Of a stretch of DNA of 64,000 bases, positions 1 to 64,000 are shown one piece after another; position 1 is the stretch's first letter, and each line of letters starts with the position of its first letter. A program made the position numbers and the translations under genes. The notes below the pieces were generated by a model that did no database searches, had not been told where the DNA came from, and saw only the letters and a list, made by a program, of their open reading frames with translations. The stretch is from Spirochaetota bacterium (GTDB lineage: Bacteria; Spirochaetota; Brachyspiria; Brachyspirales; JACRPF01), in contig JACRPF010000005.1 in the NCBI GenBank assembly GCA_016214035.1, positions 248,001 through 312,000 of the forward strand. Direction: 5' to 3'.

Positions 1-773
1 ACGCCGTCACCGTCGATGCCGCGGCGCATGGGGTTATGCCCCACGATGACGGGGATATCCGGCGGACAGCCGAGCGATGAGCGCATCATCTCAAGGTCGC
101 TGTTGCCGTAGAGCGATTCATGGGGCGGCAGATTGAGCTCGTTGATGCGGTTCCACACGAGCGCACGGCGCACCGATTCGTTCGCCCGGATGTTGATGAT
201 ATCTTCGCGTTTCACGCCGCCGTGCGGAGGGCCCGCGTGCATGGCGACGAACTTCGGGTGCATGATGAAATACGGCAGCAGCTGAAAAAAATCCTCCATG
301 CGCGCCACATACTCGTCGCCGCGTTTACGCTTGAGATAGAGCCGGAACACCATGCCCTGCGCCACGCCGCCTTTCATGTACGTCGACGAGAACGAATCGT
401 GATTGCCGCGCAGATACAGCACGCCTGCCGGCGCCTCGACGAAGAGCCTGAAAAGAAGATCGAGCATCATGAGCGATGATTCCATCTCGTCAAGGTGGCT
501 CGCCCGCGACTCGTGGAACGCATCGCCGAGGAGCACGAGTACGGCCTCGTTGGCGCGTATGCGATTGAGCAGATGGTCGTGATGCATCACCCGTTTGAGA
601 TTGTCGGTGTTCGCGTGAAGATCGCCCACGATGACGATATCGCGTTTGTCGTCCGGCGGGAATGTCACAAGCCCCCCCGGCATGCCGTCAACGGCGCGCG
701 GGCGCAGTGTTTCATCCATGGTGCGCACAATCTCGCTCACCGCGAGCAGGCGTTCCATCGCTTTCTCGCTCAT
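1..773 (-). CDS. Metallophosphoesterase (calcineurin-like), 3' end cut by window edge
   Basis: Reading leftwards from an ATG at 773, the protein carries the dimetal phosphoesterase signature in order: GDLHAN near residue 50, GDAFHE near 88, GNHD near 123 and a late VGHNP. These residues bind the two metals and the phosphate in calcineurin-type phosphatases. The substrate cannot be told; the spacing resembles Ser/Thr protein phosphatases and the diadenosine tetraphosphatase type. There is no signal peptide, so it is probably cytoplasmic. The start lies one base after the stop of the upstream helicase gene (TGA-G-ATG), so it is the last visible gene of the mrdA-rodA operon and is probably translationally coupled. 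The C terminus is outside the window. Confidence 0.8.
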   Translation of the reverse strand, partial: MSEKAMERLLAVSEIVRTMDETLRPRAVDGMPGGLVTFPPDDKRDIVIVGDLHANTDNLKRVMHHDHLLNRIRANEAVLVLLGDAFHESRASHLDEMESSLMMLDLLFRLFVEAPAGVLYLRGNHDSFSSTYMKGGVAQGMVFRLYLKRKRGDEYVARMEDFFQLLPYFIMHPKFVAMHAGPPHGGVKREDIINIRANESVRRALVWNRINELNLPPHESLYGNSDLEMMRSSLGCPPDIPVIVGHNPMRRGIDGDG

Positions 774-774
774 C

Positions 775-3330
775 TCACGCCCCGAAGAACGACGACATGT
801 CGTTCATGATGTCGTTGATGGACCCGGAGACCACGGGCACGTCCGGCAGCGAGCGGCGGAATTTCACGCCGTAGTTTTTGGTGAGCATGCGCTTGTCGAG
901 GAGGAGCACCACGCCGCGGTCGGTTTTGCTGCGGATAAGCCGCCCGAATCCCTGTTTGAATTTGATGACCGCGAGCGGTGTGATGTAATCGATGAAAGCG
1001 TTCCCGCCGTTGGCCTCGATGTATTCCTGGCGGGCCTCGGTTATCGGGTCGGTGGGCACGACGAACGGTATTTTCGGGATGATGATCATCTCAAGGTGTT
1101 CGCCCACAACGTCAACGCCCTCCCAGAACGAATCGACACCGAAGAGGATGTTGTTCGCCGACGCACGGAACGTCTCGAGCAGAGTGTTCCGATGGAGCGT
1201 TCCGGACTGCGTGAGCACGTTCACGCCCATCGCCGCCAGGTCGTCGCGCGTTTTGTTGTACACTGCCGAAAGAGTCGCGAACGAGGTGAAAAGCGCGAAG
1301 CACCTGCCCCGGGTTATCGTCATGGCCTGTTTCACGTAGCGGACGATATCACCGATGAATCCGCTGCCGACGGGTTCGTCGACGTCGGTGGCGATGTACA
1401 GCCGCGCGTGGTTGTGGTAATCGTACGGGGATGCAAGCTGTTCGGCGATGAAGCGTTCCGGTAGGATGCGCGTGAGTCCGAGCCGCTCTGAGAAAAAGTC
1501 GAACGACGAATCGATTGAGAGTGTCGCGCTGGTGAGTACCACCGATTCGAAACGGCTGTAGAGATGCTTGTCGAGATATGAGGCGACCTCCACCGGCGTG
1601 AGGTGCCAGTTGAGGTAAAGCGCGCCTTTCCGCGAGAGAAACACCTCGAACCAGCGTATGTACTCGTCGGGCTGCCAGTCGACTGCCGCGTTCAGCCCGC
1701 TGACGAGCGACCGCAGTCTGCCGATGTAGATGTCGGCGCCGTTGGTTATCTGCGTGTGTTCTATCTGATATTCACGGGCGATGTCGGTGAAACGCGTCTT
1801 CACGAGTTCCGCTGTGTTCACGAGCGCATTGAGCGCGCTCACCAGTCCCCGGAGTATCGTGCTCCCGAGCTGCCAGTGCTCGGTTTTTGCGAACGCCTCG
1901 CTCACGCGGAAACGGTAACCGTGTTCGGATGTCCCCGTGATATACTCGCGGCAATATGACAGAAAATCCTTCGCCACGCGTTCCACCGTGTCGCGTGCGT
2001 GCGCGTGGTCGCCCATAAACGTCCGGTCGACGAGTTCGAGGAAGTCCTTTGCCGTTTGAAGCGCCGTGTTCGTATCGCGCTCGATGATACGCCGCATGCT
2101 CCAGATATAGCCGAACTGCTTCGTGCCGCGCCGCTGATAGAGGTAGTTCAGGTTTTTCATGACGGCGTTTCTGCTGCCGTCGGTGCCGAAATAGGCGCTC
2201 GCGGATTCCTCGAAATTATGCGCCTCGTCGATGACAACCTTTTCGTAGCGCGGAAGAAAACTGTAGCGTCCGCCCGTCTGCGCATGGATGGAAAGGTCCG
2301 CGCAGAGGATGTGGTGATTGACCACCAGTATCTGCGCCGCGTTGATGCGTTTGCGCATTTTGTAATAGAAACAGTCGGCGTACGACGCGCAGGACATTTT
2401 CGTGCAGCTGTCGCCTTCCGACTGCACGAGCTCCCAGAACTGCGACTTCGGACGCGAGGCGAGATCGCTCACGCTGCCGTCGCTGGTGCGCGAGAGCCAT
2501 TCGTCGATGCTCCGAATGAACTCCTCTTCCTCGCTTTTTATGTCGAAGTCGAGTACGTTCTCCTCTTTTTTGATGAACGCTTTCACCTTGCGTATGCACA
2601 CGTAGTTGCCGCGGCCCTTGACAAGCACGTATTTCACGTCGGGGGCGAGCGCCTGTACCACATCGGGGATGTCCTTCATGATGATCTGCTGCTGCAGATT
2701 GATCGTGTTCGTGGATATGACGATGCGCCCTTTATTCACTTTCACCCAGAGGAGCGCCGGCACGAGATAGGCGAGTGATTTTCCCACGCCGGTGCCCGCC
2801 TCGACGATGAGATGTTTGTTTTCGTTGAATGATTCGAGCACGCGTTCGGCCATCACGGTCTGTTCGTGACGGTATTCATATTTCGGCAGGAGTTTTTTAA
2901 GGTCTCCGTCGTCGGTGAAAAGATAGAGCGCATCCGGAATGTTGATCTTCTGCGCCTTGGGTGTCACGAGCGGCGGCACCACAACGTATACGGCGGAAAC
3001 GGCGCTGTCGATGATGACGAAACCCACGCCCGCGTTCCCGAGTTCGCTGGCTATTCCCACATCCGCGTCCGACGGCGTGAGATTGCCTGTCGGGTGATTG
3101 TGTATCACCAGATCGAATTCAAGCGAGGCGTTGATGAGCACCGGCACCGATGTTCTGTTGCCGCGTGCGAGCACTTCGATATATGATACGAGCGCCTGAT
3201 CGTTGAGAACGGCGCCGAAGAACACCTCGTTGCCGTCCGCATTCACGATGGCGTCATGCATCGCCGCGGCCGCCTGCGGCAGGAAGAGGTCGCTGATGTC
3301 GCGTATCTCGGTCGTTGCGGGAGCGGGCAT
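775..3330 (-). CDS. dinG: JAB/MPN domain fused to DinG-type (XPD-like) Fe-S DNA helicase
   Basis: 851 residues. Residues about 1-130 form a JAB/MPN domain of the RadC kind, with a complete JAMM motif: H77-N-H79, seven residues, then S87-x-x-D90. A superfamily 2 helicase of the DinG/XPD type follows, with Walker A GTGVGKS near 180, the DEAH box (VIDEAHN), and four cysteines between them (one in NYVCIRK, then C-x4-C-x5-C) that would hold a 4Fe-4S cluster. The C-terminal helicase half has DSFWEGVDV and the QGFGRLIR arginine-finger motif. The family unwinds 5' overhangs, D-loops and R-loops during repair. DinG usually carries an exonuclease or nothing at the N terminus, so the metalloprotease-like domain is notable. 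It begins one base after the preceding regulator gene. Confidence 0.88.
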   Translation of the reverse strand: MPAPATTEIRDISDLFLPQAAAAMHDAIVNADGNEVFFGAVLNDQALVSYIEVLARGNRTSVPVLINASLEFDLVIHNHPTGNLTPSDADVGIASELGNAGVGFVIIDSAVSAVYVVVPPLVTPKAQKINIPDALYLFTDDGDLKKLLPKYEYRHEQTVMAERVLESFNENKHLIVEAGTGVGKSLAYLVPALLWVKVNKGRIVISTNTINLQQQIIMKDIPDVVQALAPDVKYVLVKGRGNYVCIRKVKAFIKKEENVLDFDIKSEEEEFIRSIDEWLSRTSDGSVSDLASRPKSQFWELVQSEGDSCTKMSCASYADCFYYKMRKRINAAQILVVNHHILCADLSIHAQTGGRYSFLPRYEKVVIDEAHNFEESASAYFGTDGSRNAVMKNLNYLYQRRGTKQFGYIWSMRRIIERDTNTALQTAKDFLELVDRTFMGDHAHARDTVERVAKDFLSYCREYITGTSEHGYRFRVSEAFAKTEHWQLGSTILRGLVSALNALVNTAELVKTRFTDIAREYQIEHTQITNGADIYIGRLRSLVSGLNAAVDWQPDEYIRWFEVFLSRKGALYLNWHLTPVEVASYLDKHLYSRFESVVLTSATLSIDSSFDFFSERLGLTRILPERFIAEQLASPYDYHNHARLYIATDVDEPVGSGFIGDIVRYVKQAMTITRGRCFALFTSFATLSAVYNKTRDDLAAMGVNVLTQSGTLHRNTLLETFRASANNILFGVDSFWEGVDVVGEHLEMIIIPKIPFVVPTDPITEARQEYIEANGGNAFIDYITPLAVIKFKQGFGRLIRSKTDRGVVLLLDKRMLTKNYGVKFRRSLPDVPVVSGSINDIMNDMSSFFGA

Positions 3331-3331
3331 G

Positions 3332-4495
3332 TTACTCCCGCTTCAGGAAGAGCATGGTGACGTCGTCTTTCAGTTCATTGTCGCGGGAGAACCGGCGCAC
3401 CGCGTTCATGATGATGTCGGGGACATCCGTGAGGAGCGTCCCGTCGTCCATTTCCTTCTGAAACATGCGGTGGAGCCGTTCCTCGCCGAAGATCTCGTCG
3501 CCCGCGCCGAAGATCTCAAAAATACCGTCGGTGAACATGAAGACAACGTCGTTCTGCCCGAGCGTGATCTCCTCCATGCGGTATTCGGCGGTGTCCACAA
3601 CGCCGATGAGCATGCCTTTCACCGTAAGCTCGATGATCTTTTTCGTCTTCGCCTGGTAGACGAGCGGCGCCGGGTGTCCCGCTTTCGCGTAGAGGAGGCG
3701 TCCGGTCTCATTGTTGTAGAGCGCGTAGAATATGCTCGTGAAAAAGCTGTCGTCAAAACCCTCCGACACGAAGAGCTTGTTGAGCTTAGTGAGGAATTCA
3801 TCCGGGGTGACGATGCGTCCCTGTTTGTCCACCGCATTGTTGTCAAAGAACGATTTCACAAATATGGTAAGCATGCTGGCCGCAACACCGTGTCCGGCGA
3901 CGTCGGCCATAATGATGACGCTTTCGTTGGTGGCCAGGCGCTTGACGTCGTAGTAGTCGCCCGACACCTTGGTATAGGGCTTATAGACCTCGACGAGCCT
4001 TGTCTGCGGGATGTCGGTGTGTCCGTGCTGGAGAATCGCGTTCTGGAGTTTCCCCGCGTACAGTATGTCCTGCTCGAGCATGCGCATGTAGAAGACGTTC
4101 GTGTCCTGGAGTTTCTTCATGCGCAGCATCGCCTTGATGCGCGTGTTGATGATGTCGAAGTCGTTCGTCTTCACCACATAGTCGTCCGCGCCGCTGTCGA
4201 TGCCCTCGATGAACGCGTCCTTGCTGTCGTTGGCGGTGAGGAATATCACGGGGATGTTCCGGAGCACGGGGTCGGACTTGAATTTTTTGGCAATCTCAAC
4301 ACCCGAGACGTACGGGATGAGATAATCGAGCACCACGCAGTCGGGGAGATAATCGTAGGCGATGCGCACGCCGTCCTCGCCGTTGTTCGCCGTGAACACC
4401 ATGAAGCCTTCTGTCTCGAGGAGGAGCTTCATGAACTGGCAGAAGTCATCGTTGTCGTCGATGATGAGTATCTTTTCGCTTTTTTTGTCAGCCAT
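3332..4495 (-). CDS. Response regulator with SpoIIE/PP2C-type phosphatase output (RsbU-like)
   Basis: 387 residues. Residues 8-125 are a receiver domain: acidic pair DDN, phosphoacceptor Asp in VVLDYLIP, Thr in FLTAN and Lys in YVVKTND. A short coiled linker (MLEQDILYAGKLQNAIL) leads to a SpoIIE phosphatase domain of about 200 residues with SGDYYD, ADVAGHGVAA, KAGHPAP and FTDGIFE, the Asp/Gly metal-binding motifs of PP2C-like enzymes. Such proteins dephosphorylate an anti-anti-sigma (STAS) protein when their receiver is phosphorylated. A STAS protein is present in this window at 38107, but a link is only speculation. The gene lies 28 bp after rodA and one base before the helicase, within the same operon. 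Confidence 0.9.
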   Translation of the reverse strand: MADKKSEKILIIDDNDDFCQFMKLLLETEGFMVFTANNGEDGVRIAYDYLPDCVVLDYLIPYVSGVEIAKKFKSDPVLRNIPVIFLTANDSKDAFIEGIDSGADDYVVKTNDFDIINTRIKAMLRMKKLQDTNVFYMRMLEQDILYAGKLQNAILQHGHTDIPQTRLVEVYKPYTKVSGDYYDVKRLATNESVIIMADVAGHGVAASMLTIFVKSFFDNNAVDKQGRIVTPDEFLTKLNKLFVSEGFDDSFFTSIFYALYNNETGRLLYAKAGHPAPLVYQAKTKKIIELTVKGMLIGVVDTAEYRMEEITLGQNDVVFMFTDGIFEIFGAGDEIFGEERLHRMFQKEMDDGTLLTDVPDIIMNAVRRFSRDNELKDDVTMLFLKRE

Positions 4496-4523
4496 TATTT
4501 ACATTCCTTGGAATCGCACGTCG

Positions 4524-5855
4524 TCAACTGCCCTCGCCGTGTACATACCGGCGTATATCGATATTGAACAGCACACCCACCGCCGCCGCGGATGTGATGA
4601 GCGAGCTTCCCCCGGCGCTGACGAACGGCAGGGGGATGCCGGTGATAGGCATGATGCCCATCACCATGCCTATGTTCACCAGCGTATGAAAAAGGAACAT
4701 CGTCGTGATGCCGCCGGCGATCATCGCGCCGAGCTTGTCCTTCGACTGATAGGCGATGCGCGCGCCGCGGAACGTGATGAGAAAGAACGCCAGAAGCACC
4801 AGCCCCGCGCCGACGAATCCCCATTCCTCGCCGATGTTCGAGAACACGAAATCGTTCATCTGCTGGGGAATGAAATCGAGCTGAGACTGGCTCCCCTTGA
4901 GGAATCCGCGGCCGAAAAAGCCGCCCGCGCCGATAGCTATCAGCGACTGTATGATATTATAGCCTGATGAGAGTTTTTTCAACTCCGGATTGATGAAGAC
5001 GAGCAGGCGCTGTTTCTGGTATTCCTTGAGCACCGCATCCAGCGCCACGGCTGCGCTCACGCTTAAGAAGAGCACGAAGAAGATGTACGCGACGCGGTTT
5101 ATCTTTTTGCTGTTGGCGTACAGGTTGATGACGAAGAGCAGCGCCGCGAAAAACATGAAAACGAACGCCAGGTACATGATATAGGAGCGATGCGAGAAGA
5201 AAATGAAGAATACGTTATCGGTTGAGTTCACCATGCGGGAATACGACAGGAACATCGGCACGGAAAGGCCTATCACGCCGATGGCGATGAGACCCACAAG
5301 ATAGCGAAGCCGCGCTCCGGCGATGAAGAGTATGACCAGTGTTATGGGCACATAGACGAGAAACGTCCCGAAATCCGGCTGTATGAGGATGAGCGCCATT
5401 GGAACGCCGGCGATGGCAAGCGCCTTGAAAAAGCCCCTGAGTGTTTTTATCTCATCGCCCATGGCATCAACGAAACCCGAGAAGACCAGTATCATGAGGA
5501 GCTTCACGAACTCCGCCGGCTGCACGCCGAAGAGCCAGCTCCGTGATCCGTTCACCATGCGTCCCACATGCGGGATGAGCACGAGCACCAGGAGCGCTAT
5601 CCCGATCCCGTAGATGATGATGCGCTGCTCGGCGATCTTGATGTAGCTGATGAACATCATTATCCATACCGCACCGAGGCCGATGACCGCGAATATGATC
5701 TGTTTGATATAGAGTATCGACCGGCCGGACCCGGGACTGCTGAAGTTGGCAGAATACACGGCGAGTACGCCGGTGATGAGCAGGAACAGCATGGAGAAGA
5801 ATATCAGGTAATCGAAGATGAAGAGCGCCCGTTTCGGCTTGGTTCCGGCAAGCAT
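4524..5855 (-). CDS. rodA: RodA, SEDS-family peptidoglycan glycosyltransferase
   Basis: 443 residues from ATG 5855 (MLAGTKPKRALFIFD). An open frame extends 51 codons further but only overlaps mrdA, and 5855 gives the usual one-base junction TGA-T-ATG with mrdA. About ten hydrophobic segments and the SEDS signature near the C terminus (GIGAGGFFGRGFLKGSQSQL, QMNDFVFSNIGEEWGFVG) identify the FtsW/RodA/SpoVE family. These integral membrane enzymes polymerise lipid II. Pairing with the class B PBP2 directly upstream marks it as RodA of the elongasome and not FtsW. mreC and mreD are not next to it here. Confidence 0.93.
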   Translation of the reverse strand: MLAGTKPKRALFIFDYLIFFSMLFLLITGVLAVYSANFSSPGSGRSILYIKQIIFAVIGLGAVWIMMFISYIKIAEQRIIIYGIGIALLVLVLIPHVGRMVNGSRSWLFGVQPAEFVKLLMILVFSGFVDAMGDEIKTLRGFFKALAIAGVPMALILIQPDFGTFLVYVPITLVILFIAGARLRYLVGLIAIGVIGLSVPMFLSYSRMVNSTDNVFFIFFSHRSYIMYLAFVFMFFAALLFVINLYANSKKINRVAYIFFVLFLSVSAAVALDAVLKEYQKQRLLVFINPELKKLSSGYNIIQSLIAIGAGGFFGRGFLKGSQSQLDFIPQQMNDFVFSNIGEEWGFVGAGLVLLAFFLITFRGARIAYQSKDKLGAMIAGGITTMFLFHTLVNIGMVMGIMPITGIPLPFVSAGGSSLITSAAAVGVLFNIDIRRYVHGEGS

Positions 5856-5856
5856 A

Positions 5857-7758
5857 TCATTCTCCCAGTATCGTTTCGGTTTTATAAAGCGCGCGCCGGC
5901 GTTCACGTTCGCTTCGCCAGCGTTCCATGATGGCCGATTTGATGCCGGCGGCATCCTCGCCCTCGAACGCGCCGCGGATGAGCGCGGTGGCGATGGGTGC
6001 GGCTGCAAGACCGCCGCCGCCGCCGTGTTCGATGAGCACCGTCACCACGAGGGTTTCATCGGTGGGCTTCATCGTGTAGGGCGCGTAACAGACGAACCAT
6101 GAGTGGTCCTCGCCGTGGATGTTCTGCGCCGTTCCCGTTTTTCCCGCAATGGCGATGCGCGGCGAGTATGCGCCGTAGCGTGCCGTGCCGCCGGTGACCA
6201 CCATGCGCAGCGCGCGTTTAATCGTATGGAAATGCTCTTCTTTCATCTGAACCGTGCGCAGTATTTTGCGGTCATTGTTGACCACGATGTCGCCGGTCTC
6301 GGAACTGCGCAGTTCCTTGACCACGTGCGGGCGGTAGGCGACGCCGTCATTGACCACCGCGCACATCATGTTGTGCACGGCGATGGGTGTGACGAGCATA
6401 TAGCCCTGCCCGATGGCGTACTGCAGCGTGTCGCCGTCCCACCAGTACTCGCCCTTCTGTTCGCGCTTCCAGTCCGGCGACGGCACCATGCCGACGGTCT
6501 CATTGAAAAGGTCGATGCCGCTTTTTTCTCCGTAGCCGAACATGAGCGAATATTTTTTGATGATGTTCGGACCTATCTCGTAACCGAGATTGTAGAAATA
6601 GGTGTTGCAGGAATTCTGTATGGCGACCAGCAGGTTCTGAAATCCGTGTTCGCCCTCGCATTTGAAGAATTTGTTCTCGAGCATCATCCCGCCGCTGCAG
6701 TAGGTGTTCTTGAAGAGATCGGCTTTTTCCTCCTCGAGCGCCGCGAGCGACACGACCACCTTGAACGTGGATGATGCCGGATACCGCGCGGCGATGGCCT
6801 TGTTCCAGAACGGATGCAGCGGGTCGTTCAGCATGCGGTCGTAGGTGTCGCGGTCAACCTTGCCGAGGAACATATTCGGGTCGTACCATGGACTTGAGAC
6901 GAGCGCGACAATCTCTCCCGTGGTGGGGCGTGACGCGATGACGACGCCCGAAAAGCCTTCCATGAGCTTTTCGGCGATGCGCTGGATGCGGTAGTCTATC
7001 GACAGGACGAGTTTCTTCCCCGGCACCGGCTGACCGTCAACGGGCGTGAGTTCTTCCTTTATTCTGTTGCGCGCATCGACGATGCGTTTTTTATAACCAT
7101 CCCGGCCGCGCAGTTCCCGGTCGTACGACTGCTCCACGCCGTCCTTGCCGAGTATCGCGTCAAGGCGGTATCCCTCTTCGCGTTTGGTCTCGAACTCGCG
7201 CGGACTTATCTTTCCCACGTAGCCGACCACATGCGCGAGCGTATTGGTGTATGAATAGAACCGGAGCTGTCTGCTTTTGAAATAGATGCCCGGGAACTCC
7301 TCGTTGTGTTCGGCGAGATACACGAGCCTTGTGGCGGGCACGTCCTCGGCGATATCGATGATGTCGAATTTTGAATACCGGGTCTTCTTGATCTTCTGTT
7401 TGATGCTGTCAAGATCGATGTCGAACACGCGCGCGGTGCGGTGCAGTAGTTCCTCGCGCTCGAAATAGTTCGTCGGCAGGTAATACGGCACGAGATACAG
7501 CCCGAAGGTGTTTTGATTGTAGGCGATGCGCACTCCGGTGGCATCGAATATCTCTCCGCGGAACGCGGGGATGGGGATGAGCTGTTCCTGATTGTTCTTC
7601 GCGAGCTTTGTGTAGTGCGCGTTTAATGCAATCTGCAGATAGAACAGCCGGATGAACAGCAGCAGAAACGCCGCGGCAACGATGGTCATTACCACAATAA
7701 CGCGTTGTCGATATTCCTGCTGTCGTTCCTGTTCAAGCGAGCCGGCTTGTGTAGCCAT
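5857..7758 (-). CDS. mrdA: Penicillin-binding protein 2 (peptidoglycan D,D-transpeptidase)
   Basis: 633 residues, usual length for PBP2. There is one N-terminal membrane anchor (about residues 20-42), then the PBP dimer domain, then the transpeptidase domain with all three active-site motifs: S-x-x-K as SSTFK near 330, SCN within NSCNTYFYN near 385, and KTGTAQ near 540. It crosslinks peptidoglycan made by RodA during side-wall growth in the periplasm. It is the first gene of the five-gene minus-strand operon. A good sigma-70-type promoter lies 34-62 bp upstream, and the ribosome site is weak (AGG about 11 bases before ATG). Confidence 0.94.
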   Translation of the reverse strand: MATQAGSLEQERQQEYRQRVIVVMTIVAAAFLLLFIRLFYLQIALNAHYTKLAKNNQEQLIPIPAFRGEIFDATGVRIAYNQNTFGLYLVPYYLPTNYFEREELLHRTARVFDIDLDSIKQKIKKTRYSKFDIIDIAEDVPATRLVYLAEHNEEFPGIYFKSRQLRFYSYTNTLAHVVGYVGKISPREFETKREEGYRLDAILGKDGVEQSYDRELRGRDGYKKRIVDARNRIKEELTPVDGQPVPGKKLVLSIDYRIQRIAEKLMEGFSGVVIASRPTTGEIVALVSSPWYDPNMFLGKVDRDTYDRMLNDPLHPFWNKAIAARYPASSTFKVVVSLAALEEEKADLFKNTYCSGGMMLENKFFKCEGEHGFQNLLVAIQNSCNTYFYNLGYEIGPNIIKKYSLMFGYGEKSGIDLFNETVGMVPSPDWKREQKGEYWWDGDTLQYAIGQGYMLVTPIAVHNMMCAVVNDGVAYRPHVVKELRSSETGDIVVNNDRKILRTVQMKEEHFHTIKRALRMVVTGGTARYGAYSPRIAIAGKTGTAQNIHGEDHSWFVCYAPYTMKPTDETLVVTVLIEHGGGGGLAAAPIATALIRGAFEGEDAAGIKSAIMERWRSERERRRALYKTETILGE

Positions 7759-7791
7759 ATACTGTTTGCCTGATGATCATAGTGTTTTTAA

Positions 7792-7820
7792 AGTATATAT
7801 AACAACCGGTGTTTTTACAA
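7792..7820 (-). promoter_or_regulatory. Predicted sigma-70 promoter for mrdA operon
   Basis: On the minus strand: -35 TTGTAA (7820-7815), 17-bp spacer, -10 TATACT (7797-7792). It points at mrdA with a leader of about 25-30 nt. Confidence 0.6.
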
Positions 7821-7833
7821 TACGATAAATCTC

Positions 7834-7862
7834 TTGCGCGATTCCAGGCGATAGCATATAGT
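7834..7862 (+). promoter_or_regulatory. Predicted promoter for rlmA, leaderless geometry
   Basis: -35 TTGCGC (7834-7839), 17-bp spacer, -10 TATAGT (7857-7862), then six bases and the ATG at 7869. Transcription would start at or within a base of the start codon, and no Shine-Dalgarno sequence is visible. Confidence 0.5.
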
Positions 7863-7868
7863 CCGTGG

Positions 7869-8726
7869 ATGAAGAAGATCGACCGCGCGATCACGCTGAT
7901 TAACACAAACGTACGCCGTCTTCGCTGTCCGCACTGCGGCGGGGCGTTCACGCCGGTTGTCGGGAGAAGTCTTCTCTGCGTCAATGCCCATGCCTTTGAC
8001 ATCGCGAAGACCGGGTATGTCAATCTGTTCACCGGCAGACAGCAGGATTTCTATGACGCAGTACTTTTCGATGCGCGCCAGGCATGCATCGCCGGGGGAT
8101 TATTTGACGGCCTTTTACGGAAGATTGCCGAAATCATAAGGGATGCCGGCAGTGCCGACGGGTTCATACTTGACGCGGGCACCGGCGAAGGAACACTTCT
8201 CGCACGGCTCATGCCGATGTGCGGCGGTACGGCATGTTGCGCGGGTATCGACATATCGCGCGACGGCATACACATCGCCTCCCGCGATTATCCGGACATT
8301 CTGTTCTGCATCGCGGATATTGCGCATCTGCCGTTCGCCGACGGTACTGCCGATTGTATCCTGAACATCCTGTCTCCCGGCCACTATGGCGAGTTCACCC
8401 GCGTGCTCGCGCCCGGCGGCGCGGTGATAAAAGTGGCAGCGGCGGATAATCACCTGCAGGAATTCAGGCAGCTCATCTACAGCGGCAGCGACGCCGAATA
8501 TTACAGCAACGCCGCGGTGAAGGATTTATTCGCGTCACGCATGAACCTGATGTCCGTTTCGCATGTCGAGCATACCGTTCTGCTTGCGCCTGATATGCTG
8601 TCGCATGTCGTTCTTATGACGCCGCTTCTGCAGCAGGTGCCGGCTGAAAAGAAAGCGCTGCTCAGCGCAGAAACACGTCCGGTAACGCTGTCGTTCGATA
8701 TTCTGGTCGGGAAACGTCCCGTATAA
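7869..8726 (+). CDS. rlmA: 23S rRNA (guanine-N1)-methyltransferase RlmA-like
   Basis: 285 residues from ATG 7869. The N terminus has the zinc-binding CxxC-x(n)-CxxxxH arrangement (CPHCGG...LLCVNAHAFD) followed by GYVNL, which is characteristic of RlmA. A Rossmann SAM-binding domain follows, with motif I FILDAGTGEGTL near 105 and a late NILSP motif. The family methylates N1 of a guanine in helix 35 of 23S rRNA (G745 in E. coli, G748 in tylosin-resistance relatives), so it may affect macrolide response. An in-frame extension of 20 codons upstream is possible, but 7869 matches the family N terminus and the predicted leaderless promoter. Confidence 0.85.
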   Translation: MKKIDRAITLINTNVRRLRCPHCGGAFTPVVGRSLLCVNAHAFDIAKTGYVNLFTGRQQDFYDAVLFDARQACIAGGLFDGLLRKIAEIIRDAGSADGFILDAGTGEGTLLARLMPMCGGTACCAGIDISRDGIHIASRDYPDILFCIADIAHLPFADGTADCILNILSPGHYGEFTRVLAPGGAVIKVAAADNHLQEFRQLIYSGSDAEYYSNAAVKDLFASRMNLMSVSHVEHTVLLAPDMLSHVVLMTPLLQQVPAEKKALLSAETRPVTLSFDILVGKRPV

Positions 8727-8748
8727 TTTTATTAGAAGAGGAGTAATT

Positions 8749-9057
8749 ATGGATAATGCGCAGCAAACAACATGCAGGCTCTGCGGCGGCAGTAAACGTC
8801 TTTCCCAGAAAGGCATTCTGGTTATTTATCTGCTGCCGCATATCGTATGGGTGTTTTTCATGGTCGTGGCCGCCGTGCTCGGCATCGTGCACAGCCGCTA
8901 CTGGTTCATCATTGCGGGCGCTGCGTACATCGTGCCGCTGGTGCAGGCGGATCTCAGACTGCTCCTGTATCCGGTGGCCGCCGTTGCTTCGCTCTTCGGC
9001 GCGAAAGTGAACTGCCCGAAATGCGAACCGCACGGGGGCGTGTTCAGGAGATTTTAG
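8749..9057 (+). CDS. Small membrane protein with two CxxC pairs
   Basis: 102 residues; not recognised as a named family. CRLCGG near the N terminus and CPKC near the C terminus bracket two or three hydrophobic segments (residues about 22-45, 48-63, 68-85). The two CxxC pairs could jointly bind a metal at one membrane face. A strong ribosome site (AGAGGAG, 7 bases before ATG) and a 22-bp gap to rlmA put it in the rlmA transcript. Its last 14 bases overlap the end of nuoJ on the other strand. Confidence 0.7.
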   Translation: MDNAQQTTCRLCGGSKRLSQKGILVIYLLPHIVWVFFMVVAAVLGIVHSRYWFIIAGAAYIVPLVQADLRLLLYPVAAVASLFGAKVNCPKCEPHGGVFRRF

Positions 9058-9601
9058 TTTTTTTATCGACGGTGAAATAGATTACGAACACCATTGCCAT
9101 AAAGAGGAGCAGCCCCAGCATCTCGAGCGCGAAGACAAAAGCCCCGCCGGAGAAGAACGCCGCTGCGAAATTGGCGGGGGTGAACGCCATGGCCGGCTGT
9201 ATCACCGAGGGTGTACGATAAACCGATATGACGCCGAGAAACAGCACCATGAGGAGCGTTACCGCGATGAGCGCCGCGAGAAGCTTTTTCGTGCGCGAGG
9301 TAATGTGGAACACGGTTTCGCTGCCGAGATTCACGTACATGAGGACGAACAGGAACAGTATCACAATGCCGCCGGTGTAGACGATGAGCTGCACGGCCGC
9401 GATGAACTGGACATCGACGATGAAGTAGAGCATGGCGGCTGCGAAAAACGAGAGCACGAGCCCGGCCGCTGACATCATCGGCGTGCGGGAGAACACCGCC
9501 ACGAGCGCCGCGGCAACCGCGAGGGCGGCGAAGAAAAGGAACGCGCTTCCGACGAACAGGGAGTTGAATCGTTCCACGGTGAGTGTTGTGAAAAAGTTCA
9601 T
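9044..9601 (-). CDS. nuoJ: NADH-quinone oxidoreductase subunit J
   Basis: 185 residues with five membrane segments. The stretch around AVQLIVYTGGIVILFLFVLM carries the pi-bulge TM3 feature of NuoJ/ND6, which in complex I links quinone reduction to proton pumping. It sits 11 bp after nuoI in the conserved nuoI-nuoJ order. No nuoK, L, M or N follows; the next gene is convergent. The C terminus after about residue 150 is variable in the family. Confidence 0.9.
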   Translation of the reverse strand: MNFFTTLTVERFNSLFVGSAFLFFAALAVAAALVAVFSRTPMMSAAGLVLSFFAAAMLYFIVDVQFIAAVQLIVYTGGIVILFLFVLMYVNLGSETVFHITSRTKKLLAALIAVTLLMVLFLGVISVYRTPSVIQPAMAFTPANFAAAFFSGGAFVFALEMLGLLLFMAMVFVIYFTVDKKTKIS

Positions 9602-9612
9602 TGTCGCGCGCC

Positions 9613-10125
9613 TTACGGGACGAATTTTATCGGACCGCCCTTCGGTTCAAGCAGGTCCTCTTTTTTTAAATAGAATTCAGATTTGTCGTCGGATGCGATC
9701 TCGTAATTCTGTTCGAGATAGATAGCGCCTTTCGGGCACGCTTCCTGGCAGAAGCCGCAGTAGACACAGCGGAGCAGATCGATTTCATACCTGAGCGGAT
9801 ATTTCTCGTCGTTCACGTAATCGTTCTTCGTGCTGTCGGATATTTCCGCCGCGGTGATGGTGATGGCGCCGGCCGGGCAGGCGTACTGGCAGGCGAAACA
9901 CGCTACACAGCGCGCTTTGCCGTTCTCGTCGCGTTTGAGACAGTGACGGCCGCGGAAACGCGGGGCCACCGGCATCTTTTTCTCGGGGTATTGAACGGTC
10001 ACTTTGCGCGGATCGAAAAAATGTTTGAGCGTCAGAAGCATGCCCTTGATGATGGCCGGGAAATAAAGCTTGTCCCAGACGGTGGGCGTACTGACGCGGT
10101 ATTTGTCATGAACATTGATCGCCAT
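9613..10125 (-). CDS. nuoI: NADH-quinone oxidoreductase subunit I (8Fe ferredoxin)
   Basis: 170 residues. Two 4Fe-4S motifs are present: C-x2-C-x2-C-x3-CP (CVACFACQYACP) and CVYCGFCQEACP. They carry clusters N6a and N6b, which pass electrons towards the quinone site in complex I. The N terminus (KGMLLTLKHFFDPRKVTVQYPE) matches the NuoI membrane-facing helix. Ribosome site AAGGAA lies 6 bases before ATG, and a near-consensus promoter lies just upstream. NuoH, which normally precedes it, is absent here, so the complex must be encoded in pieces around the chromosome or this is an extra copy. Confidence 0.93.
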   Translation of the reverse strand: MAINVHDKYRVSTPTVWDKLYFPAIIKGMLLTLKHFFDPRKVTVQYPEKKMPVAPRFRGRHCLKRDENGKARCVACFACQYACPAGAITITAAEISDSTKNDYVNDEKYPLRYEIDLLRCVYCGFCQEACPKGAIYLEQNYEIASDDKSEFYLKKEDLLEPKGGPIKFVP

Positions 10126-10145
10126 ATTTGTTCCTTGCGTATGGT

Positions 10146-10173
10146 ATTATAAAATGAAGACGCGTATTGTCAA
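10146..10173 (-). promoter_or_regulatory. Consensus sigma-70 promoter for nuoIJ
   Basis: Minus strand: perfect -35 TTGACA (10173-10168), 16-bp spacer, perfect -10 TATAAT (10151-10146). The leader to nuoI would be about 14 nt. Confidence 0.75.
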
Positions 10174-10208
10174 GCGGCGGCGGGGTATACGCGCGTTGCA
10201 TGATGCGG

Positions 10209-10236
10209 TTGTAAATAAACGCATCTGCGATATAGT
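10209..10236 (+). promoter_or_regulatory. Predicted promoter for metallophosphoesterase, leaderless geometry
   Basis: -35 TTGTAA (10209-10214), 16-bp spacer, -10 TATAGT (10231-10236), then seven bases and ATG 10244. The transcription start would fall on the start codon. Confidence 0.5.
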
Positions 10237-10243
10237 GTCCGCC

Positions 10244-11233
10244 ATGCTTACTGCACCTGTTCTGCCGACGCCGCTGTCCGCATCGCTTGCCGGCAAACGC
10301 AATTATCAGCTGCTGCTCCTGCCGGACATTCATATCCCGCATTCACCGGACATACTTGAGCGCATCGTCAACTCGCCGGTTCTCAAAACCGTCGATCATG
10401 TGATTCTTCTCGGCGATACCGTTGCATGCTACGGGACGGATTATGAATACGAAAAACTCGGGGCATTTCTTGAACGCAGTGCAAAACCGTATTCCGTTGT
10501 TATCGGTAATCACGAATTCTCATTTGAAGTGCACGATACCAAAGAAACCTACGGGCGCATCTGGCGGTCAGGATCGCATGACCTGCGTGAGCGGCAGCTG
10601 GCAAAGTTCTCTTCGTTTTTCGGCATTGATCGGCCGTACTGGAGCGAACAGGTCGGACCGTACACCTACGTTTTTTTTATGCTGCCGAATTGGGATGAAA
10701 AAACGATTTCGAAGCATGCGGTTATTCACGAGCATGACGCGCTGAAGGAACTACCCGAAGGCGGTGATGCATTCCTCCGCTCCGTGGTGTCGGAGCGCAG
10801 CGTTCAGGGCGGAGGCGTCATCGCGTTCTGCCACATACCGCTTGCCGGCAGCATCAGCGATGATTTTGTCTATTATACGCCGGGACGCGATCCCACATTG
10901 TATCTGGAAGATGCCACCATGCGGACAATCGCGTCGTCACAGGTGCCGGTGTGGTGGTTCTCGGGTCATCTGCATCTGAGTCCCGCGCATCCGGTTGCCG
11001 GTGTGCGCCCGGTGGCGGCCAATCTCACGCAGATACATTGCCCGTCGGCTCGCTGGCACACGCGTCGTTCGCTAGACGATCATAATGCAAAGCGGTATGA
11101 AGAATCGTATTCGCTTATGCTGCGTGTTCACAACGGTTCGCTGTCGCTTGCCATATACGACTGGCTGTCGGAGATGTTCGTGTCTGATATGTCGCGGTTT
11201 ACGATTGCGCCGGCGGATCATCGTTCGAAGTAG
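10244..11233 (+). CDS. Metallophosphoesterase family protein
   Basis: 329 residues from ATG 10244. Calcineurin-type motifs in order: DIHIP near 28, GDT near 58, GNHE near 91, a lone His in FCHIPLAG and GHLH near 245. The fold hydrolyses phosphomono- or diesters using two metal ions; the substrate is unknown. There is no signal peptide. In-frame starts at 10154 and further upstream exist, but they would overlap the nuoI promoter, whereas 10244 follows a promoter with leaderless spacing and starts just before the conserved core. It is transcribed divergently from nuoI. Confidence 0.72.
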   Translation: MLTAPVLPTPLSASLAGKRNYQLLLLPDIHIPHSPDILERIVNSPVLKTVDHVILLGDTVACYGTDYEYEKLGAFLERSAKPYSVVIGNHEFSFEVHDTKETYGRIWRSGSHDLRERQLAKFSSFFGIDRPYWSEQVGPYTYVFFMLPNWDEKTISKHAVIHEHDALKELPEGGDAFLRSVVSERSVQGGGVIAFCHIPLAGSISDDFVYYTPGRDPTLYLEDATMRTIASSQVPVWWFSGHLHLSPAHPVAGVRPVAANLTQIHCPSARWHTRRSLDDHNAKRYEESYSLMLRVHNGSLSLAIYDWLSEMFVSDMSRFTIAPADHRSK

Positions 11234-11248
11234 CGGCGCTGCGTTCTG

Positions 11249-11276
11249 TTGACAGTGCATTCCTGAACGGTATACT
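11249..11276 (+). promoter_or_regulatory. Near-consensus promoter for CsgG-like gene, leaderless geometry
   Basis: -35 TTGACA (11249-11254), 16-bp spacer, -10 TATACT (11271-11276), six bases, then ATG 11283. The start codon coincides with the expected +1. Confidence 0.65.
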
Positions 11277-11282
11277 GTATTC

Positions 11283-12635
11283 ATGAAGAAAATTATTGCC
11301 GTATTCTGCTGTCTCGCATCGTTTTGTTCCGCGGCGTCACTCGCGGTGTCTGTTCTGCCGTTTGACGACCTGTCACCGGACCGGAAATACACGTACGCCG
11401 GGAAAGCGCTTGCCGAACTGCTGACCGCCGATCTCGGACGGGTGAAAAATCTGCTCCTGCTTGAGCGGACACAGCTCAATAAAGCGCTTACTGAGATGGA
11501 GCTCGGACAAACCGGCCTTATGGACGAGAAAACCGCGCCGAGGATAGGAAAGCTCATCGGCGCAACCCATCTGATCGTCGGCAGCTATCTGTTCAGCGGC
11601 TCATCGTCGGTTATCGTGTATAAAATCATGCTTGTTGAAAGCGGCGCGCTGGCGGGTACCGGACGCGTTACGGCGGGGAGTGATGTCATCGCCGCTGAAA
11701 AGAAGCTCATGCGCGCGGTCATCGCAAGCCTTCGCGGTATCATTCCCGGACTGGAAGCTCCGGAGAACACCGATTCATCCGAGCCGCTTGATGCGGTGTC
11801 GTTGAACCGTTTCGGCCAGGCGCTTGATGCGGAACAGACCGGCGATTATACACGCGCGCGGGAACTCCTCAAATCGCTGACGGACGGCCGCGGCAATACG
11901 CAGGTGTTCATAACGGTGATCAATAATGTGAACAGCCGCATTGCCGACAGCGACAAGCGCCGCGAGGAAGAGCTCAAACGTTCAGGGCAGTCGACGACGG
12001 ACTGGAATATATTCATGCGGACAACGGTTTCGTACACCGGCAGCATGCGCTATACATCGCTGTTGGAATACTGCCGGCGCGCGCGGCTGTCGCCGCCGAA
12101 AGCTCCGGAAGGTTCAATCATCGATGCGCGCGAGATGACGGATTACTATATCGTGTTCGCGCTTGCCATGCTCAAGCGTTCTGAAGAGACCGTGGCCGAG
12201 GGAAGCGAATTCCTTTCGCGCTACAGTACATCGATGTATTACGCGTCGGTGAAGAATTTCGTCACCGAGCATCTGGGCGTCATCAAAGAACGCGAGCCGC
12301 TCCATAAACGCACCGAGGCGAAGATAGCGGCGCTTCGAGCCGACGGCGATACGGAGAAAACACCGCGCGTCATGACCGATTTCCGTGTTGCGCAGGAATA
12401 CTTCAGCGCAAAGATGTACGATAAAGCGCTTGCGTCATATCAGTCGCTATCACTGGGCGAGCTTGAAAAGCTTTCCGTCACACCCGATATGATACTGTAT
12501 TTCATCTTCCAATGTCATCGCGAACTCTTCCATAAGCAGCAGGCTGCCCGCATTGTCGCAACCGTGGAAAACCTTTTTCCCGAGTCGTCGTATCTTGCGA
12601 CGATGCGTACGCTCATGAACTACATGCCTGAATAG
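11283..12635 (+). CDS. Exported CsgG/FlgO-like domain protein with C-terminal helical repeats
   Basis: 450 residues. A signal peptide (MKKIIAVFCCLASFCSAAS) is followed by a CsgG-like domain at about residues 20-155: SVLPFDDLS, LLERTQLNKALTEMELGQTG, IGKLIGATHLIVGSYL. This domain occurs in CsgG curli secretion pores, FlgO and many envelope proteins of spirochaetes. The rest (about 170-450) is alpha-helical, with tetratricopeptide-like stretches (YTRARELLKSL, AQEYFSAKMYDKALASYQSL), suggesting a periplasmic scaffold. The exact role is unknown. It is a single-gene unit with its own promoter and ends 25 bp from the convergent next gene. Confidence 0.75.
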   Translation: MKKIIAVFCCLASFCSAASLAVSVLPFDDLSPDRKYTYAGKALAELLTADLGRVKNLLLLERTQLNKALTEMELGQTGLMDEKTAPRIGKLIGATHLIVGSYLFSGSSSVIVYKIMLVESGALAGTGRVTAGSDVIAAEKKLMRAVIASLRGIIPGLEAPENTDSSEPLDAVSLNRFGQALDAEQTGDYTRARELLKSLTDGRGNTQVFITVINNVNSRIADSDKRREEELKRSGQSTTDWNIFMRTTVSYTGSMRYTSLLEYCRRARLSPPKAPEGSIIDAREMTDYYIVFALAMLKRSEETVAEGSEFLSRYSTSMYYASVKNFVTEHLGVIKEREPLHKRTEAKIAALRADGDTEKTPRVMTDFRVAQEYFSAKMYDKALASYQSLSLGELEKLSVTPDMILYFIFQCHRELFHKQQAARIVATVENLFPESSYLATMRTLMNYMPE

Positions 12636-12660
12636 ATGATTCCGACGGGAATTACTTTTT

Positions 12661-13707
12661 CTACTTGACCATCCGGTATGACTCTATCCACTCATGTCCC
12701 CATGCGCCCGGTTTTATGGAAAGTATTACACGGTCGCCCACGCGGGTGTTGCTGAATGTCGAGCGATGCACGCGAAGCCATGTAAGTCCGGTCTGCTTTT
12801 TCCAATGCCCTGTATGGATATAATATGATGTTCCGCTTTTTCCCGAAGTCCGTGACAAGCCGGTGACCGGCATCACATATTCCAGAGCCCTGCCTGAATC
12901 AGTGGCGCAATTGATGAGGATGGGGATACCCGCTCCGCCGGAAGGAAAGCCGAACAGCCCAAGAAGCGCGACGATGAGAAATACGCGCGGAGATGACGAT
13001 CTGCCGCGTACGGCGAAAAATGCGATGATACTGAATGCGGCGAACACCGCAACGCCGATGAGCGCACCGGTTCCCGCGAACGAAAGATCGTCGACCGTAT
13101 ACCGGATTGCACCGATACACAGTGCGAGTATGCCGACAGTACATGCGACAGCCGCCGTGACGATGAATGCGCCGTCGATAATCTTTGCGCGATTGTCATT
13201 TAAACGCGGCAGCGACAGCACGCCCTGCGTCAATTTCGGCATAAGCTCAATAATCGCCTGAACCTGCGACGCGCTGATGGAATCCGGAGTGCACGGCCGT
13301 ATCGAAACAGCTGTCTCTTTCCGGGTGACCTTGAGCGATATTCCCGGAAGGACGGCAAACAGTGATCGTATCGTTTCACGTCTGTTCCTGTCGCTGATAT
13401 ACTGCGACGTGAATTCATTGTCATAGGTATCGATATAGCACAGCGCGTCGAACACTGCGTCACCCGACGTGAGTTCCTTGACGAAGCCGGTTTTTCTGAA
13501 GAAGACGTCGGACTTTTTTTCTTTGCGTATGGTGAATGACGCAGGGCACGGGATTGCGGCGGTCAGCGTGAATGCGGCAGCAGCGGCCTTTTCAGGATAC
13601 TGGAAATAACCGGTGACCGATATCCCGTTCACCGTTCCGTTCATCTTAAGATTATTCGATGTCGTGAAACCCAGCGCTTGGGCAATTGGATTTATCGTAT
13701 CCGGCAT
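12661..13707 (-). CDS. Membrane protein of unknown function
   Basis: 348 residues from ATG 13707, chosen because GGAGG lies 8 bases upstream; an in-frame ATG at 13761 sits on the predicted promoter. A soluble N-terminal region of about 180 residues precedes three hydrophobic segments (about 185-212, 216-240, 246-268). A C-terminal soluble domain of about 80 residues follows (TGHWKKQTGLTWLRVHRS, VGDRVILSIKPGAWGHEW), which looks like a small beta domain. I do not recognise the family. It stands alone, convergent with the CsgG-like gene and divergent from the catabolic cluster. Confidence 0.7.
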   Translation of the reverse strand: MPDTINPIAQALGFTTSNNLKMNGTVNGISVTGYFQYPEKAAAAAFTLTAAIPCPASFTIRKEKKSDVFFRKTGFVKELTSGDAVFDALCYIDTYDNEFTSQYISDRNRRETIRSLFAVLPGISLKVTRKETAVSIRPCTPDSISASQVQAIIELMPKLTQGVLSLPRLNDNRAKIIDGAFIVTAAVACTVGILALCIGAIRYTVDDLSFAGTGALIGVAVFAAFSIIAFFAVRGRSSSPRVFLIVALLGLFGFPSGGAGIPILINCATDSGRALEYVMPVTGLSRTSGKSGTSYYIHTGHWKKQTGLTWLRVHRSTFSNTRVGDRVILSIKPGAWGHEWIESYRMVK

Positions 13708-13732
13708 AATGTGTTCCTCCGTTGCTGGTGTC

Positions 13733-13761
13733 ATTATAGACCTGAAATCATGAAAAATCAA
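13733..13761 (-). promoter_or_regulatory. Predicted sigma-70 promoter for the 12661-13707 gene
   Basis: Minus strand: -35 TTGATT (13761-13756), 17-bp spacer, -10 TATAAT (13738-13733). The leader is about 20 nt including a GGAGG ribosome site. Confidence 0.6.
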
Positions 13762-13826
13762 AAAAACGGGGCGGATGACGTTTCTATCGATGTCAGTATT
13801 TTGTATATTATTGTCAAATTGCTCTA

Positions 13827-13855
13827 TTGTTAAATGACATGAATATAGCTAGATT
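13827..13855 (+). promoter_or_regulatory. Possible promoter for catabolic cluster
   Basis: -35 TTGTTA (13827-13832), 17-bp spacer, -10 TAGATT (13850-13855), about 22 nt before the ATG at 13884. The surrounding 13780-13860 is unusually AT-rich. No clear operator palindrome was found. Confidence 0.35.
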
Positions 13856-13883
13856 ATGGCATATCATAAGCGAGGAAGCATCT

Positions 13884-14891
13884 ATGACAAAGCAATTAAA
13901 TACCGGTCTTATCGGCTGCGGCGGTTTTGTAAAAGCCATGCATGTGCCGAATCTGAAGGCCAATCAGAAGTACCGCATTCATGCATGCGCGGATATCAAT
14001 GTAAAAGCGGCCGAAGCGCTTGCCGCTGAAACCGGTGCGGCGTATGCGACCGATAATATTGACCGGCTTCTCGGCGACACGGCGGTTGATGTCGTTTTCA
14101 TCACCACCACGCATGATGCGCATGCGGCTCTGTCCGTGAAAGCGGCGAACGCGGGAAAACATATACTCTGCGAAAAGCCCATGGCGATGAACGCTCGCGA
14201 ATGCCGCGAGGTGGCGGCAGCGGTGAAAGCGAACGGCGTAAAATACACTGTGGGATACAACCGGGGCATGGCTCCGCTTGTGGTCAGGGCGCGCGAACTC
14301 ATCAAGCCGATATCCGCGAAAATGCTCATCTACCACCGGATTCAGGCGCCGTTTCCCGCAACACATTGGACGCACAATCCGGCCGTGGGCGGCGGACGGT
14401 TCATCGGTGAGGGATGCCATATCTTCGATCTTTTCTGCGTGCTTGTCGATGCGCCTCCGGTTTCAGTCTATGCATCGGGCGGCACATTTCTCGACCCGGC
14501 GGCGGTGAAGATTCCCGACAGCGGCATCGTGACGATCACCTTCGCCGACGGATCAATCGCGACGACGCTCATCGCCAGCGACGGCTGTCCGACGTTCCCG
14601 AAGGAATCGACGGAAATCGTCTGTGGCGGAAAAGCGGTTATGATAAACGATTTTACATCGCTCGATTATTTCGGTTTCGACGGACAGGCGAAGCAGACCC
14701 AGACAGCGGCAAAACAGGATAAAGGACAGGCGCTTGAGATAGACAGACTCGCTGACGCAATCATCAATGATGCCGAGGCGCCCAACGGTATCCTGCAGGC
14801 GGCGCGCGCGGCTGTCATCAGCTACAAAGTGAATGAATCCATTGCGACGGGAAAAACACTATCGATTAACGAACAGGAGTATTGCTTATGA
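13884..14891 (+). CDS. Gfo/Idh/MocA-family oxidoreductase
   Basis: 335 residues from ATG 13884 (GAGGAAG, 5-6 bases upstream). The N-terminal Rossmann domain starts TGLIGCGGF (GxGxxx nucleotide-binding loop). EKPMAMN near 97 holds the conserved catalytic Lys (EKP), and the C-terminal alpha/beta domain carries GGGRFIGEGCHIFDL with the conserved His. The family oxidises or reduces sugars, inositols and related polyols with NAD(P). The substrate is not evident. It opens a five-gene plus-strand cluster and its stop overlaps the next start by four bases (ATGA). Confidence 0.85.
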   Translation: MTKQLNTGLIGCGGFVKAMHVPNLKANQKYRIHACADINVKAAEALAAETGAAYATDNIDRLLGDTAVDVVFITTTHDAHAALSVKAANAGKHILCEKPMAMNARECREVAAAVKANGVKYTVGYNRGMAPLVVRARELIKPISAKMLIYHRIQAPFPATHWTHNPAVGGGRFIGEGCHIFDLFCVLVDAPPVSVYASGGTFLDPAAVKIPDSGIVTITFADGSIATTLIASDGCPTFPKESTEIVCGGKAVMINDFTSLDYFGFDGQAKQTQTAAKQDKGQALEIDRLADAIINDAEAPNGILQAARAAVISYKVNESIATGKTLSINEQEYCL

Positions 14892-15826
14892 TACGCATCG
14901 GAGCCTGCAACATCGACACGTCACATCCCAAGGCGTTCGCCGATTATCTCGCAAACGGCAGCGACGCCCGGTACGTGGGTATTTTCAACGACGGATTCCG
15001 CGGCGACGACGAGGTTGACGGATTCATAAAAAAATACGGCCTTGAGAAGCGCTGTACGTCCATGGAGGAACTCGCCGACATGTGCGACATCGTTTTCATC
15101 CACGACTGCAACTGGGACAAACATCTTACGCACGCCCTGCCGGTGCTCAAAAAAGGCAAGCCCGTGTTCATCGATAAGCCCATCGTTGGGAATCTCGCGG
15201 ACTGCCGGCGCATCGAGGCGCTTGCGAAGGAAGGCAAGGTGCTGCTCGGTTCGTCATCGGTGCGTTACGCCGAGGAGATCGTTGATTTCGCCGCAAAGAG
15301 CGAAGCGGATATCGGCCGCGTGATGAATGTGTTCGGCACGTCGGGTGTGGATGAGTTCAATTATGCGGTGCATATCGTCGAGGCGTTCGGGGGGCTGCTC
15401 GGTACGGGAGCAGTGTCGGCACAATTCGCCGGGCGTTCGTCCATCGGCGGCAAGGTCTGTGAAACATTTTTCGTCACGTTCGCAAACGGCGTTACCGCGA
15501 CCTATAATACATTCAGCGGCACCTGGCAGCCGTTCGATGTCGTCATCCAGACAACAAAATCAACCTATCATTTCCGCATCGATGTCTCGAAGATATACGC
15601 GGCACTTCTTTCGCGTATCATCGACTTCATGAAAACCGGAACAAACAGACTTGCGCCGGTTCCGGTGATAACCGAATCGGTGAAGATAATGCTCGCGGCA
15701 CGCATCTCGCGTGAGAACGGCGGCAGGGCTGTGGCACTTGCCGATATTCCTGAAAGTGATCCGGGCTACAGCGGAGCGCTGTTCGAGAAGGAATATGCTG
15801 CTGCAGCGAAGAAGATGTATGTGTAG
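14888..15826 (+). CDS. Second, divergent Gfo/Idh/MocA-like oxidoreductase
   Basis: 312 residues from ATG 14888 (AGGAG 8 bases upstream, inside the previous gene). The N terminus RIGACNIDTSHPKAF lacks the usual GxGxxG loop, so nucleotide binding may be altered. DKPIVGN near 98 replaces the EKP motif with DKP. The C-terminal half has the family's beta-sheet pattern and FNYAVHIVEAFGG with a candidate catalytic His. It is clearly related to, but far diverged from, the gene before it. The pair may act in sequence or as a hetero-oligomer. Co-translation is implied by the ATGA overlap. Confidence 0.75.
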   Translation: MIRIGACNIDTSHPKAFADYLANGSDARYVGIFNDGFRGDDEVDGFIKKYGLEKRCTSMEELADMCDIVFIHDCNWDKHLTHALPVLKKGKPVFIDKPIVGNLADCRRIEALAKEGKVLLGSSSVRYAEEIVDFAAKSEADIGRVMNVFGTSGVDEFNYAVHIVEAFGGLLGTGAVSAQFAGRSSIGGKVCETFFVTFANGVTATYNTFSGTWQPFDVVIQTTKSTYHFRIDVSKIYAALLSRIIDFMKTGTNRLAPVPVITESVKIMLAARISRENGGRAVALADIPESDPGYSGALFEKEYAAAAKKMYV

Positions 15827-15842
15827 GAGTAGGAGCAGGAGG

Positions 15843-15868
15843 GAACAAGGGGCTTTAGCCCCTTGTTC
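15843..15868. repeat. Perfect hairpin between cluster genes (REP-like arm)
   Basis: Arms of 11 bp (GAACAAGGGGC and its complement) around a TTTA loop, with no T-tract afterwards. It ends 12 bases before the ATG of the enolase-superfamily gene. The arm resembles the ACAAGGGAGC arms at 28135 and 51272. It could limit read-through or protect the upstream mRNA. Confidence 0.6.
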
Positions 15869-15880
15869 ATTGAGGTAATC

Positions 15881-17281
15881 ATGAAACCCAACTACATCAC
15901 CATCAAAGCCGCCTCAATAACATTCACCGAAGAAAAACTCCGCACACCGCTCATGTTCGGCGGCGGCGTGGTGACGGCAATCACAAAAGCGGCTGTGTCG
16001 GTTACCGTTGAGAATAAAGCGGGGAAAACGGGCACGGGACGCGGGCAGATACTGCTGTCCGATCTCTGGGCGTTTCCGTCTCTGCATATATCACATGAGG
16101 CCAAGGACGCGGCCATGCGCCTGATGAGCCGGAAATATCTTTCCTATGTGAAAGGGTTTTCGGGTTTCGGTCATCCTGTTGATATCTACATGGAAAGCAA
16201 ACCGCACATGAAAGAGCTCTGCGATGAGGTGACTCGGGAGTGCTCGCTCAGAGAATCTTTTCCTTTTCTCGCGGCGCTCGTGTGCGCGTCGCCCGTGGAT
16301 ATGGCGCTGCACGACGCAATGGGTATCGCCGCCGGTGTTTCCTCGTATGATCTCTACGGCGCGGACGCCATGGATAATGATGTGAGCCGTTATCTCGGCA
16401 GTGAGTTCCGCGGACGTTGTATCGCCGAATATCTGCGCCGTGACTATCGCCCGGAACTGCCGGTGTTTCATCTCGTCGGCGGTGCGGACAAGCTGTATAA
16501 AACCGACGTGACAAAAGACGATCCTGCCGACGGATATCCGGTCTCGCTTGAGGAGTGGATAGAACGTGACCGCGTGTTCTGTTTTAAGGTCAAGCTCAAA
16601 GGCAAATCGGTAGATGAAGATGCGGCGCGCACGATAGCGGTTGCGGAATGCGTTGAGAAAACGCTCGCGCGGCTGAACATGCCGGAGTATTTTCTCACCA
16701 TCGACCAGAACGAGATGTGCGATGCGCCGGCCTTCGATTTGGAATATCTGCGTAAGCTCAAGGCGAAAAATTCCCGGGCGCACGAGGCACTCCTCTACAT
16801 AGAACAGCCGACCTCTCGCGATATCGTCAAGTCGGCGCACGATATGCGCGCGTTATCGCGGTTGAAACCCGTGCTTGTGGACGAAGGTATGGTCGACATC
16901 GAGACGATGAACGTTGCGCTCAGTCACGGCTGGAGCGGATTCGCGCTCAAGGTGTGCAAGGGGCTTTCATCGGCGCTCATCTATACGGCAATGGCGGAGG
17001 CGAAGAAACTGCCCTACGCAGTGCAGGATCTCACGAATCCGGGATTGTCGCTCATCGCGAGTGCGGGTTTCGCGGCGCGCATCACTACGGTCAAAGGCTT
17101 TGAGTCGAATGTGTTTCAGTTCATCCCGTCGGCGAATACGGCGGAGGCGAAGGCGCTGCCGGATTTTTTTTCGCGCAGCGGCGGTGTTATCAGGACCGGT
17201 GTTCTGAACGGGAATGCGGGACTCGGATATTCGCCTGATATGAAATCGGCATACAGGCACGGAAACGTACGGATGATTTGA
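15881..17281 (+). CDS. Enolase-superfamily enzyme (mandelate racemase/muconate lactonizing type)
   Basis: 466 residues from ATG 15881 (GAGG 6 bases upstream). The C-terminal barrel shows the expected residues in order: a KxK-like pair in FKVKLKG, metal ligands Asp in TIDQNE, Glu in YIEQP and Asp or Glu in LVDEGM. These enzymes abstract the proton alpha to a carboxylate and then dehydrate, racemise or cycloisomerise. With two Gfo/Idh enzymes and a nitrilase, a sugar-acid dehydratase or racemase role is plausible. It is longer than typical members (about 360-400), mainly by an N-terminal and mid insertion. The specificity is unknown. Confidence 0.8.
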   Translation: MKPNYITIKAASITFTEEKLRTPLMFGGGVVTAITKAAVSVTVENKAGKTGTGRGQILLSDLWAFPSLHISHEAKDAAMRLMSRKYLSYVKGFSGFGHPVDIYMESKPHMKELCDEVTRECSLRESFPFLAALVCASPVDMALHDAMGIAAGVSSYDLYGADAMDNDVSRYLGSEFRGRCIAEYLRRDYRPELPVFHLVGGADKLYKTDVTKDDPADGYPVSLEEWIERDRVFCFKVKLKGKSVDEDAARTIAVAECVEKTLARLNMPEYFLTIDQNEMCDAPAFDLEYLRKLKAKNSRAHEALLYIEQPTSRDIVKSAHDMRALSRLKPVLVDEGMVDIETMNVALSHGWSGFALKVCKGLSSALIYTAMAEAKKLPYAVQDLTNPGLSLIASAGFAARITTVKGFESNVFQFIPSANTAEAKALPDFFSRSGGVIRTGVLNGNAGLGYSPDMKSAYRHGNVRMI

Positions 17282-17290
17282 GAGGACAGT

Positions 17291-18967
17291 ATGGCAAACC
17301 TGAACGATGACATGGAATCACTGCGAATAACCGTTGAGCATCTGTCACACGTTATCGGTCCGCGGGCGCCCGGCAGTGACGGGGAGAAACGCGCAGCTGA
17401 ATACATACAGGAACGGTTCTCCCGGTTAGGGATATCCGCCGCTATAGAAGAATTCGAATCTCCCTCATGTACGGTAACAGGCGCCTCGCTTCGCATCGGG
17501 GACGGCAATGAACTGACCGCATGCCCGATGCAGTTCTCGCCCGCGGGAAGTGTATCGGGACCGCTGGTGTTTCTCGGCAGCGACGAACATATCATCATCG
17601 ACGAAACGTCCGTTTCCGGCGCGGTGGGAATCATCACCGCAATGGGCGGCGGCATCGCGCGTAACCGTCTCGCGCGGTCACTCGAAGACCGGGGTCTTGC
17701 GGCGCTCATCGTGGTGAACGGCGGCGATGAGATAAACACGAAGTTGATACGCGAGCCGCTGCTCAAACGCATGCCGGTGCTTTCGGTTCCATTCAGCACC
17801 GCCAGAATTCTGTGGCAAAACCGCGGTAAAAGTATTACCGCCGAAGTCCGGTCGGACACGACGGGTACCGGCGTTTCGCGGAATGTCATTGCAACGGTGA
17901 AAGGCGTGAGCGACGATTACATAGTGCTCTGCGCTCATTATGACACGGCATCGCTATGCCCCGGCGCAACGGATGACGCAGGCGGCGTGGCGGCATTACT
18001 TGCCGCTGCGTCGGTTCTGGGGCGGAGCACACACCCGCTCGGCATCGTTTTTCTTGCGAGCGGCAGCGAAGAACACGGCGGTGACGACGGTACGGGGCGC
18101 GGTGCGCAGGCGTTTTTCAAAAAGCGCGCCGGCAGCATCGACCGTATCCGCGCATTCATCGATACGGATAATGTGGGCGGTATACTTTCAACACCGGCGC
18201 TTATCATGGGCGGGCCGGGTGTATTTAAGCGCGCAATTGAAAACGCATCGCTTGAACAGCGGTATCGGCGCATCATCCGCGACAATGCCTCGCATGGATG
18301 CGACAGCGGTGCCGCATATCAGTACGGCATTCCGTATGTATGGATGACAAACGCGCTCTCGCCCCGTCCGTATTATCACACCCCGTCGGATGGAATTGAA
18401 AATATCGACTGTGCGTCGCTCTCCGCCGCCGTGCGCGATATCGTGAAGCTCGCGGAACTTCTTGCGGCGCAGGGACCGTTCCTGCCCTGGGATAGCGATC
18501 AGGTGATTATCCGGCCCGCACGTATGACGGATATGCCGTCGATTGGGGAGATAACCGGCCGCGCGTTTGACGGTGTGAGCATGGATAAGATGCAGGAGGA
18601 ATTCTTCGGCGAACAGCTTGGCGGCAGGGAATGGCGCGATTACAAGAGCCGTTCGGTGATGTCGTTCTGCCGTGAAAACCTGTATTGCACGATAGTCGCG
18701 GAATATGAGGGCCGCACGGTGGGATATGCCACGTATCAGCTTCACCGTGAAAAAGGCATTGCCGAGATAAGCAACAATGCCGTTCATCCCGATCACCAGG
18801 GAAAGGGAATCGGCAAACGGCTGCAGACGGAAGTGGCCCGCCGCATGCGGGAAGAAGGATATACGCGGTTCACCGTGAGCACATTGTCCGTCGATATTCC
18901 GGCGCAGAAGCTCTACGAAAAACTCGGGTATCGTAAGTATGCGGAAACGTTCCACTATCTGAAATGA
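17291..18967 (+). CDS. M28-family metallopeptidase fused to a GNAT acetyltransferase
   Basis: 558 residues. Residues about 1-400 are a zinc aminopeptidase of the M28 type: metal ligands and base in CAHYDTA, GATDDAGG, GSEEHGG, FIDTDN and YHTPSD, with a PA-like insertion at about 80-195. Residues about 410-558 are a GNAT N-acetyltransferase, with RPARMTDMPSIGEIT at the start, the acetyl-CoA loop HPDHQGKGIGKRL and the late KLGYRKY. The fusion suggests removal of an amino acid or acyl group and acetylation of the product or of a partner. There is no signal peptide, so it is cytosolic. It starts 9 bp after the previous gene. Confidence 0.85.
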   Translation: MANLNDDMESLRITVEHLSHVIGPRAPGSDGEKRAAEYIQERFSRLGISAAIEEFESPSCTVTGASLRIGDGNELTACPMQFSPAGSVSGPLVFLGSDEHIIIDETSVSGAVGIITAMGGGIARNRLARSLEDRGLAALIVVNGGDEINTKLIREPLLKRMPVLSVPFSTARILWQNRGKSITAEVRSDTTGTGVSRNVIATVKGVSDDYIVLCAHYDTASLCPGATDDAGGVAALLAAASVLGRSTHPLGIVFLASGSEEHGGDDGTGRGAQAFFKKRAGSIDRIRAFIDTDNVGGILSTPALIMGGPGVFKRAIENASLEQRYRRIIRDNASHGCDSGAAYQYGIPYVWMTNALSPRPYYHTPSDGIENIDCASLSAAVRDIVKLAELLAAQGPFLPWDSDQVIIRPARMTDMPSIGEITGRAFDGVSMDKMQEEFFGEQLGGREWRDYKSRSVMSFCRENLYCTIVAEYEGRTVGYATYQLHREKGIAEISNNAVHPDHQGKGIGKRLQTEVARRMREEGYTRFTVSTLSVDIPAQKLYEKLGYRKYAETFHYLK

Positions 18968-18991
18968 AAAATCTTAGCAGGCAGGTGTTTT

Positions 18992-19903
18992 ATGTCGCGA
19001 TATTGCAATGCCGCAGCAATGCTGTTCAGTACACGGGCAAGCCGCGGCGCAAAAGACGCCGGTGATATCGTCCTGAAGGAGACAGCCGACGCACTTGAGT
19101 CCATGCGCGGCTACGGACTCGATCTCATAGTCCTGTCCGAAGGCGTTGAGGCGTTCGGACAGACGATTGATACCGCGGAGGATGTAACGGCACCCGGACC
19201 ATTTCTGTCGCTCTATCTCGATTTCGCCGCAAAGGAAAAATGTACCGTTGCCGGTTCAGTGAAGATACGCGAGAACGGGTGCGTGCACAATTCCATCGCT
19301 TTCGTGACGCCTGACGGTCGAATTGCCGGTGTGTATCACAAGACATTCCTCACCGACGGCGAGATCACGTCGGGGCTGACACCGGGGAAGGGTGCGGTGG
19401 TCGCCGATTCTCCCGCGGGACTTCTCGGCGGCGCGGTGTGTTTTGATCTCAATTTCGACATGATACGTGACGGATACCGGGCGAAGAAACCCGGGATCAT
19501 CTGCTTCGCGTCGATGTACCACGGCGGTTTAATGCAGAAACTCTGGGCGTATCACTGCCGTTCATATTTCATCTCGGCGCTTCCGTTCATCGGCGGCGGC
19601 ATACTCGATCCGTTCGGCAGAGCGGTGGCGCTGTCTGACTGCTATACCGCGCATCCATCGGCCCGCATCAATCTCGACTATGTCATGGTGCATCTTGATT
19701 TCAATCGCGATACATTTCCGGCGATACGTAAAAAATATCGCGACGAAGTGACTATCGATATTCCGGCGGATATAGGGCCCGCGCTCATGTTCAGCAACAC
19801 GGAAAAACGAACCGCAATGGATATCGTGCGGGAATACGGGCTTGAACTTCTGGATGATTATCTTGACCGTATGATTATTGCGAATGAGAAAAACCGGGCC
19901 TAA
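18992..19903 (+). CDS. Carbon-nitrogen hydrolase (nitrilase superfamily)
   Basis: 303 residues. The catalytic triad is visible: Glu in VLSEGVE near 50, Lys in YHKTFL near 115, and Cys in GGAVCFDLNF near 150. The superfamily hydrolyses amides, nitriles or N-carbamoyl groups through a cysteine thioester. Ribosome site AGGCAGG precedes ATG by 8 bases. It ends the plus-strand cluster and overlaps the convergent prsW gene by four bases. The cluster context suggests release of ammonia from an amide or carbamoyl substrate. Confidence 0.82.
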   Translation: MSRYCNAAAMLFSTRASRGAKDAGDIVLKETADALESMRGYGLDLIVLSEGVEAFGQTIDTAEDVTAPGPFLSLYLDFAAKEKCTVAGSVKIRENGCVHNSIAFVTPDGRIAGVYHKTFLTDGEITSGLTPGKGAVVADSPAGLLGGAVCFDLNFDMIRDGYRAKKPGIICFASMYHGGLMQKLWAYHCRSYFISALPFIGGGILDPFGRAVALSDCYTAHPSARINLDYVMVHLDFNRDTFPAIRKKYRDEVTIDIPADIGPALMFSNTEKRTAMDIVREYGLELLDDYLDRMIIANEKNRA

Positions 19904-20856
19904 ACACGTCTGAGCTGACGTTTCCGCGACAGTTCAAGTATCACTCCGATAAATACGGGAAGACCCGTGATGATGACTGCGCCGAGAATAGCATCCGTGA
20001 CCGATGACTTTCCTTTTGCCGCGGCTGTTCCCGTTGTCACGCCGATGATGATGAGCGCCCAGAAGATCGCGCTGACGGCAAAAAGAAAACGCGAGATGAC
20101 AATCTTCCACGTGCCTCTGCCCGCAGTCTGTGCGGGTTGAACAGCCGCTGGTGCTGCGGCCGCCCGCGGCGGTGCTTTTCCCCAGCGTTTTTCCGAAAGC
20201 AGTCGTCCTTTTTTCAACGCGATATTCCCCGCGATGATGGTTACGATGACCAGCGGGATGATGAGCGCGGCCAGTGAAGTACCCGACAATGCGAATGTAT
20301 CATATACGGCGTGGATGATGCAGGCGATAACGAAACCGGTGAAGATTTTTCCCGAACCGCCGGTGTCCGTGTCGAATTTCGCAAGCCCGATGAAATAGCC
20401 CATGAGTATTCCGGTGAATACGTGCATCGGTATCGAGGTCATCGCGCGCATCATGCCGGTGCCGATGCCGTGCTGAAACACATAGAACACGTTTTCGAAC
20501 ATGGCGAATCCGATGGACGCGGCGACGGTGTACACGATGCCGTCGTTCTCCTCGTTGAACGCCGGATGCTTCCAGATGAAAAGCAGCACCGCCGCAAGCT
20601 TGAGCGCCTCTTCCGCCGGAGCGATGACGATGAACGATTGCAGCGCCGCACCGGTAAGGCCGCCTGCGGTGAACGGCGGCATTTTCAGCACAACAGCTTC
20701 AATGACGGCGGCGGGGAACACGGAGGCTGCACCGAGCAGCAGCGCTTTGAGGATAAGCCCGGCGGGTTCCGGCTCAAGCCGGTCGTTGCGGAGCACGTAG
20801 AAAAGAAAGAACACCGGCGGCAGAAGCGCCACGGCGGTGAGCATGATTGTCTGCAT
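19900..20856 (-). CDS. prsW: PrsW-family intramembrane metalloprotease
   Basis: 318 residues with about eight hydrophobic segments. The family motifs are all present: EEALK (EExxK), FENVFYVF (FExxxY) and HAVYD (HxxxD), plus an additional His in SIPMHVFTG. In Bacillus PrsW cleaves the anti-sigma factor RsiW. Here it could act on an anti-sigma factor for an ECF sigma (one is encoded at 28051), but no anti-sigma gene is adjacent. It is the last gene of the minus-strand operon, with a 12-bp gap to the upstream gene. A proline/alanine-rich stretch near residue 235 separates the core from the last two membrane segments. Confidence 0.85.
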   Translation of the reverse strand: MQTIMLTAVALLPPVFFLFYVLRNDRLEPEPAGLILKALLLGAASVFPAAVIEAVVLKMPPFTAGGLTGAALQSFIVIAPAEEALKLAAVLLFIWKHPAFNEENDGIVYTVAASIGFAMFENVFYVFQHGIGTGMMRAMTSIPMHVFTGILMGYFIGLAKFDTDTGGSGKIFTGFVIACIIHAVYDTFALSGTSLAALIIPLVIVTIIAGNIALKKGRLLSEKRWGKAPPRAAAAPAAVQPAQTAGRGTWKIVISRFLFAVSAIFWALIIIGVTTGTAAAKGKSSVTDAILGAVIITGLPVFIGVILELSRKRQLRRV

Positions 20857-20868
20857 AAACGGTTCCCG

Positions 20869-21288
20869 TCACGGATGCGGCATGAGATGCAGCACCGGGT
20901 CGATGATGATGAACGTGAGGAAGATGATGATGCCCACGGCGTTGACGACCACTGAAACAACATGCATGCGGCGGTAATGCGGCGGCATCTTCATGGCGGT
21001 GAGTCTCCGGTAGACGAAGATGTTGTAGGCGATGTAGTATGCGCTCACCAGTGCTATGAAAATACCGGCGACAAGCGCGGTGCGGCCGGCGAAGAGTTTC
21101 ATGAATACGACGAGAATGCAGAAGAGCACGATGACCGGTACGATCTGAATCGTGCGCACGAGCGACATGCCGTCGATGAGTGTGCGTTTTTCCCCGTCGG
21201 TGAGTTTGACGAGTGCCGCGCGGGCGATGAATCTGCTCACGATCATCCCGCTGAAAAATATTATCGAACCGATGTAAATCGACTGCAT
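20869..21288 (-). CDS. Four-helix membrane protein of unknown function
   Basis: 139 residues from ATG 21288, which has GGAG 6 bases upstream. An alternative ATG at 21312 overlaps the GH57 stop as ATGA but lacks a ribosome site. Four hydrophobic segments are evenly spaced (about 5-24, 46-68, 75-95, 115-136). No cysteines or charged active-site pattern stand out. It is placed between GH57 and prsW, with short gaps on both sides. The function is unknown. Confidence 0.65.
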   Translation of the reverse strand: MQSIYIGSIIFFSGMIVSRFIARAALVKLTDGEKRTLIDGMSLVRTIQIVPVIVLFCILVVFMKLFAGRTALVAGIFIALVSAYYIAYNIFVYRRLTAMKMPPHYRRMHVVSVVVNAVGIIIFLTFIIIDPVLHLMPHP

Positions 21289-21308
21289 GCCGTTCTCCAG
21301 GATAATGT

Positions 21309-23429
21309 TCATAGCGGAAAGAGCTTTACGGTGAGTATAAACGATGCCGTGGCTCCGGGCGCAAGCGACAGCGGCTTGAGCACCGTGATGTTCGAGTGCT
21401 GATAGACCTGCTCGAAATGGTCAACCGCGTCTGATATCGTGATGACCGGCGAGTGCAGGAACGTTAGCGGTTCATCGGCATGAAGCTCGACGGCGATCTT
21501 TTTATATCCCTCATCGGCAACGCCGAGCGCCGCCGTGCGGAGCGTGCCGGTGGCGTTCATCTTCCAGTCGTTTTCCAGCCGCGTGCGTTTTTTCTTCGAC
21601 GGGATGTAGAAAAACCGGTCTTCCGCGTCGGGAGCGAGCAGGGTGATATTGCATTCACAGGCGAATACGGTGGTGACGGCGGTATCGTCATTATTGGTGA
21701 ATACATATGAAACTGACAGTCCTGCTTCTTTGGTCGCGGTATACGTTTTTGACAGCGTGACCTTTCTGCCGTTCACGCTTCCGTTTGCCGTGTAAACGAT
21801 ATCGGCGGATGTTTTTTTCTTATTCAGCGATACGTCATAATCGGTATTCACGAACGTGCCCGTTTCCTGCCATTGCATGTCGCGCCAGGCGGCCGCATCA
21901 ACTTCCGCATCGATGAAATGATCGACGAACATAGCCTTGCGGTTCCTGTCGAACATAAGCATGGTGCGGAGTATCGGATCGAACGTTTTGGGTTTTTCAT
22001 GTATCGACTGTACGCCGTCACCCGTTGCCGCATGTCCGTCGACGGGGCGGCGGAGTATCTGCTCATGATACGCCTCCTCGCGGCGCGCGAGCGTATCGAT
22101 AAGATTGATGGGCGACGGCTTATAGTCCCACTCGATGAGGGCGCCCGACGTTCGGTGCGTGATGAGCGTCTGCAGCTCCGTGGAGACTACCGCCTCATCC
22201 CTGCCGTCAAGATCGAAATCCTCCGCAACCGCCGTGAGCCAGCTTTTTCCGTTCGCTTCACGTTCGGCGATGAGCGACGCGTTTATCAGATGAGAATAAT
22301 TCGCATAGCGCAGGTGATTGCAGTACAGCCCGCCGAATGTGCCGTGCCAGTACGGGCAGTTGCACTGACCCATGAAAAGTTCGCGTGTGGCCTCGTCCTT
22401 TGCGTCGCCTTTGGGCATATCGTTTACAAGCTTTGACGCGGCGAGCATGCGCTTGTGCATATTATTGCTTTCGGGATATTTCACGAAGAAATTGCGCCAG
22501 TAACTTCCGCGGAGGAATCGTTCAGCACCGGCGATAGGTGCTGCTTTCTTTTTCAGCGCCGCAAGTTCACGCTGCGGTTCTGCGGGGAGCACCCATTCAC
22601 CCATCTCCTGATACGACGCGGTGGGCAGGTACACGCGTCCGAGCGGCGGATAGCTGCTCATGTAGTCCGAATAGGTGGTGAGCTTTATCCACGTCTCGCG
22701 GCGGAGTGCATTGAAGAACTGTTTGAGCCATTCGCGGGTGTATATCCATTCGTACGTATCCGGCCAATCGCCGTATTTCTCGCCGTCGTCGTGGAGCACC
22801 AGAAGCCGGTCGCCTTTTTCCGTGGCGAACGATGCGATCTGTTCGATGACTTCCTTGACGGGCTTGAACGGAATGACATATCTGAGCGCCTTCGAGATGG
22901 GGAAAACGCTGATGCGTTCATGCTCATTGTCGGTGGTGAAATAGCCGAACATGGCGTCCTCGTTGACACCCGCGTATACCAGATGCGTGTCATCGACCAC
23001 GATATACGACAATCCCGCTTTTGCTATCGGCCGTACCAGATGCGGTTCCCAGACACGCTCGGCTATCCACGCGCCTTGTGCGGTGTAGTTAAAACGTTTT
23101 TTGATGTAGCGGTTGAGCATCTGCATCTGCGCCACCGCGTCGCGTTCGGGGATTACCGGCAGTATCGGCTCATAATAGCCGCCGCTTATCATCTCCACGC
23201 GTCCCGCTTTCACAAGCGTTGCGAGCATGTCCATATGCTCCGGGTGATGCGTTTCCATCCAGTCGATGAGCGAGCCGGAGTAGTGGAACGTGAACGCGAG
23301 CTCGGGATATTTCATCAGCATCTCAAGGAACGGCTGATACGCGTTTTTGTACGTGTTCTCGATGACGAAGTCGAAATTGCCCACCGGCTGGTGATTGTGA
23401 TTGCCGAGAATGAGGTTGATCGTCTTCAT
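21309..23429 (-). CDS. GH57 alpha-amylase / 4-alpha-glucanotransferase with DUF1925-DUF1926-type C terminus
   Basis: 706 residues. The N terminus has the GH57 region-1 motif NHNHQPVG. GAWIAERVWEPHL (near 118) fits the region carrying the catalytic Glu, and LHDDGEKYGDW (near 212) the region with the acid/base Asp. The C-terminal half (about 300-700) is a beta-rich domain typical of the Thermotoga/archaeal 4-alpha-glucanotransferase group. It acts on alpha-1,4-glucans such as glycogen in the cytosol; no signal peptide is present. It lies three bases after the glycerate kinase gene. Together they suggest storage-glucan turnover in the same operon as envelope functions. Confidence 0.88.
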   Translation of the reverse strand: MKTINLILGNHNHQPVGNFDFVIENTYKNAYQPFLEMLMKYPELAFTFHYSGSLIDWMETHHPEHMDMLATLVKAGRVEMISGGYYEPILPVIPERDAVAQMQMLNRYIKKRFNYTAQGAWIAERVWEPHLVRPIAKAGLSYIVVDDTHLVYAGVNEDAMFGYFTTDNEHERISVFPISKALRYVIPFKPVKEVIEQIASFATEKGDRLLVLHDDGEKYGDWPDTYEWIYTREWLKQFFNALRRETWIKLTTYSDYMSSYPPLGRVYLPTASYQEMGEWVLPAEPQRELAALKKKAAPIAGAERFLRGSYWRNFFVKYPESNNMHKRMLAASKLVNDMPKGDAKDEATRELFMGQCNCPYWHGTFGGLYCNHLRYANYSHLINASLIAEREANGKSWLTAVAEDFDLDGRDEAVVSTELQTLITHRTSGALIEWDYKPSPINLIDTLARREEAYHEQILRRPVDGHAATGDGVQSIHEKPKTFDPILRTMLMFDRNRKAMFVDHFIDAEVDAAAWRDMQWQETGTFVNTDYDVSLNKKKTSADIVYTANGSVNGRKVTLSKTYTATKEAGLSVSYVFTNNDDTAVTTVFACECNITLLAPDAEDRFFYIPSKKKRTRLENDWKMNATGTLRTAALGVADEGYKKIAVELHADEPLTFLHSPVITISDAVDHFEQVYQHSNITVLKPLSLAPGATASFILTVKLFPL

Positions 23430-23432
23430 GGC

Positions 23433-24551
23433 TTACTTCCTTATTGCTCTCGTTACGGCCGTCATGGTGCGTGAAAAATATGATGCTGCGTTCTTCATGC
23501 AATTGTCAAGCGTCACCGGTCCCGGCGCGATGGAGAACATCGCTGTTACACCGTGACGGTAGAGCACTTCGGCTCCTTCGTTCACGCCGCCGGCGATGAC
23601 GATGCACGGCACACGGTGCTTTTTACAGAGCGCGGCGACTCCGGCAGGCGCTTTGCCGAATACCGTCTGCGAATCAACGGCGCCTTCCCCGGTGAAAACG
23701 ATATCGGAACGGCGTATCGCCTGTTCCAGGTTACTCATCCGCATCACGAGATCGATGCCGCGCTCGAGCCGTCCGCCGAAGAACGCCATGATGCCCGCGC
23801 CGAAACCTCCCGCGGCTCCCGCGCCTTCACGGTCGGCAACCGATATGCCGAGGTCGCGCTGCACGATACGCGCAAAACGGCGTAGACCCGCTTCGAGTTC
23901 TTTCACCATCGCCGGTGTTGCACCTTTCTGCGGCCCGTAGACATACGCCGCGCCGTTCTTTCCGTAGAGCGGATTGCGCACATCGCATGCGGCGCGGACA
24001 ATGACGCGCGCGCGTTTTTTCGGCGGCACGATGCGATCAAGCGACGCAAGCCCGCCGCCGGTGAGCGGTATGCTGCAGCCGGTTTTGTCGAGAAAATCAA
24101 AACCAAGTGCGGCCGCGGCGCCGATGCCGCCGTCCGTCGTGGCGCTTCCGCCGATGCAGAGGATAATTTCCTGAGCGCCCCGTTTCATCGCGGCGTCCAT
24201 CAATAGTCCGGTGCCGAAGGTCGTTGTCTTCAGGGGATTCCTGTCACGCGCGCTGATGAGTGCGAGGCCGCTCGCCTTCGCCATTTCGATGACGGCAACA
24301 CGTCCGTTATGAATAAAACCGATAGGCGCCTGTATCGGGCGGAACAGCGGATTCAATGCGGGGATTTGTATGATACGCTCGCCGGCAGCGGCAACCATTG
24401 CTTCCATGGTGCCATCGCCGCCGTCACCAACCGGTGCACGGATCACACGCGCGCGCGGGTCGGCATGCCGTATCGCCCGTTCGCCGAGACGACAGAGCTC
24501 AACGGCGGATAGCGATTCCTTGAATGAATTGAATGCGAGCGTATACGTCAA
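23433..24551 (-). CDS. Glycerate kinase (GlxK/GarK family)
   Basis: 372 residues. The family signature runs through the protein: FNSFKESLSA at the N terminus, PVGDGGDGTMEA near 42, IGGSATTDGGIGAAAALGF near 132, and VFTGEGAVDSQTVFGKAP near 285. The enzyme phosphorylates D-glycerate to 2- or 3-phosphoglycerate, feeding it into glycolysis. It starts 34 bp after the heptose kinase gene and is separated by three bases from GH57, so the three are co-transcribed. Confidence 0.92.
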   Translation of the reverse strand: MTYTLAFNSFKESLSAVELCRLGERAIRHADPRARVIRAPVGDGGDGTMEAMVAAAGERIIQIPALNPLFRPIQAPIGFIHNGRVAVIEMAKASGLALISARDRNPLKTTTFGTGLLMDAAMKRGAQEIILCIGGSATTDGGIGAAAALGFDFLDKTGCSIPLTGGGLASLDRIVPPKKRARVIVRAACDVRNPLYGKNGAAYVYGPQKGATPAMVKELEAGLRRFARIVQRDLGISVADREGAGAAGGFGAGIMAFFGGRLERGIDLVMRMSNLEQAIRRSDIVFTGEGAVDSQTVFGKAPAGVAALCKKHRVPCIVIAGGVNEGAEVLYRHGVTAMFSIAPGPVTLDNCMKNAASYFSRTMTAVTRAIRK

Positions 24552-24585
24552 CGGGCACTCCTTGCGATGTATCGTAAAAGAGAGA

Positions 24586-25572
24586 TTAACCGTTCAACGC
24601 GTCGATAAGCTCTTCCATGGATAACGTTGCGGTGCCGCGTTTGCCCACGACGACACCCGCGGCATAATTCGCGATGAACGATGCGTCGAGAAACGGCAGA
24701 CCGACGGCAAGTCCCATCGCGAGAACGGCGATGACGGTGTCGCCGGCGCCGGAAACATCATACACCGCTTTTGCTTTTGTGGGGATGAAAAACGGATTGC
24801 CGCCTTTTATTTCGTTGGACAATATCGCCATGCCCTGCGGTCCGAGCGTTATCATCATATGGGGGAGCGCAAGCGTTTTTTTGATATGACGTCCGAGTGC
24901 GGCGATAGCTTCCTTTGAGTTGGCGTCCACCTCGCGGCGCGCGCCTTCCGCCGCTTCCTTGAGGTTCGGCGTCATGGAGGTGACGCCTTTGTAGTAGCCG
25001 AAATGCTTCACCGACGGGTCCACGAGGACAAAGCGTCTGTTTTTTTTCGCGAGCTTGGTGATTGAGGTGATGAGTTCGCGGGTGATGACTCCTTTCGCGT
25101 AATCGGAAATGATGATGCCGTCATAGCGGCCGATGTTGCGTTCGATGTAGCCGATGAGCGAATCGCGCGCGGCCTTGCCGTGGGAAGCCGCATCTTCATT
25201 GTCGATGCGCACCACCTGCTGCGTGCCGGCGATGATGCGCGTTTTGGTGATGGTGGGCCTCTCCGTGTCGATGACAAGACCGTCGGGCGCGATGCCGAAC
25301 TGTTCCATCTCGCCGACAATTGCCTGCGCTTCCCTGTCCTTGCCGATGACGCCCACAAGTCCGGCGGTTGCGCCGAGTGCGGCGATGGTGCGCGCCACAT
25401 TGCCCGCGCCGCCGAGGAACTGTTCCTCGCGCCGGACATGCACCACGGGGACAGGCGCTTCCTGCGAAATGCGGGCTACGTCACCGTAGACAAAACGGTC
25501 GAGCATGAGATCGCCGACAACCAGCACCCGTGCCTTCGCGAGACGGAGGCAGTGTTTTTTATAATCCTGCAT
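24586..25572 (-). CDS. rfaE1: D-glycero-beta-D-manno-heptose-7-phosphate kinase (RfaE domain I)
   Basis: 328 residues from ATG 25572 (AAGGAG 6 bases upstream). PfkB-family sugar kinase with VVGDLMLDRFVYGDV at the N terminus, EQFLGGAGNVARTIAALG near 50 and the anion-hole/catalytic motif VSGAGDTVIAVLA near 275. The first of these is the HldE/RfaE kinase hallmark. It makes heptose-1,7-bisphosphate for the inner core of LPS, implying an outer membrane. The adenylyltransferase half found fused in E. coli HldE is absent and must be elsewhere. Confidence 0.88.
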   Translation of the reverse strand: MQDYKKHCLRLAKARVLVVGDLMLDRFVYGDVARISQEAPVPVVHVRREEQFLGGAGNVARTIAALGATAGLVGVIGKDREAQAIVGEMEQFGIAPDGLVIDTERPTITKTRIIAGTQQVVRIDNEDAASHGKAARDSLIGYIERNIGRYDGIIISDYAKGVITRELITSITKLAKKNRRFVLVDPSVKHFGYYKGVTSMTPNLKEAAEGARREVDANSKEAIAALGRHIKKTLALPHMMITLGPQGMAILSNEIKGGNPFFIPTKAKAVYDVSGAGDTVIAVLAMGLAVGLPFLDASFIANYAAGVVVGKRGTATLSMEELIDALNG

Positions 25573-25610
25573 GGGAAGCTCCTTGATAGCGGACTGGTCG
25601 GTATAACGCA

Positions 25611-27617
25611 TCAACGCGGCGTTATGTGAACATTCGTGTATTCGTTTCCGGTTATGGTGCGAAGCGCTTCAAGCGCCATAACGCGCACACCCCAGAGCTC
25701 ATTGTTGTTCTTCAGAAACCGCTCAAGCGCGGGCACGGCGCGCATGTCCCGCGTTTTTCCGATTGCGTCGATGACCATCATACGGTCGTGATCATTCGTC
25801 GTCGCGGTGAGCATGGAAAATAACAGCGGGAAAATCCGCGCATCAGGGATATATCCGATAGCCTCGAGCACCGCATACCGTTTTTCATCAGATTCTTTGA
25901 GCATTGCTTCAAGTACACGCATGTCGAATCCGGGTATCTCGCCGAGGCGGACCAGCCATTCCGTCGCGCGTTTCGTGTCGCCCTGTTCATGATAGAAGGT
26001 GAACACGCGCAGACAGAAAGCGGTGCCGGGCTTGAGTTTGAATGCGCGGATGAGCATTGCATTGGCGCGCCGTATACCGGGTTCGTTCGCCGCGATAGTC
26101 CGCTTGAGGTCATCGCCGGTTTTGCCGCTGAGCTTTCCATATGTATGAGCGAGGTTTTTGAGCGCGCGTTCGGTCATTCCCTTTTGCCCGCCGAGGATCA
26201 CATCCTCATAGAACGACAGGAATGGATTTCTGCTGTCAGCGCGCTTTTGTTTCGGCTGTACCGCGGGTGCAGGCGCCGTTTTTTTCGGAGGGAACGGAAT
26301 TGCGGTGAGGAAGTTTTCAATATAGAAATGAATGTTTGCTTCAACACGTATCGTGTCGCGGAACTGGCGTTCTGCAGCATCGGCCGCCGCTGTGCTGGCT
26401 ATCGCTGTGTTGGCTATCGCTGTGTCGCCGGTGTTCGTAGCGGCTGTCGAGCGGATGTCCTGCAGCAGCGTCTGTATCAGCGTTGTGTTTCTGGCGGATG
26501 CAAGCGTTCGTTTTACGAGCGGATGATTGTCAATGGCCATGTCATTGAAATGTTTCGCAAGCAGCCGCTGCCGGACGGCATACATTTCAACGGCGTTACA
26601 GCGCAAGCCCCACTGTTCGAATAGTTTGCGGTATTCATCCATAGCAAACAGCGGTGCCGATGGATCCGGTTTGAGGCGTGTCATCAATTCATAAAAATCG
26701 GAACCGGTCACGGTGACGGCGCCGGACACGATGATGTCGTTGCTCTGCGGCATCTCTTTCAGACGGTCATAATAGCGTGTAACAGATGCTTTTTTCAGAA
26801 TGCGGTCTGCGTACTGCTGCTGCATGCTGTTGATCTTAAGTCCCGTATGCCGTGCGCGGATGTCCGCATTGTGCTTGAGCGCAGCAATCTCCTCTTTTGA
26901 CTTTTTCTCACGTTTGATGAGCTGTATCAGCGCGGTGCCGAACGGAAGATCGACAGACTTGAATTCGCCGGGCTTCATGGACATAGCCGTCTTGGCGATA
27001 TCAGCATCGATGGCGTAATAGTCGAACGACGGCATCGACTCCACTACGCGCCAGTCCGGACGGCAGAGATTGGTGAGGTCGCTGATGTTCGATGCGCCTG
27101 CGGATAGCGCCTTCGCGCACATTTTAGTTACATCGGCAAGAATCGGGTCACGCAGTGCGGGGGGGAGATATGCCGGCATCGGGGCAAAAATAAAACCGAT
27201 GGTGTAGCGGTATGAAAGCAGGTCGATGTCATGCCCCGTCAGATGAACGCGCGCCGGGAAAATGTTCTGCACATATACGTTCTGCTTAAGCTCGGCCGTT
27301 TTCTGCTGCAGGCGGTCGAGATATCGTTTCTGTTTGTCGATGCCGCGCCGGCGGGCTTCAGCCGTTAACAGCCGTTCGTCGATGATCGCGTAAATCTCGT
27401 TTTTCTGGCGCTCCATGTTCTCTACAATATCAGTCTGCCGCGCCGTGTCGTATCCGCGCATGCGTTCTCTCAGCTCGGCCCGGGTGATTATCCCTCCCCG
27501 ATATACCGCTACGGGATTGCGGTCGGAACAGCCGACGAGCGCCAGTATGGCGGCTGCAATGATTGAGAAGCAGAGGACATGCGGAGTTCGGTGCAGCGGC
27601 GGTGAGCAATAGGACAT
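25611..27617 (-). CDS. Lipoprotein with SurA-like PPIase-related region and HEAT-type repeats
   Basis: 668 residues from ATG 27617 (GGAGG 6 bases upstream). Lipobox LVGC with Cys near residue 30, followed by SDRNPVAVYRGGIITRAELRERM. This is the start of SurA/PrsA-type foldase domains, with a long helical N domain and a domain resembling a degenerate parvulin (about 130-240). A low-complexity Ala/Thr stretch at about 400 is encoded by two tandem 15-bp copies near 26397-26426. The C-terminal 130 residues are HEAT-like (VLEAIGYIPDARIFPLL, VIDAIGKTRDMRAVPALERFL). It is probably a periplasmic chaperone or scaffold, and is the first gene of the six-gene operon. Confidence 0.72.
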   Translation of the reverse strand: MSYCSPPLHRTPHVLCFSIIAAAILALVGCSDRNPVAVYRGGIITRAELRERMRGYDTARQTDIVENMERQKNEIYAIIDERLLTAEARRRGIDKQKRYLDRLQQKTAELKQNVYVQNIFPARVHLTGHDIDLLSYRYTIGFIFAPMPAYLPPALRDPILADVTKMCAKALSAGASNISDLTNLCRPDWRVVESMPSFDYYAIDADIAKTAMSMKPGEFKSVDLPFGTALIQLIKREKKSKEEIAALKHNADIRARHTGLKINSMQQQYADRILKKASVTRYYDRLKEMPQSNDIIVSGAVTVTGSDFYELMTRLKPDPSAPLFAMDEYRKLFEQWGLRCNAVEMYAVRQRLLAKHFNDMAIDNHPLVKRTLASARNTTLIQTLLQDIRSTAATNTGDTAIANTAIASTAAADAAERQFRDTIRVEANIHFYIENFLTAIPFPPKKTAPAPAVQPKQKRADSRNPFLSFYEDVILGGQKGMTERALKNLAHTYGKLSGKTGDDLKRTIAANEPGIRRANAMLIRAFKLKPGTAFCLRVFTFYHEQGDTKRATEWLVRLGEIPGFDMRVLEAMLKESDEKRYAVLEAIGYIPDARIFPLLFSMLTATTNDHDRMMVIDAIGKTRDMRAVPALERFLKNNNELWGVRVMALEALRTITGNEYTNVHITPR

Positions 27618-27640
27618 GTGTGCCTCCATGTAGCCCGTTC

Positions 27641-27668
27641 ATTATATCAAAATCCATAGTGATGTAAA
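27641..27668 (-). promoter_or_regulatory. Sigma-70 promoter for the lipoprotein-rfaE1-glycerate kinase-GH57-prsW operon
   Basis: Minus strand: -35 TTTACA (27668-27663), 16-bp spacer, -10 TATAAT (27646-27641). The leader is about 17 nt. Confidence 0.65.
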
Positions 27669-27716
27669 TACACTTCAACTGGCCCCGCCCGCCCTACCGC
27701 TTCGCTCACTCGTGAT

Positions 27717-27902
27717 GCGTATTTCGCGCATACGGGCTTGCGGGGGTATTTTCTTTACGCGTCAGCGTAACTCGCATGCATATGTTTCCACGTTATTGCT
27801 TTGCCGGCATAATAATAGCATTGCACGTTATCGCGTAGGCTATGCTCGCACAACGCAGACGCGTTCAGAAAACACCCCCGCTGCGCCCGGCGCACAATAC
27901 GC
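27717..27902. repeat. 186-bp imperfect inverted repeat (MITE-like or structured RNA)
   Basis: A left arm at 27717-27783 and a right arm at 27838-27902 are inverted copies at roughly 75-80% identity by eye. Shared blocks include GCGTATT, GCGGGGGT, TTTTCT, ACGCGTC and CGCAT/CGAGCAT. The arms enclose 54 bp. The gap 27618-28050 holds no gene; besides this element it has only the operon promoter and the repeat at 27992. No transposase or target duplication is obvious. Confidence 0.55.
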
Positions 27903-27991
27903 GTTGGCTCGTTCGCTGCACTGTAACCCACCCTTAAAGAAAAGAGCCCCCTTATTGTGCTTGCCCGTGATACGATGCAAGACCCGCTGCC

Positions 27992-28041
27992 GGTCACTGA
28001 GCGACTCGCGCTGAGCGTAGTCGAAGTGAGTCGAAGTGACC
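27992..28041. repeat. REP-like nested palindrome with GAGCGTAGTCGA core
   Basis: Outer arms GGTCACT/AGTGACC and inner arms CGACTC/GAGTCG surround GAGCGTAGTCGA. It lies 10 bp beyond the stop of the sigma-factor gene, where it could act as a 3' stem-loop for that transcript. Confidence 0.6.
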
Positions 28042-28050
28042 GTATATCTT

Positions 28051-28929
28051 TCAAGCTGCCGCCGTGCGCTTGTACACCGCTCCGAAATATGACAGCAGTT
28101 TGCGGATAAGCGTTGTTATGGAGAAAGCGCGCGCCAGTACGGACAAGGGAGCATGCTCCCTTGTCCGTACTGACGCGATGCTCACATCACATCCATCTGC
28201 GGAAGCAGTATGCTTGTCATCCGCAGGCGCGGCCTCGCGGTTCCCGAGCGTAGTCGAGGGAAGACCGCGCCTGCGTGCTTCATTCACCACGGCATAAGCA
28301 GCCGGAACATCACGTTTCATAACGTTCTCATACGCCGCGCGGATTGCTTTCCGGATGCGCGAGCAGATGCTCCGCACGGTGCCTTCCGGCTTGTGTACCG
28401 TTTCCGCGATTTCCGACGATGTATATACATCCTCATGCATCTGCAGTATATAGCGGGTGTCGGCGGAAAGTCCGTTGATGACTTCCTGCGCGGCTTCAAG
28501 TGCGGGATTGGAGGTATAGACAGAAGATGATGACGATTCAGAGCTGTCCAAACTCGTGTCGACGAGAAAATCGATGCGGAGCATATCGCTCCCGGTGGTT
28601 ACGGGTTCATCAAGCGATACTACTTTCGCTTCCTTTTCGCGGGCGGCGAGTTTGCGGAGATAGTCGTTACGGGTGTTGATGGCGATGACGTATATCCACA
28701 GGCGCATATTACCTTTTGCCGCGTCGAACCGGTCGATGGTGGTGATGACTTTCATCATAACGTCACAGGAAAGTTCTTCGGCGTCGGAGGCATCATTAAC
28801 CCAGCGGCTGAAAAGATGTTTGATGTAGGTGAAATAGCGGCTCTGGAAGAGGCGATAGCATTTCATGTTGTTCTGGCGGATACCGTTGATGAGTGTAGTG
28901 TCATCAAGTTGTGAATGTATAGTATTCAT
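28051..28929 (-). CDS. ECF-type RNA polymerase sigma factor with repeat-derived C-terminal tail
   Basis: 292 residues from ATG 28929 (ATG 28941 is four codons upstream). Region 2 spans about 10-95: CYRLFQSRYFTYIKHLF, DAEELSCDVMMKVI, GNMRLWIYVIAINTRNDYLR. A Ser/Thr-rich linker follows, then region 4 at about 140-205: INGLSADTRYILQMHEDVYTSSEIAETVHKPEGTV with the helix-turn-helix. The last 80 residues are not sigma-like. They are translated from two palindromic repeats, at 28222-28275 and 28135-28172. No anti-sigma gene is next to it. It is divergent from the gene at 29017, a possible target or regulator. Confidence 0.85.
   Translation of the reverse strand: MNTIHSQLDDTTLINGIRQNNMKCYRLFQSRYFTYIKHLFSRWVNDASDAEELSCDVMMKVITTIDRFDAAKGNMRLWIYVIAINTRNDYLRKLAAREKEAKVVSLDEPVTTGSDMLRIDFLVDTSLDSSESSSSSVYTSNPALEAAQEVINGLSADTRYILQMHEDVYTSSEIAETVHKPEGTVRSICSRIRKAIRAAYENVMKRDVPAAYAVVNEARRRGLPSTTLGNREAAPADDKHTASADGCDVSIASVRTREHAPLSVLARAFSITTLIRKLLSYFGAVYKRTAAA
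28135..28172. repeat. 38-bp perfect palindrome inside the sigma-factor gene
   Basis: Perfectly self-complementary around the central GCATGC (28151-28156), with arms CAGTACGGACAAGGGAGCA. After one mismatch it extends four more pairs each side. The inner arms GACAAGGGAGCA/TGCTCCCTTGTC are identical to the outer arms of the terminator at 51272. Confidence 0.8.
28222..28275. repeat. REP-like element inside the sigma-factor gene
   Basis: Outer arms CGCAGGCGCGG (28222-28232) and CCGCGCCTGCG (28265-28275); inner arms TTCCC/GGGAA around GAGCGTAGTCGA. A 24-bp core at 28239-28262 is identical to the centre of the element at 51272. Confidence 0.75.
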
Positions 28930-29016
28930 ATCAAACCCCATTCTGTATATTCTGCCGAGTGAAGCGCGCGTGATGATTTTTTACGAAATCTTACAAAATA
29001 TAACAGGAGGTGATTT

Positions 29017-29403
29017 ATGAAATCACTCAACGAAACGGAAAAGAGAGAGTTCGCGATGCGGATTCTCAACGTACTCACGACCAACGCTCAGGCGGTGAAA
29101 GCCGCGGGCGTAGACCCCTCGGGAAAAGCGGCGATGCTGAAAGTTCTCACGGATGAAGCGTTTGCCGCAGAGGATGCGCAGATCCGGATGGAGGCCGATT
29201 GCCGGGATGTAACCGCCCGCTCACGCGCCACCACGCAGACCGCCTATGCGGCGGCGTCGGGGGTGGTGGAACTCATCATCGGCACCATCGGAAGCGACAA
29301 GCAGCTCTCCCGCGAACTGCGCTCGCTCCGGAAAGCGATCACGCGCGGAACGGGAACCGAAAAAGTCCCCGCAGCCGCAAAACCCGAAAAGAAGACGGCG
29401 TAG
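29017..29403 (+). CDS. Small helical protein of unknown function
   Basis: 128 residues, mostly alpha-helical and charged (MKSLNETEKREFAMRILNVL ...), with a Lys/Ala/Pro-rich tail. It has no membrane segment, one Cys only and no recognised family. It has the strongest ribosome site in the window (AGGAGGTGATT, 5 bases before ATG) and a strong terminator 15 bp after its stop. It is therefore probably an abundant, monocistronic product. It is divergent from the ECF sigma factor 87 bp away; the shared intergenic region may carry the sigma factor's own target promoter. Confidence 0.75.
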   Translation: MKSLNETEKREFAMRILNVLTTNAQAVKAAGVDPSGKAAMLKVLTDEAFAAEDAQIRMEADCRDVTARSRATTQTAYAAASGVVELIIGTIGSDKQLSRELRSLRKAITRGTGTEKVPAAAKPEKKTA

Positions 29404-29418
29404 CGTGAACACCGGCTG

Positions 29419-29460
29419 AAAGGCCCGGACAGGAAGACGTTCCTGCCCGGGCCTTTCTTG
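29419..29460 (+). terminator. Rho-independent terminator after the 29017 gene
   Basis: 17-bp stem with one mismatch (AAAGGCCCGG... pairing with ...CCGGGCCTTT), GACG loop, then TTTCTT. Because the stem begins with AAA it may also work on the other strand. Confidence 0.85.
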
Positions 29461-29598
29461 TGCATTATTGTCGCTCTCGCGGTTGTTCGCCGCCTACGCC
29501 ATCCGGGCGGCGGCTCTTTCGGGCGCATCCATGCGTGTATTTCACTTGATATATCGTCATTTTACTCCTTTTGGGTTGCGGGATATGTCCCGCGTTAC

Positions 29599-30207
29599 GC
29601 CGTATGCTGCGATAATATTCCGGCGTACAGTATTATCAGGACCGTGTACTGGGTGCAGGAGCCGGTATGAGCTGTGCCTACACCAGTTTTTTGACGGTGC
29701 ACTCCGGTGCGCGCATGCGAACAACCCGTCGGATTACTGCAGCATCGCGCGTATGTACCCGCCGGAACGTCGTACAGACACAAAAATACAGTGTGCTCAT
29801 CGTAGAAGACAGCCGGAAAATCTTCCGGCCCTTCCGGATTACCGGGAATGTCTCCGCACGCTGTGTATACGCCGGCGCATGTTGCCGGCAGGCTTGCGCA
29901 CGTTCAACATATTCCAGCGTACAGACCTTGTACGTTCTCGCCGTTCGCTGCACCCATGTGCATGTACGACGTACGATGGGAGGTGCACCGCATATTCCAT
30001 CATACGCTGCGGACGAGACGGTGTACGCACCATGCGAGAAAGCGTATGTTGTACTCGAGCAGGCGTATGTTCTTTATACGCGCTCACCATCAACTGCATA
30101 CAGGTGCGTGTGCTGCGTATGCCGGTGCATGTATTGTACGAGCTGATGTATGGGTTGCGCGTTACAGCTTACGGACAGCATGAGCCGGTGTATGCTGAGC
30201 GTATGCT
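29599..30207. repeat. Array of 29 degenerate 21-bp units in unbroken register
   Basis: Cutting the DNA every 21 bp from 29599 lines up a recurring core near the start of each unit, roughly (C/A)CGGYGTAYG. Examples: CCGGCGTAC at 29620, ACCGTGTAC at 29641, CCAGCGTAC at 29914, AAGCGTATG at 30040, AGGCGTATG at 30061, GGTGTATGC at 30187. Individual units differ widely, but no insertion or deletion breaks the 21-bp phase over 609 bp. All six frames therefore show heptad-like patterns. The plus frame from TTG 29468 stays open to 30271 (267 codons, rich in Arg, Cys and Tyr), without a clear ribosome site. The gap 29457-30463 holds no other gene I can support. Confidence 0.7.
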
Positions 30208-30276
30208 GGAATATTTTTGTTGTTTTGGGCATTATGAAAAATGGAAATCATGCGTGATCATGTGCCGATAAGGTGC

Positions 30277-30308
30277 GATATGTCGCGCGCAGCAATTGTA
30301 CGTCACTG
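30277..30308. repeat. 32-bp repeat, copy 1 (upstream of a TTGACG promoter)
   Basis: Matches 42894-42925 at about 27 of 32 positions: GATATGTCGCG, then CAATTG, then GTCACTG. In both places a TTGACG promoter follows (30340 and 42943). Confidence 0.55.
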
Positions 30309-30339
30309 TGCTGCCGGCTCGATATGAGTGACATGGATA

Positions 30340-30367
30340 TTGACGCATCTCATCGCGGATGTATAAT
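30340..30367 (+). promoter_or_regulatory. Sigma-70 promoter for binding protein / histidine kinase / NtrC regulator genes
   Basis: -35 TTGACG (30340-30345), 16-bp spacer, perfect -10 TATAAT (30362-30367). The leader to ATG 30464 is about 90 nt. Confidence 0.7.
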
Positions 30368-30463
30368 CATAACGTACTGATTCGCTCCGGCCTTGCGGAT
30401 CAGAATACTCCTTCTGATATTATTCGTAGAAGCGGTGTATTGAGAATTGCGGTGGAGCGGAAT

Positions 30464-31258
30464 ATGAACACGATAGCAGATCATTTGACCGGCCGTTCGT
30501 CAATAATTCTCATCCTGCTGGCGCTCTCACTATGCTGCCTCGGTTCGGAAAATAAAAAATCCGGCGCTCAAGCGGACAACGGTCCGGAAAAGCTCATCTA
30601 TATGTGCGAAGACATTCCTCCGTCCAATTATCTTGAACACGGTGAACTTAAGGGGATATCCGTCGAAATGCTCCGGCTAGTATGGAAACAGATGGGAGTT
30701 CCGTCACAGACGATCAAGATTGTACCCTGGGCAAGGGGCTATCACACTGTTCAGAGTCAGAGCAACTGTGTTCTTTTTTCAATGACCCGGACCCGTGAAC
30801 GGGAACGATTGTTTAAGTGGGTCGGACCTATCTTTACCGTAAAGAATGTACTCATGGGCCGAACCGACAAAATCCTGAAAATCGATACGATTGATGCCGC
30901 AAAGAAACTGCGGATCGGCACTATTAAGGACGATGTGCTTGAAAAATATCTGCTTCAGTCCGGTTTTTTACCGGATAAGATCGACGGTGTTGCGGCCATG
31001 GAACAGAACTTTGACAAGCTGCGGGCAGGACGGATCGATTGTATCGCGCATACCGAGCAGACTTTACGGCAGTACATCCGCAATAATAAACTTGATCAGG
31101 ATGGGTTCCGGGTGTTCTTTGTCCTGTCCGACAGCCCGAATTATTATGCGTTCAGCAGGGAAACGCCGGACACGCTGATACAGCAGTTCCAGAAAGCGCT
31201 TGAACAGCTTGCCGACGAACACCATGCTTTGCTGGAACGATATGGATTGTCGCCGTGA
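30464..31258 (+). CDS. Periplasmic solute-binding protein (SBP_bac_3 type), probable sensor partner
   Basis: 264 residues from ATG 30464 (GGAG 6 bases upstream; frame is open further upstream but runs through the promoter). The N-terminal hydrophobic segment ends LSLCC, a loose lipobox or a signal-peptide end. The body is a family-3 binding protein: YMCEDIPPSNY, GISVEMLRLVWKQMG, FSMTRTRERERLFKWVGPI and a KLRIGTIKDDVLEKYL hinge. It resembles polar amino-acid binding proteins, but no ABC permease is nearby. Direct placement before a histidine kinase suggests ligand presentation to that kinase. Confidence 0.82.
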   Translation: MNTIADHLTGRSSIILILLALSLCCLGSENKKSGAQADNGPEKLIYMCEDIPPSNYLEHGELKGISVEMLRLVWKQMGVPSQTIKIVPWARGYHTVQSQSNCVLFSMTRTRERERLFKWVGPIFTVKNVLMGRTDKILKIDTIDAAKKLRIGTIKDDVLEKYLLQSGFLPDKIDGVAAMEQNFDKLRAGRIDCIAHTEQTLRQYIRNNKLDQDGFRVFFVLSDSPNYYAFSRETPDTLIQQFQKALEQLADEHHALLERYGLSP

Positions 31259-31307
31259 AACAGGCACTGTTGATGCCGGCATTCAGGGGACAATACGGGG
31301 GTACGCG

Positions 31308-34289
31308 TTGAAACAGACGGGAACATCCATTGCGGTCGTCGTCGTCGCGGTCATTGTCTTTGCGGTGCTGTTGCTTGCAGCGGCAGCCGGCACCATCGGG
31401 TATACGTTGTATGAACGGCAGGAGCGGATGGAAATAAACGCGCTCCTTATTGTCGTTACAGAACAGGCAAAAACAGCACTCGCCCTGCCGCTGTGGAATT
31501 TCGACGGCAGACAGATAGCACAGGCAGTCGAAAGCATCATGAAGGAACGGTCGGTATACGCCGTCGTGGTCAGCCAGACAAAACCCGAATCGGTCGTTCT
31601 TGCGCGCGGACGGAATGCAGCATGGGAACCGGTCGCCATAGAGCATCCGCCGCTGTCGGGAACATTTCTCACGCGTACTGCGGATATCATGCATGAAGGG
31701 GATATCATCGGCAGCATACAGGTGTATACCACGGTCCAGTTCCTGAAAGAACGACTGGCAAAAACGCGGTTGCTTATCATAGTATGTATCACCATCGCCA
31801 CGCTCCTGCTGACGTTACTGCTCTACGCGCTGCTCTGGCGTTTTGTTCTGAAACCGATAACGGTACTTGAGCGGCATACGCTTGACATCAAACATGGTGT
31901 GGCGACACGAACGCTTGCATCGGCGGGCCCGTTCTTCGGCGAATTGGATACGCTTCGTATCTCCATTGCCGGCATGGTCGAACTGCTTGAGACCCGCTAT
32001 GTCGATCTGCAGCGGAAAGAGGCGGAGCTTCGTGAAAGCGAGTTGTTCCGCAAACGGATTTTCGATACATCCCGGGTGCCTATCGTGGTTATCGATTACG
32101 ATAATTCCCGATATGTCGACTGCAATCCCGCCGCGGTGCAGATATACGGTTACAAAAATCGCGAGGATATTCTCGGTAAAACGCCCGTAGACTTTTCGGC
32201 ACCCGTGCAATACGACGGCACACATTCCACCGTCAAGGCGCCCATCTACATCGCGCAGGCTGTCAATGAAGGATCGGTCATCTTTGAGTGGCGGCATCAG
32301 CGGCCCGACGGGGAACAGTGGGACGCCGAAGTCCATCTGATGAGTTTCAAGACCGGCGAACATCGATTTCTGCAGTTCACGCTTCAGGACATCACTGAGC
32401 GCAAACGCGTTGAACAGGCATTTCAAATGAGCGAGGCCAAGTATCATACGCTGTTCGACGTGGCAAGTGATGCGATATTCCTTATGGAAGACGGACGTTT
32501 TATCGAATGCAATCAGCGGACACTCGCCGTCTTCGGGGCATCTCGGGAACAGATACTGGATCGGTCCCCCGATCAATTCTCTCCGCCGCAGCAGCCCGAC
32601 GGAAGCACTTCCCGTGTAAAAGCGCTGGAACTGATATCGCTGGCACTGGAAGGAAAACCGCAGTCATTCGAATGGCTGCATTGCCGTCATGACGGAACAC
32701 CGTTTCATGCCGAAGTGGGCCTTACACGGATAGAATACCAGGGGAAGGTCCAATTGCTCGCGATCGTCCGTGATATCTCCGAACGGAAACGCATCGAAAA
32801 TGAGCTGAGAGAAAGTGAGGAACGATATCGTGTGCTTGTGGAAAAATTGCCGATCGGCATTGTTGTTTCACAGGGAGATACCATCGTTTATGCCAATAAC
32901 GCAATTTCCCGAATGATAGGCGTGCTGAATGATGAAAGCATCATCGGCAGAAATATCTACGATTTCATACCGCAGGAATATCGGGGACGGGCTCAATCAC
33001 GACGGCAGGCACTGTCGGCATCAACACCGATGGCTGACGTCGAAGAATTCATGATATGCACCATGGCCGGAGCTCAGATTCCCGCAGAAGTCCAAGCGGT
33101 GCGTATTATGTTCAATGGATCTCCCGCTATTTTAAATCTTGTTGTTGATGTCACTGAGCGCAAAAAAGCCGAATATAATCTGCGAGAAAGCGAAGAACGG
33201 TTCCGACAGATCGCTGAAAACATACAGGAGATATTTTTTCTTTATGAAAAAGACGGCGACAAGCTGCTCTATATGAGCCCGGTCATCGCATCTGTTTTCG
33301 GCGTTTCCATCGATATGGTACATGCAAATCGCAGCATCATAGACCGTGCAGTTCTGCCGGAGGATCTGCCGCATGTTGATTTCATACATCCGGAGCGTTT
33401 CTACGAGAAACCACTTGACGAGGAATTCAGGGTGCGCCGGCCGGACGGCGAGGTCCGATGGGTACGATTGCGCTCGTTTCTGGTCCGCAATGCGGATGGA
33501 GATGTTATTCGTGTTGCGGGGCTTGCAGCGGATGTCACCGACCGCCATGTGGCTGAAGCGCAGCGGCTGAAGATGATGCAGGCGGAGAAACTCGTTTCGC
33601 TCGGTGAGCTCTCTGCCGGCATCGCACACGAGCTGACGCAACCGCTTTCCGCGCTGTCAATGAACGCGGAAGGCATGCTGATGCGGTTCGCCGAGGGAGA
33701 CATTGACCGGGAAAAGGTCGTGCATAATCTTGAAAACATGGTCTCATACACACAACGTATGAAAAAGCTCATTGAGCATGTGCGCCTGTTCTCACGCGAC
33801 CAGAAAGAAGAAATGCAAAGCGAGTTCGATGTGCGCACATCAGTCAGCAACGCGTTATCGCTTATCGGCGTCCAGCTTGCGAACCGGGGATTCGCCGTTT
33901 CAGTGCGGCTGCCCGAGAATGCCGCATGCCTGGTAACCGGCAATACCTTTCGCCTCGAACAGGTCATCATCAACATGCTTACCAATGCTCGTGACGCCGT
34001 CGAGGCCGCCGGACGGACCGAAAAACGAATCGATATCGCGGTACGGACGGAGGGCGCAGCGGTGGAGCTGCACATCCGCGACAACGGCAGCGGTATCGCC
34101 CCGGATGCGATAAGCAAGATATTCGATCCGTTTTTCACGACAAAGGCGGCGGATAAGGGAACAGGGCTTGGTCTTTCCATAAGTTATGGTATCATAAAAG
34201 AGATGCGCGGCGAAATACGGCTTACGAGCGATGTCGGCGTCGGCACGGAATTCATTATCAGCCTGCCGTCGGCTGTAAAAGCGAGTTGA
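31308..34289 (+). CDS. Membrane histidine kinase with four PAS domains
   Basis: 993 residues from TTG 31308 (GGGGG about 7 bases upstream; places the membrane segment at the N terminus). An in-frame ATG at 31242 is the alternative. Order: membrane segment (~7-32), periplasmic domain (~33-165), membrane segment (~167-190), HAMP-like linker, PAS (~255-370), PAS (~375-495), PAS (~500-615), PAS (~620-735). The HisKA domain follows, with the phosphorylated His in GIAHELTQPLSAL (~770), then HATPase with NMLTNARDAV, DNGSGI and GTGLGLSISYGI. It should phosphorylate the NtrC-type regulator encoded one base downstream. Confidence 0.92.
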   Translation: MKQTGTSIAVVVVAVIVFAVLLLAAAAGTIGYTLYERQERMEINALLIVVTEQAKTALALPLWNFDGRQIAQAVESIMKERSVYAVVVSQTKPESVVLARGRNAAWEPVAIEHPPLSGTFLTRTADIMHEGDIIGSIQVYTTVQFLKERLAKTRLLIIVCITIATLLLTLLLYALLWRFVLKPITVLERHTLDIKHGVATRTLASAGPFFGELDTLRISIAGMVELLETRYVDLQRKEAELRESELFRKRIFDTSRVPIVVIDYDNSRYVDCNPAAVQIYGYKNREDILGKTPVDFSAPVQYDGTHSTVKAPIYIAQAVNEGSVIFEWRHQRPDGEQWDAEVHLMSFKTGEHRFLQFTLQDITERKRVEQAFQMSEAKYHTLFDVASDAIFLMEDGRFIECNQRTLAVFGASREQILDRSPDQFSPPQQPDGSTSRVKALELISLALEGKPQSFEWLHCRHDGTPFHAEVGLTRIEYQGKVQLLAIVRDISERKRIENELRESEERYRVLVEKLPIGIVVSQGDTIVYANNAISRMIGVLNDESIIGRNIYDFIPQEYRGRAQSRRQALSASTPMADVEEFMICTMAGAQIPAEVQAVRIMFNGSPAILNLVVDVTERKKAEYNLRESEERFRQIAENIQEIFFLYEKDGDKLLYMSPVIASVFGVSIDMVHANRSIIDRAVLPEDLPHVDFIHPERFYEKPLDEEFRVRRPDGEVRWVRLRSFLVRNADGDVIRVAGLAADVTDRHVAEAQRLKMMQAEKLVSLGELSAGIAHELTQPLSALSMNAEGMLMRFAEGDIDREKVVHNLENMVSYTQRMKKLIEHVRLFSRDQKEEMQSEFDVRTSVSNALSLIGVQLANRGFAVSVRLPENAACLVTGNTFRLEQVIINMLTNARDAVEAAGRTEKRIDIAVRTEGAAVELHIRDNGSGIAPDAISKIFDPFFTTKAADKGTGLGLSISYGIIKEMRGEIRLTSDVGVGTEFIISLPSAVKAS

Positions 34290-34290
34290 T

Positions 34291-35661
34291 ATGGACAGCA
34301 TCGGCGTATTGGTCATTGACGATGAGGAGATACTGCGCAGAGAGATCGTGACGAATCTTGAGGGACCATCATACCGTTTCTTCGAGGCGGGCAATGCGGA
34401 CGACGCGTTCGCCGTCTTCGCGAAAGAACGCATCGATATCGCCATCCTTGACATACGTCTGCCGGGGCGTGACGGCTTTTCCATTCTCGAACAGATAAAA
34501 AAAGAAAACCCCGAATGCGAAGTGATCATGATGACCGGTCACGGCGACAACACCAGCGTCCTTACCGCGCTGCGTCTGGGGGCATTCGACTTTTTTTTCA
34601 AACCGCTGAGCCTTTCCGAGATCAAAGGCGCCATCCAGCGCACCAGGAAATACATAGAATTGAACTCCCGTTACAAGGAAATGCAGAATGCGTACATGCT
34701 CGCATCCGACGAGCTCAGGTCATTCGTGGGCGACCTGGTCGGAACAAGTGAGGCGATGAAAGCGGTGATGAATCTGGCGCTGAAAGCCGCCGCATCTCCG
34801 GCAACGGCGGTGCTCATCACCGGGGAAAGCGGTACCGGCAAAGAGCTCATCGCGCGCACCATCCATTATGCCAGCGACAGGAGCAGACACATCTTTTATG
34901 CGCTCAACGCCAGCGCCATACCGGAGTCGCTCATGGAAAGCGAATTCTTCGGCCATGTAAAAGGCTCGTTCACCGGAGCGGAGACCGATAAAGCCGGCTG
35001 TTTTGAGGCGGCTGACGGCGGCACATTATTCCTTGACGAGATCGGCGATATGCCGCTTGCGATGCAGGCTAAAATTCTCCGCGCACTCGAGGAGCGTACG
35101 TTCAAACGTCTCGGCAGTCATAAGGAGATGCCGTTCGATGTGCGCATCATATCCGCCACGAACGCCGATATCCGTGATATGGTCGCGAAGAACAATTTCA
35201 GGCAGGACCTCTTTCACCGTCTCAATACGCTGGAAATAGCGGTGCCGCCGCTCCGCGAGCGCACCGAGGACATACCGCTGCTGGCGGAGCATTTCTGCAA
35301 AAAGATCGGCAGCGCCATGGGAAAACCCGATACCAGCATCGATCAGCAGGCGCTCGAACAGCTCAAGCATTACCGGTTTCCCGGGAACATCAGGGAACTT
35401 AAAAACATGATTGAACGCGCGCTCATTCTCTGCGATGGAAAAATGCTTGAAGCAAAGCATTTTCCGATACAGAGCGCAGCTGCGCCATGTTCAGAATCAG
35501 CGCCGCTTCAAATTCCGGAGGGCGGACTTGAAGCGCTTGAACGTGAGATAATTCAGCAGGCGCTTACCGCGAATCAGCATAATAAAACGGCAGTAGCTAA
35601 ATTGTTAAAAATATCACGGCAGGCACTCGACCGGAAACTTGAAAAGTTGAACATTCTGTGA
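34291..35661 (+). CDS. NtrC-family sigma-54-dependent response regulator
   Basis: 456 residues. Receiver domain (~1-120) with DDEE, phosphoacceptor Asp in AILDIRLPG, MMTGH and FFKPLS. AAA+ domain (~145-375): Walker A GESGTGKE, the sigma-54 contact loop as GSFTGA in place of GAFTGA, Walker B GGTLFLDEIGD, arginine finger region FRQDLFHRLN. C-terminal Fis-type helix-turn-helix (LEREIIQQALTANQHNKTAVAKLLKISRQAL). It starts one base after the kinase stop. A consensus sigma-54 promoter lies 124 bp after its stop codon. Confidence 0.95.
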   Translation: MDSIGVLVIDDEEILRREIVTNLEGPSYRFFEAGNADDAFAVFAKERIDIAILDIRLPGRDGFSILEQIKKENPECEVIMMTGHGDNTSVLTALRLGAFDFFFKPLSLSEIKGAIQRTRKYIELNSRYKEMQNAYMLASDELRSFVGDLVGTSEAMKAVMNLALKAAASPATAVLITGESGTGKELIARTIHYASDRSRHIFYALNASAIPESLMESEFFGHVKGSFTGAETDKAGCFEAADGGTLFLDEIGDMPLAMQAKILRALEERTFKRLGSHKEMPFDVRIISATNADIRDMVAKNNFRQDLFHRLNTLEIAVPPLRERTEDIPLLAEHFCKKIGSAMGKPDTSIDQQALEQLKHYRFPGNIRELKNMIERALILCDGKMLEAKHFPIQSAAAPCSESAPLQIPEGGLEALEREIIQQALTANQHNKTAVAKLLKISRQALDRKLEKLNIL

Positions 35662-35720
35662 TATCCGCATAACGGCCGCAGCGCCGGACGCCTGATTCCG
35701 GGCTATCTGCCCGCACATCC

Positions 35721-35734
35721 GCCCGAATTCGGGC
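35721..35734. promoter_or_regulatory. Palindrome, candidate enhancer site for the NtrC-type regulator
   Basis: Perfect 14-bp palindrome GCCCGAATTCGGGC, centred about 83 bp upstream of the predicted sigma-54 transcription start. That is a usual distance for an activator dimer. A half site TGCCCG lies just upstream at 35708. Confidence 0.5.
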
Positions 35735-35784
35735 ACCTCTGTTCCGACATCAGTAAAAAAAACATCGCCCGTGCTCTTTTTCGC

Positions 35785-35800
35785 TGGCACGCATCTTGCA
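35785..35800 (+). promoter_or_regulatory. Sigma-54 promoter (-24/-12)
   Basis: TGGCACG, four bases, TTGCA: an exact match to the consensus TGGCACG-N4-TTGCW. The expected start is near 35811, 38 nt before the first small gene of the chemosensory operon. Confidence 0.9.
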
Positions 35801-35848
35801 ACCCTAGAGATGTATTGCAATTCTGCGTGAGGCAGGCAAGGAGCCATT

Positions 35849-36043
35849 ATGAAATCACGATGCTGTGAATGCTGCGGGAGCACATCGGCCGCCCTGTATG
35901 ATGTCTCTGCTGCTGCGCGGGAATACACGTGGCTCTGCAATGATTGTATCGTTGAGCTTTTCAATGTCATATCCATCGATGTACGTGATAATAACGCACA
36001 GCATGCTGCTGAGCCGGTTGTGCGGGGAGAACATCATGAATGA
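35849..36043 (+). CDS. Mini zinc-ribbon protein 1
   Basis: 64 residues. Cysteine pattern CCECCG near the N terminus and C-x2-C (WLCNDC) about 22 residues later: a probable single zinc site. The aromatic/charged stretch LYDVSAAAREYTW between the pairs is shared with the two genes that follow. Ribosome site AAGGAG precedes ATG by 6 bases. It is the first gene downstream of the sigma-54 promoter. The family is not recognised; possible roles are a metal or redox sensor, an adaptor or a nucleic-acid binder. It overlaps the next gene by eight bases. Confidence 0.72.
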   Translation: MKSRCCECCGSTSAALYDVSAAAREYTWLCNDCIVELFNVISIDVRDNNAQHAAEPVVRGEHHE

Positions 36044-36227
36044 GAAGACATGTGACTGCTGCGGAGCTCCGGGTGTCCGGTTCTATGACGTGCGGCGATA
36101 CGACAGCCGCTACACCATCGTATGCGGTAAATGTTTTCTTGCTATACTCGATGACATCCTCGCCGCAAACGACAGCGGCATAACTGCCGGAACACCGCCG
36201 GAAGGGGTCACCCATGGAAATGCATGA
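36036..36227 (+). CDS. Mini zinc-ribbon protein 2
   Basis: 63 residues from ATG 36036 (GGGGAG 7 bases upstream, within the previous gene). CDCCGAPGVRFYDVRRYDSR followed by VCGKC repeats the layout of its neighbours: CxxCG, 20-odd residues with F/L-Y-D/T, then CxxC and a hydrophobic helix (FLAILDDIL). Overlap with the next gene is 14 bases. It is paralogous to 35849 and 36214, although identity outside the cysteines is low. Confidence 0.72.
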   Translation: MNEKTCDCCGAPGVRFYDVRRYDSRYTIVCGKCFLAILDDILAANDSGITAGTPPEGVTHGNA

Positions 36228-36402
36228 ATGTGAACACTGCAAAAAGATCACGGCGCGGCTGTATACGTTCCGTGATGCAGCCGGCCGGCAGCGATTACTG
36301 TGCAGTGCATGTTTTATTGAAGCCGTCAGAACACCGTCCACTCCGGCAAATAATGATATGACGCTTAATGTCCATGACGCTGATTCTTCGGGAGGATTAT
36401 GA
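36214..36402 (+). CDS. Mini zinc-ribbon protein 3
   Basis: 62 residues. [20 protein letters not shown] and [11 protein letters not shown] give the same CxxC-x(~22)-CxxC skeleton as the two preceding genes. It has an 8-9 residue acidic/Ser tail. Its stop overlaps the next start by four bases (ATGA), so all three are translationally linked to the chemoreceptor-like gene. The function is unknown. Confidence 0.72.
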
Positions 36403-37688
36403 AAGCGCTACCCCGGCACATACTGCCGTTCAGCGGTGTTGCGGCACTCGCACTTGCTGCAGCTGTAATCCCTTCACTGCCGCTTCGTATGGCCGCAGTA
36501 CTCTCCGCTGCGACGATCACGCTCATCCCTATGATCATCGCGTCGAAGAAATGCGCACAGGCCGAAGCGAAATGCGCGGCGCTTGACGACGAACGCCGGA
36601 AGATAATGCAGGCCGCGGAAGCGAAGGTGTCACTCGCCCGTGCCGCTCATATGCAGGAGACCGAATCGGCTATGGCTGTACTCAAAAACGAGATCGCCGT
36701 ACGTGAGCGAAAGATAGAGGAATTATCAGTCTTGGTAAGCCCCGTTGCGGGCATGCTCAACGAACGGACCAAGGGCATCGGCGTGCTCGTGGGCCAGCTT
36801 ACCGCGGTACGCGAGCAGATAGAGACGACGGCCGTTGATCTTTCGAAAAGTTTCCTCGATATCAACGCAAAGGCGCGGCATCAGTCCGAAAAGACCGCCG
36901 ATGTCTTCGGCGTACTGTCCGGCAACGGCCTTGCCGCGGGCGGCACCGTGCTTGACGTCACCAAGGATGTCATGCGCGGATTGATGGATAATTTCCGCGC
37001 CACCACGGGAATAACGAAAAAGAACCTCGACGGCATCGGGCGCATCATCGAACAGGCTGAGAACATCAGCGAGATAATCGCGAGCATCGGCGGCATCGCG
37101 GACCGGACGAACGTGCTCGCCATCAATGCGGCCATCGAGGCGGCGCGCGCCGGGGAGAGCGGTAAAGGTTTTGCGGTGGTCGCCCACGAAGTACGGAAAT
37201 TATCCAAACTCAGCGAGAACGCGGCCAGGGAGATAGGGCGCATCCTTGAGGAAGTGATGGATGCCGCACGGAGCATGCATGCGGAGATAACCGAAGGTGC
37301 AGCAACGATCAGCCGGAACACTGCCGATGCCGAATCGGCGTTCGATTCGACTCTCGCGGCCATCAATAATACGATCGAGGACGTAAAACGCGAGCTGCAT
37401 ACGCTGAAGAAGGACACCGAGGCGCTGGCGGCGGATACGAACGCCATCGTGATATCCATGCAGTCGCACGACATCATCCGCCAGCGCGTTGAACACGTCA
37501 TCGGACCGCTCACTGATTTCGGCGACGAACTGAAGCAGATCGCCGGCACCATGGCAAGCGATGCGGCTGGACGTACATCCGGTACGGAACATACCGGCGA
37601 CATTGCGCGGTATCTTTCCGGTTTTTACACGATGCAGGTAGAAAAAGACATTCTGCATAAAACACTCGCGGCGAACGCCGCATCATGA
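36399..37688 (+). CDS. Methyl-accepting chemotaxis-type protein without periplasmic domain
   Basis: 429 residues. Two adjacent hydrophobic segments (~10-30 and 32-48) form a hairpin with essentially no external loop. A coiled coil follows (~50-110), then an MCP signalling domain whose hairpin tip reads [26 protein letters not shown] with [15 protein letters not shown]. The tip region is diverged from the E/Q-rich consensus, and the methylation helices look poor in Glu pairs. The C-terminal part ([15 protein letters not shown]) resembles cytosolic MCPs that bind partners of non-flagellar chemosensory arrays. It starts the large proteins of the sigma-54 operon. Confidence 0.85.
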
Positions 37689-37699
37689 GGAGGATGGTT

Positions 37700-38065
37700 A
37701 TGGGAGCACAGATTCTTATCGTTGACGATTCACCGTCGATGCGCCAGATGGTGAATTTCACGCTGGCCGAGGACGGGTACGAGATTGTTGAGGCTGATTC
37801 CGGTATCACGGCGATCAGGGAGCTTTCGGTTTTCACGCCGAAGCTTGTCATCACCGACATCAATATGCCGGGGATGAGCGGTATCGAACTTATCAAAAAT
37901 ATCCGCAAGGATAGTAAAAGCAAATTCCTGCCCGTCATCGTGTTGACAACGGAATCGGAGCAGGGAAAGCAGGACGAGGGCAAGTCGGCCGGCGCAACCG
38001 CATGGCTCGTAAAACCGTTCACGCCGGATAAACTGAAAGAGACCGTCAAGAAAGTTGTCGGATAG
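37700..38065 (+). CDS. cheY: CheY-like single-domain response regulator
   Basis: 121 residues from ATG 37700 (GGAGG 6 bases upstream; the ATG at 37685 lacks one). Complete receiver: acidic DD in IVDDSPSMRQMV, phosphoacceptor Asp in VITDINMPGMSG, Thr in VLTTES, Lys in WLVKPF. It is probably phosphorylated by CheA of the same operon and passes the signal to an output. Confidence 0.93.
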   Translation: MGAQILIVDDSPSMRQMVNFTLAEDGYEIVEADSGITAIRELSVFTPKLVITDINMPGMSGIELIKNIRKDSKSKFLPVIVLTTESEQGKQDEGKSAGATAWLVKPFTPDKLKETVKKVVG

Positions 38066-38106
38066 CGCGGGACTATTTTAGGGCGAATATATACAAGGAG
38101 AACACC

Positions 38107-38445
38107 ATGTTTATCATCGAAACGGGGAAAATCGAAAACACACTGACCATACGGATTGAAGGTGAGGCGACCATCGCGCGCGCGAAGGAGATACATGCGG
38201 TATTTGTCGCAGCATCTCGTGAGGCGCAGGTTGAGATCGACATGAGCCGCATCACACAAGTCGACTTGTCGTTCCTGCAGCTTATTCATGCGCTCACACG
38301 TTCCATATCGTCACGCGGCTCGAAATTGCGTTTCAGCACCATGCCGCCCGCGGCAGTGCTGTCCTACGCAAAATGTATCGGCTGCTGTATCGGTCATTGG
38401 GGATTTCATGCCCAGGCCGATAACGTCGAAACCGCTGCCGCATAG
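38107..38445 (+). CDS. STAS-domain (anti-anti-sigma-like) protein
   Basis: 112 residues. STAS fold: GKIENTLTIRIEGEATIARA, then the loop VDLSFLQLIHAL that carries the conserved phosphorylatable Ser (DLS). Cysteines occur at KCIGCCIG near the C terminus, which is unusual. Ribosome site AAGGAG lies 7 bases before ATG. Positioned between CheY and CheA, it may be phosphorylated or may compete for a partner, as STAS proteins do in partner-switching systems. The SpoIIE phosphatase at 3332 is a theoretical partner. Confidence 0.85.
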   Translation: MFIIETGKIENTLTIRIEGEATIARAKEIHAVFVAASREAQVEIDMSRITQVDLSFLQLIHALTRSISSRGSKLRFSTMPPAAVLSYAKCIGCCIGHWGFHAQADNVETAAA

Positions 38446-38462
38446 GCACAGGGATAACGGCC

Positions 38463-40571
38463 ATGGACATCAGCAGACTCAGCGAGACATACAAAGAAGA
38501 AGCGCATGAGCTTCTCGGAAAAGCCGAACACTGTCTCATCGACCTGGAACATGCGCCATCGGATGGAGAGATCATCAATACGATATTCCGCTCGCTGCAC
38601 ACGATCAAAGGTTCCGGAAGCATGTTCGGTTTCAACCGCATCGCCGGGTTTACGCATGAGTTTGAGAACCTATTCGACATGATACGCACGGGCGCCGTTA
38701 CCGTCACCAAAGACATCATCGATCTTACCCTCTCCGCATGTGATCACATCCGGCTGCTCCTGGGTGATGAAACCGTTCCTCAGACGGACACGGAGTCATT
38801 GAGTTTCCGGTTGCGAAACATCATCCCTGCGAGCGGAAAAGATGTTCGATTGGAACCGGCAGCGCAGCATGACACAAACGCCTTGTCGACCTATCGGATC
38901 ACGTTCAAGCCGCATGAGACCATATTCCTGCGCGGAATAAATCTTGTGCCCATTTTCGATGAATTACATACGTTCGGCACGGTCATCGTCTCGGGATGCC
39001 CGGGTACGATGCGGCTTGCCGACATGGATCCGGAACGCTGCTATGCTTCATGGACGATACTGCTGACAACTGAACGGTCATACAACGACATACGCACGAT
39101 TTTCGTGTTCGTCGAAGATGACAGTGACCTTGCCATCGACCTCATCGACAGTGCAGATATGAATCCCGGCGATGCCACCTATAAACGCATCGGCGACATC
39201 CTCGTGGAACGCGGCGATCTTACGGACGAGATGCTTGCCGCGATGCTTGAAGGGCATAAGCTTATCGGCGAGATGGCCGTGGAGAAGGGGCTGGTGGCGC
39301 CTGAAGCGGTCGACGCCGCGCTTGCCGAACAGAGCGTTGTGCGCAGCGAACGGTCCAAACGGCAGAATGACACAGCCAGGATGAGCATCCGTGTGAAAAG
39401 CGAAAAGCTCGATTCGCTCGTGAACCTTGCCGGCGAGATGGTAACGCTTACCGCGCGCTTCAATCAACGGGTTTCCGAAAACGGCGGTGAAAGTGACGTC
39501 CTTGTGGAGATGCTCACTCGCCTCACGGACGAGCTCCGCGACACATCGATGGCAATGCGGATGGTCCCTGTGGAAGAGATGTTCAGCGGATACGCGCGGC
39601 TCGTGCGTGATCTTGCAAAAGACCTCGGCAAGGACATCGATCTTGTGACCGCGGGCAATGATACCGAACTCGACAAGAACATCATCGAAGCGCTGAAAGA
39701 CCCGCTCATGCATATCATACGGAACGCCGCCGACCACGGTATTGAAACGCCCGAAGCTCGACGGGCTGTCGGTAAGGACGCACAGGGAACGATCCGCCTT
39801 TCGGCCGAACATGCGGGTGCGCATGTACTCATCACGGTGTCCGACGACGGCGGTGGACTTGACCGGTCGCGCATTCTGAAGAAAGCCGTTGAACGCGGAC
39901 TTGTGAAGGAGAACGCGGGACTTTCTGCTCACGAGATCGAACAGATGATATTTCTTCCCGGCTTCTCAACAGCGGAAAAAACGACAAGCGTCTCAGGACG
40001 CGGTGTAGGCATGGATATAGTAAAGAAGAACGTGGAAAAACTCCGCGGCACAGTAGAGATACGTTCAGAAGCGGGGAAAGGGACTATGTTTACACTCAAG
40101 ATCCCGCTCACCCTCGCCATCGTCGACGGCCTGCTTGCGCGTATCGGCGACGACCACTTCGTGCTCAACATATCGAACATCGATGAATGCGTGGACCTCA
40201 CCGAGGATATCGTTGCCTCCGGTCACGGCAGTGAGGTGGTACATTTTCGCGGAGAGATAATCCCGTTTGTACGGCTCAGAAAAAGCTTCGGCATCGGCGG
40301 TGAACGGCCTGCGGTCGAACGCATGGTGGTTATCCGCATCGGCGACCGGCGTATCGGGCTTGTGGTGGATGACGTTCTCGGCAAACATCAGACGGTGATC
40401 AAATCGCTCGGCAGTTCGTTCAGCGGCATCGACGAGGTCGCCGGTGCTACGATACTCGGCGACGGCACGGTGGCGCTCATTTTAGATGTAACCATGATAA
40501 TACAGCATACGATCGACACAGCGGATCGGGGAGGCGGGATGGCGATACGAAATATCATCGGAGTGTCGTGA
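38463..40571 (+). CDS. cheA: Chemotaxis histidine kinase CheA
   Basis: 702 residues. HPt domain with the phosphorylated His46 in SLHTIKGSGSMFG. The next region (~140-230) is of the 'FKPHETIFLRGINLVPIFDEL' kind in place of the enteric P2. A short LGE/VERG-type repeat (IGDILVERGDLTDEMLAAML) lies near 250, resembling MshEN modules. The dimerisation helix (SLVNLAGEMVTL) is followed by an ATPase domain with HIIRNAADHGIE, DDGGGLD and GRGVGMDIVKKN. The C-terminal CheW-like domain ends the protein. It couples the two receptors here to CheY. Confidence 0.95.
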   Translation: MDISRLSETYKEEAHELLGKAEHCLIDLEHAPSDGEIINTIFRSLHTIKGSGSMFGFNRIAGFTHEFENLFDMIRTGAVTVTKDIIDLTLSACDHIRLLLGDETVPQTDTESLSFRLRNIIPASGKDVRLEPAAQHDTNALSTYRITFKPHETIFLRGINLVPIFDELHTFGTVIVSGCPGTMRLADMDPERCYASWTILLTTERSYNDIRTIFVFVEDDSDLAIDLIDSADMNPGDATYKRIGDILVERGDLTDEMLAAMLEGHKLIGEMAVEKGLVAPEAVDAALAEQSVVRSERSKRQNDTARMSIRVKSEKLDSLVNLAGEMVTLTARFNQRVSENGGESDVLVEMLTRLTDELRDTSMAMRMVPVEEMFSGYARLVRDLAKDLGKDIDLVTAGNDTELDKNIIEALKDPLMHIIRNAADHGIETPEARRAVGKDAQGTIRLSAEHAGAHVLITVSDDGGGLDRSRILKKAVERGLVKENAGLSAHEIEQMIFLPGFSTAEKTTSVSGRGVGMDIVKKNVEKLRGTVEIRSEAGKGTMFTLKIPLTLAIVDGLLARIGDDHFVLNISNIDECVDLTEDIVASGHGSEVVHFRGEIIPFVRLRKSFGIGGERPAVERMVVIRIGDRRIGLVVDDVLGKHQTVIKSLGSSFSGIDEVAGATILGDGTVALILDVTMIIQHTIDTADRGGGMAIRNIIGVS

Positions 40572-40632
40572 CGCGGGTCGGAGTGCCGTAGCGGGCGTAT
40601 GCCCGTGAGAATAGAATAAAAGGAGTCTGAAA

Positions 40633-42210
40633 ATGAAAATGAATTTTTTACCGAGATTGGTGCTGGGATTTGCCTGCATGATCGTCATTTCACTTGTCGT
40701 GGGGACCATCGGCATCACGCAGATGAAACGAATAGACAATGCCGACACATTTCTTTATGAGAAGACCACCGCTCCGCTTGGATATGTGGTGACTATGGTA
40801 GATACATTTCAACAGGCGCACCGGTCAGTACGCGAGATGGCGTTTGCAAAATCGACGAAAGAGATAGATGAGCAGCTTGGGAAAGTGCAATCACTGGCAA
40901 TGGAATCTGCCAAGGTTGAAAAGCTCTATGAAACGACATTCATTGACGAGAACGACAGGAAATTGTACGCCGACTTCAGCGAATATAAAAAAGCGTATGT
41001 GGGGAACGTGATGAAATATGCAGGGCTTCTTAAGAGCGGAGAGACAAAGACCGCTGCCGCCGTATGGGATTCGGACGTTTCTCCATCGGCAGAGCGGGTG
41101 CACGACAAGATGAAAGAAATAGCAGCAGGTAACGTTGTCGCGGCGAAGGATGTGTCCGACAGCAACACAAAACTGGCGAATCTGTCGACGATCGTCATGA
41201 TAATTTCCATGATCGCCGGCTTCATACTCGCCGTCGTCCTTGGTGTCGTGATCGTTCGTTCCACGATGAGGCCGATAGAAGTGATCAGTCAGTCGGCCAA
41301 TAATGTCGCTTCGGGCAGTGAACAGCTCAGTTCTTCGGCGGAGGAACTGTCGCAGGGGGCAAGCGAACAGGCGGCGAGTGTGGAGGAAGTATCGGCCTCC
41401 GTTGAGGAGATGACGGCGACGATTCGTCAGAACACCGACAATGCGAGCCAGACAGAGAAGATCGCCAAGAAAAGCGCGTCGGACGCCAGGGACGGCGGCG
41501 AAGCGGTGAAACAGACGGTGAAAGCGATGAAAGAGATCGCCGACAAGGTGAGCATCATCCAGGAGATCGCGCGGCAGACGAACCTGCTGTCACTCAACGC
41601 CTCGATAGAAGCGGCGCGGGCGGGCGAGCACGGCAAAGGGTTTGCGGTGGTCGCGAGCGAAGTGCAGAAACTCGCCGACCGCAGCCAGAAAGCGGCCGGT
41701 GAGATAGGCGAATTGTCAAAATCGAGCGTCCTGGTCGCCGAACGCGCGGGGACCATGCTTGAAAAGCTCGTGCCCGACATCCAGAAAACAGCGGAACTGG
41801 TCGCCGAGATAAACGCGGCAAGCGGCGAACAGAACAACGGCGCGCAGCAGATTAACAATGCCGTACAGCAGCTGAACAGTGTCGTCCAGCAGAACGCATC
41901 GGGCGCTGAAGAAGTGGCTTCAACATCGGAAGAGCTCGCGTCTCAGGCTGTGCAGATGCGCGAGGCGATCACGTTCTTCACCAGCGACAAGACGAACCGT
42001 GCTGCAGTGATTGACCATGCGTCTAAGAAAAAGATATCCGTCCACGACAAACCGCTGTCACCCGTCCATCATAACGGACATGATACACAGGCAAAGCATA
42101 TTGAGATCAAGGAGACGGCGGGTGTTGCGGCGAAGAACAAGGCAAAAGGATTTGCATACGAACTGTCCAATCCGATAGACGCCGAAGATGAATCGTTCAA
42201 AAAGTATTGA
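40633..42210 (+). CDS. Methyl-accepting chemotaxis protein, four-helix-bundle sensor
   Basis: 525 residues. Membrane segment ~8-28, periplasmic four-helix bundle (4HB_MCP) ~30-185, membrane segment ~187-210, and then no clear HAMP domain before the signalling domain. The hairpin tip [36 protein letters not shown] is a standard MCP tip, with methylation-type helices on both sides ([20 protein letters not shown] and [17 protein letters not shown]). The tail ([13 protein letters not shown]) is not the CheR-binding pentapeptide NWETF. Ribosome site AAAGGAG. Confidence 0.93.
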
Positions 42211-42222
42211 GACGGAGCCGTT

Positions 42223-42735
42223 ATGGGAACCAAAACAATGACAACGCTGGAGTCGAAACAGTATCTCACCTTCGGTCTCGACAGCGGGCAGTTCGCATTC
42301 GAGGTGCTCAAGGTGAAGGAAGTGCTCGAGGTGGCTCGGGTGACCAAGGTGCCGAAGACACCGCCGTTCATGGCGGGTGTCATCAACCTGCGCGGCGGCG
42401 TGGTGCCGGTGATCGACCTCCGCCTGAAGTTCGGGATGGATTGCACGGACCGCACGGTGGACACGGCGATAATCATCGTGGAGACGGCGTACGACGGGGA
42501 TACCATCGTCGTCGGCGCGCTGGTAGATGCGGTGAACGAGGTGATACGCCTTGATACGTCGCAGATAGAAACACCGCCGAAGGTGGGGATGAACGTGAGT
42601 GGTGAATTCATAGAGAGCATCGGGAAAAAAGGCGACGAGTTTATCATCATCCTCGATTCTGATAAAGTCTTCTCGCAGAAGGAGCTTGAATTCGTGAATG
42701 AGGTTGCGAAGGAATCGGAGCCGGTTTCCGCATAA
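42223..42735 (+). CDS. cheW: CheW coupling protein
   Basis: 170 residues of one CheW domain: YLTFGLDSGQFAFEVLKVKEVLEV, FMAGVINLRGGVVPVIDLR, VDAVNEVIRL and FIESIGKKGDEFIIILD. It bridges CheA and the receptors. It is the last gene of the sigma-54 operon, 12 bp after the receptor gene, and is followed by a terminator. No cheR, cheB or cheD is present in the operon. Confidence 0.95.
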   Translation: MGTKTMTTLESKQYLTFGLDSGQFAFEVLKVKEVLEVARVTKVPKTPPFMAGVINLRGGVVPVIDLRLKFGMDCTDRTVDTAIIIVETAYDGDTIVVGALVDAVNEVIRLDTSQIETPPKVGMNVSGEFIESIGKKGDEFIIILDSDKVFSQKELEFVNEVAKESEPVSA

Positions 42736-42753
42736 CAATCAGCTGGAAGCAAT

Positions 42754-42800
42754 GTCGCATAGAATGATCCGGTATGTCATTCTATGCGACTTTATTATTG
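42754..42800 (+). terminator. Rho-independent terminator after cheW
   Basis: Perfect 14-bp stem (GTCGCATAGAATGA, 42754-42767, with 42777-42790), 9-base loop, then TTTATTATTG. It closes the chemosensory operon. Confidence 0.82.
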
Positions 42801-42893
42801 TCTATGTGTCGTTAGCAGACGAATGGAAATCTGCCGGAACGGAGGTCCTAGAGTCAGAAACTGAGGCGGTAGTTGATGCAGTGGCAGGGAACT

Positions 42894-42925
42894 GATATGT
42901 CGCGTTCAACAATTGCATGTCACTG
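42894..42925. repeat. 32-bp repeat, copy 2
   Basis: Partner of 30277-30308 (GATATGTCGCG ... CAATTG ... GTCACTG). It is 17 bp upstream of the cupin promoter. The rest of the 42736-43028 gap holds the cheW terminator and that promoter only. Confidence 0.55.
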
Positions 42926-42942
42926 GAATGAAAAATAATCGC

Positions 42943-42971
42943 TTGACGCATGGGTTATAGTTCATTATATT
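42943..42971 (+). promoter_or_regulatory. Sigma-70 promoter for the cupin gene
   Basis: -35 TTGACG (42943-42948), 17-bp spacer, -10 TATATT (42966-42971). The leader is about 50 nt. Confidence 0.65.
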
Positions 42972-43028
42972 TTTTGTAATGGTAAACGGTGCAAAAGGAA
43001 AGTCTAATCCATTATCGGTGAGGGAAAT

Positions 43029-43394
43029 ATGTCAATAACAACGTATACGAGCTTTCCGCCTGAAATGAAAGGCCCGTCGAACAAAATCGGCAATGAATAT
43101 CACAGCAGTGACAAGATTGAGGGATTTGTGTATGACGGCGCGGACGGGTCGCAGATGATATACTGGGAATGCAATGTGGACGGTATATCGGAGGAGCATA
43201 CGCACAGGTACGGCGAATATATGACCGTTGTCCAGGGCGAATACACCGTCGGCATCAATAAGAAAAAATACAGAATAACACCGGGAAAGGAAATATTCAT
43301 ACCCGCGCATATACCGCATTCGGGGACGTATAAAAAACACACGCGGACAATCCATTGGTTCGGCGGCAAACGGGCTGAACGGGAAACGAGATAG
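43029..43394 (+). CDS. Small cupin-domain protein
   Basis: 121 residues. Cupin motif 1 is represented by EEHTHRYGEYMTVVQGEY (two His, one Glu) and motif 2 by PAHIPHSGTY with a His. A single metal site in a small beta barrel is expected. Such stand-alone cupins serve as isomerases, dioxygenases or sugar-binding modules; the role here cannot be told. Ribosome site GAGGGAA lies 2-3 bases from the optimum. It is monocistronic, with its own promoter. Confidence 0.82.
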   Translation: MSITTYTSFPPEMKGPSNKIGNEYHSSDKIEGFVYDGADGSQMIYWECNVDGISEEHTHRYGEYMTVVQGEYTVGINKKKYRITPGKEIFIPAHIPHSGTYKKHTRTIHWFGGKRAERETR

Positions 43395-43443
43395 CCTTCG
43401 GATCATTTCCGGTGTTTCCGCAAGCGTCTCCGCGTTTCACGGC

Positions 43444-43471
43444 TTGACAATTCATTCGCGGGCGGTAGAAT
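43444..43471 (+). promoter_or_regulatory. Sigma-70 promoter for the flavodiiron operon
   Basis: -35 TTGACA (43444-43449), 16-bp spacer, -10 TAGAAT (43466-43471). The leader is about 15 nt. Confidence 0.65.
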
Positions 43472-43492
43472 TGTGTAAAAAGGAAAAGCGCC

Positions 43493-44680
43493 ATGAAGAT
43501 ACATGTCAGAAATAATGTCAATTGGGTGGGCAAAATAGACTGGGAACTCTTGAAATTCCACGGCAACGAATATTCCACGCATCGCGGTTCAAGTTATAAC
43601 TCGTATCTTGTGCAGGAGGAAAAGACTGTCCTCATCGATACTGTATGGAAACCGTATGCGAAAGAATTTGTTGAGAATCTGAAAAAAGAGATTGATCTCA
43701 AAAAGATAGATTATATCATCGCGAATCACGCGGAGAGCGACCACAGCGGCGCGCTGCCCGAGCTCATGCGGCATATCCCCGACACCCCGATATATTGTAC
43801 CGAGAACGCCGTGAAATCGCTTACGGGACACTATCACCAGCGTTGGAATTTCCGTCCGGTGAAGACCGGCGACACGCTTGATATCGGCAACGGGAAGAAG
43901 TTTGTTTTTGTTGAGATGAAGATGCTCCATTGGCCGGACAGCATGGCGAGCTATCTCACCGGCGACAATATTCTTTTCAGCAACGACGCCTTCGGCCAGC
44001 ATTACGCGAGCGAGCACATGTTCAACGACCTTGTCGATCAGGCGGAACTGTTCGCCGAATGCATCAAATACTACGCGAACATACTTACACCGTTCAGCGC
44101 GCTTGTGGAAAAGAAGATTAACGAAGTGCTCGCGCTTAATATTCCCATCGATATCATCGCGACCAGCCACGGGGTCATCTGGCGGAACAATCCGGTGCAG
44201 ATTGTCGAGAAATATCTCGCGTGGTCGAAGAACTATCAGGAAAATCAGATAACCATACTCTATGACACCATGTGGGACGGTACGCGTATCATGGCGGAGA
44301 ACATCGCAGCCGGAATCAGGGGCGCGGACAGCGCGGTGACCGTGAAGCTATTCAATATCGGCAAGACGGACAAAAACGATATCATCACTGAAGTGTTCCG
44401 GTCGAAGCTGATACTTGTCGGCTCGCCCACGATAGGACGCGGAATTACGAGCGCGACGGCAGGCATCCTCGAGATGATCGAGGGATTGAAATTCAAAAAT
44501 AAAAAGGCGGCGGCGTTCGGCTGTTACGGCTGGAGCGGTGAATCCGTGGCGAAGATAAACGGCATTCTGGAGCAGGCGGGATTTGCGCTCGCGGATCAGG
44601 GATTGAAATGTCTCTGGAACCCGGATGAACCCGCCATCGAACAGTGCAGGAATTTCGGCGCGGCAATCGCCAAGCGCTGA
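43493..44680 (+). CDS. fprA: A-type flavodiiron protein (FprA; O2/NO reductase)
   Basis: 395 residues. The N-terminal metallo-beta-lactamase-like domain carries the diiron ligands HAESDHSG (near 80), LHWPDS and a late ATSHGVIWR. The C-terminal flavodoxin domain (~250-395) has the FMN loop [17 protein letters not shown] and GSPTIGRG. The family reduces O2 to water or NO to N2O with electrons from rubredoxin or similar donors, protecting anaerobes and microaerophiles. No rubredoxin is fused or adjacent. It leads an operon with hisA-like, purN and a J-domain gene. Confidence 0.93.
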
Positions 44681-44696
44681 TCACTGAGGAATAGCC

Positions 44697-45443
44697 GTGA
44701 AATTCAGACCATGTATCGATTTGCATAACGGTGTGGTGAAACAGATTGTCGGAAGCACGCTTTCCGACGCCGCGGTGAAGGAAAACTTCGTCTCTGAAAA
44801 ACCGTCGAGTCATTACGCGAAGATGTTCAGGGCCGACGGGCTTTACGGCGGACATGTGATAATGCTCGGGCCGGGCAATGAGGCACAGGCGCTTGAGGCA
44901 CTCGCGGCGTATCCGAACGGGTTTCAGATAGGCGGCGGCATCAACGATGTGAACGCCAGGGGGTATCTAGATAAAGGCGCGTCGCATGTCATCGTGACAT
45001 CGTTTGTGTTCAACAATGGAGAAGTGGATCTGGATAATCTTGCCAAACTGACGAACGCTGTCGGCAGAAAGCGTATCGTGCTTGACCTGAGCGCCAGGAG
45101 AAGGGGTACCGACTACTTTATCATGACCAACCGCTGGAACTCCTATACGAATCGAAAGATAGACCGGGAGACGCTGCGTTTCTTCGCGGAGCACTGCGAT
45201 GAGTTCCTCGTGCATGCGGTTGACGTGGAGGGCAAGAACAGCGGAATCGAGATCGAACTGCTCAAGATGCTCGGTGATCTGTCGCCCATAACCGCCACCT
45301 ACGCCGGCGGCATCAGATCCATGGCGGACATCGAGCTTGTGAAGGAGTTCGGCAAAAACCGTATTGACTTCACCATAGGCTCATCGCTGGATATCTACGG
45401 CGGAACGATGTCGTACGCGGAAATAGCACGGGCGTATCGGTGA
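44697..45443 (+). CDS. hisA: HisA, eukaryote-type ProFAR isomerase
   Basis: 248 residues from GTG 44697 (TGAGGA 6 bases upstream). TIM barrel with KFRPCIDLHNGVVKQIVGSTL at the N terminus, HVIMLGPGN, GFQIGGGIN and TYAGGIRSMADI (C-terminal phosphate site). The insertion RRRGTDYFIMTNRWN and the overall form match the fungal/plant HIS6 branch better than the common bacterial HisA. It converts ProFAR to PRFAR in histidine synthesis. No other his genes are near; instead purN follows, which fits a shared AICAR/purine link. Confidence 0.85.
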   Translation: MKFRPCIDLHNGVVKQIVGSTLSDAAVKENFVSEKPSSHYAKMFRADGLYGGHVIMLGPGNEAQALEALAAYPNGFQIGGGINDVNARGYLDKGASHVIVTSFVFNNGEVDLDNLAKLTNAVGRKRIVLDLSARRRGTDYFIMTNRWNSYTNRKIDRETLRFFAEHCDEFLVHAVDVEGKNSGIEIELLKMLGDLSPITATYAGGIRSMADIELVKEFGKNRIDFTIGSSLDIYGGTMSYAEIARAYR

Positions 45444-45462
45444 CGGTTTGAAGGAACGTAGC

Positions 45463-46062
45463 ATGAACATCAGCGTGTTCGCATCGCACAACGGAACGAA
45501 TCTGCAGGCTATTATCGACGCGGTTGAATCCGGAGTACTTAAGGCGCGTGTCGCCATGGTCATAACCAACAACAGCGGTTCGGGTGCCGCGGCGCGGGCG
45601 AAAAAACACGGCATACCGCTCTATCATTTGAGCAGCGCTTCGCATCCCGATTCTGCGGCGCTTGATGTTGCTATCGTAGACGCATTACGGACGAACGGAA
45701 CCGATGTGGTGTTTCTCGCCGGCTACATGAAAAAGCTCGGAGAGCAGACGCTTGCGGCGTACCGGGGAAGGATATTGAATACGCATCCCGCGCTGCTTCC
45801 GAAATTCGGCGGCAAGGGTATGTACGGTATGCATGTGCATACCGCGGTAGTCGCCGCGGGCGAACGGGAGAGCGGCATATCGGTGCATCTGGTGGATGGT
45901 GAATACGACACCGGCAGAGTTCTTGCGCAGGCGCGCGTGCCGGTGATCCCCGGAGATACAGCCGATACGCTCTGCGAACGTGTCATGAAACGTGAACGGA
46001 AATTCATCGTCGAGGTACTTGCGGATATCGTCGCGGGAAACATCGCTCTTGATATTCCGTAA
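45463..46062 (+). CDS. purN: Phosphoribosylglycinamide formyltransferase PurN
   Basis: 199 residues from ATG 45463 (AAGGAA 6 bases upstream). GART family motifs: SVFASHNGTNLQAIID for GAR binding, VFLAGYMKKL, NTHPALLPKFGGKGMYG with the catalytic His, and SGISVHLVDGEYDTGRVLAQ with the catalytic Asp. It transfers a formyl group from 10-formyl-THF to GAR in purine synthesis. It is in an operon with hisA. Confidence 0.93.
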   Translation: MNISVFASHNGTNLQAIIDAVESGVLKARVAMVITNNSGSGAAARAKKHGIPLYHLSSASHPDSAALDVAIVDALRTNGTDVVFLAGYMKKLGEQTLAAYRGRILNTHPALLPKFGGKGMYGMHVHTAVVAAGERESGISVHLVDGEYDTGRVLAQARVPVIPGDTADTLCERVMKRERKFIVEVLADIVAGNIALDIP

Positions 46063-46070
46063 GCGTTGTG

Positions 46071-46730
46071 ATGGAAAATATCTTCACACCGCTTATCGAT
46101 TCCGGACGCATCACCGATATCGCCGGCTTGAAGAAGGCGTATCGCCGGATTGCACTGAAAACGCATCCCGACCGCGCCGGTTCGGACCGGTACGTCGAGG
46201 ATTTCATCCGCCTTAAAGATTCATTCCGTGAAGCGGAAGAATATCTGCAGCAGAAGCATGAAAAACCGGCGGCGGTCTCAAAAATCGAGCCGGAACCCGA
46301 TCACCGGTTTTTGTTCTATGTCGCTCTGAAAAAGATCGATGCGCTTGAATCGCCGTATTATCTCGACAAGGATATGCTTGAGGCAGAGCTCGCGGAAGCG
46401 AATGCCGATGCGCTGAGACATTTTGCCGCATGGAAAGGACGGACGGATCTTTTTGAGAAAGCGATGCGGGAATACGGTCAGCTGAAAACCGAAAAGCGGC
46501 AGAATACGCTTGCGCAGCTGCGCAAACCCCTATTATACCAGAATATCAAACCGGTCCTGTTCAATATCATCTATTATCATATAACCGCTTCAGGATATTA
46601 CCGGATGCAGACGAAAAGGATTATTGCACCCGTGCTCCGTCTGCTCGAACAGCGGGAGATGCATGCGCTTAAGGAATATATGGAACTGTTGTTTGCCGAT
46701 CTCGGCAACGATCCGGCGGTGTTCGGCTAA
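46071..46730 (+). CDS. J-domain (DnaJ-like) protein
   Basis: 219 residues from ATG 46071 (GTG 46068 possible). The N-terminal J-domain has KKAYRRIALKTHPDRAGSDR with the HPD tripeptide that stimulates DnaK ATPase. The remaining 150 residues are helical with no G/F region, zinc finger or client-binding domain of DnaJ, so it is a specialised type III J-protein. It ends flush against the end of dnaE on the opposite strand. Confidence 0.82.
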   Translation: MENIFTPLIDSGRITDIAGLKKAYRRIALKTHPDRAGSDRYVEDFIRLKDSFREAEEYLQQKHEKPAAVSKIEPEPDHRFLFYVALKKIDALESPYYLDKDMLEAELAEANADALRHFAAWKGRTDLFEKAMREYGQLKTEKRQNTLAQLRKPLLYQNIKPVLFNIIYYHITASGYYRMQTKRIIAPVLRLLEQREMHALKEYMELLFADLGNDPAVFG

Positions 46731-49700
46731 TTATCCTACGCGCACGTCGATGAGCGAACGGATGTTGCTTCGCAATCCGCTGAGAAAGGTTTCCGCGGGT
46801 GTCACGCAAAAATGGTCGCCGAGCGCGATGACACGTTCTCCGTGCGACTCGCTTTTCAGGTGAAGGTAGACGAAACACGCGCCATGATTGCTCGATAGGT
46901 GCTGTTTCAGATGGAACATCTCAGATTCGTCGATCATCTCCTCGTTCAGATAGAGGTTGATGCGTTTTGCGTTCGGGTTCACGTTGATGCTGCCGCTGTC
47001 GGCGAGTGTGGGGGCGTTCGGCCGCGCTGCGGCCGCGGCGGGCGGACGTTTTTTCTGAATGGATGTCTTTACGCGCACTTTGCCGTCAAGTACGTCGTCG
47101 AGATAATACATGCTCTTGATGCGGGTGAAGACGCGCTCTTCGCCCTCCGCATATCCCTCGATGAGGAGGCCCTTGTCCTGTTCGAGGAAACGTTCATAGG
47201 TCTTGATATCGCGTTCCTGCAGGAAGAACGCCACGGAGCCCACAAGGTCGCCCACTTCAAGGATTACCATGGAGCGGCCGGTCTTTGACTGCGTGTGCTT
47301 GACGACATTGACCACGCACGGAAGCGCGAAGTTCTCGCCGCTTTTCAGGCCGCTGATGTCGTTCGTATAATTATAACGCTGATAATCGATGCGCGTCACG
47401 AAGCGCAGGAACGGATGATGCGTGAGCGGAAAACCCACGGTCTCCGTCTCGTTCATGCGCAGCGCCGTGGGATCGAGTTCCTGGGCTTTTCCGATATGCA
47501 GATCCTGTTCGCCATCGGCATTGTCCGAACCGAACAGCGAGAATTGTCCGGTGGCGGCTTCCTTCTGCACCTTGTTGGCGTACTGGACTATGGTCTCAAG
47601 CGATGAGAGGAGCGACGACTGCGTGAGACCGAAGCAGGAGAACGCATTCGCCTTGATAAGCGCCTCGTATACTTTCTTGGTGACATGCTCGGTGCTCACG
47701 CGCTTTGCGAAATCCTGCATATCACGGAACGCGCCGTTTTTCTCACGTTCGGCCTGTATGACCTCGGCCGCTTTCGTGCCGATGCCCTTGAGCGCCGCGA
47801 TGGCATAGACGAGTTTGCCGTCCTTCTGCGTGAAGAATGCGTGTCCCTCGTTCACCGACGGTGCGATGATGCCGATATTCTTTACGCGCAGTTCGTTCAC
47901 ATAGAGATTGAGTTTCTCCGTGTCGGTGATGACGGCATTGAGAAGCGCCGTATAGAACTCAAGCGGATAATGCGCCTTGAGATACGCCTCCTGATAGGCG
48001 ACGAACGCATAGCAGACGGAGTGGGACTTGTTGAAACCGTATTCGGCGAATCCCGCCATCGTCTCATAGATCTCTTCGAGGAATTTCTTCTCGTATTTCT
48101 TGGTAACGCCGCCGGCGATGAACTTATCCTTCATCTTCGCCATCATCTCTTTGTTCTTCTTACCCATGGCCTTGCGAAGATCGTCCGCTTCGGCCGGCGT
48201 GAATCCGCCGAGCACCTGCGAGATCTTCATGATCTGTTCCTGATAGATGACGACCCCGAACGTTTCGCCGAGCACTTCCTTCAGGTCGTCGTGCGGGAAT
48301 ATGACCTTTTCGCGACCGTTCTTGCGGTTGGCGTACATTTTGTCCATGCCCGCTTTGAGCGGACCCGGACGGTAGAGCGCGACGGCGGCAACCAGGTCGC
48401 CGAACGCCGTGGGACGGAGGCTGATGAGGAGCCTGCGCATGCCGTCGCTTTCAAACTGGAACACGCCCTGCGTGTCGCCGCGGCGGAAGAGTGCGTATAC
48501 TTCGTCGTCCTCAAGCGGGGGATTGTTGATATCGATGACAACGTCATGCCGGTCGGCGATGTCGCCGACGGCATCCTTGATGAGCCGTAAGTTCTTGATG
48601 CCGAGAAAGTCCATCTTGATGAGGCCGGCGCTTTCCACATAGTTCATCTCATACTGACAGGCAAGCGACACATTTTCCTTGTCCCGGTTGTCGCGATAGA
48701 TGGGCACCACGTCGATGATAGGGCGGCTTGAGATGATGACGCCTGCGGCGTGGAGTCCCACCGCGCGGATGAGCCCTTCAAGCTTCACCGCCACATCGTA
48801 CATGCGTTTATACATCACGTTTGAGTCTATCGCCTGGCGGAATTCCTCCACGGTCTTGTATGTGAGCGCAATCTTCGGCAGTTTTTCCTTCTCGTCCTCT
48901 TCGCCGAATTTACCCGGTATCAGTTTCGCCAGCCGGTCCGCGTCGATGAGCGGTATGTCCATGGCGCGTGATACGTCGCGGACGATGGAGCGCCCGTTCA
49001 GCGTGTTGAAGGTGATTATCTGCGAAACGTTTTCGTTGCCGTACTTGTCGCGGACATACTGGATGACTTCTTCACGGCGGTCGTCCGGGAAGTCCACGTC
49101 GATATCCGGCATGCTTTTACGCGCGGGGTTGAGGAACCGCTCGAACAGCAGGTTATAGGTGAGCGGATTGATTTCCGTGATGTTGAGCGCATAGGCTACG
49201 ATGCTTCCCGCAGCCGAGCCGCGGCCGGGGCCGACGAGAATATCTTTGCTCCGCGCATGGTTGATGAAATCCTGCACGATGAGAAAATATCCTTCAAAGC
49301 CCATTTCGCATATCGTCTTAAGCTCGATGGTGAGTCTGTCATACGCCTCCTGCGGCACGGTGCCTTTATACCGGCGCATGAGTCCGTCTTCGCACATCTT
49401 GCGGAGGAACGACGACTTATCGTAGCCTTCCGGCATGGGATAATCGGGCATGTAGTATTCTTTCTTCACCATCTCAACGTTGCACTGCTCGGCGATGCTT
49501 ACGGTGTTCTTGAACGCGCGGTTCATGCGCGGGAACATGACACGCATCTCTTCCTCGGTCTTGAGATAGAACTCTTCGCCGTCGAAACGCAGCCGACGGG
49601 CATCGGTGAGTTTCGCCTGAGTCTGAATGGCGAGGAGTACGTCGTGCGCCTTGGCATCCTCTTTTGCCACATAGTGAACGTCGTTGGTGATGACCATCTC

Positions 49701-50303
49701 GACGTTGTGCTCTTTGGCGAGCGTGTATAATCCGCGGTTGACTGTTTTTTCCTCGGCTATGCCCTGGTCCTGCAGCTCCAGATAAAAATCGGCGCCGAAA
49801 ATGGATTTATACCATAGTAAAGTCTCGGCGGCTGATTTCATATCTCCCATGAGAATGCGCTGCGGAATTTCGCCGGCAAGACATGCCGAAAGCGCGATGA
49901 GACCGCCGTGATGTTTTTCGATGAGTTCATGGTCGATGCGCGGTTTGCGGTAAAAGCCTTCGATGTAGGCGAGGCTCACGAGTTTTCTGAGATTGGAAAC
50001 GCCTTCATTGTCTTTCGCGAGAAGCACGAGGTGTAACGCCGATTTCAGTTCGCTGTCGGCGAGATCGGCTTTGCGCTCGTGGCGCGAACGGGGCGCGACA
50101 TACACTTCGCAGCCTACGATGGGCTTGATGCCGGCTTTTTTCGCTTTGACGAAGAACTCCATGGAGCCGAACATGTTGCCGTGATCGGTGAGCGCCACCG
50201 CGTTCATGCCGAATTCTTTTGTCTTTGCTATGATGTCGTCGATGCGCGCGGCGCCGTCGAGCACTGAATACTGTGAATGCACATGCAGATGCACGAACGC
50301 CAT
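46731..50303 (-). CDS. dnaE: DNA polymerase III alpha subunit
   Basis: 1190 residues from ATG 50303 (GGAG 6 bases upstream, N terminus MAFVHLHVHSQYSVLDGA as in DnaE). PHP domain (~1-280), polymerase palm with the catalytic aspartates in MPDIDVDFPD (~400), GPGRGSAAGS (~360), tandem HhH and an OB domain (~1000-1080, FALPCVVNVVKHTQSKTG). It is the replicative polymerase of the DnaE1 type. A possible promoter (TTAACA, 17 bp, TAATTT) lies near 50376-50404. It is apparently monocistronic. Confidence 0.95.
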   Translation of the reverse strand: MAFVHLHVHSQYSVLDGAARIDDIIAKTKEFGMNAVALTDHGNMFGSMEFFVKAKKAGIKPIVGCEVYVAPRSRHERKADLADSELKSALHLVLLAKDNEGVSNLRKLVSLAYIEGFYRKPRIDHELIEKHHGGLIALSACLAGEIPQRILMGDMKSAAETLLWYKSIFGADFYLELQDQGIAEEKTVNRGLYTLAKEHNVEMVITNDVHYVAKEDAKAHDVLLAIQTQAKLTDARRLRFDGEEFYLKTEEEMRVMFPRMNRAFKNTVSIAEQCNVEMVKKEYYMPDYPMPEGYDKSSFLRKMCEDGLMRRYKGTVPQEAYDRLTIELKTICEMGFEGYFLIVQDFINHARSKDILVGPGRGSAAGSIVAYALNITEINPLTYNLLFERFLNPARKSMPDIDVDFPDDRREEVIQYVRDKYGNENVSQIITFNTLNGRSIVRDVSRAMDIPLIDADRLAKLIPGKFGEEDEKEKLPKIALTYKTVEEFRQAIDSNVMYKRMYDVAVKLEGLIRAVGLHAAGVIISSRPIIDVVPIYRDNRDKENVSLACQYEMNYVESAGLIKMDFLGIKNLRLIKDAVGDIADRHDVVIDINNPPLEDDEVYALFRRGDTQGVFQFESDGMRRLLISLRPTAFGDLVAAVALYRPGPLKAGMDKMYANRKNGREKVIFPHDDLKEVLGETFGVVIYQEQIMKISQVLGGFTPAEADDLRKAMGKKNKEMMAKMKDKFIAGGVTKKYEKKFLEEIYETMAGFAEYGFNKSHSVCYAFVAYQEAYLKAHYPLEFYTALLNAVITDTEKLNLYVNELRVKNIGIIAPSVNEGHAFFTQKDGKLVYAIAALKGIGTKAAEVIQAEREKNGAFRDMQDFAKRVSTEHVTKKVYEALIKANAFSCFGLTQSSLLSSLETIVQYANKVQKEAATGQFSLFGSDNADGEQDLHIGKAQELDPTALRMNETETVGFPLTHHPFLRFVTRIDYQRYNYTNDISGLKSGENFALPCVVNVVKHTQSKTGRSMVILEVGDLVGSVAFFLQERDIKTYERFLEQDKGLLIEGYAEGEERVFTRIKSMYYLDDVLDGKVRVKTSIQKKRPPAAAAARPNAPTLADSGSINVNPNAKRINLYLNEEMIDESEMFHLKQHLSSNHGACFVYLHLKSESHGERVIALGDHFCVTPAETFLSGLRSNIRSLIDVRVG

Positions 50304-50455
50304 TACTAACTCCGCGGCTGGCAGAAAAAACAGCCACCTCACACACCGTCGAGGCGTGCGGGCGGTCTGGATAAAATTATTTTTGCAGTGATACTATGTT
50401 AACACACCGGCGGCAAAAAGGCAATATCCGCGGCGAATAAATTTACTTTTTCTCG

Positions 50456-50484
50456 TTGACGCGCGGTATATTAATTGTTATAAT
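50456..50484 (+). promoter_or_regulatory. Strong sigma-70 promoter for cysE
   Basis: -35 TTGACG (50456-50461), 17-bp spacer, perfect -10 TATAAT (50479-50484). The leader is about 21 nt. Confidence 0.75.
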
Positions 50485-50511
50485 CAGACTAATCAAACAG
50501 CAGGTAAATAA

Positions 50512-51258
50512 ATGTACATTGAAATGCTTGATATTCTCAAAGTAATCGGCGTTTTCATCGCCGCATACGCCGGTTTCTGGCTGCTCATGGCTTTGGTGTT
50601 CATCGGCGAGATACGGGCGATATTCGACCGTGACCCGGCGGCCCGCGGATTCTTCGGTTTTTTTGAGGTTGTCTTTACCTATGCCGGATTTCACGCGCTG
50701 GTTTTCTATCGTATCGCCAGGCTTTTCCTGGTACTGCACGTTCCGTTTCTGCCGCGGTTCATCTCGCAGATCGCCCGGTCCCTCACCGGCGTGGAGATTC
50801 ACCCCGGCGCGAAGATTGGCAAACGTTTTTTCATCGATCACGGTATGGGTGTCGTCATCGGCGAGACCACGATAATCGGCGATGATGTGACACTGTATCA
50901 GGGTGTTACACTCGGCGGCACCGGCAAGGAATCGGGAAAGCGCCATCCCACGCTCGGTAACGACGTATTCGTGGGCTCGGGCGCGAAAATCCTCGGCAAT
51001 ATCACCATCGGCGATCATGTGAAAGTAGGCTCGAATTCAGTCGTCCTTCATTGCATCCCGGACAACGCCACCGTTGTGGGCGTTCCGGCGCGTGTGGTAC
51101 GGCAGAACGGCAAACCGGTATACACGGAAAATCCGCTGGTCGACCCCGTCTGGGACAAGATTAAGGTCATCGACGCCGAAATCGATTGCCTGGCCGGCAA
51201 GATCGGCTGCGATTTGAACAAGGATTGTGAACTGAGGACGAGACGGAAGGGTGCGTAG
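50512..51258 (+). CDS. cysE: Serine O-acetyltransferase with N-terminal membrane segment
   Basis: 248 residues. The left-handed hexapeptide-repeat domain (~95-200) shows CysE hallmarks: GVEIHPGAKIGKRFFIDHGMGVVIGETTIIGDD and GVTLGGTGKESGKRHPTLG. It acetylates L-serine, the first step of cysteine synthesis. Unlike the usual 270-residue CysE, the N-terminal SATase helical domain is short and begins with a hydrophobic segment (~8-32) that may tether it to the membrane. No cysK is adjacent. The tail contains two cysteines (DCLAGKIGC, DLNKDC). Confidence 0.9.
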   Translation: MYIEMLDILKVIGVFIAAYAGFWLLMALVFIGEIRAIFDRDPAARGFFGFFEVVFTYAGFHALVFYRIARLFLVLHVPFLPRFISQIARSLTGVEIHPGAKIGKRFFIDHGMGVVIGETTIIGDDVTLYQGVTLGGTGKESGKRHPTLGNDVFVGSGAKILGNITIGDHVKVGSNSVVLHCIPDNATVVGVPARVVRQNGKPVYTENPLVDPVWDKIKVIDAEIDCLAGKIGCDLNKDCELRTRRKGA

Positions 51259-51271
51259 TATAGCATTTTTC

Positions 51272-51331
51272 CCGACAAGGGAGCACGGTTCCCGAGCGTA
51301 GTCGAGGGATGCTCCCTTGTCGGTTTTTTTT
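51272..51331 (+). terminator. Terminator of cysE built from REP-like modules
   Basis: Outer 14-bp stem CCGACAAGGGAGCA (51272-51285) with TGCTCCCTTGTCGG (51310-51323), then eight T. Inserted in its centre is the 24-bp core containing CCCGAGCGTAGTCGAGGG, identical to the core in the sigma-factor element at 28239-28262. The T-tract overlaps the stop codon of the convergent DUF4256 gene. Confidence 0.85.
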
Positions 51332-51896
51332 ATACCCTCAATAATCCCCGGAATCCCCTTGCGCCGTAATATGATGGTGCACTGTTGTGAAAAACAAAAA
51401 CAGTACCGTAGCGGTATTCGGAAAAGATGGCGCCGCCGAGTTTTCTGATATCAGCGGGTGTTTTAAGCCAGCTTGATGTTTTCGTATCGAAATTCCCGAG
51501 TTTCTGCAATTCCCGGTATTCCGTTTCCGATAATAGCTCAATGCCCATGTCCGCCGCCATATCGACGGCGTTGTTTTCCGGTTTATGCTCTTTCCTTGAT
51601 TCCAGTCCTTCACGGTCGTAACAGAGACTTCTGCGGCCGGCGGGACTTTCCGCGGAACAGTCGCAGAAGAGGTATACGTCCGTTTTTTTATCATAGCCGA
51701 TAACATCAGGTTCACCGCCGGTCCGTTCCATTTCATTGAGTGACACGAGCTTTTCCGTATCGGCTTCAAGCTTTGCCTGTATTTCAGCCCATGCAAGGCC
51801 TTTATGCCGGTCCATGTTTTTTTCAAATCGGGCTTTCAATGCGTTGAGAAGCTTTTCATGGTGTTCCTTGGATAACTGTTTTTTTTCGTTTTTCAT
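51330..51896 (-). CDS. DUF4256-family protein
   Basis: 188 residues from ATG 51896 (GGAG 8 bases upstream; a longer frame to 52034 has no ribosome site). It closely resembles the DUF4256 family as I recall it: KARFEKNMDRHKGLAWAEIQ, SLNEMERTGGEPDVIGYD, DCSAESPAGRRSLCYDREGLESRKEHKP, LGNFDTKTSSWLKTPADIRKLGG and the ending ARGFRGLLRV. No biochemical role is established. It is cytosolic and about full length. The upstream region (51897-52000) is AT-rich with no clear promoter. Confidence 0.85.
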   Translation of the reverse strand: MKNEKKQLSKEHHEKLLNALKARFEKNMDRHKGLAWAEIQAKLEADTEKLVSLNEMERTGGEPDVIGYDKKTDVYLFCDCSAESPAGRRSLCYDREGLESRKEHKPENNAVDMAADMGIELLSETEYRELQKLGNFDTKTSSWLKTPADIRKLGGAIFSEYRYGTVFVFHNSAPSYYGARGFRGLLRV

Positions 51897-52000
51897 ACGA
51901 TATCTCCGCAGGGAAAATTCGAAGCTATATATAAATAACATACTAAAATAATCACAGAAATGGGGGGCGATATAAACTGGAACGTGAGACGATACCATAC

Positions 52001-52028
52001 GAAGGCGAGGATATATATCCTCGCCTTC
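52001..52028. repeat. 28-bp perfect palindrome in intergenic region
   Basis: GAAGGCGAGGATAT followed by its exact complement, then ACTCATTTTT. The gap 51897-52229 holds this and the promoter at 52114. It could be a terminator for transcription entering from the right-hand strand, or an operator. Confidence 0.6.
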
Positions 52029-52113
52029 ACTCATTTTTAATTTCTACGCGCGATAGTGAAGGGAGGAAATGTCTTTCTGAGCACCGTGTTTCCGGCCCGC
52101 GCAGCCCCGGCTA

Positions 52114-52141
52114 TTGACGATATCGTCCGGGGGTGTATACT
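52114..52141 (+). promoter_or_regulatory. Sigma-70 promoter for the BvgS-like kinase
   Basis: -35 TTGACG (52114-52119), 16-bp spacer, -10 TATACT (52136-52141). The leader is about 80 nt. Confidence 0.6.
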
Positions 52142-52229
52142 TCTCCTCATTGAGCAGTGACGGCAGAATAGTGTAACACATCGTCGTTGAGCATAGCGTC
52201 ATTGTATATGCGGCATCCGAGGTGTATTG

Positions 52230-54719
52230 GTGGGAAAGAACAACTTCCGTATTTTATATCGCGCCGGCTGCGTGCTGATAGCGGCGATAACCGCGGTATT
52301 TTTTCTTATCTCATGTACAACGAACAGTAAAAAAGCGGCAGTCCTGACTGCGGATGAACGTCGGTGGCTGTCGCAGCACAGTAATGAACTTTTCTTCGCT
52401 CCGGACCCGTCCTATGCGCCGTATGAATTTTATGACGCGAAAGAGGGCAGAACCAAAGGGCTTGCGAACGAGTACATCGCACTCATCGAAAAAAATATCG
52501 GGATACGGTTCGGGATAATACGGGCAGCTTCTTTTTCCGACATACTCGCCCTGGCGAAGGAACGCAAAGTGTCCATCGTCAATGCGGTTACCGAGACACC
52601 GGCGCGCAGCGAATATCTTGCATTTACCGATCCCTATGTGGAGATACCGAACGTCATTCTGGTAAGGAACAGTGTCAGGGACGACCTCTCGCTGAGAGAC
52701 CTAGCGGGCAAAAAGGTTTCGGTCGTGCAGGGATATGCGGTGGCTGAACACATAGCGGCGACATATCCGCAGGTCCGCTGCGAACCGGTGAAGTCCGATC
52801 TCCTCGCTCTATTGAACGTTGCATACGGGATATCCGATGTCGCCATCGTCGATCTTGCCACCGCGTCGTATTTCATCGAGAAGAATGGAATCGTGAATCT
52901 TCGGGTGGCCGGGAACGTGGGGTATCCGGTACGTCTCGGTATCGGTTCGCGAAAGGATTGGCCGGAACTGCATGGTATACTGCAAAAGGGACTTGCCGCG
53001 ATCAGTCCTGATACACGAAGGGCGATTGAACGCAAATGGATATCATTGGGAAGTGTGAACATTCTGCAGAGCCGGATATTTTACGGCGCGCTCGTCCTTG
53101 TCGTGCTGCTCCTTATGGTAACGGGAACAATCCTGCTCTGGAACAGGCAGCTGCATCGTCAGGTGCAGTTGAGGATATCCGATTATAAAAAAGCGATGGA
53201 CGATCTGAAGCAGAGCGAAGACCGTTTCCGTAAATTGTTCGACGGGGCGTCGGATGCTGTTATCGTTCACGATATGGAAGGTCGATTCGTCGATGTCAAT
53301 AAGGTCGCGTGCGATATCTATGGATACAGCCGCGATGAGATGCTGCATCTTACCGTGTTCGATATCAGACCCGGGATCGAACTGGCGTTCATGCAAAATG
53401 TGTGGCGCCGCGTTCTTGCCGAACAGAGTATTTTTATGGAGGGTATGCACCGGCGCAGGGACGGGTCCGAATTCCCTGTCGAGGTCCATTGCTCGCGTTT
53501 CGCCGAAGGGGAGCGCCCGCTGTTCTTCGTCTCGGTGCGCGACATCACCGAGCGCAAAAAAGGCCAGGAGGCCCTTCGTCTCGGCGAGGAGCGTCTGCGG
53601 CAATCCGAAAAACTGAACGCCATCGGTCAGCTTGCCGGCGGCATCGCGCACGATTTCAACAACCAGCTTACCGCCATTCTCGGTTACGCGGATCTCCTGG
53701 CCGACCGGCTTGAGGACCCGCGCCTGAACCATTACGCTGACGGCATACGCAAGGCGGCGCGGCGCGCGGCGGATCTCACGCGCGATCTGCTCTCCTTTTC
53801 GCGGAAGGGTAAATACCTCACCGTCAGTGTGGAGGTGCACCGGGTCATCGGCGAGACGGTGGCGCTGCTCGAACACAGTATCGACAAGCGCATCGCCATC
53901 CGGCAGGTGCTGCAGGCGCATCCGTCATGCATCACGGGTGATCCCACGCAGCTGCAGAACGCGCTTCTCAACCTCGCGCTGAACGCCCGTGACGCCATGC
54001 CGGAAGGCGGCGTACTCACCTTTTCCACGGAGGTGACAGAACTCCCGGAGAATGCATTCGGGTTTACGATTCCCGAAGGACGGTATGCGGCGATATCCGT
54101 GAGCGATACCGGCATCGGTATGGACGGGGAAACGCAGCGTCATCTTTTTGAACCGTTTTTCACCACCAAGGAGCGGGGCAAGGGCACGGGATTGGGACTG
54201 GCTGCCGTGTACGGCACGGTGAAAAGCCATCAGGGCGCCGTTGTCGCTCAGAGCGAACAGGGCCGGGGGACCACGGTCACGATGTATCTGCCGGTTGCGG
54301 AACATGAAAGCGCATCGGAAACTGCCGCTTCAGCCGTGCATGTTCCGGCGAAGAACAGCGTGAATATACTCGTCGTCGATGACGAGCGGTATGTAGCCGA
54401 TCTGATCGCCGATATGCTCCGTGCGCTCGGGCATACGGTGGAGATATGCGATGACGGCCGGTCGGCGATTGACCTTTATGCGAAGCGATGGGGCAGCATC
54501 GATATCGTGGTCCTCGATATGGTGATGCCGAAGATGGGCGGCCGCGAGGTCTTCACGGCCATGCGGGCTGTCAATCCCGATATCAAAGCGCTGCTCGTGT
54601 CGGGATACAGTCTTGAGGGCGAGGCGCAGCACATCCTTGACCTCGGCGTGCGCGGCTTTATCCAGAAACCGTTTCAGAAAGATGATATCGCCCGGAAGAT
54701 CGCCGAGATACTTTCCTGA
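52230..54719 (+). CDS. Hybrid histidine kinase with periplasmic binding-protein domain (BvgS/EvgS-like)
   Basis: 829 residues from GTG 52230 (GAGGT 7 bases upstream; TTG 52227 also possible). N-terminal hydrophobic segment ending LISC, a good lipobox. Family-3 solute-binding domain (~45-265: FAPDPSYAPYEFYD, ETPARSEYLAFTDPY). Membrane segment (~280-305). PAS (~330-440), HisKA with His in GGIAHDFNNQLTAILGYADL, HATPase (NLALNARDAMPEGG, GTGLGLAAVYG), and a C-terminal receiver (VVDDERYVADL, VVLDMVMPKMGG, LVSGYS, IQKPFQ). There is no HPt domain, so relay must go to a separate protein. No partner regulator is adjacent. Confidence 0.92.
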   Translation: MGKNNFRILYRAGCVLIAAITAVFFLISCTTNSKKAAVLTADERRWLSQHSNELFFAPDPSYAPYEFYDAKEGRTKGLANEYIALIEKNIGIRFGIIRAASFSDILALAKERKVSIVNAVTETPARSEYLAFTDPYVEIPNVILVRNSVRDDLSLRDLAGKKVSVVQGYAVAEHIAATYPQVRCEPVKSDLLALLNVAYGISDVAIVDLATASYFIEKNGIVNLRVAGNVGYPVRLGIGSRKDWPELHGILQKGLAAISPDTRRAIERKWISLGSVNILQSRIFYGALVLVVLLLMVTGTILLWNRQLHRQVQLRISDYKKAMDDLKQSEDRFRKLFDGASDAVIVHDMEGRFVDVNKVACDIYGYSRDEMLHLTVFDIRPGIELAFMQNVWRRVLAEQSIFMEGMHRRRDGSEFPVEVHCSRFAEGERPLFFVSVRDITERKKGQEALRLGEERLRQSEKLNAIGQLAGGIAHDFNNQLTAILGYADLLADRLEDPRLNHYADGIRKAARRAADLTRDLLSFSRKGKYLTVSVEVHRVIGETVALLEHSIDKRIAIRQVLQAHPSCITGDPTQLQNALLNLALNARDAMPEGGVLTFSTEVTELPENAFGFTIPEGRYAAISVSDTGIGMDGETQRHLFEPFFTTKERGKGTGLGLAAVYGTVKSHQGAVVAQSEQGRGTTVTMYLPVAEHESASETAASAVHVPAKNSVNILVVDDERYVADLIADMLRALGHTVEICDDGRSAIDLYAKRWGSIDIVVLDMVMPKMGGREVFTAMRAVNPDIKALLVSGYSLEGEAQHILDLGVRGFIQKPFQKDDIARKIAEILS

Positions 54720-54742
54720 GAACGGCGCCTCCGGTCCGCGGT

Positions 54743-55945
54743 TCACTTCCCCAGTATTTCTTTCGCCTTCTCGGATAACTTCTCGCCGTAGAACAGATAC
54801 GACTTCGGCGAGCAGTGGACGAAATCCGGAAATGTCGTTTTCGCGATTGTCCCGTCGGGTTCAAGGAACGCGTCGCCGAAATTATAAAAGAATACATCCT
54901 TGCCGTCGGCGATTTTCTCATAATTGGCGTTGACGTTCTGTATGAGTTTGCGGCGCACATCGTCGGCCTTTTCGCCCACCGGGAACACACCGAGAATGAG
55001 TACCTTGGTCTGCGGCGAGGCAGACCGTATCTCATTGACGAGCGTCCGTGTTCCCGCGGCGATATCAAGTGCGTCGGCGCTGAAGAGATTGTTCACGCCG
55101 ATGAGTATGGCCACGAGCTTCGGCTGAAAATCCTTTCCAAGCGTCGAGTTCTTCATGCGCCAGAGCAGATGCTCCACACGGTCGCCGGCAATGCCGAACT
55201 GACAGGCGTTCATCGGTGCGATGTATTTTTCCCACGCCTCCCTGCTGCCTTCCCAGCCCTGCGTTATGGAATCGCCCATGATGATGAAATCAGGTTTCAG
55301 GTCGCTCAGCTTCTTTTTGTCGCGCTCGAAACGTTCCATCCATCCTTTGCTTTCGGTACGCGGCGTTGGTACGCTGGTTTTGGGCACATATTCGGAGAGC
55401 GGCATCTCCTCGAGTTTGCAGCTCGCAATCTCAACCATGCCGGGTTTGGGCGAATGGATGATGAGGCCCACATTCTTCGAGTCGCTGGGGCCGCCCGCCA
55501 TTGTCTCGGTATATTCTTTCCAGTCGTTCTCCAGACGTATGCCCGCCGCAGCGTAGATACGCGATGTACCCATGGCCTGTATGAAGAACTTGAGTTCCGC
55601 CGATGTTTTGCTTCTCGCCGTAATGGTCACCCTGAACGCCCGCCGCTCGGCGAATTCGTTCAGCTTATGGAAGAACTGAATTTTCGCCCGTTCGCTCGGT
55701 GGACAGACGATACGCAGAAATGTTTTTCCGTCCTCGTTCTCGCAGGTGTAGACACAATTCGCCTTGTTCCATGAGGATTCATCGTTCCAGCCGTCGGGCA
55801 GCACGCCGCTGACGAAATCCCGTTTGGGGATTTCCTTATACGCGGCGGGATCGCCGAAGCCGGATTCAATGGTGATGCTTTCCGCGTGAAGCGACAGCGC
55901 GCAGCAAAGCAGCGCCGCGGTGATGATCTGTGTGATTGATTTCAT
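54743..55945 (-). CDS. Exported SGNH/GDSL hydrolase with N-terminal carbohydrate-binding-like domain
   Basis: 400 residues. Signal peptide (MKSITQIITAALLCCALSLHA). Residues ~25-185 look like a jelly-roll binding module (VYTCENEDGKTFLRIVCPP, FFHKLNEFAERRAFRVTITA). The SGNH hydrolase core follows: block I IIMGDSITQGW with the Ser nucleophile, block II Gly in FGIAGDRV, block III GVNN, block V DFVHCSPKSY with Asp/His. It would remove acetyl or other ester groups from a polysaccharide outside the cytoplasm, as in the PAF-acetylhydrolase-like group. Ribosome site GAGGT. It is single-gene, convergent with the kinase gene. Confidence 0.88.
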   Translation of the reverse strand: MKSITQIITAALLCCALSLHAESITIESGFGDPAAYKEIPKRDFVSGVLPDGWNDESSWNKANCVYTCENEDGKTFLRIVCPPSERAKIQFFHKLNEFAERRAFRVTITARSKTSAELKFFIQAMGTSRIYAAAGIRLENDWKEYTETMAGGPSDSKNVGLIIHSPKPGMVEIASCKLEEMPLSEYVPKTSVPTPRTESKGWMERFERDKKKLSDLKPDFIIMGDSITQGWEGSREAWEKYIAPMNACQFGIAGDRVEHLLWRMKNSTLGKDFQPKLVAILIGVNNLFSADALDIAAGTRTLVNEIRSASPQTKVLILGVFPVGEKADDVRRKLIQNVNANYEKIADGKDVFFYNFGDAFLEPDGTIAKTTFPDFVHCSPKSYLFYGEKLSEKAKEILGK

Positions 55946-56045
55946 GTGTACCTCGGTTTATTCGTAGTCGGTCATTACACAGAACAGGCCGGCGATGCGG
56001 TGTGTGCGCTGCATGAACGTCCTGTCAGCGTATGTTGTGAATCAA

Positions 56046-56073
56046 AGTATATTACGCATACCGATTCCGTCAA
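56046..56073 (-). promoter_or_regulatory. Sigma-70 promoter for the SGNH hydrolase
   Basis: Minus strand: -35 TTGACG (56073-56068), 16-bp spacer, -10 TATACT (56051-56046). The leader is about 95 nt. The gap 55946-56284 holds this, the promoter at 56152 and nothing else I can name. Confidence 0.6.
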
Positions 56074-56151
56074 GCGGCATGATATGAGCGACTGACGATT
56101 ATAATCTGTCATCAAGCGGCGGCCGTGACGCATGCTGCGTAACGCGAGGTC

Positions 56152-56179
56152 TTGACAAAAAATGGAAAAGTAATATGGT
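56152..56179 (+). promoter_or_regulatory. Sigma-70 promoter for the DUF2934-like gene
   Basis: -35 TTGACA (56152-56157), 16-bp spacer, -10 TATGGT (56174-56179). The leader is about 100 nt and contains a GAACAA/TTGTTC inverted repeat. Confidence 0.55.
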
Positions 56180-56284
56180 GATATGCACAGACAATGGATC
56201 GCTAATTCTTGCACTTCTTCAACCAATCTGTCGGAACAAGACACAGCTTATTGTTCCAGAAAATAGTTCTTCAGGAGAAGTTTT

Positions 56285-56467
56285 ATGGCAACGAAAAAGA
56301 AAGAAACTCAGAAGGCAGCCACGGCCGATCTCACCCAATTTCTGGACGAGATAAAACTGAAGGCGCAGGATATCTATCTGGAACGTCAGCGGAAGAGCCT
56401 GCCGGGAGACGCGCTGTCGGATTGGCTCAAGGCCGAAGCGGTCGTAAAAAAAGCGCATAGCATGTAA
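56285..56467 (+). CDS. DUF2934-like small protein
   Basis: 60 residues. IKLKAQDIYLERQRKSLPGDALSDWLKAEAVV follows the DUF2934 pattern (helix, A-x-x-IYLER, GD-x-x-DWLKAE). A Lys-rich N terminus precedes it. Small DUF2934 proteins are common, often stress-related, and have no known function. AGGAGAAG lies 5 bases before ATG. It is convergent with the GGDEF gene, 13 bp apart. Confidence 0.72.
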   Translation: MATKKKETQKAATADLTQFLDEIKLKAQDIYLERQRKSLPGDALSDWLKAEAVVKKAHSM

Positions 56468-56480
56468 TCGTACGCGCGGT

Positions 56481-58442
56481 CTATCGTTTTTTCTTTTCCT
56501 GCTTTTCGTGATAGAGAAGCTCATCCGCGCGCGACAGAAGATCGTCCAGCGAACCGGTGCTTTCATCCCACACCGCGGTGCCGATGCTCATGGACAGCCG
56601 GTAGGGATATCCGCCCGTACGGTTGCGGCTGTCGACACTCGTCTCGATACGTGAACGTATGAGCGCGATGTCGGCGGGAGACATCTTTTGCGAGAGCACG
56701 ACAAACTCATCGCCGCCGATGCGGGCTACGATATCCGACTGGCGGAAGCTTTCGCTCAATATCCGCGCGGCGGAAACGATGGCGTTGTCGCCTTCAAGAT
56801 GGCCGTGATTGTCGTTGATGGACTTAAGTCCGTCAAGGTCGATGATGAAGAGCACATGCCCCTTTTTCATCGAGCGAAGCGCATGTTCTGCAAGGTCAAG
56901 AAAGCCGCGGCGGTTATAGAGTCCGGTGAGTTCGTCGCGCTGTGCAAGATGCGTAAGCTCCTTGTTGTATTCCGCGAGCTTTTCCATTGCCTCGGTGAGT
57001 TTGAGCTCGGCCGCGGAGCGCCGCCGGTTGAGGAGCGCCCCGTAGAGCGCGGCACTCACCTGATCGCGCAGCATGTCGAAGGCGAAATCGCTGAACGAGG
57101 CGATGTCGAGCGCGAGAATGCCGAGTCTGCGGTCGCCGAAGTAGAGCGGCAGGAGTATCACGGAGCGGCGCGATGAGAGCGGCATGATTTCGCCGGAAAT
57201 AAAATCCTCGGTTCGTATCAATCGATCGGGACGCCGGGTATCTTCGGGCATTGATGCGTCGTATGCGAGCACCAGCGTCGCCGCCGCGGGCAGCGTGAGT
57301 CCCGTCGTCGTCATCTCCGGCAGTGATGTTTCGGCCTGCGTGTCGTCGTAGAGCGCCATGAGGCAGAATGATATCCCGAGATTCGGCATTTGAGCGATAA
57401 GCACATCACGGATACGGTTCGTATCGAACGATGAGATAAGCGCTCCGCTCACCAGACGGAGGATGCGCGCCTGTTTCTCTACGGCGACACGGTGCATCGC
57501 CTGTTCGATGATGATTGCTTCCGGTTTCCGGCGGTCGATCTCGGTGCTGCCCTCCGCGGTGAAATTGTACTCCGAACATCCGCATGATGAACGCACCAGA
57601 AACGGGGCGGCGAGCGTGACGACCGGCGGAGCCGTGGTTTCTCCGCGCATGAGCGAGAGGAGCGTCCGCGCGGCTGCGGCGCCGATTCCGGCCGTAGGCT
57701 GCGAGACGGTGGTGACCGGTATATCATTGAAGATGGCGTCTTCGCGATTGTCAAATCCCGTGACGGCGATATCCTGTCCGGGGGTGAGTCCGCGTTCGCG
57801 CATGGCGTCCATGATGCCGAGCGCCATCGGGTCGTTCGCGGCGATGAACGCGTCGCAGTTCATGCCCCGGTCAAGCGCGGCACGGAACACCTCACGGGCG
57901 TTGGTCCGGGCGAAGTCGCCTTCCAGTATGAGCGATTCATCGAAGGCGAGGCCGCACCGCGCAAGTGCCGTACGATAAGCGTTGAAACGCACCCGCGAAT
58001 TGATGCTCCGCTCATAGCCGCGCATAAAACCGATGCGACGGCGGCCGTGGACGCGGACGAGATGCTCCACCGATGCAGTGACGCCGCTTTCATTGTCGAT
58101 GACGATGCTCGGTATGCCGGGCAGTTCCGCGCCGATGCTCACGATAGGACGCGGGCGGTAACGGCGGACTATATCATGTGCGACGGTGTCAAGAGAGAGC
58201 ACATGTGTGATGACGCTCGTGGTGATGGCGATGCCGTCGATATCGGCGTGTTCGATAAGGTCATAGTTCGCGGTGAAAAACCCGACAGAAGGTCCCAGCG
58301 GCACGCCGAACACGAACACTGAGGCGTCCGCCGATTCACAGACCGCATTGAAGCCGGCGAGGAGTTGTGCCGCATATCCGCCGCTGTCTACCCCCGTGGT
58401 AAGGTACGCTATTCTCGGTTTGCGTGTATGCGCATTATCCAT
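56481..58442 (-). CDS. Diguanylate cyclase with LacI-type ligand-binding domain
   Basis: 653 residues. Residues ~8-285 are a LacI/periplasmic-binding-protein-like domain (YLTTGVDSGGYAAQLLAGF, VIDNESGVTASVEHLV, AFIAANDPMALGIMDAM, AVTGFDNREDAIFNDIPVTT), but there is no DNA-binding helix-turn-helix before it and no signal peptide. A GAF-like region follows (~310-470), then a coiled linker (~475-500) and GGDEF (~505-650) with the active-site loop ARIGGDEFVVLS. The catalytic loop is intact, and an RxxD-type inhibitory site is not obvious. It likely makes c-di-GMP in response to a cytoplasmic sugar-like ligand. Confidence 0.92.
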   Translation of the reverse strand: MDNAHTRKPRIAYLTTGVDSGGYAAQLLAGFNAVCESADASVFVFGVPLGPSVGFFTANYDLIEHADIDGIAITTSVITHVLSLDTVAHDIVRRYRPRPIVSIGAELPGIPSIVIDNESGVTASVEHLVRVHGRRRIGFMRGYERSINSRVRFNAYRTALARCGLAFDESLILEGDFARTNAREVFRAALDRGMNCDAFIAANDPMALGIMDAMRERGLTPGQDIAVTGFDNREDAIFNDIPVTTVSQPTAGIGAAAARTLLSLMRGETTAPPVVTLAAPFLVRSSCGCSEYNFTAEGSTEIDRRKPEAIIIEQAMHRVAVEKQARILRLVSGALISSFDTNRIRDVLIAQMPNLGISFCLMALYDDTQAETSLPEMTTTGLTLPAAATLVLAYDASMPEDTRRPDRLIRTEDFISGEIMPLSSRRSVILLPLYFGDRRLGILALDIASFSDFAFDMLRDQVSAALYGALLNRRRSAAELKLTEAMEKLAEYNKELTHLAQRDELTGLYNRRGFLDLAEHALRSMKKGHVLFIIDLDGLKSINDNHGHLEGDNAIVSAARILSESFRQSDIVARIGGDEFVVLSQKMSPADIALIRSRIETSVDSRNRTGGYPYRLSMSIGTAVWDESTGSLDDLLSRADELLYHEKQEKKKR

Positions 58443-58492
58443 GCGCGGTCCATGCGGTTACGGGTAGTGTATTTTCTGCGTTCATGCTGTTC

Positions 58493-58521
58493 AGTATAAT
58501 TGCGCATGAGCAATACGTCAA
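58493..58521 (-). promoter_or_regulatory. Strong sigma-70 promoter for the GGDEF gene
   Basis: Minus strand: -35 TTGACG (58521-58516), 17-bp spacer, -10 TATACT (58498-58493). The leader is about 45 nt. Confidence 0.7.
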
Positions 58522-58536
58522 GGCGGACGGATGAAC

Positions 58537-58564
58537 TTGCTATTTCACCATTATTAAATATTAT
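58537..58564 (+). promoter_or_regulatory. Predicted promoter for the KdpD-like sensor
   Basis: -35 TTGCTA (58537-58542), 16-bp spacer, -10 TATTAT (58559-58564). The leader is about 20 nt and carries GAGGAG. It is back-to-back with the GGDEF promoter. Confidence 0.5.
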
Positions 58565-58591
58565 TATTCGGTAACGATGAGGAGTATTGCG

Positions 58592-59392
58592 ATGAAGAAA
58601 AGTCCGATACAGCTTATCCTGAAATACTGCGCTCCGCTTGCCGGCGTGGCATGTACAACGGCATTGTACACGCTTATTGTGCCGGGTATTCCGGACACGA
58701 CTGTCGTATTGACACTTGTCGTCGTGGTTCTGCTCTGTGCGTTGTTTCTGGGTATGGGGCCGGGGCTTACTGCGGCTATTGCCGGGACACTGAGCTTTAA
58801 CTTTTTTTTCATCACCCCGGTAGGCAGCTTCAGAATAAGTGATCCGCAGGACATTGCGGCTTTTCTCGTTTTTACCATCGCGGCGATAATCGTCAGCGGA
58901 CTTTCGTCTCTGGTAAAACAGCGGGCCGGCGAGGTTATGAAAAAAAGTTCGGAAATGGAAAAGCTCTATGCCCTTTCAAAGAAACTCATGGGAATTCCCG
59001 ACGGCCCCCGCGGCGCTGTGGCTATAGCAGACTCGATAGTGCACATCTTCGGATTCGATTATTGCGGTGTCCATGTGCCGGGAAAGAATAAACGCTGGAA
59101 ACACGTTTCACTCAGTAAAGGATATCCGGACAACGTAACCCTGCCGGACACGGGTAAACTGCGTCAGACATCGGTGAACGTGCTTGTTGAAGAGAATGAC
59201 AGCCAGCTTAAATACAAGCTGCTTGAGACGCCGAAGGGCACGGTCGGCATACTTGCGCTGCGCGCCGACGGCGTATCTGAAAATACCGTGGATGCGATCG
59301 GCAGTCTGGTGTCGCTTGCATTGCGGCGGAACCGTGTTTTCGGGAAACAGATCAAAGACGATGCGGACGATGATTCGCTCATTGACGGCTGA
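58592..59392 (+). CDS. KdpD-like DUF4118 membrane sensor with GAF domain, no kinase
   Basis: 266 residues from ATG 58592 (GAGGAG 7 bases upstream). Three or four membrane segments (~10-110) match the DUF4118 region of KdpD (TLVVVVLLCALFLGMGPGL, NFFFITPVGSFRISDPQD). A coiled linker and a GAF-like domain follow (~130-255: AVAIADSIVHIFGFDYCGVH, LLETPKGTVGILALRADG). The histidine kinase core that should follow is absent: the protein stops at a Asp-rich tail. It might dock onto another signalling protein. Confidence 0.8.
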   Translation: MKKSPIQLILKYCAPLAGVACTTALYTLIVPGIPDTTVVLTLVVVVLLCALFLGMGPGLTAAIAGTLSFNFFFITPVGSFRISDPQDIAAFLVFTIAAIIVSGLSSLVKQRAGEVMKKSSEMEKLYALSKKLMGIPDGPRGAVAIADSIVHIFGFDYCGVHVPGKNKRWKHVSLSKGYPDNVTLPDTGKLRQTSVNVLVEENDSQLKYKLLETPKGTVGILALRADGVSENTVDAIGSLVSLALRRNRVFGKQIKDDADDDSLIDG

Positions 59393-59497
59393 TACCTGCG
59401 AACGTACGGTGGCGCAGCAGTGAAGACGAGACTGCCGTGTTATGAAAAATTACATGTGATGCCTGATTACTGCTCCATGACGATATCCGCAGCGATG

Positions 59498-59896
59498 TCA
59501 ATCAAGAAGCCGTTTTTCGCATTCAAGATGTCTGATCTCTTCGATGTCCTGGGTGCATTCCATACAGCCGAGATACGTTCCTTGCTGGTCCCGTATGGCA
59601 AAAAATTCAACCAAGATTTTATGCTTGCCCTGCCCCACGGTCAGGTCGAACCAGAAACGCACCTTGTCCTTTCTTCCGGATTTCATGTCATTCACGATCT
59701 GTTCCACCTTGGCAAGGCTCTCCTTGGGGTGACACTCCCGGAAATTACACTGCAGCGATGTCGACGGCCTTTTAAAAAGCCTGGTCTTGTTTTTATTCCA
59801 GCCGATGACCTCGTCGTTGGCGTCGATGACGGTGATCTCAACCGGCAATGATTCAAATACCGCCTTGATCATTTCCTCGTTCATTAGATCGATCAT
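59498..59896 (-). CDS. Stand-alone PAS-domain protein
   Basis: 132 residues from ATG 59896 (GGAGG 5 bases upstream; ATG at 59899 and 59908 also in frame). One PAS domain: MIKAVFESLPVEITVIDANDEVIGWNKNKTRLF, then ECHPKESLAKVEQIVNDM, as in the PAS modules appended to DUF438 proteins. A Cys-rich end (GCMECTQDIEEIRHLECEKR) could bind metal. It has no output domain, so it probably acts by protein contact or as a small-ligand sensor. Confidence 0.78.
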   Translation of the reverse strand: MIDLMNEEMIKAVFESLPVEITVIDANDEVIGWNKNKTRLFKRPSTSLQCNFRECHPKESLAKVEQIVNDMKSGRKDKVRFWFDLTVGQGKHKILVEFFAIRDQQGTYLGCMECTQDIEEIRHLECEKRLLD

Positions 59897-59934
59897 CATT
59901 TCCTCCATGATTTATTGATATCCGGCGACAGCCA

Positions 59935-60618
59935 TCAGCGGACTATTCTGAACGCAAAATCCGCGCTCTGCAAAACGCCCCATATACGCAGCCATATCGG
60001 CAGGAGCATCTCGGTGCCGCGTGCCGAGGTAATGTCGCCGAGGTCGATGACGTCTTTCCACCCGAACCATGTTTTGAGATACGATGTTACCGCGGTCTTC
60101 GCACCGGCATCGTTTCCGCACACAAACATGGTTATCGCTTCGCCGGTAAGCTTTGCCGGATCCACCATCAGGTCCGCTCGAACGGTATTGAGCGTCTTGA
60201 CGATGCGTGCTTCAGGGAATGCTTTCTGAAGCTCTTCACCCAGTGAATCGGTATTGCACACGAACAGCGACGGCGGCATGCCTTTCGAAAAATCCAGCGG
60301 ATTGGTTATATCCATGACCGTTTTACCGGCGAGGTGCTGCGCGCCGGCAAGGGTAAGTGTACTGAGCGCCCCCGCCCCGTTGACGGCGAGAATGACAATC
60401 TCACCGTGTTGTGCCGCCTCCGCATAGCGTACGACAGGTATTGCGGCATGGGATTTCATCCAATCCGTAATATGCGCCGCATTGGGTGTGCCCTCTTCCT
60501 TCCGCGATAGCGTTTTGGCCGGGTCCCGGGTGCCCATGACGACACTATGGCCTATATCGGCAAGTTTCGCGGCGATAATCTGTCCCACCATGCCCGTTCC
60601 CAGTACTGCAATTTTCAT
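59935..60618 (-). CDS. NADP-dependent oxidoreductase of the F420-reductase (Fno-like) fold
   Basis: 227 residues. KIAVLGTGMVGQIIAAKLADIGHSVVMGTRDPAKT is the dinucleotide-binding start of the NADP:F420 oxidoreductase-like family. DITNPLDFSKGMPPSLF and ARIVKTLNTV follow the same family. Members outside archaea and actinobacteria often use unknown partners, and F420 use cannot be assumed here. Ribosome site AAGGAG lies 7 bases before ATG. It lies 84 bp after the SDR gene and could share its transcript. Confidence 0.85.
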   Translation of the reverse strand: MKIAVLGTGMVGQIIAAKLADIGHSVVMGTRDPAKTLSRKEEGTPNAAHITDWMKSHAAIPVVRYAEAAQHGEIVILAVNGAGALSTLTLAGAQHLAGKTVMDITNPLDFSKGMPPSLFVCNTDSLGEELQKAFPEARIVKTLNTVRADLMVDPAKLTGEAITMFVCGNDAGAKTAVTSYLKTWFGWKDVIDLGDITSARGTEMLLPIWLRIWGVLQSADFAFRIVR

Positions 60619-60702
60619 ACATTATCTCCTTACGATATTATCCGCCTGCATCGCCGGCGATCACAGCCCCCGACGGCACATGCATCGGTCATGCGTAACG
60701 GT

Positions 60703-61548
60703 TCAGTATGTTACCCCGGTGTACTGTTCCAGAAGATTCCAGAGCTTTTCGCGGTCCGCGGCGTTATCGGAAATTTTATTGCGCTGTATTTCTCCGCGAA
60801 GGTGATAATATTTTCCCGTCACCCCCAGCACCTCATCGGATGTGGCAAGATACACCGATGTTTCGGCGCCCCGTTCCACCGGCCATGCCGTGAGATTGAT
60901 CACCAGATTCCCGAAAAAGCGGAACAGTCCCGTGGAGTTCGACATGAAATTGGTCTTAACCAATCCGGGATGGAGTACATTTGCGGTAACATGTCTGGGG
61001 CCGATATTTTCGGCGAGGGTGATCGTGTACATGATGAGCGCGAGCTTCGCCTGCGAATATGCTTTTATGCCGCTGTACTGTTTACTCAGCATCGGATCGT
61101 CCCAGACGATCGTCCCCATCCGCTGTGCCTCGGAACTGACATTGACGATTCGTCCCTTGCCCGATCTCGCGAGGAGCGGAAGCAGTTCGCCGTTGATCAC
61201 GAACGGGGCAAGAACGTTCAGCGCGAACGTCCATTCAAATCCATCGGGGGTAATCCGCCGTTTCGAGAAATAACCGCCGGCGTTGTTGATGACGACGTCA
61301 AGTGTGCCGGTTTCGGATCGTACCTGTTTCGCGAGTGACTTGACCTCGCGCAATGAAGCCAGATCCGCCACGAGGAGCTTCACGGCACGGTTGCCGGTTC
61401 GCGCAATGATCTCCGCGACAGCAGTCTCTCCCCGGCTGCGGTCACGGGCGTGCACAAGCACCGTGGCGCCCATTCCCGCGATACCTGCCGCCGTTTCCTT
61501 GCCGATCCCGGAAGTCGCCCCGGTGACAAGAACGGTTTTACCTTTCAT
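60703..61548 (-). CDS. Short-chain dehydrogenase/reductase (retinol dehydrogenase-like)
   Basis: 281 residues from ATG 61548 (GGGAG 7 bases upstream; the longer open frame lacks a site). Classic SDR: TGATSGIGKETA cofactor loop, NNAGG, catalytic Ser in IVNVSSEAQ, and YSQAKLA with the Tyr-x3-Lys pair. The C terminus resembles the RDH/WWOX group. The substrate is unknown. It has a strong promoter about 100 nt upstream. Confidence 0.88.
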   Translation of the reverse strand: MKGKTVLVTGATSGIGKETAAGIAGMGATVLVHARDRSRGETAVAEIIARTGNRAVKLLVADLASLREVKSLAKQVRSETGTLDVVINNAGGYFSKRRITPDGFEWTFALNVLAPFVINGELLPLLARSGKGRIVNVSSEAQRMGTIVWDDPMLSKQYSGIKAYSQAKLALIMYTITLAENIGPRHVTANVLHPGLVKTNFMSNSTGLFRFFGNLVINLTAWPVERGAETSVYLATSDEVLGVTGKYYHLRGEIQRNKISDNAADREKLWNLLEQYTGVTY

Positions 61549-61656
61549 ATAATTCTCCCTGGAATTACTATTCACCGGACGCGTTTTTTTCATGCCGAAC
61601 CTCCGGCCGACCATGGATAGAAATATATTTTTGCACCGCTTTGATGTAATCTTTAT

Positions 61657-61685
61657 AATATAGACATGCGGAACTGTGCGGTCAA
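61657..61685 (-). promoter_or_regulatory. Sigma-70 promoter for the SDR (and F420-type reductase) genes
   Basis: Minus strand: -35 TTGACC (61685-61680), 17-bp spacer, -10 TATATT (61662-61657). Confidence 0.65.
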
Positions 61686-61900
61686 GCCGTTCACAATATT
61701 CCGCTGACAATTTTGCATAACCTGAGATGTCGCCGGATACGGCACAGGAACGCGGACATTGACTCTTTATGCGGAATGATTATTTTAAACAGAAGCGGAG
61801 CGCGGGTGTCTTCTCGCGAAATTGTTATTTATTATATCCCGGACGAACGGCTGTCGTTCATGCGGCGGTCTTCGAATATATCACATCAAGGAGTATCGGT

Positions 61901-62230
61901 ATGGAATTCGGATCATTGATCAAGAACGCGAGCGTGGAAGGAAAAGAGAAACATGTGCCCGTCATCGAATTGAGCGCAACGACGGTGAAAGTCATCGTCG
62001 GTAAGGATGTCGCGCATCCGAACACCGTGGAACATCACATCAAATGGGTGCGTCTCTTCGGTGTCAAGAAAGACACGAAGCAGCTGGTCGATATCGCATC
62101 GGCCGAATTTGGTCCGACATACGCGAAGCCGGTGCTCGTGGCAGAACTTACAGCGTCGGATTTCAGCGAGCTCATCGCGCTTGAATACTGCAATATCCAC
62201 GGCGTCTGGGAAAACAGCATTGTGCTGTAA
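61901..62230 (+). CDS. Class II superoxide reductase (neelaredoxin)
   Basis: 109 residues from ATG 61901 (AAGGAG 7 bases upstream). All iron ligands are visible: GKEKHVPVIE with the sixth-ligand Glu-Lys-His region, HPNTVEHHIKW with three His, and YCNIHGVWE with the Cys and last His. It lacks the N-terminal desulforedoxin domain, making it class II. It reduces superoxide to peroxide without releasing O2, typical of anaerobes and microaerophiles. Together with the flavodiiron protein it points to oxygen defence. Confidence 0.93.
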   Translation: MEFGSLIKNASVEGKEKHVPVIELSATTVKVIVGKDVAHPNTVEHHIKWVRLFGVKKDTKQLVDIASAEFGPTYAKPVLVAELTASDFSELIALEYCNIHGVWENSIVL

Positions 62231-62243
62231 AAAAGCTGCACAG

Positions 62244-63047
62244 TCATACTGCCGGGGGGAACGACACCTGTACCGTGGTGCCCTCCCCCTGTTTCGTTGA
62301 AAAAACGATCGTACCTTTGTGGTCTTTGACGATGTTGGAGCAGATGAACAGGCCGAGGCCCACGCCGCCGGAATCACGTTTTGTCGTAAAGAACGGCGTC
62401 ATGATATTCTTAAGCTCATCGTCGGACATGCCGCATCCTTCGTCGCGTACGGTTATCTGTATGTTTCCCGACGCATCCCTCCCGGTGTTCAGGAATATAC
62501 GCTGCCCGGTGCCGGTAAGCGCCTGGCAGGCGTTGGTGAAAAGATTTACCAACACCTGTTCTATCTGCTGCCGGTTGCCGCGGATCGCCGGCAGATGACC
62601 GTCGCGTTCCATGACGATCCCGGCGGATTTTTTTTTGAGCGACCCGCCCACCAGCGTAAGCGCGTTGTCGATCGCCTGATTCACATCGACCGTATCGGTG
62701 AGCAGCGTGGACCCCTTCCGTGAATACCCGAGCAGGCTGTCTACGATCATTTTAATTTTCCACGTGCTTTGCGCCGTTTTATCGAACAATTCTCTGATAC
62801 TCGAAGCGTTGCCGCTGTACGACACTCCCGCCACCAGAAAATCATCGTTGGCGAGGAGATACTCATTGATGATCGGCTCGATACTCATCCATGCGTCTCT
62901 GAGAAATGAAATACTCGTGGCGATGAACTGGTTGGGGTTGTTGATCTCATGGGCCAACCCCGCAACCATTATTCCCAGCGACTTCATTTTTTCGGCGTGC
63001 AGAAGACCGAGCTCGAGGATCTTAGCCTTCTCCTCGGCGATGATCTT
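62244..63047 (-). CDS. Histidine kinase part of a frameshifted REC-HK gene
   Basis: 268 codons, starting in frame at 63047 where the receiver frame is lost. KIIAEEKAKILELGLLHAEKMKSLG leads into HisKA with the His in MVAGLAHEINNPNQFIATS, and HATPase with LVNLFTNACQAL, DEGCGMSDDEL and GGVGLGLFICSNIVKDH. There is no credible start codon or ribosome site at the junction; the first ATG is inside the HisKA domain. The sequence reads smoothly as a continuation of the receiver protein at 63022-63429 if one A of the AAAG at 63048-63045 is dropped. It is convergent with the superoxide reductase gene. Confidence 0.75.
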   Translation of the reverse strand, partial: KIIAEEKAKILELGLLHAEKMKSLGIMVAGLAHEINNPNQFIATSISFLRDAWMSIEPIINEYLLANDDFLVAGVSYSGNASSIRELFDKTAQSTWKIKMIVDSLLGYSRKGSTLLTDTVDVNQAIDNALTLVGGSLKKKSAGIVMERDGHLPAIRGNRQQIEQVLVNLFTNACQALTGTGQRIFLNTGRDASGNIQITVRDEGCGMSDDELKNIMTPFFTTKRDSGGVGLGLFICSNIVKDHKGTIVFSTKQGEGTTVQVSFPPAV

Positions 63048-63429
63048 TGCGCTCGATCGCGTAGCGTATGGAGCGCGTGACGATGTCGCCTCCGCTGACA
63101 CCTTTGACGAGATAATCCTGCACGCCCCTGCGGATTGCCTCGACGCCCGCGGCCTCATCGAGAGAACCGGTGAGAACGACGATAGGCAGATGCGGTGCCG
63201 TTTTCTGAATCCGCGCGTACGTGTCGGGACCGGAGCTGTCGGCCAGCGTGAGATCGAGCAGTACGATATCGAACGTGTTTTTCCGCAATGCCGCCAAGCC
63301 GTCGCCGATGCATTCAACCCACGTCAGCGCAACATCGGCAGCCGTTACTTCGGCGAGGCTGTGCTGCAGCAGCAGTGCGTCGGTTTTATTGTCTTCAACC
63401 AGCAGTATCCGTGCAGTCATTTCGGGCAT
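63022..63429 (-). CDS. Receiver domain part of the frameshifted REC-HK gene
   Basis: 135 residues as read. ILLVEDNKTDALLLQ, phosphoacceptor Asp in IVLLDLTLADSSG, VLTGSLDE and DYLVKG form a full receiver of the Rcp1/NarL-like 'LDLxLPDxxG' kind. The last residues (SIRYAIERK then DHRRGEG and stop) show the usual start of a kinase linker, then nonsense. Most likely it is the N terminus of one REC-HisKA-HATPase protein. Confidence 0.82.
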   Translation of the reverse strand: MPEMTARILLVEDNKTDALLLQHSLAEVTAADVALTWVECIGDGLAALRKNTFDIVLLDLTLADSSGPDTYARIQKTAPHLPIVVLTGSLDEAAGVEAIRRGVQDYLVKGVSGGDIVTRSIRYAIERKDHRRGEG

Positions 63430-63512
63430 AACATCACCCCGCAGAAAGAATCGTTTCCCGTCGACAATGGTACAGCAGTGAACAACGTATCCTCACATTC
63501 GTACGCCGTGCC

Positions 63513-64000
63513 TTATGCCGGCAGGCGGAAATAAAACGTCGCGCCCTTACCCGGTTCTCCCGACGCCCAGATAGATCCGCCGTGTTTTTCGATGATGCGT
63601 TTCACGATAGCAAGACCGATTCCCGTGCCGGGAAAATCACTTTCCCTATGGAGCCGCTGAAACGGCTTGAACAGACGTTCCGCCTGTTCCGGATTGAACC
63701 CGGCGCCATTATCCCGGATGAACAATGTCTGCGCTCCCTGAAAATCCGTAATACCGAATTCGATAATCGTATGTTTGCATTTTCCGGTATATTTCCATGC
63801 GTTGTACAGCAGATTTTCCAAAGCTATCCGCAGAAGACCCGAATCAGCCGTTACGGTGATTCCTTCCTTGATTATAAGATCCGCCTGTCTGTCCGGGTGA
63901 GCTGTGCGAAGCGGGACCAGTACTTTCGCCACCATATCAGAGAGGTCGACAGACTCACGATGTATCTCCTGTCGGGATACCTTTGAGAGGCGCAGCAGTT
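63513..64000 (-). CDS. Histidine kinase, C-terminal part (5' end beyond window)
   Basis: At least 162 residues, entering from the right edge as LLRLSKVSRQEIHRESVDLS, the end of a HisKA domain of the phytochrome/PAS-kinase type. The ATPase domain follows with NLLYNAWKYTGK (N box), IRDNGAGFN (G1), RLHRESDFPGTGIGLAIVKRIIEKHGG (G2) and a normal end (GATFYFRLPA). It is followed 83 bp downstream by the REC-HK gene on the same strand, so the two are probably one operon. Confidence 0.88.
   Translation of the reverse strand, partial: LLRLSKVSRQEIHRESVDLSDMVAKVLVPLRTAHPDRQADLIIKEGITVTADSGLLRIALENLLYNAWKYTGKCKHTIIEFGITDFQGAQTLFIRDNGAGFNPEQAERLFKPFQRLHRESDFPGTGIGLAIVKRIIEKHGGSIWASGEPGKGATFYFRLPA

Follow-up and report, generated by a model that had tools for sequence, protein, structure and literature searches.

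In the window, by which we mean the whole stretch of 64,000 nucleotides that was analysed, a gene for a small basic protein lies beside a divergent gene for a sigma-70-family factor and is followed in turn by a strong terminator, a dispersed multi-hairpin repeat, and a tandem array of degenerate 21-bp units (Table 1). The small protein is predicted by AlphaFold2 (mean pLDDT 84) to be entirely helical, with one helix of 58 residues and a disordered tail of Lys, Ala, and Pro; its family is basic throughout (pI 8.8–10.1), turned up in just four of the genomes sampled from the phylum, and gave no significant match in Pfam, NCBIfam, PHROG, the PDB sequences, or the PDB folds (Foldseek), nor any relative in the searched GTDB genomes, IMG/VR viral contigs, phages, or plasmids. 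A paralog of the sigma factor adjoins 9 of the 18 small-gene homologs of this genome and two more in G001, a genome from another genus of the same family, these paralogs (57–88% identical by tblastn) being found at L058, L059, L062, L069, L070, L071 (partial), L073, and L074, and in G001. The hairpin of the small-gene terminator is conserved upstream of the arrays L024, L029, and L034, and of L055 in G001.

Table 1. Features at the locus, with positions counted from the first nucleotide of the window.
Feature	Position	Strand	Basis or remark
Sigma-70-family factor, divergent from the small gene	28051..28941	-	Pfam Sigma70_r2 6.9e-11, Sigma70_r4_2 1e-06
Small gene, 128 aa, pI 9.6	29017..29403	+	18 homologs in its own genome, itself included
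Terminator of the small gene, strong hairpin and then a T-run: GGCCCGGACAGGAA-GACG-TTCCTGCCCGGGCC TTTCTT	29422..29459	+	read directly
Dispersed multi-hairpin repeat of ~140 bp, between terminator and array	29461..29597	.	outside the array family
Degenerate array of 21-bp, dyad-symmetric units, consensus CCGGYGTAYGNNSNNYRTANR	29615..30214	.	cyclic HMM 256 bits and lag-21 autocorrelation
First 41-bp double unit, register step -1	29914..29954	.	recurs in L017, L019, L029, L033, and L055 of G001
Second 41-bp double unit	30060..30100	.	146 bp past the first
Conserved array end: hairpin CCGGTGTATGC-TGA-GCGTATGCTGG, then AATATTTTTGTTGTTTT	30185..30226	+	pattern in 6 copies of the same genome; also in L034 and G001

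The repeat of ~140 bp recurs some 20 times at other places in the genome, never with a 21-bp array behind it; the hairpins in other copies are GCGGTGCATCCGGCACCGC, GCGCATCCATGCGC, and GCGGGATATGTCCCGC, and the repeat, which is REP/BIME-like, often terminates at ...TGTCCCGCGCTA. Beyond the array, a repeat of ~48 bp (30241–30288; 87% identical at C18:327455 and present also at C1:51752) breaks the right flank common to other arrays.

No other 400-bp segment of the window scored as high at lag 21 as the array, where the identity at that lag was 0.400 (z = 8.1) against a maximum of 0.318 among 500 dinucleotide-preserving shuffles, with harmonics at 42, 63, and 84; the periodicity claimed in the initial annotation of this DNA thus outlives such shuffling. 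That annotation had also described a perfect register without a single insertion or deletion, which description is wrong in detail. A prominent lag of 125 (6 × 21 − 1) in the same autocorrelation hinted at an imperfect register, and a cyclic 21-state HMM, trained on the window array together with related arrays, found two double units of 41 bp in place of 42 bp, as well as a less certain shift near 29811–29852. The interval of 146 bp between the two steps is exactly equal in the window array, L017, L019, L033, and L055, and this superstructure is retained in the other genus along with the array end, a terminator-like match that constitutes the most conserved piece of the array. Many arrays of the window type terminate in a common GTATGCTGGAATATTTTTGTTGTTTT; in other genomes the array-end pattern gave only unrelated single matches, which we took as chance, plus one match in a viral contig. 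In 604 kb we counted just 5 occurrences of the motif TTGTTGTTTT, of which 3 are at 21-bp arrays; at L206 and L224 this rare motif lies within ~160 bp of an array.

The window array is old and is one of many. Its type comprises about 10 arrays, mostly in the same genome, where HMM and model searches recovered L017, L019, L020, L024, L029, L033, L034, and the more distant L063, the one in another genus being L055. By BLAST against the own genome (5.2 Mb, 22 contigs) long copies were found at C18:402495 and C1:133386 (~66–67% identity), and some relatives align without a gap across 300 bp at ~60–67% identity. Between the window and L034 the flanks are 77–87% identical and the arrays themselves cannot be aligned, though the same unit profile fits both. 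A four-unit array model (R1) run over 296 genomes of the phylum gave strong matches in only the own genome (G000) and G001, the match in G217 being a homogeneous PEYIEPE-like repeat that is probably coding. The 21-bp phase, whose conservation at homologous loci had been proposed as a check, is accordingly conserved, another genus included. A giant hairpin, or a MITE with terminal inverted repeats, was also considered and was rejected, being clear in only L034; the repeat in question was found only there and in one other place.

Because 21 bp equal seven codons, the array might be a gene for a heptapeptide-repeat protein, an alternative put forward in the initial annotation, or else a pseudogene of one, with PVYVEHI as the natural frame or with the frame that is open from 29468. 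Unrelated coding repeats of equal period do exist, namely the one in G217 and the heptad coiled-coil repeats of a predicted methyl-accepting chemotaxis-type protein at 40633–42210, which also yield a lag-21 signal and can serve as a coding control for such scans. The six-frame ORFs, Pfam, and the substitutions by codon position nevertheless led us to reject a coding function. Between pairs of homologous arrays, we found no excess of substitutions in the third position—they were spread evenly in most pairs—and no synonymous excess in any frame, nonsynonymous changes dominating in each one; in the L019–L029 pair, for example, the three codon positions carried 19, 24, and 18 substitutions, with 10 synonymous versus 39 nonsynonymous in frame 0. 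The natural frame holds stops and is disrupted by the 41-bp steps, and the openness of the 267-codon frame follows from the unit itself (CGG-YGT-AYG-NNS-NNY-RTA-NRC), in which NNS alone can form a stop and the other six codon patterns cannot. Since the arrays, moreover, sit behind a terminator, we regard a heptapeptide-repeat gene as highly improbable.

To relate the arrays to the small gene, we measured the best lag (between 9 and 79) in the 900 bp on either side of each homolog. An array with a 21-bp period adjoins 16 of the 18 homologs in the genome, or 16 of the 17 testable ones (12 downstream and 4 upstream), L073 being outside the testable set because it runs off its contig; by comparison, among 400 segments of 900 bp drawn at random, no more than 1.75% had 21, 42, or 63 as the best lag. 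Downstream, the lag of 21, 42, or 63 was strong at L058, L059, L062, L064, L065, L069, L070, L071, and L074, while the window, L063, and L066 had window-type arrays recognised by the HMM with a weaker lag signal, that statistic being weaker for old arrays. The arrays of L060, L067, L068, and L072 lie upstream of the homolog, and L061 is the only testable homolog with no 21-bp-period array within 900 bp on either side. These arrays represent about 11 unrelated unit sequences—exemplified by GTTCACGGCCGAAGGCGCTGC (L059), GGCAACGAGACAGCTCGGCAA (L062), AGAAAATCATTTTCTTTGTTG (L071), and CCGCACGACCTTGCGGAAAGT (L070)—and we count some 11 independent families rather than 16 because the homologs or arrays are in part related (L071/L074, L067/L068, and the window type). 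Since the period beside the homologs of this one gene is always 21 bp while the unit sequences differ, the comparison suggests that what counts is less the sequence than the spacing, which equals two helical turns of the DNA; this outcome favours the earlier proposal of selection on geometry over two turns of B-DNA.

The same period prevailed when we scanned at large. Lags of 21, 42, or 63 were found at 16 of 20 sites in 864 kb of the 5.2-Mb genome, though half of the stretches scanned had been chosen near known arrays and at least one site (L204) is probably a coding coiled coil, for which reasons the 5 of 6 sites obtained in 604 kb chosen arbitrarily from the own genome are the fairer figure. 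In 400 kb of samples from other families no lag-21 site was found. The pairing of gene and array recurs in the second genus, at L138 and L144 of G001, and weakly in a second family, where four 21-bp units lie directly behind the single homolog of G142, with a signal at lag 42 (z = 5.4) that exceeds the 95% limit of the null but not the 99% limit. Certain arrays have no intact small gene nearby, these being L017, L019, L020, and L033 of the window type, together with C15/C16, L206, L214:5063, and L224. Arrays or short pairs of units with a 21-bp period were likewise noted without a recognisable small gene at L206:3441-3673, L214:5077-5215, L224:16749-16985, L133:1658-1711, and L132:1660-1761.

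Beyond their CGGYGTAYG core the units had been thought to share little, but in the HMM register the entire 21-bp profile proved to be its own reverse complement, most of the correlations between a column and its partner being 0.8–1.0, and the HMM gave a high score on the opposite strand of the array as well. The dyad axes of the window-type unit fall at S and at CC|GG, every 10.5 bp. For the window array alone, the symmetry was significant in the HMM register (p = 0.008) and invisible in the fixed register adopted earlier (p = 0.38); the independent arrays L033, L034, and L055 each gave p = 0.00025 against column shuffles, and the scores combined over 17 arrays gave p ~1e-11, and p = 3e-9 once the window type was left out. 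Dyad symmetry is thus common among degenerate arrays, but in the dyad test no significant palindromy was found in the nearly perfect, presumably young arrays L059, L060, L062, and C15/C16. The symmetry may therefore be acquired or retained after the expansion of an array, though mutation driven by hairpins could give the same result. Among closely related arrays, furthermore, columns of high information were substituted at 0.126 per site versus 0.216 for the others (p = 0.003), so that conserved columns evolve at ~0.6 of the rate of the rest. When the column information was taken only from other arrays, the correlation was marginal (Spearman -0.44, p = 0.047) and the two-group Fisher test was not significant (p = 0.12). 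Both the 10.5-bp axes and the slower columns lend further support to a constraint on geometry.

Complementarity of this kind would also be expected from a structured non-coding RNA, a plus-strand chain of hairpins stopping at the terminator-like end near 30185–30226. In favour of such a transcript, in 7 of 9 arrays folding is more favourable than in dinucleotide shuffles (z from -4 to -8 on the plus strand), the most conserved piece of the array resembles an intrinsic terminator, the axes of complementarity stand at the same places in the paralogs and in G001, and two-sided changes of base pairs number 13 versus 8 in the shuffles (6/500, from only 6 related sequences). Any dyad-symmetric array, however, folds well; L020 and L024 fold no better than their shuffles; the covariation term of RNAalifold was unfavourable (+3.9); no promoter-like site was found that would read the plus strand into the array; and the array yielded no Rfam match, none of the covariance models coming near its gathering threshold. 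The plus-strand excess of G-U pairs tracks base composition, and we consequently rejected that asymmetry as an indication of a plus-strand RNA. On balance, we judge an RNA of this kind unlikely.

The possibility that the arrays are decaying minisatellites deserves more weight, though we still incline against it. Slippage or unequal exchange would repeatedly create 21-bp arrays by the gene and functionless mutation would follow, the dyad symmetry arising from hairpin-prone units or from the correction of quasi-palindromes. The units are indeed tandem head-to-tail copies, and the young arrays are nearly perfect, of arbitrary sequence, not palindromic, and prone to break the assembly, three of them accounting for 6 of the 44 contig ends; in addition, L020 contains an exact internal duplication of 50 bp, and identical blocks are common to L017 and L020. 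Left unexplained, however, would be the constancy of a 21-bp period, or a multiple thereof, among unrelated sequences; the tracking of one gene family by the arrays; and the unequal conservation and slower evolution of columns placed by the dyad. Random slippage should produce a mixture of periods, which is what the control genomes showed, with no lag-21 site among them; here, in contrast, 16 of the 20 scanned sites and 16 of the 17 testable homologs had 21, 42, or 63 as their lag. The arrays that interrupt the assembly do so at C15-end/C16-start, C7-end/C12-start, and C12-end/C1-start, where the matching units suggest the contig orders C15-C16 and C7-C12-C1.

Because the pitch is fixed while the sequence is free, the units are dyad-symmetric, and the arrays are linked to one gene, we favour a role at the level of the DNA, and the array probably works in double-stranded form. 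The locus would be one copy of a module comprising the divergent sigma-70-family gene, the small-protein gene with its terminator, and the tandem array, in the last of which a degenerate inverted-repeat site would recur at every second turn of B-DNA, so that a dimeric or polymerising protein might bind in a cooperative manner along one helical face. As ligand, the neighbouring small protein would be the first to consider, each version of it having its own array. Arrays would originate by tandem duplication and then diverge, retaining pitch and dyad symmetry. A module of this composition, present in multiple copies and combining the sigma factor and the small basic helical protein with degenerate palindromic putative sites in helical phase, is our preferred reading, though we hold it tentatively and at rather less than even confidence. 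The more specific version, in which a chromosomal protein–DNA module pairs each copy of the small protein with its own palindromic array, pitch and dyad being selected while the sequence turns over, is unlikely by our estimate; the modules would then give the impression of co-evolution between protein and array, or of a protein that reads shape and phasing instead of sequence. Counting against the preferred reading are the young homogeneous arrays that are not significantly palindromic, the several arrays without an intact small gene, the marginal column-rate test, and the small protein itself, in which neither Pfam and the like nor Foldseek revealed a known DNA-binding domain.

As far as Pfam, NCBIfam, PHROG, PDB, and Rfam were searched, the earlier statement that no described element matches the array still holds, and in the part of the literature covered we found no description of such arrays. 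One likeness is to the iteron, centromere, and operator arrays of plasmids, among them RepA iterons, parS/parC-type arrays, and KfrA sites. Iterons are well-conserved direct repeats. In such plasmid systems short tandem sites, spaced by roughly two helical turns, accompany the gene for a small DNA-binding protein, and the arrays described here would follow a similar plan; the 21-bp pitch and the 10.5-bp dyad axes agree with that arrangement, the sites being putative. Unlike iterons, however, our arrays are degenerate, palindromic, and entirely different between copies of the module, and they lie on large contigs of 65–585 kb. The neighbours are not Rep or Par genes but a sigma factor and a small protein with no family match and no plasmid or phage match, and no Rep, ParA, or ParB was identified. 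REP/BIME extragenic palindromes (PMC3733652) are also numerous, dispersed, and non-coding, but REP is one sequence family throughout a genome and does not form 21-bp-pitched arrays of 5–30 units tied to one gene, whereas the unit sequences here are unrelated between arrays; the REP-like element of this locus is the ~140-bp repeat and not the array. Minisatellites or VNTRs likewise form head-to-tail arrays that expand by duplication and are in some instances nearly perfect, from which the present arrays differ in having a fixed period with unrelated sequences, in accompanying one gene family, and in retaining the dyad pattern when old. CRISPR and other guide arrays share the partly palindromic units arrayed next to a gene; our arrays, in contrast, have no spacers, a period of only 21 bp, and no identified cas-like gene.

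Non-coding elements are usually recognised by a conserved sequence, whereas what these arrays appear to conserve, across unrelated sequences tied to one gene family, is a distance equal to two turns of the helix. Should a protein read the arrays, the effects of helical phasing and of sequence recognition could be told apart on naturally occurring variants, and comparison of the paralogous modules would reveal how a protein changes jointly with its sites. Should the arrays be nothing more than minisatellites, the constant step of 21 bp by one gene would imply that some mechanism of duplication gauges DNA in helical turns. Elements of this kind escape searches by sequence similarity, but a lag scan detects them. 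Downstream of two of the arrays (L214:796-1317 and L058:387-905) we also observed a 173-aa protein, MKKIVINLTLPASAAL..., which is secreted or membrane-anchored, has no assigned function, and is 81% identical between the two copies.

Follow-up and report, generated by a model that had tools for sequence, protein, structure and literature searches.

Small four-cysteine proteins encoded ahead of a spirochaete chemosensory operon belong to a lineage-restricted family linked to sigma-54-type promoters

Gene content of the locus

In the window (the whole 64 kb stretch of DNA that was analysed; all features from 31200 to 42735 lie on the + strand), the gene of a multi-PAS histidine kinase (31200..34289; Pfam PAS, HisKA and HATPase_c) is followed by that of an NtrC-type response regulator (34291..35661), which consists of a receiver (Response_reg, E = 5.2e-27), a sigma-54 activation AAA+ domain (Sigma54_activat, E = 2.1e-67) and a Fis-type HTH (HTH_8, E = 1.8e-11). 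A perfect sigma-54 −24/−12 match, TGGCACGCATCTTGCA (35785..35800), lies 64 bp 5' of the first of three small genes, and no other place in the 64 kb comes within one mismatch of TGGCAC-N5-TTGC; the 34291 protein is a candidate activator of this promoter. With rpoN present in the source genome, the elements by which a sigma-54 regulon is recognised in sequence (−24/−12 promoter, rpoN and NtrC-type activator) are all found there. Cys/Tyr-rich overlapping ORFs were seen before the kinase gene (29468-30271), and no tandem repeats were found behind those near 29.5–30.2 kb.

The small genes (mini gene 1, 35849..36043, 64 aa; mini gene 2, 36036..36227, 63 aa; mini gene 3, 36214..36402, 62 aa) are each preceded by a Shine-Dalgarno-like purine-rich stretch and, as a sequence-only reading of this DNA had described, overlap each other and the receptor gene. 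Gene 1 shares 8 bases with gene 2, gene 2 shares 14 with gene 3, and gene 3 shares 4 with the receptor gene, which starts at 36399. The same reading had given their cysteine pattern as CxxC-x(~22)-CxxC; both pairs are there, and the spacing is exactly CxxC-x20-CxxC. C-x2-C-x20-C-x2-C occurs in 3 of the 519 window ORFs of at least 40 aa, namely these three.

The adjoining receptor gene (36399..37688) encodes an MCP signalling domain (PF00015, E = 9.8e-31). The receptor had been called soluble, which is contradicted by its hydropathy: it begins with a hydrophobic membrane hairpin within residues 6–50 (36414..36548; loop with P25 and R30) that is common to six family-adjacent receptors. No ligand-binding domain was recognised in it by Pfam. 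DIIRQ, a CheZ-like DxxxQ signature (37470..37484), is kept in the homologues at loci L009, L011, L049 and L050, and the C-terminal motif reads FYTMxxEKxIlHKTL; the Pfam CheZ match is weak (E 0.06). Since a receptor version lacking the MCP domain (L049:7749-8567 in G001) keeps both the DIIRQ and FYTM motifs, that hairpin protein may be a membrane-anchored CheY-P phosphatase. Downstream follow CheY (37700..38065; Response_reg, E = 8.8e-28 for the longer frame that begins at 37685), a STAS-domain protein (38107..38445; STAS_2, E = 1.6e-13), CheA (38463..40571; Hpt, H-kinase_dim, HATPase_c and CheW domains), a second chemoreceptor (40633..42210; 4HB_MCP_1 and MCPsignal) and, at the end of the cluster, CheW (42223..42735; assigned by reading the sequence).

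Conserved residues and predicted fold

None of the four cysteines varied among the 22 sequences aligned, which come from two genera and a distant family; their spacing was nearly constant, and such a set probably forms a Zn(Cys)4 site. Further favoured positions were L-[YF] at 16–17, Y at 22, V ahead of the third Cys and an acidic residue behind the first. The proposal that the three proteins are homologous small metal-site proteins tied to the chemosensory operon is thus upheld: other genomes hold copies, and the cysteines persist throughout the alignment. AlphaFold2 models were computed from alignments of 21 members for gene 2 and 19 for gene 3. Strands were predicted at residues 16–18 and 28–30 with a helix at 31–46 for gene 2, and strands at 17–20 and 26–29 with a helix at 31–39 for gene 3 (block pLDDT about 81–92 over residues 1–40; tails of low confidence). 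In both models the helix begins at residue 31, at the second Cys pair (C30, C33), and the proteins are therefore predicted to follow the treble-clef plan, with two Cys pairs, a hairpin between them and the second pair at the helix N-terminus. The zinc ribbon that had been proposed, in which both Cys pairs sit in beta-hairpin knuckles and there is no helix, does not agree with these models.

Foldseek neighbours of the two models were largely treble clefs (L24e, p62 ZZ, GATA and ClpX, with a ClpX chain as first match for gene 2); none reached E < 0.001, as expected for only 40 ordered residues. No Pfam or NCBIfam model scored above its cut-off for the family, probably because the members are short and diverged. 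The best DUF7685 (PF24734) match had 22.7 bits against a curated cut-off of 27, with none above the cut-off genome-wide; at E < 0.1, 11 of the 22 members matched DUF7685 and 10 matched DUF7573 (PF24458), the best at 9.4e-5 and 8.4e-4, respectively. One member weakly matched an NCBIfam decaheme cytochrome model (E 4.5e-4), which was set aside as probably a CxxC artefact. Pfam detected neither CZB (PF13682) nor a UVR motif among the 22 members, and a PDB sequence search returned nothing.

Distribution of the family

A whole-genome search of the source genome (5.2 Mb, 22 contigs) identified 14 copies at nine loci. The family is not a chance collection, since gene 2 as a lone query had already retrieved most paralogues before any profile existed, and the 14-sequence profile found its own 14 members at E ≤ 2.2e-18 with the next best match at E = 0.085. 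The sister genus, the only other genome examined in the same family, has seven copies at five loci; only these two genomes are rich in copies, and the operons within one genome are paralogues. A search of 29 further genomes from the order (1.8–3.4 Mb; 26–31% G+C where sampled) yielded no copy. In a 393-genome sample of the phylum, with the best 15 candidates per genome scored, one further genome (G040, another family) appeared among the matches listed, with two copies. Its first copy scored E = 4.8e-5 before inclusion in any profile; a later profile gave 4.9e-15 and 7e-7 for the two copies, the first figure being inflated because that profile contains the first copy. This copy overlaps the 3' end of cheD (PF03975, E = 6e-18), with a sigma-54-like site (two mismatches) 99 bp ahead of the likely cheD start; the second copy has no sigma-54 site.

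A wider profile yielded four extra matches phylum-wide among the matches listed (G071, G245, G290 and G043; E 1.6e-4 to 8e-4). The G071 match (E 4e-4) was rejected as it reads as a McsA-type protein, and those in G245 and G290 were rejected as they had no matching small ORF. Profile scans of the named genome collection found no relative. Members are 51–99 aa long, the start codons of the first copies in L009 and L011 being uncertain, nearly all are single-finger, and identity among them is low (about 20–40%). By these sequence comparisons the family is lineage-restricted, fast-evolving and previously uncatalogued.

Promoters and neighbouring genes

Sigma-54 sites within 120 bp were counted for the family units at 14 loci in both genera: 10 of 14 had a site with at most one mismatch, 11 with at most two and 12 with at most three, against 0, 2 and 5 of 146 control genes from the same loci. 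The operons at L010 and L050 are headed by a CheY-like gene, with the site in front of it; the units without a site are L012 (inside a gene run) and L017 (a lone gene). Genome-wide, only 22 sites fit the stricter pattern TGGCRY-N5-TTGCW. Other credible sigma-54 targets, as read from the sequence (amtB/glnK, three times, groEL, grpE-dnaK, hsp20, cheW and cheY), carry no mini gene, and the family therefore appears to mark a subset of the sigma-54 regulon, above all its signalling subset. The heat-shock genes groEL, hsp20 and grpE-dnaK (G000 L087, L095 and L101; likewise from reading) have sigma-54-like promoters. Histidine kinase and NtrC-type genes adjoin the units in the window and at L010, L011, L014 and L015; L009, L013, L049, L050 and L052 have no NtrC gene directly upstream.

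Copies stand beside receptor genes at 7 of the 14 loci, besides the distant copy that overlaps cheD. At six of these seven (the window, L009, L011, L015, L049 and L050) the gene directly 3' of the mini genes encodes the same kind of membrane-hairpin N-terminus, and at L052 a CZB-domain receptor lies directly behind the finger gene. In this receptor (L052:7670-9577, +) the CZB domain is near the N-terminus (residues 58–128), before HAMP, rather than C-terminal. Both ends of the hairpin, presumed cytoplasmic, carry positive residues, and the P25/R30 loop is common to five aligned proteins. Across these six loci the hairpin is the constant partner of the fingers, because it is kept even in L049, where the MCP domain is lost, and in L015, where the CheZ-like tail is lost and the MCP tip is retained. 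Among 26 MCP-domain matches in the source genome, those of hairpin type, identified by frame length and place, were three full-length proteins and one short one, and all four stand behind fingers.

The seven loci without an adjacent receptor comprise two with DUF4912/glycosylase genes, two with GGDEF-EAL genes, one with a CheY-like gene, one with secreted proteins and one lone gene. A PAS-GGDEF-EAL protein is encoded behind the finger at L014 and a putative GGDEF-EAL gene, placed by gene order like L014, at L051; DUF4912 and a formamidopyrimidine-DNA-glycosylase-like gene follow at L013 and L051. The order finger-DUF4912-glycosylase, with a sigma-54 site ahead, was seen in both genera (L013:6491-7880, −; L051:4853-6278, −), and the orders response regulator-A-B and NtrC-finger-GGDEF-EAL are likewise kept in both, A and B being the first- and last-position copies. 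L010 has a CheY-like gene, two fingers and then a Cys-rich 71-aa ORF (L010:8973-9188, +; CPFFND...YC...CARY). At its start this ORF overlaps the second finger gene's stop, and it has no Pfam match. L012 has its fingers beside secreted proteins, and at L017 the gene stands alone.

Gene order and divergence

The finger tree was poorly resolved (deep split, support 78/80); in both genera it largely separated the copies in first position (A) from those in last position (B), for which reason A-B-receptor may be the ancestral order. Gene 2 of the window falls in group A and gene 3, adjoining the receptor, in group B; gene 1 pairs with the copy at G000:C18 (L015) with support 99/98. Copies number one, two or three per operon, often as an A-then-B pair, and the hetero-trimer that had been imagined is for this reason rejected as a general rule.

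Three operons of the source genome (window, C12 and C18), which are paralogues and not independent events, were compared pairwise. Identity was 31–38% for A and 34–49% for B fingers; in the receptor it was 38–62% for the hairpin, 51–62% for the proximal coil and 83–94% for the MCP core; it was 83–93% for CheY and 75–93% for the CheA core. Divergence thus appears concentrated at the input end, though the STAS protein (34–68%) and the CheA P2 region (45–69%) diverge too. The STAS gene lies between cheY and cheA in all three operons and in L049, and diverges faster than CheA and CheY. Weak constraint alone could account for rapid finger divergence, but it is insufficient given that the four cysteines and their spacing are preserved.

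Discussion

At the level of sequence, the observations establish a family with invariant cysteines, sigma-54-type promoters, adjacency to signalling genes and a recurrent A-B-receptor order. The family is new to the libraries searched; as a type it is akin to zinc-finger regulators already known to act on signalling enzymes. The sequence-only reading knew of no chemotaxis system with such components; this stands in part, in that no Pfam or NCBIfam model matches above its cut-off and nothing relevant was found in open-licence literature on small zinc-finger, zinc-ribbon or treble-clef chemosensory components, an absence that is weak evidence.

The best sequence link outside the family is the N-terminal zinc domain of McsA-type (UVR-motif) proteins (hhalign probability 68%, pairwise E 5e-5), which has the same CxxC-x(~20)-CxxC arrangement and a helix after the second pair. 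McsA has a kinase partner and uses a zinc finger as a thiol switch: under thiol stress the second zinc finger of McsA becomes oxidised and loses its contact with the McsB kinase (PMC7235348). The family itself was rejected as McsA, since its members are short, in nearly all cases single-finger and without a UVR match; the McsA-like protein of G071 has about 190 aa and is more than a finger, and McsA comes with UVR in an mcsB/clpC setting whereas the family is sigma-54-linked with mostly signalling neighbours. CZB domains, which contain zinc, control the activity of chemoreceptors as well as of diguanylate cyclases (PMC8262984), and in a 2026 preprint chemotaxis through CZB is connected with the availability of zinc (PMC13370339). 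The predicted zinc site of the family may likewise serve both chemoreceptors and second-messenger enzymes, and a CZB receptor lies behind the finger at L052; CZB, however, is a 3His/1Cys domain fused to its receptor, whereas the mini proteins are separate four-cysteine proteins with no sequence relation to it. DUF7685 and DUF7573 are also short Cys-pair domains, with matches below cut-off. The ClpX N-terminal zinc domain, L24e and GATA share the predicted fold (knuckle, beta hairpin and second CxxC at the helix start) but gave no significant structural or sequence match.

A metal or redox sensor or a receptor adaptor is the best-supported candidate class of function. In the form that we tentatively favour, at a little under an even chance, the mini proteins would be stand-alone treble-clef zinc proteins that act as an input module or adaptor at their cognate signalling protein. 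The upstream kinase/NtrC pair (31200 and 34291) would switch the operon on through sigma-54, and the mini proteins would then be translated in step with the receptor. In the cytoplasm they would bind the membrane-hairpin/proximal coiled-coil end of the cognate receptor, and elsewhere the GGDEF-EAL protein of their operon. A zinc-thiolate switch is plausible, in which oxidation, metal loss or another partner would alter their affinity and so set CheA activity, much as the McsA zinc fingers act on the McsB kinase, although here each finger would be a protein of its own.

The strongest rival, because sigma-54 sites (12 of 14 at up to three mismatches) accompany the family more uniformly than receptors do (7 of 14), is feedback: the mini proteins would bind the NtrC-type AAA+ activator, or the kinase, and damp or license transcription of their own operon, as PspA acts on PspF and FleN on FleQ. 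The sigma-54 promoters are the most uniform feature of the family, kinase and NtrC-type genes adjoin several loci, the mini genes stand first in the transcript, and copies before non-receptor operons would be accounted for. Feedback is nevertheless unlikely in our estimate, as other sigma-54-type operons of the same genome do without a copy, five loci have no NtrC gene directly upstream, the second G040 copy has no sigma-54 site, and neither the presence of as many as three different copies in one operon nor the A-B-receptor order would be explained.

The McsA likeness and the ClpX chain as first, non-significant Foldseek match for gene 2 could also point to a role in proteolysis or assembly, in which the fingers would hand the products of the operon over to Clp proteases, protect those products or help the receptor to assemble; with an hhalign probability of only 0.7% for the ClpX zinc domain, and since a general adaptor would need no operon-specific diverged copies, we consider this quite improbable. 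Binding to the DNA or mRNA of the operon by treble-clef regulators is suggested by L24e and GATA among the Foldseek neighbours, and small zinc fingers often do so, but all those matches are non-significant, the favoured positions are Cys, hydrophobic and aromatic with no conserved basic patch evident in the alignment, and an Rfam search of the window found no family, which makes such a role very unlikely. Equally hard to credit is the reading that these are lineage-specific zinc proteins that serve no dedicated function and were duplicated together with their operons: few genomes carry the family and identity is low, yet the 22 copies compared, from two genera and a distant family, all keep the four cysteines at near-constant spacing, and gene arrangements are kept in both genera.

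For the input-module reading, a more specific form is doubtful, if conceivable: separate operon-specific finger pairs or triplets would replace the ligand-binding domain of hairpin receptors and gate GGDEF-EAL enzymes, and operons would trade input specificity through swaps of these 60-residue proteins, with sigma-54 in control. If true, this would be a new class of chemosensory component. What a receptor senses when it has no ligand-binding domain is a question that this system would make testable, because such receptors travel here with dedicated mini, probably zinc-binding proteins whose divergence equals or exceeds that of the receptor input end. A sigma-54 site followed by a 60-aa CxxC-x20-CxxC gene also offers a marker, visible in sequence, for signalling operons in a poorly studied lineage.
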